Source: Anaerolineales bacterium
Lineage (GTDB): Bacteria; Chloroflexota; Anaerolineae; 4572-78; NAK82
DNA length: 5,894 nucleotides
Direction: 5' to 3'
NCBI GenBank assembly: GCA_024643945.1
Contig: JAHELX010000279.1
Span: 1-5,894, forward strand
Shown piece by piece: positions 1 through 5,894 of this stretch (the first letter of the stretch is position 1; each line of letters opens with the position of its first letter). The notes under the pieces are model-generated. The model saw nothing but the letters and a program-made list of their open reading frames with translations. It was not told the origin of the DNA and did not search any database. The position numbers and the translations under genes were made by a program.

Positions 1-850
1 CGGTGACGACAATCTCTTCGACGGCAATGCTAGACAGCCGCTCCACGGCTGGGTCGGAGAAGATGGGATGGGTAACGCACACAAACACCTGATTGGCGCC
101 GGCCCCCTTGAGGAAGACCACAGCCTGGGTCACAGTGCCGGCGGTATCAATCTCATCGTCGAAGATGATGACGTTTTTGCCTTTCACCTCCCCGATGATG
201 TTCAGGGCCTCGGATATGCTACCGTCTTGCCTTTGCACACGCCGTTTCTCGATGACGGCCAGGGGCACGTCCAATGTCTCAGCGAAGTTACGGGCGCGCT
301 TGGTGGCGCCGATGTCGGCAGCAATGACCACCGCGTCCGGGATCTTCTTAGCCCGAAAGTGATCGCTGAGCATGTGGAAGGCGGTCAGTTCATCCACCGG
401 GATACTGAAGAAGCCCTGAATCTGGCCGGCGTGCAGGTCCAGGGTGAGAAAGCGGCCGGCGCCCGCCGTCGAGATGAGATCGGCCACCAACCGGGCGGTG
501 ATGGGCACCCGCGGTTGATCTTTTTTATCGGTACGTCCGTAACCATAGTAAGGCACCACGGCCGTAATGCGTCCGGCTGAGTCGCGGCGCAGCGTGTCCA
601 TCATGATCAAGAGTTCCATCAGGTTGTCATTCACCGATGCCGTAACCCCATCTTCGCGCTCAGTAGCGCAGGTCGGCTGGATCACGAACACATCCTTGCC
701 CCGCACGCTGGCGTGCAGCCGACAAAAGATGTTTTGATTGGGGAACTTGAAGACATCGGCTCCAATGAGAGGTACGTTTAACTGACGGCTGATGGCCTCG
801 GCCAGGGGCCGATTGGCCGTCCCGCTCAAGAGTGCAATCTCACCATACAT
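1..850 (-). CDS. prs: Ribose-phosphate pyrophosphokinase (PRPP synthetase), 3' end cut off by the window
   Basis: Transfers pyrophosphate from ATP to ribose 5-phosphate to make PRPP, the precursor of purines, pyrimidines, NAD, His and Trp; cytosolic. I translated 283 codons from ATG at 850 with no stop; family members are about 310-320 residues, so roughly 30 C-terminal residues are missing. Visible motifs: NDNLMEL (75-81), PYYGYGR (100-106), PRVPITARLVADL (113-125), DLHAGQIQGFF (138-148, with the conserved His140), the flexible-loop KRR (202-204) and the PRPP-binding loop DDEIDTAGT (231-239; usually DDMIDTGGT). Two oddities: the usual FSDGE ATP-contact motif reads FPNQN (36-40), and about eight extra residues (around 63-71) precede NDNLMEL. 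It is clearly in the PRPP synthetase family, but of a divergent type; whether it is the main housekeeping enzyme is not certain. A GGGAGA at 862-867 lies 11 bases upstream of the ATG. Confidence 0.9.
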   Translation of the reverse strand, partial: MYGEIALLSGTANRPLAEAISRQLNVPLIGADVFKFPNQNIFCRLHASVRGKDVFVIQPTCATEREDGVTASVNDNLMELLIMMDTLRRDSAGRITAVVPYYGYGRTDKKDQPRVPITARLVADLISTAGAGRFLTLDLHAGQIQGFFSIPVDELTAFHMLSDHFRAKKIPDAVVIAADIGATKRARNFAETLDVPLAVIEKRRVQRQDGSISEALNIIGEVKGKNVIIFDDEIDTAGTVTQAVVFLKGAGANQVFVCVTHPIFSDPAVERLSSIAVEEIVVT

Positions 851-887
851 TGGTTCGTCCGTCTCCCACCAGGAAGATATATGCATC

Positions 888-916
888 ATCACAGGCTGTC
901 GCTACTGTCTTGACAA
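888..916 (-). promoter_or_regulatory. Candidate sigma70-type promoter for prs
   Basis: On the minus strand TTGTCA (911-916) is followed after exactly 17 bases by TGTGAT (888-893, four of six consensus positions). The predicted start near 881 would leave a leader of about 30 bases containing the GGGAGA ribosome binding site at 862-867. The -35 box is good and the -10 box is weak, so this is a candidate only. It would make prs independent of the upstream operon. Confidence 0.3.
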
Positions 917-954
917 ATAGCTGGGGGCCAGGGGCTGGGAAGTGAAGCTAATAA

Positions 955-989
955 GCGATTGATGATCAGCGCATGGCCGGCATCAACGC
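955..989 (-). terminator. Hairpin downstream of the phosphatase gene, possible weak terminator
   Basis: The arms GCGATTGATG (955-964) and CATCAACGC (981-989) are complementary apart from one bulged base, with a 16-base loop that itself contains GCCGGC. It begins 21 bases after the phosphatase stop codon. The bases that follow on the minus strand are mildly T-rich (TTATTAGCTT) but there is no proper U tract, so a classical intrinsic terminator is not shown. It may instead be a 3'-end stabilising hairpin. Confidence 0.3.
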
Positions 990-1010
990 AATGGTGGCCC
1001 CGATTGAGGT

Positions 1011-1685
1011 TCATTTCACCGGATCATTCCTCCAGTCCTCATTGGCACCCCTCAGGTGACAGGTATCGTTGAGCAAAAGGACTCGATAGCTGCCCGCCCG
1101 GATGCGCACCAGGCTGACCGACGCATTGTCAAAGGCGAAGGCGCGCCGCACCTGCTGCCCGTTCCCCAAAGGGGACCTATGGACAATGCCCAGCCACGAG
1201 CGCAGGCAGGCATCCAACGAGCCGCCGTGAGCCACCACCACCACATTGGCGCCCTCGTCCATCCCGGCAACAATTTCGTCCATCACTGCCCGCACACGCC
1301 TGACGAAGGTGGGATCACCCTCTTCGCCGGCCAAAGGTCTCCAGACCTGGTTCACTTCCCAGGCGGCCTGCACGGTGGGAAAGCGGGTCACGATGTCGTC
1401 GGGGGTCAGGCCATTGAGTGGGCCAAAGTTATATTCTTTAAGGCGCGCGTCGAACCGAACCGGCAGATCCAGCGCGCGACTGATGATCTGGGCTGTTTCG
1501 GCAGCCCGTTGCAGCGGACTGGCAACTAACTCGTGGATGGGCCCCTCCTGGGCCAATCGCTCGGCCAGGTGCGCCGCCTGCCGCCGCCCCACATCGGTCA
1601 GCGGATAGTCGGCCCAACCCTGGACGCGCCGCTCCAGGTTGCCTTGTGATTCACCGTGTCGAATCAGCCACAGATACCTGCTCAT
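1011..1685 (-). CDS. Histidine phosphatase superfamily (phosphoglycerate mutase-like) protein
   Basis: A 224-residue cytosolic protein of the histidine phosphatase branch that includes cofactor-dependent phosphoglycerate mutase and broad phosphatases such as alpha-ribazole phosphatase (CobC) and PhoE. The N-terminal LIRHGESQGN places the phospho-accepting His at 10 after Arg9. The other expected catalytic residues are present: Arg60 in SPLQRAAETA, Glu84 in LKEYNFG, and the second His153 in VVAHGG. The length fits the phosphatase branch. The substrate cannot be read from sequence; a CobC-like role would fit a B12 neighbourhood, but nothing specific supports it. The start ATG overlaps the carbonic anhydrase stop as ATGA (1682-1685). 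No strong Shine-Dalgarno is visible, so translation is probably coupled to the upstream gene. Confidence 0.88.
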   Translation of the reverse strand: MSRYLWLIRHGESQGNLERRVQGWADYPLTDVGRRQAAHLAERLAQEGPIHELVASPLQRAAETAQIISRALDLPVRFDARLKEYNFGPLNGLTPDDIVTRFPTVQAAWEVNQVWRPLAGEEGDPTFVRRVRAVMDEIVAGMDEGANVVVVAHGGSLDACLRSWLGIVHRSPLGNGQQVRRAFAFDNASVSLVRIRAGSYRVLLLNDTCHLRGANEDWRNDPVK

Positions 1686-2324
1686 GCCGTCGCCTGGAAG
1701 GATGCGGGGGAGAAGTTCACAAAGCTGCCCTGGGTCGCATCATAAAAGCTCATCTGGCGCTCGGCCAGATCGTAGACCCAGCCATGCAGTTCCAGCCGGT
1801 TCTCGACCAGCGCGCGACGCACCGCATCGTAGGTCTGGAGATTCTCCAGTTGCAGCAACACGTTCTCCTCGACGATAGCTCGGTGACGGGCGTCGTCAAC
1901 CAGACCACCGCGTGCATCTATCTGGGTCTGAGCCGGGCGGGCGAACTCAATCCAGCCAGCGCTGGCCGGCTCGGCGGCCATGTCTACCGGATGATCCAGG
2001 GCCTTGATGCCGCCGCAGTCGGTGTGCCCGCAGATGATGAGGTGTTTTACTTTGAGATGCAATACGGCATATTCCAGCGCGGCGCCGACAGCATTTTGTC
2101 CGGTGCCGTAGGGCGGCACGATGTTGGCCACCACCCGGGCCACAAACAGGTCTCCTGGCCGGGCGCCGGCCAGGAGCTCGGGCACCACCCGGGAATCGCA
2201 ACAGCCGATGAACATCACATCCGGGGACTGGTCTTGGCGTGCCAGCATGTCCAGCAACTCCCGTTCATTCTCGAAAAAAGTCCGTGCGTAACGCGTGCGA
2301 GCGTTCCAGGATGGGATCAGCCAT
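1682..2324 (-). CDS. Beta-class carbonic anhydrase, with an apparent +1 frameshift near the N-terminus
   Basis: Zinc enzyme interconverting CO2 and bicarbonate. The open frame from 2257 to the stop holds the whole catalytic core: zinc ligand Cys plus the Asp-Arg dyad in IGCCDSRVVP, and His and Cys ligands in CGHTDCGG (Cys41, Asp43, Arg45, His100, Cys103 in the restored numbering). It ends with the family-typical HGWVYDL and FYD segments. The best start is ATG at 2324, with AGGTGA (2330-2335) five bases upstream and overlapping the end of the GTPase gene by 8 bp. That frame reads MADPILERSHALRTDFFRE and then stops. Removing one T from the run of six at 2274-2279 restores a continuous 213-residue protein of normal length (…RTDFFENERELLDML…). 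As written, translation would need frameshifting or an internal start such as ATG 2248, which has GGGAG 9 bases upstream. It may be a sequencing error, a recent mutation or a real recoding site. Confidence 0.85.
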
Positions 2325-3363
2325 GTTTATCACCTGCCATCAACTGCCGGGCAGCAGTATAAGGGTCAAGTTCACGGTCGGCGAGTTGTGCCACCAAACT
2401 GGCCAGGCGGGCCTGGTCCACGTCGTGCAGCAGGCGGTTCATCAACTCGTCGCGCAGGACGTGTTCCAATTCGTTGGCCAGACGAATCCGGTTGCGGCGA
2501 GCCAGTTCTTGGGTTGACTCCAGGTATTGGCGGTGATCGGCAATGGCCTGTACCAATTCGAGTATCCCGTCTCCGCGCAGGGCGATAGTTTTTACGATGG
2601 GAGGTCGCCAGTCGCCATGCACTGGGGTAGCACCATTGGAAGAGCTGGATTCTGCAGTGGTGGGTTGTGGGACGATCTGAGCTACTTCCATCAACCGCCC
2701 GTGGTGCATCACCCTCTGCGAAGGAGCGGCGTGGCCCAGATCAAGCATCATCTCCAGGGCGTTAGCGGTGCGGTCGGCACCTTCGCGATCGGCTTTGTTG
2801 ACGGCGAACACGTCGGCGATTTCGAGAATACCGGCCTTGATGGCCTGCACCTCGTCGCCCATCCCCGGCGCTTCGACCACGACGATGGTGTGTGCCGTCT
2901 GGGCAATCTCTACCTCACTCTGCCCGGCACCGACCGTTTCGACGATGATCACGTCAAAGCCGGCCGCATCAAGCACCTTGATGACATCGGCGGTGGCCCG
3001 GGCCAATCCCCCCAGACTGCCCCGAGTAGCCATGCTGCGCACAAAAATGCCGGGGTCCCCAGCCAGATCGCGCATGCGGATGCGATCGCCCAGGATGGCG
3101 CCACCCGAGAAAGGGCTGGTAGGATCGACCGCAACGACGCCCACCTGGCGACCGGCGGCACGGTAGGCTTTGCTCAACTCGTTGACCAGGGTGCTCTTGC
3201 CAGTGCCGGGTGCGCCGGTGACGCCGATAATGTGCGCCTGGCCGGTGTGGGGATAGAGCTGCGCCAGGTCAGTGCAAGCCTCGTCCCCATCGTTTTCGAT
3301 GCGGGTGATGAGTCGAGCGATAGCCCGGCGGTCACCGGAGAGAACTGCTTCAACTAATTTCAT
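2317..3363 (-). CDS. MeaB/ArgK-family GTPase, chaperone of the B12-dependent acyl-CoA mutase
   Basis: P-loop G3E-family GTPase that gates delivery of adenosylcobalamin to the mutase and protects it from inactivation; in isobutyryl-CoA mutase clusters the homologue is called MeaI. From ATG 3363 it has 348 residues, normal for the family. Visible: P-loop GAPGTGKST (about 50-58), VDPTSPFSGGAILGDR (79-94), FVRSMATRGSLGG (107-119), VETVGAGQSE (141-150), EAPGMGDE (164-171) and the base-specificity motif NKAD (189-192). A low-complexity Thr/Ser-rich stretch (about 235-245) lies in a linker before the WRPPIVKT segment. A TTG two codons upstream (3369) is an alternative start; neither has a strong ribosome binding site. 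It follows the small mutase subunit after 112 bases and overlaps the carbonic anhydrase start. The context indicates that it serves the Icm-like mutase encoded here. It was formerly misnamed ArgK, an arginine transport kinase. Confidence 0.93.
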   Translation of the reverse strand: MKLVEAVLSGDRRAIARLITRIENDGDEACTDLAQLYPHTGQAHIIGVTGAPGTGKSTLVNELSKAYRAAGRQVGVVAVDPTSPFSGGAILGDRIRMRDLAGDPGIFVRSMATRGSLGGLARATADVIKVLDAAGFDVIIVETVGAGQSEVEIAQTAHTIVVVEAPGMGDEVQAIKAGILEIADVFAVNKADREGADRTANALEMMLDLGHAAPSQRVMHHGRLMEVAQIVPQPTTAESSSSNGATPVHGDWRPPIVKTIALRGDGILELVQAIADHRQYLESTQELARRNRIRLANELEHVLRDELMNRLLHDVDQARLASLVAQLADRELDPYTAARQLMAGDKHG

Positions 3364-3403
3364 ATCCAACGTCCATACGGGTCATATGCTGTAGCCAACG
3401 CAC
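3350..3403 (-). CDS. Possible 17-codon leader ORF overlapping the GTPase start
   Basis: Starting at GTG 3403, eight bases after the strongest Shine-Dalgarno in this gap (GGGGAGGT, 3412-3419), a short frame VRWLQHMTRMDVGYEIS ends with TGA at 3350-3352, inside codons 4-5 of the GTPase gene in another frame. The GTPase start has only a poor ribosome binding site of its own, so translation of this leader could bring ribosomes to it by coupling. There is no homology or codon evidence that a peptide is made. The same Shine-Dalgarno could be a coincidence of the G-rich hairpin it lies in. Confidence 0.2.
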   Translation of the reverse strand: MRWLQHMTRMDVGYEIS

Positions 3404-3414
3404 GTGGGTGTACC

Positions 3415-3427
3415 TCCCCTCCGGGGA
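3415..3427 (-). promoter_or_regulatory. Small hairpin covering the Shine-Dalgarno in the GTPase leader
   Basis: In the minus-strand RNA, UCCCC (3427-3423) can pair with GGGGA (3419-3415) around a GGA loop. The right arm is part of the only strong Shine-Dalgarno-like sequence upstream of the GTPase gene, so folding would hide it. The stem is only five pairs, and function is inferred from position. Confidence 0.25.
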
Positions 3428-3475
3428 AAATTTCCAAGTCGTGAGAGCAACATGTCGCCCGTTTTCTCGGAACTT

Positions 3476-3907
3476 TCACGCGCGGGTATTATATCTCCTC
3501 ACATGCTCCTGGATGAATTTAACGATGTCTTCAATGAGGGTGCCGGGCCCAAAAATGCCGTGCACGCCAGCCTCTTTAAGGAGGGGCAGGTCCTCATCAG
3601 GTATGATCCCCCCGGCGATGACGAGGACATCGTCCATGTCATTTTCGCGCAGCAAGGCAACGATGCGGGGCAGCAACACCATGTGGGCGCCACTCAGCAC
3701 CGAGAGGCCGACCACATCCACGTCTTCCTGCAAAGCGGCCTCGGCAATCATCTCTGGCGTCTGGCGCAGGCCCGTGTAGATAACTTCCATGCCGGCGTCG
3801 CGCAGGGCCCGGGCGACGACCTTAGCTCCCCGGTCATGGCCGTCCAGCCCGGGCTTGGCAACCAGGACGCGGATCTTTCGCTTGGTGTTGGGACGATGTT
3901 CGCTCAT
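3476..3907 (-). CDS. icmB: Small cobalamin-binding subunit of the acyl-CoA mutase (isobutyryl-CoA mutase-like)
   Basis: The 143-residue B12-binding subunit that pairs with the large catalytic subunit encoded upstream. It is a single flavodoxin-like cobalamin-binding domain. GLDGHDRG (20-27) contains the D-x-H-x-x-G motif, with His24 as the lower axial cobalt ligand, followed by GLSVLSG (67-73) and VIAGG (96-100), which line the cofactor tail pocket. Free-standing small subunits are usually about 135-145 residues, so it is complete. ATG 3907 was chosen because AGGAG (3917-3921) lies nine bases upstream; the frame is open for 18 more codons to a TTG, which lacks support. Whether to call it icmB or a methylmalonyl-CoA mutase small subunit depends on the partner, whose active site points to Icm. 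It has its own strong promoter at 4000-4028, unlike a simple two-gene operon. Confidence 0.92.
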
Positions 3908-3929
3908 AGAAGGTATCTCCTCAATGAGT

Positions 3930-3945
3930 GACCAGGTGCCTGGTC
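3930..3945. promoter_or_regulatory. 16-bp palindrome in the icmB leader, operator candidate
   Basis: GACCAGG-TG-CCTGGTC has two perfect 7-bp arms with a 2-bp centre. It lies between the predicted transcription start (near 3993) and the icmB ribosome binding site (3917-3921), where a dimeric repressor could block transcription. No regulator gene is present in the window, and the regulator family cannot be named from the site alone. Confidence 0.35.
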
Positions 3946-3999
3946 GGGCGGTTTCCGGCAAGACTTCGGATCGCGATAGCCAGGCTCCGCTTGTTCGGT

Positions 4000-4028
4000 A
4001 TTATACAATTGCATGAAGGTAGCGTCAA
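4000..4028 (-). promoter_or_regulatory. Near-consensus sigma70-type promoter upstream of icmB
   Basis: TTGACG (4023-4028) is separated by exactly 17 bases from a perfect TATAAT (4000-4005), giving 11 of 12 consensus positions. It points at icmB, with a predicted start near 3993 and a leader of about 85 bases. It should drive icmB, the GTPase, carbonic anhydrase and phosphatase genes independently of the large subunit gene. Confidence 0.7.
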
Positions 4029-4034
4029 TGAGTG

Positions 4035-4127
4035 GCTAGTACCCCATCACAGGGATCATGATATGATACAGTTTACGCCCATCAGGCCGAATCTTACTTA
4101 TCAACATCACTTTGATGGGGCACTAGC
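4035..4127. repeat. Inverted repeat with 15-bp arms between icmA and icmB
   Basis: The left arm GCTAGTACCCCATCA (4035-4049) and right arm TGATGGGGCACTAGC (4113-4127) are complementary with one exception; in minus-strand RNA that exception is a G-U pair, so the stem is fully paired in the transcribed direction. The 63-base loop contains another CCCATCA (4078-4084) that could compete for the right arm, and an ATCATGAT palindrome (4054-4061). It begins three bases after the icmA stop and ends six bases before the -35 box. No U tract follows, so it is not a classical intrinsic terminator. It may be a transcript-end hairpin, a regulatory structure or a remnant mini-element (TA occurs at both arm ends). 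Confidence 0.65.
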
Positions 4128-4130
4128 TTA

Positions 4131-5810
4131 CTACACAATCACCGGCTCACGGTATTCACCAAAGACGCGGCGAAAGACGCCCATAATCTCACCCAGGGTA
4201 GCATAGGCGTGGACCGCTTCCAGGATGGGAGGCATCAAGTTCACGCGGTCTCGGGCAGCATCTTCCAGGCGGGCCAAAGCGGCTTGCGTGGCACTATTGT
4301 CGCGTTCACCCCGGACACGCTCCAGGCGGGCCACCTGCCGGTCATAGCCTTGGGGATCCATCTCTAGCAAGGGGATGGTCAGAGGCTCATCGGAGGCGTA
4401 GTCGTTGACACCAACGATGATGCGCTGGTGCGTGTCTACTTCGTGTTGATAGCGATAGGCGGCATCGGCGATTTCACGCTGGAAGAAACCGGCTTCGATG
4501 GCCCGGATGACGCCCCCCAGCTTTTGGATGCGATCAAAGTACTCGTAGGCCTGGCCCTCAAGACGATTGGTCATGGCCTCGACGAAGTAGCTGCCAGCCA
4601 GCGGATCCACCGTGTTGGTCACGCCGCTTTCGTGGGCGATGATCTGCTGGGTACGCAGGGCGACGCGCGCGGCCAGTTCGCCGGGCAGGGCCAGGGCCTC
4701 GTCCATGCTGTTGGTATGCAGTGACTGCGTGCCGCCCAGCACCGCTGCCAGCGCCTGGATGGCAACCCGAGCCACGTTGTTCTCCGGTTGCTGGGCGGTA
4801 AGGCTCACGCCAGCCGTCTGAGTGTGGAAACGCAGCAGCCACGTGCGTGGGTTCTTGGCGCTGAAGGTCTCTTTCATCTCGCGCGCCCAGATGCGCCGGG
4901 CAGCGCGGTATTTGGCGATCTCTTCAAAGAAGTCGTTGTGCGCGTTGAAGAAGAAAGAGAGGCGAGAGGCGAACTCGTCGACGTCGAGCCCGCGCTCGAT
5001 GCCCCAGCGCACGTACTCAAAGCCGTCGGCCAGGGTAAAAGCCAATTCTTGGGCGGCGGTGCTGCCTGCCTCGCGGATGTGGTAGCCGCTGATCGAAATA
5101 GTGTTCCATTTGGGCAGGTATTGGCTACCATATTCAAAGGTATCCACCACCAGGCGCATGCTGGGTTTGGGCGGGAAGATATATTCCTTTTGGGCAATGT
5201 ATTCCTTCAGGATATCGTTTTGGATAGTGCCTCCCAGTAGTTCTTTGGGGATACCCCTTCGCTCGGCAGCGGCGATGTACATAGCCCAAATGGCAGCTGC
5301 CGGGCTATTGATGGTCATGCTGGTAGTGATGCGATCCAGGGGTAGACCCTCAAGCAGGATTTCCATGTCGGCCAGGGACGATACGGCGACGCCGCATTTG
5401 CCGAATTCGCCCAGCGCTTCGGGAGCATCGGTATCGTAACCATAAAGGGTGGGCAAATCGAAAGCAATGGAGAGACCCGTTTGCCCCTGGTCCAGGAGAT
5501 ATTTGAAGCGCTGGTTGGTCTCCTCAGCGGTACCAAAGCCGGCGAACATTCGCATGGTCCATAGCCTGCCCCGGTGTCCGGTAGCATGGATGCCACGCGT
5601 GTAGGGATACTCACCTGGGAATCCCAAATCACGCATATAGTCGAAATCGGAGAGGTCGGCCGGGGTGTAGAGTCGATCCACCGATTCGCCAGAGATAGTA
5701 GTAAACTCGTCAGATCGCTCCGGTCGCCGAGCCAGCGTCTCGTGAAGCGTCGTTTCTTGCCACCTGTCCCTGGCTCGACGTATCTCGTCTAACTTGTTCT
5801 GGTCAAACAT
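4131..5810 (-). CDS. icmA: Acyl-CoA mutase large subunit, isobutyryl-CoA mutase type (IcmA-like)
   Basis: Catalytic TIM-barrel subunit of an adenosylcobalamin-dependent acyl-CoA mutase, 559 residues, without the C-terminal B12 domain, which the separate icmB supplies. Family segments in order: [10 protein letters not shown] (64-73), RGRLWTMR (80-87), [13 protein letters not shown] (109-121), [11 protein letters not shown] (194-204), [11 protein letters not shown] (239-249), [15 protein letters not shown] (283-297), RFHTQTAG (327-334), [10 protein letters not shown] (358-367). Numbering happens to match Propionibacterium methylmalonyl-CoA mutase as I recall it: His244 and Gln197 are kept, but Tyr89 is Phe89 and Arg207 is Gln207. 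That pair is the signature of isobutyryl-CoA mutase, and Arg207 is what grips the methylmalonyl carboxylate. EYIAQKE and HATGHRGR also resemble IcmA. Isovaleryl/pivalyl-CoA activity remains possible; 2-hydroxyisobutyryl-CoA mutase has Ile at 89. ATG 5810 was preferred over ATG 5843 because GGGAGG (5818-5823) lies seven bases upstream. It ends with tandem TAG-TAA stops. Confidence 0.93.
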
Positions 5811-5814
5811 AGGT

Positions 5815-5823
5815 CCTCCTCCC
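5815..5823 (-). promoter_or_regulatory. Ribosome binding site deciding the icmA start
   Basis: GGGAGGAGG on the minus strand ends four bases before ATG 5810; counting from the first GGGAGG, the spacing is an ideal seven bases. The alternative in-frame ATG at 5843 has no comparable site, so the shorter protein is the likely product. Confidence 0.7.
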
Positions 5824-5843
5824 AAATAGAGAACGATCGGCAT

Positions 5844-5894
5844 TAGGACGGCAAAGTGGTCAACAGATATTCAACCACATAGGATGCACGCTGT
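5844..5894. other. Partial upstream region of icmA, no clear signal
   Basis: These 51 bases at the right edge contain no gene that can be supported. TTGACC and TTGAAT occur on the minus strand but without a convincing -10 box at the right distance, so the icmA promoter is either weak or beyond the window. Confidence 0.4.

Follow-up and report, generated by a model that had tools for sequence, protein, structure and literature searches.

The window analyzed here, a stretch of 5,894 nucleotides from an Anaerolineales bacterium, carries on its minus strand a cluster of three genes in the order large subunit (5810-4131), small subunit (3907-3476) and MeaB (3369-2317), which together have the makeup predicted for an adenosylcobalamin (AdoCbl)-dependent acyl-CoA mutase. 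The features that matter for what follows are these.

4131-5810, minus strand: predicted large (substrate-binding) subunit of an IcmA-type AdoCbl-dependent acyl-CoA mutase, 559 aa, without a B12 domain
5544-5546, minus strand: codon for Phe89 of the large subunit (Tyr in methylmalonyl-CoA mutase, MCM), in the motif RLWTMRMF
5190-5192, minus strand: codon for Gln207 of the large subunit (Arg in MCM), in the motif EYIAQKE
5079-5081, minus strand: codon for His244 of the large subunit, in the motif SGYH, kept in all 131 aligned sequences
3476-3907, minus strand: small AdoCbl-binding subunit, 143 aa from the ATG at 3907, with GAGGAG ahead of that ATG
3827-3844, minus strand: DGHDRG in the small subunit, as read from the translation
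2317-3369, minus strand: predicted MeaB-type GTPase chaperone that would load AdoCbl (PF03308, 313.5 bits; TIGR00750, 363.7 bits, above cut-off)

The large-subunit frame opens with an ATG at 5810 that is preceded by AGGAGG, and PF01642 (744.7 bits) is the sole Pfam family it matches at E values up to 1e-5; TIGR00641 scores 771 bits. The small subunit matches PF02310 (93.3 bits) and TIGR00640 (183.9 bits), and its DGHDRG is what we take to be the DxHxxG cobalt-ligand motif; the mechanically called open reading frame runs on past the ATG at 3907, to 3961. For MeaB, the listed start is a TTG at 3369, with an alternative ATG at 3363. After MeaB, on the same strand, the first gene encodes a beta-carbonic anhydrase; next comes one for a histidine phosphatase/phosphoglycerate-mutase-like protein, and last a ribose-phosphate diphosphokinase gene truncated by the window's edge. 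The histidine phosphatase (6 matches) and the diphosphokinase (9), at window positions 1-1685, recur among 40 searched regions around relatives' mutase genes. The carbonic anhydrase frame, listed from 2257, apparently lacks its N-terminus (window positions 2257-2323); by eye, the stretch upstream resembles the missing part read in a different frame, and six consecutive A on the plus strand lie between the two, which could reflect a sequencing error or a broken gene. The spacer between the genes for the two subunits holds a 93-base inverted repeat (4035-4127) with 29-nt arms that are 83% complementary, and the minus-strand RNA of 4030-4130 has a predicted fold of -43.2 kcal/mol (z -5.8). The repeat is possibly a small mobile element, or else a hairpin that serves in processing or stability; a 14-base core of its arm found no exact match among 197 loci, and the window gave no Rfam match at gathering thresholds. 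The window's nearest named relatives belong to Anaerolineae/Chloroflexota (L001, 78% identical).

MCM binds the free carboxylate of its substrate, methylmalonyl-CoA, through Arg207 and Tyr89. The first-pass annotation had read Phe89 and Gln207 in the large subunit, with His244 retained, and all three assignments hold, since the protein's own numbering agrees with alignment to solved structures of MCM and of 2-hydroxyisobutyryl-CoA mutase (HCM); in the PDB alignments, Phe89 and Gln207 face the Tyr and Arg of the Propionibacterium shermanii and human MCMs, with the His in common. The same Phe/Gln/His set was found in 120 of 120 window-like database proteins, among the matches listed (8000 scored). 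Of 80 related loci kept by similarity (L001-L080), 79 have Phe/Gln and one, L063, has Tyr/Arg. Judged on these sequences, the pair is fixed in the window's group and not a product of chance. It had also been claimed that IcmA and IcmF carry Phe and Gln at these positions, and this proved correct for 120 of 120 IcmA-group proteins (again among the matches listed) and for 4 of 4 IcmF proteins. The IcmA group, made up of Streptomyces proteins and their kin, includes P0225, named putative isobutyryl-CoA mutase A; the four IcmF proteins come from the phylum of genome G035 (Bacteroidota by its locus title) and score above the curated NF045497 cut-off. Tyr/Arg, on the other hand, is what stands in the Ilyobacter polytropus MCM, recognizable by its adjoining epimerase and decarboxylase genes, and in E. 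coli ScpA. In HCM-type proteins, residue 89 is Ile or Val, Gln207 is present and, in the window's numbering, position 116 is Asp (4 of 4, one of them the solved 4r3u), and because HCM carries Gln207 too, that residue alone does not make an isobutyryl-CoA mutase (ICM). Xaut_5043, presumably a pivalyl-CoA mutase, has Leu/Asn.

That acyl-CoA mutases can be told apart by a pair of specificity sites, occupied in MCM by Tyr and Arg, is stated in PMC7238569, which quotes Jost et al. 2015. In our 131-sequence alignment, columns 89 and 207 were the sole 2 of 559 window positions that divide 92 Phe/Gln sequences from 28 Tyr/Arg sequences at at least 90% each, a count that left out two haloarchaeal and four IcmF sequences with Phe/Gln. 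Since the two groups were defined by these very columns, the informative part is the lack of a third. Met88 (RMF, not RQF) was considered as a mark of special function and discarded, as the Tyr/Arg mutases of Ilyobacter and Acetoanaerobium also have it. The structure model of the large subunit (mean pLDDT 74.9) yields only the expected fold, matching HCM, MCM and IcmF structures; it is poor near residue 89, with pLDDT below 50 at residues 71-90.

Ancestry was approached with two trees. The FastTree analysis of 131 sequences, made without duplicate loci, the partial L059 and one L082 fragment, and including 6 of the 120 window-like and 6 of the 120 IcmA-group database proteins, placed the window and IcmA together in a clade made up of 92 Phe/Gln sequences (support 0.965) and set apart a clade of 27 Tyr/Arg sequences that contains the human, P. 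shermanii, E. coli and Sinorhizobium meliloti MCMs (0.95). A divergent Tyr/Arg sequence (L121) and the two haloarchaeal Phe/Gln sequences lie outside both clades, IcmF forms a far outgroup, and the deeper forks are weakly supported. In the tree comparison that had been proposed for it, then, the window protein falls outside the clade of characterized MCMs and on the same side as Streptomyces IcmA. A quick IQ-TREE run on 47 chosen rows, without IcmF, Xaut_5043 and L144 and with columns 89 and 207 removed, still kept every Tyr/Arg row apart from every Gln207 row (SH-aLRT 93); the window sits with the Gln207 enzymes, Streptomyces IcmA and HCM, and IcmA is on a long branch away from it. AU tests, for which the groups were picked after the first tree had been seen, rejected joining the window to the Tyr/Arg rows (p = 2e-9) and joining IcmA to them (p = 0.018), and mildly rejected a single clade of all Phe/Gln rows (p = 0.035). 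The notion of a recent, local residue change inside Anaerolineae was likewise discarded, as uniting both Anaerolineae kinds in one clade was rejected (p = 9e-6). Raw identity would mislead on this kinship: the window large subunit is 55-63% identical to short Tyr/Arg mutases, 52% to IcmA, 50% to HCM, 39% to Xaut_5043 and 31-37% to IcmF.

Several other sequences in this material deserve mention in their own right. L115 and L146, haloarchaeal Phe/Gln mutases from the Haloterrigena plasmid pHTUR01, group with the HCM side and not with IcmA in the 47-row tree. L144, from Tritonibacter, is a Tyr/Arg sequence without annotation that may be an ethylmalonyl-CoA mutase. L113, on plasmid pB of S. meliloti LMB1, is an HCM-like mutase carrying Val89 and Asp116; it adjoins genes for a small subunit, MeaB, an enoyl-CoA hydratase and an AMP-binding protein, and is possibly of another specificity. 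In genome G001, L121 (contig C707) is a third Tyr/Arg mutase, divergent and about 540 aa long, whose contig also carries a small subunit and a gene that resembles epimerase but scores below cut-off; G157, G198 and G221 also hold divergent mutase copies with a small subunit on their own contig.

Set against the known systems, the window most resembles IcmA/IcmB of Streptomyces, with which it shares a stand-alone large subunit some 560 aa long, Phe89/Gln207/His244, the side of the tree, and a separate small B12 subunit (in the window, the PF02310 protein with DxHxxG at 3476-3907, minus strand; in Streptomyces ICM, presumably IcmB). It differs in its low identity to IcmA, in an insert near residue 433 that appears in two aligned IcmA-group rows, in having MeaB in the cluster and, for some relatives of the window, in a Tyr/Arg mutase nearby. 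IcmF has the Phe/Gln pair and the same three modules (B12 domain, G-protein, mutase), but fused in one chain of about 1100 aa where the window has three genes, and the window large subunit scores 347 bits on NF045497, whose cut-off is 1500. With MCM the window shares the fold, His244, the B12 chemistry and MeaB, whereas Phe/Gln replaces Tyr89/Arg207, and the clade is separate, with union rejected. HcmA/HcmB shares Gln207, a separate small subunit and half of the residues overall, but the window has Phe89 and Ala116 in place of Ile/Val and Asp. By residues, tree, and domain or score, membership of the window protein in MCM, HCM or IcmF was rejected, as was the pivalyl-CoA mutase type, given the Leu/Asn of Xaut_5043 and its low identity.

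The window ends 84 bases upstream of the large-subunit gene. Gene order was compared in relatives. Thirteen regions (L147-L159) were picked because both large-subunit genes lie within about 10 kb on one contig, and all 13 show the same succession on one strand: Tyr/Arg large subunit, epimerase, Phe/Gln large subunit. The small subunit comes next in 11 of them (the contig of L154 ends there), followed by MeaB in 10; a carboxyltransferase (PCCB) lies ahead in 6 of the 13, and genes for a biotin carrier, a carboxylase and a sodium-pump decarboxylase recur in some. A solo order of Phe/Gln large subunit, small subunit and MeaB, like that of the window, is found for example in L160, L162-L164, L167-L169 and L172. 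Of the 9 regions fetched from Tyr/Arg-only genomes, two (L181 and L185) have the small subunit and MeaB after the epimerase, and their small subunits are 72-74% identical to the window's. Small subunits beside Phe/Gln genes are 68-79% identical to it over nearly full length, and that of Methylibium (HCM type) is 52% identical. As the L181 and L185 proteins fall in the range of those associated with Phe/Gln, the same small subunit accompanies either large one. The epimerase keeps mostly to the Tyr/Arg kind, being present in 7 of 9 Tyr/Arg-only regions as against 2 of 18 fetched Phe/Gln regions without a Tyr/Arg gene. Seen genome by genome, it is beside the Tyr/Arg gene in G001, G006, G007, G009, G010 and G015, and beside the Phe/Gln gene in G003, G012 and G016.

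Subunits were also counted genome by genome. Among 18 genomes with loci of the family, 16 have at least two large-subunit places, and 17 have one stand-alone small subunit above cut-off; G003 has none, and G012 and G013 have a second small subunit inside a fused frame. In the larger survey, three profiles, A1 (Phe/Gln), A2 (Tyr/Arg) and TIGR00640, were run on 80 Anaerolineae genomes (the class of G010), large subunits being classed by score difference (above 100 bits Phe/Gln, below -15 Tyr/Arg; ten in between were called "other," and two fragments were placed by hand). The residues read in 61 mutase frames of the fetched regions, 33 Phe/Gln and 28 Tyr/Arg, all match the profile class. Both kinds of large subunit are present in 45 of the 80 genomes. 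A single small subunit is found in 40 of these and two in the other five; when three fragments of 34-43 profile positions (in G185, G209 and G228) are counted, one small subunit is found in 38 of the 45. In G217, one of the two is the C-terminal part of a fused frame of 749 aa; G198 and G221 carry their second small subunit next to a third, divergent mutase, and the remaining genomes with two are G184 and G185. The other 35 genomes comprise 17 with Tyr/Arg and no Phe/Gln (accompanied in one genome by an "other" copy), five with Phe/Gln only, three with Phe/Gln and an "other" copy, and ten without a large subunit at the survey threshold. Many of these 80 assemblies are in numerous contigs and come without a stated completeness. 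The strongest single case is G162, where a contig of 3,316,678 bases approximates the whole 3.3-Mb assembly: it encodes a Phe/Gln large subunit and a Tyr/Arg large subunit, the latter without a B12 domain, and its single PF02310 match at E values up to 1e-6 is the small subunit, followed by MeaB. Outside Anaerolineae, in a table of 18 genomes read by eye (B12 matches above 50 bits), 11 have two large-subunit places, counted whatever their residue class, and one small subunit each, two with three large subunits have two small ones, and five have one large subunit; the 11 are archaea, Acidobacteriota, Bacteroidota and others. The presence of both large subunits with one B12 subunit, in 40 of 45 genomes and in G162, and the gene order make a shared B12 subunit likely. 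On balance, we favor the view that one stand-alone AdoCbl subunit and one MeaB serve both MCM (Tyr/Arg) and the ICM-type enzyme (Phe/Gln), so that three genes would yield two B12 mutases, maybe as a mixed oligomer, and that the window's small subunit is of this kind.

As for the enzyme itself, residues, fold family, ancestry and gene neighbors were computed, and we infer from here substrate, direction and pathway. The three genes from 5810 to 2317 on the minus strand probably encode an IcmA-type coenzyme-B12 acyl-CoA mutase, with isobutyryl-CoA/n-butyryl-CoA its most likely substrates, and the first-pass view that the protein is not MCM but IcmA-like in kind appears largely right. Since Phe89 and Gln207 replace the Tyr and Arg that hold a carboxylate, the pocket should suit a neutral acyl group, and for a pocket of that kind the interconversion of isobutyryl-CoA and n-butyryl-CoA would be the most likely reaction. 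The 559-aa subunit would bind the CoA ester and the 143-aa subunit would carry adenosylcobalamin through DxHxxG, with the MeaB GTPase loading and guarding the cofactor. As in the B12 mutase family generally, homolysis of the Co-C bond would give the 5'-deoxyadenosyl radical, which would take a hydrogen from the acyl group, and the thioester carbon would then shift to the adjoining carbon, aided by His244. Such a reaction would tie valine or isobutyrate to beta-oxidation.

The distribution of the epimerase speaks for the IcmA-type reading. Against it stand the raw identity, which is nearer to short Tyr/Arg mutases than to IcmA, the mild rejection of a single Phe/Gln clade, the distance to IcmF, the structurally solved ICM, the poor model near residue 89, the presence of a dehydrogenase of the usual valine route in part of the Phe/Gln genomes (see below), and the epimerase that adjoins the Phe/Gln gene in some genomes. 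A main substrate other than isobutyryl-CoA, handled by the same ICM-type mechanism, is a lesser but real possibility: the Phe/Gln pair indicates no more than a pocket that does not hold a carboxylate, the Streptomyces IcmA group is on its long branch away from the window, and IcmF is described in PMC10481361 as also accepting pivalyl- and isovaleryl-CoA. The candidates would be pivalyl/isovaleryl-CoA, 2-methylbutyryl/n-valeryl-CoA or longer branched acyl-CoAs. Weighing against them are the identity of Phe89/Gln207 in the window, the IcmA group and IcmF, and the difference from the Leu/Asn of Xaut_5043. That the protein is an MCM with an altered carboxylate pocket, as the Pfam and NCBIfam family names would have it, is very unlikely. 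Both Arg207 and Tyr89 are absent, the trees and the AU test contradict it, a Tyr/Arg paralogue is present by profile score in 45 of 53 Phe/Gln genomes, and the epimerase is distributed as described. In its favor are the genomes where the epimerase adjoins or lies near the Phe/Gln gene, in two of which, G003 and G203, no other mutase was found (in G203 the Phe/Gln class is by profile, and the nearby gene, in L166, is epimerase-like). These may be incomplete assemblies, yet they are compatible with an MCM function. Least probable of all is HCM, with which the window shares Gln207 and whose structure 4r3u is its best PDB match by sequence and by fold; here, Phe89 and Ala116 are opposed to the Ile/Val and Asp found in all four HCM-type sequences compared.

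The IcmA-type reading bears on annotation. The first-pass contrast of propionate versus valine/butyrate metabolism was too sharp, because most Phe/Gln genomes also hold a Tyr/Arg mutase and the two are not either/or. In 13 of the 45 two-mutase genomes, moreover, both genes lie within about 10 kb on one contig with the epimerase gene between them. Methylmalonate-semialdehyde dehydrogenase, which belongs to the usual valine route, was sought at E values up to 1e-150. It is present in 13 of the 53 Phe/Gln genomes versus 9 of 17 Tyr/Arg-only genomes, a weak difference (Fisher p = 0.038, a test that ignores kinship). Its presence in those 13 genomes means that the usual valine route is not simply replaced, and for ICM as an alternative way for isobutyryl-CoA there is at most a hint. 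Many proteins of the window's group are stored in the source database under the name methylmalonyl-CoA mutase, so that metabolic reconstructions for Anaerolineae and further uncultured groups may tally the wrong enzyme; the pathways concerned are propionate, the 3-hydroxypropionate bicycle, and valine and isobutyrate use. A look at residues 89 and 207 is enough to tell such cases apart. That IcmF is widely misannotated as MCM has already been published (PMC7764203, which quotes Cracan et al. 2010), and the residue finding is therefore modest in its newness. Among the papers listed by a literature search, none was on point for a shared small subunit, nor for ICM or isobutyrate in Anaerolineae, although published work may exist. 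It is the likely shared B12 subunit that is the more noteworthy part. If the small subunit is indeed shared, there would be more B12 mutases than counts of small subunits suggest, and the lone B12 subunit would serve as a natural experiment in how docking is preserved as specificity shifts.
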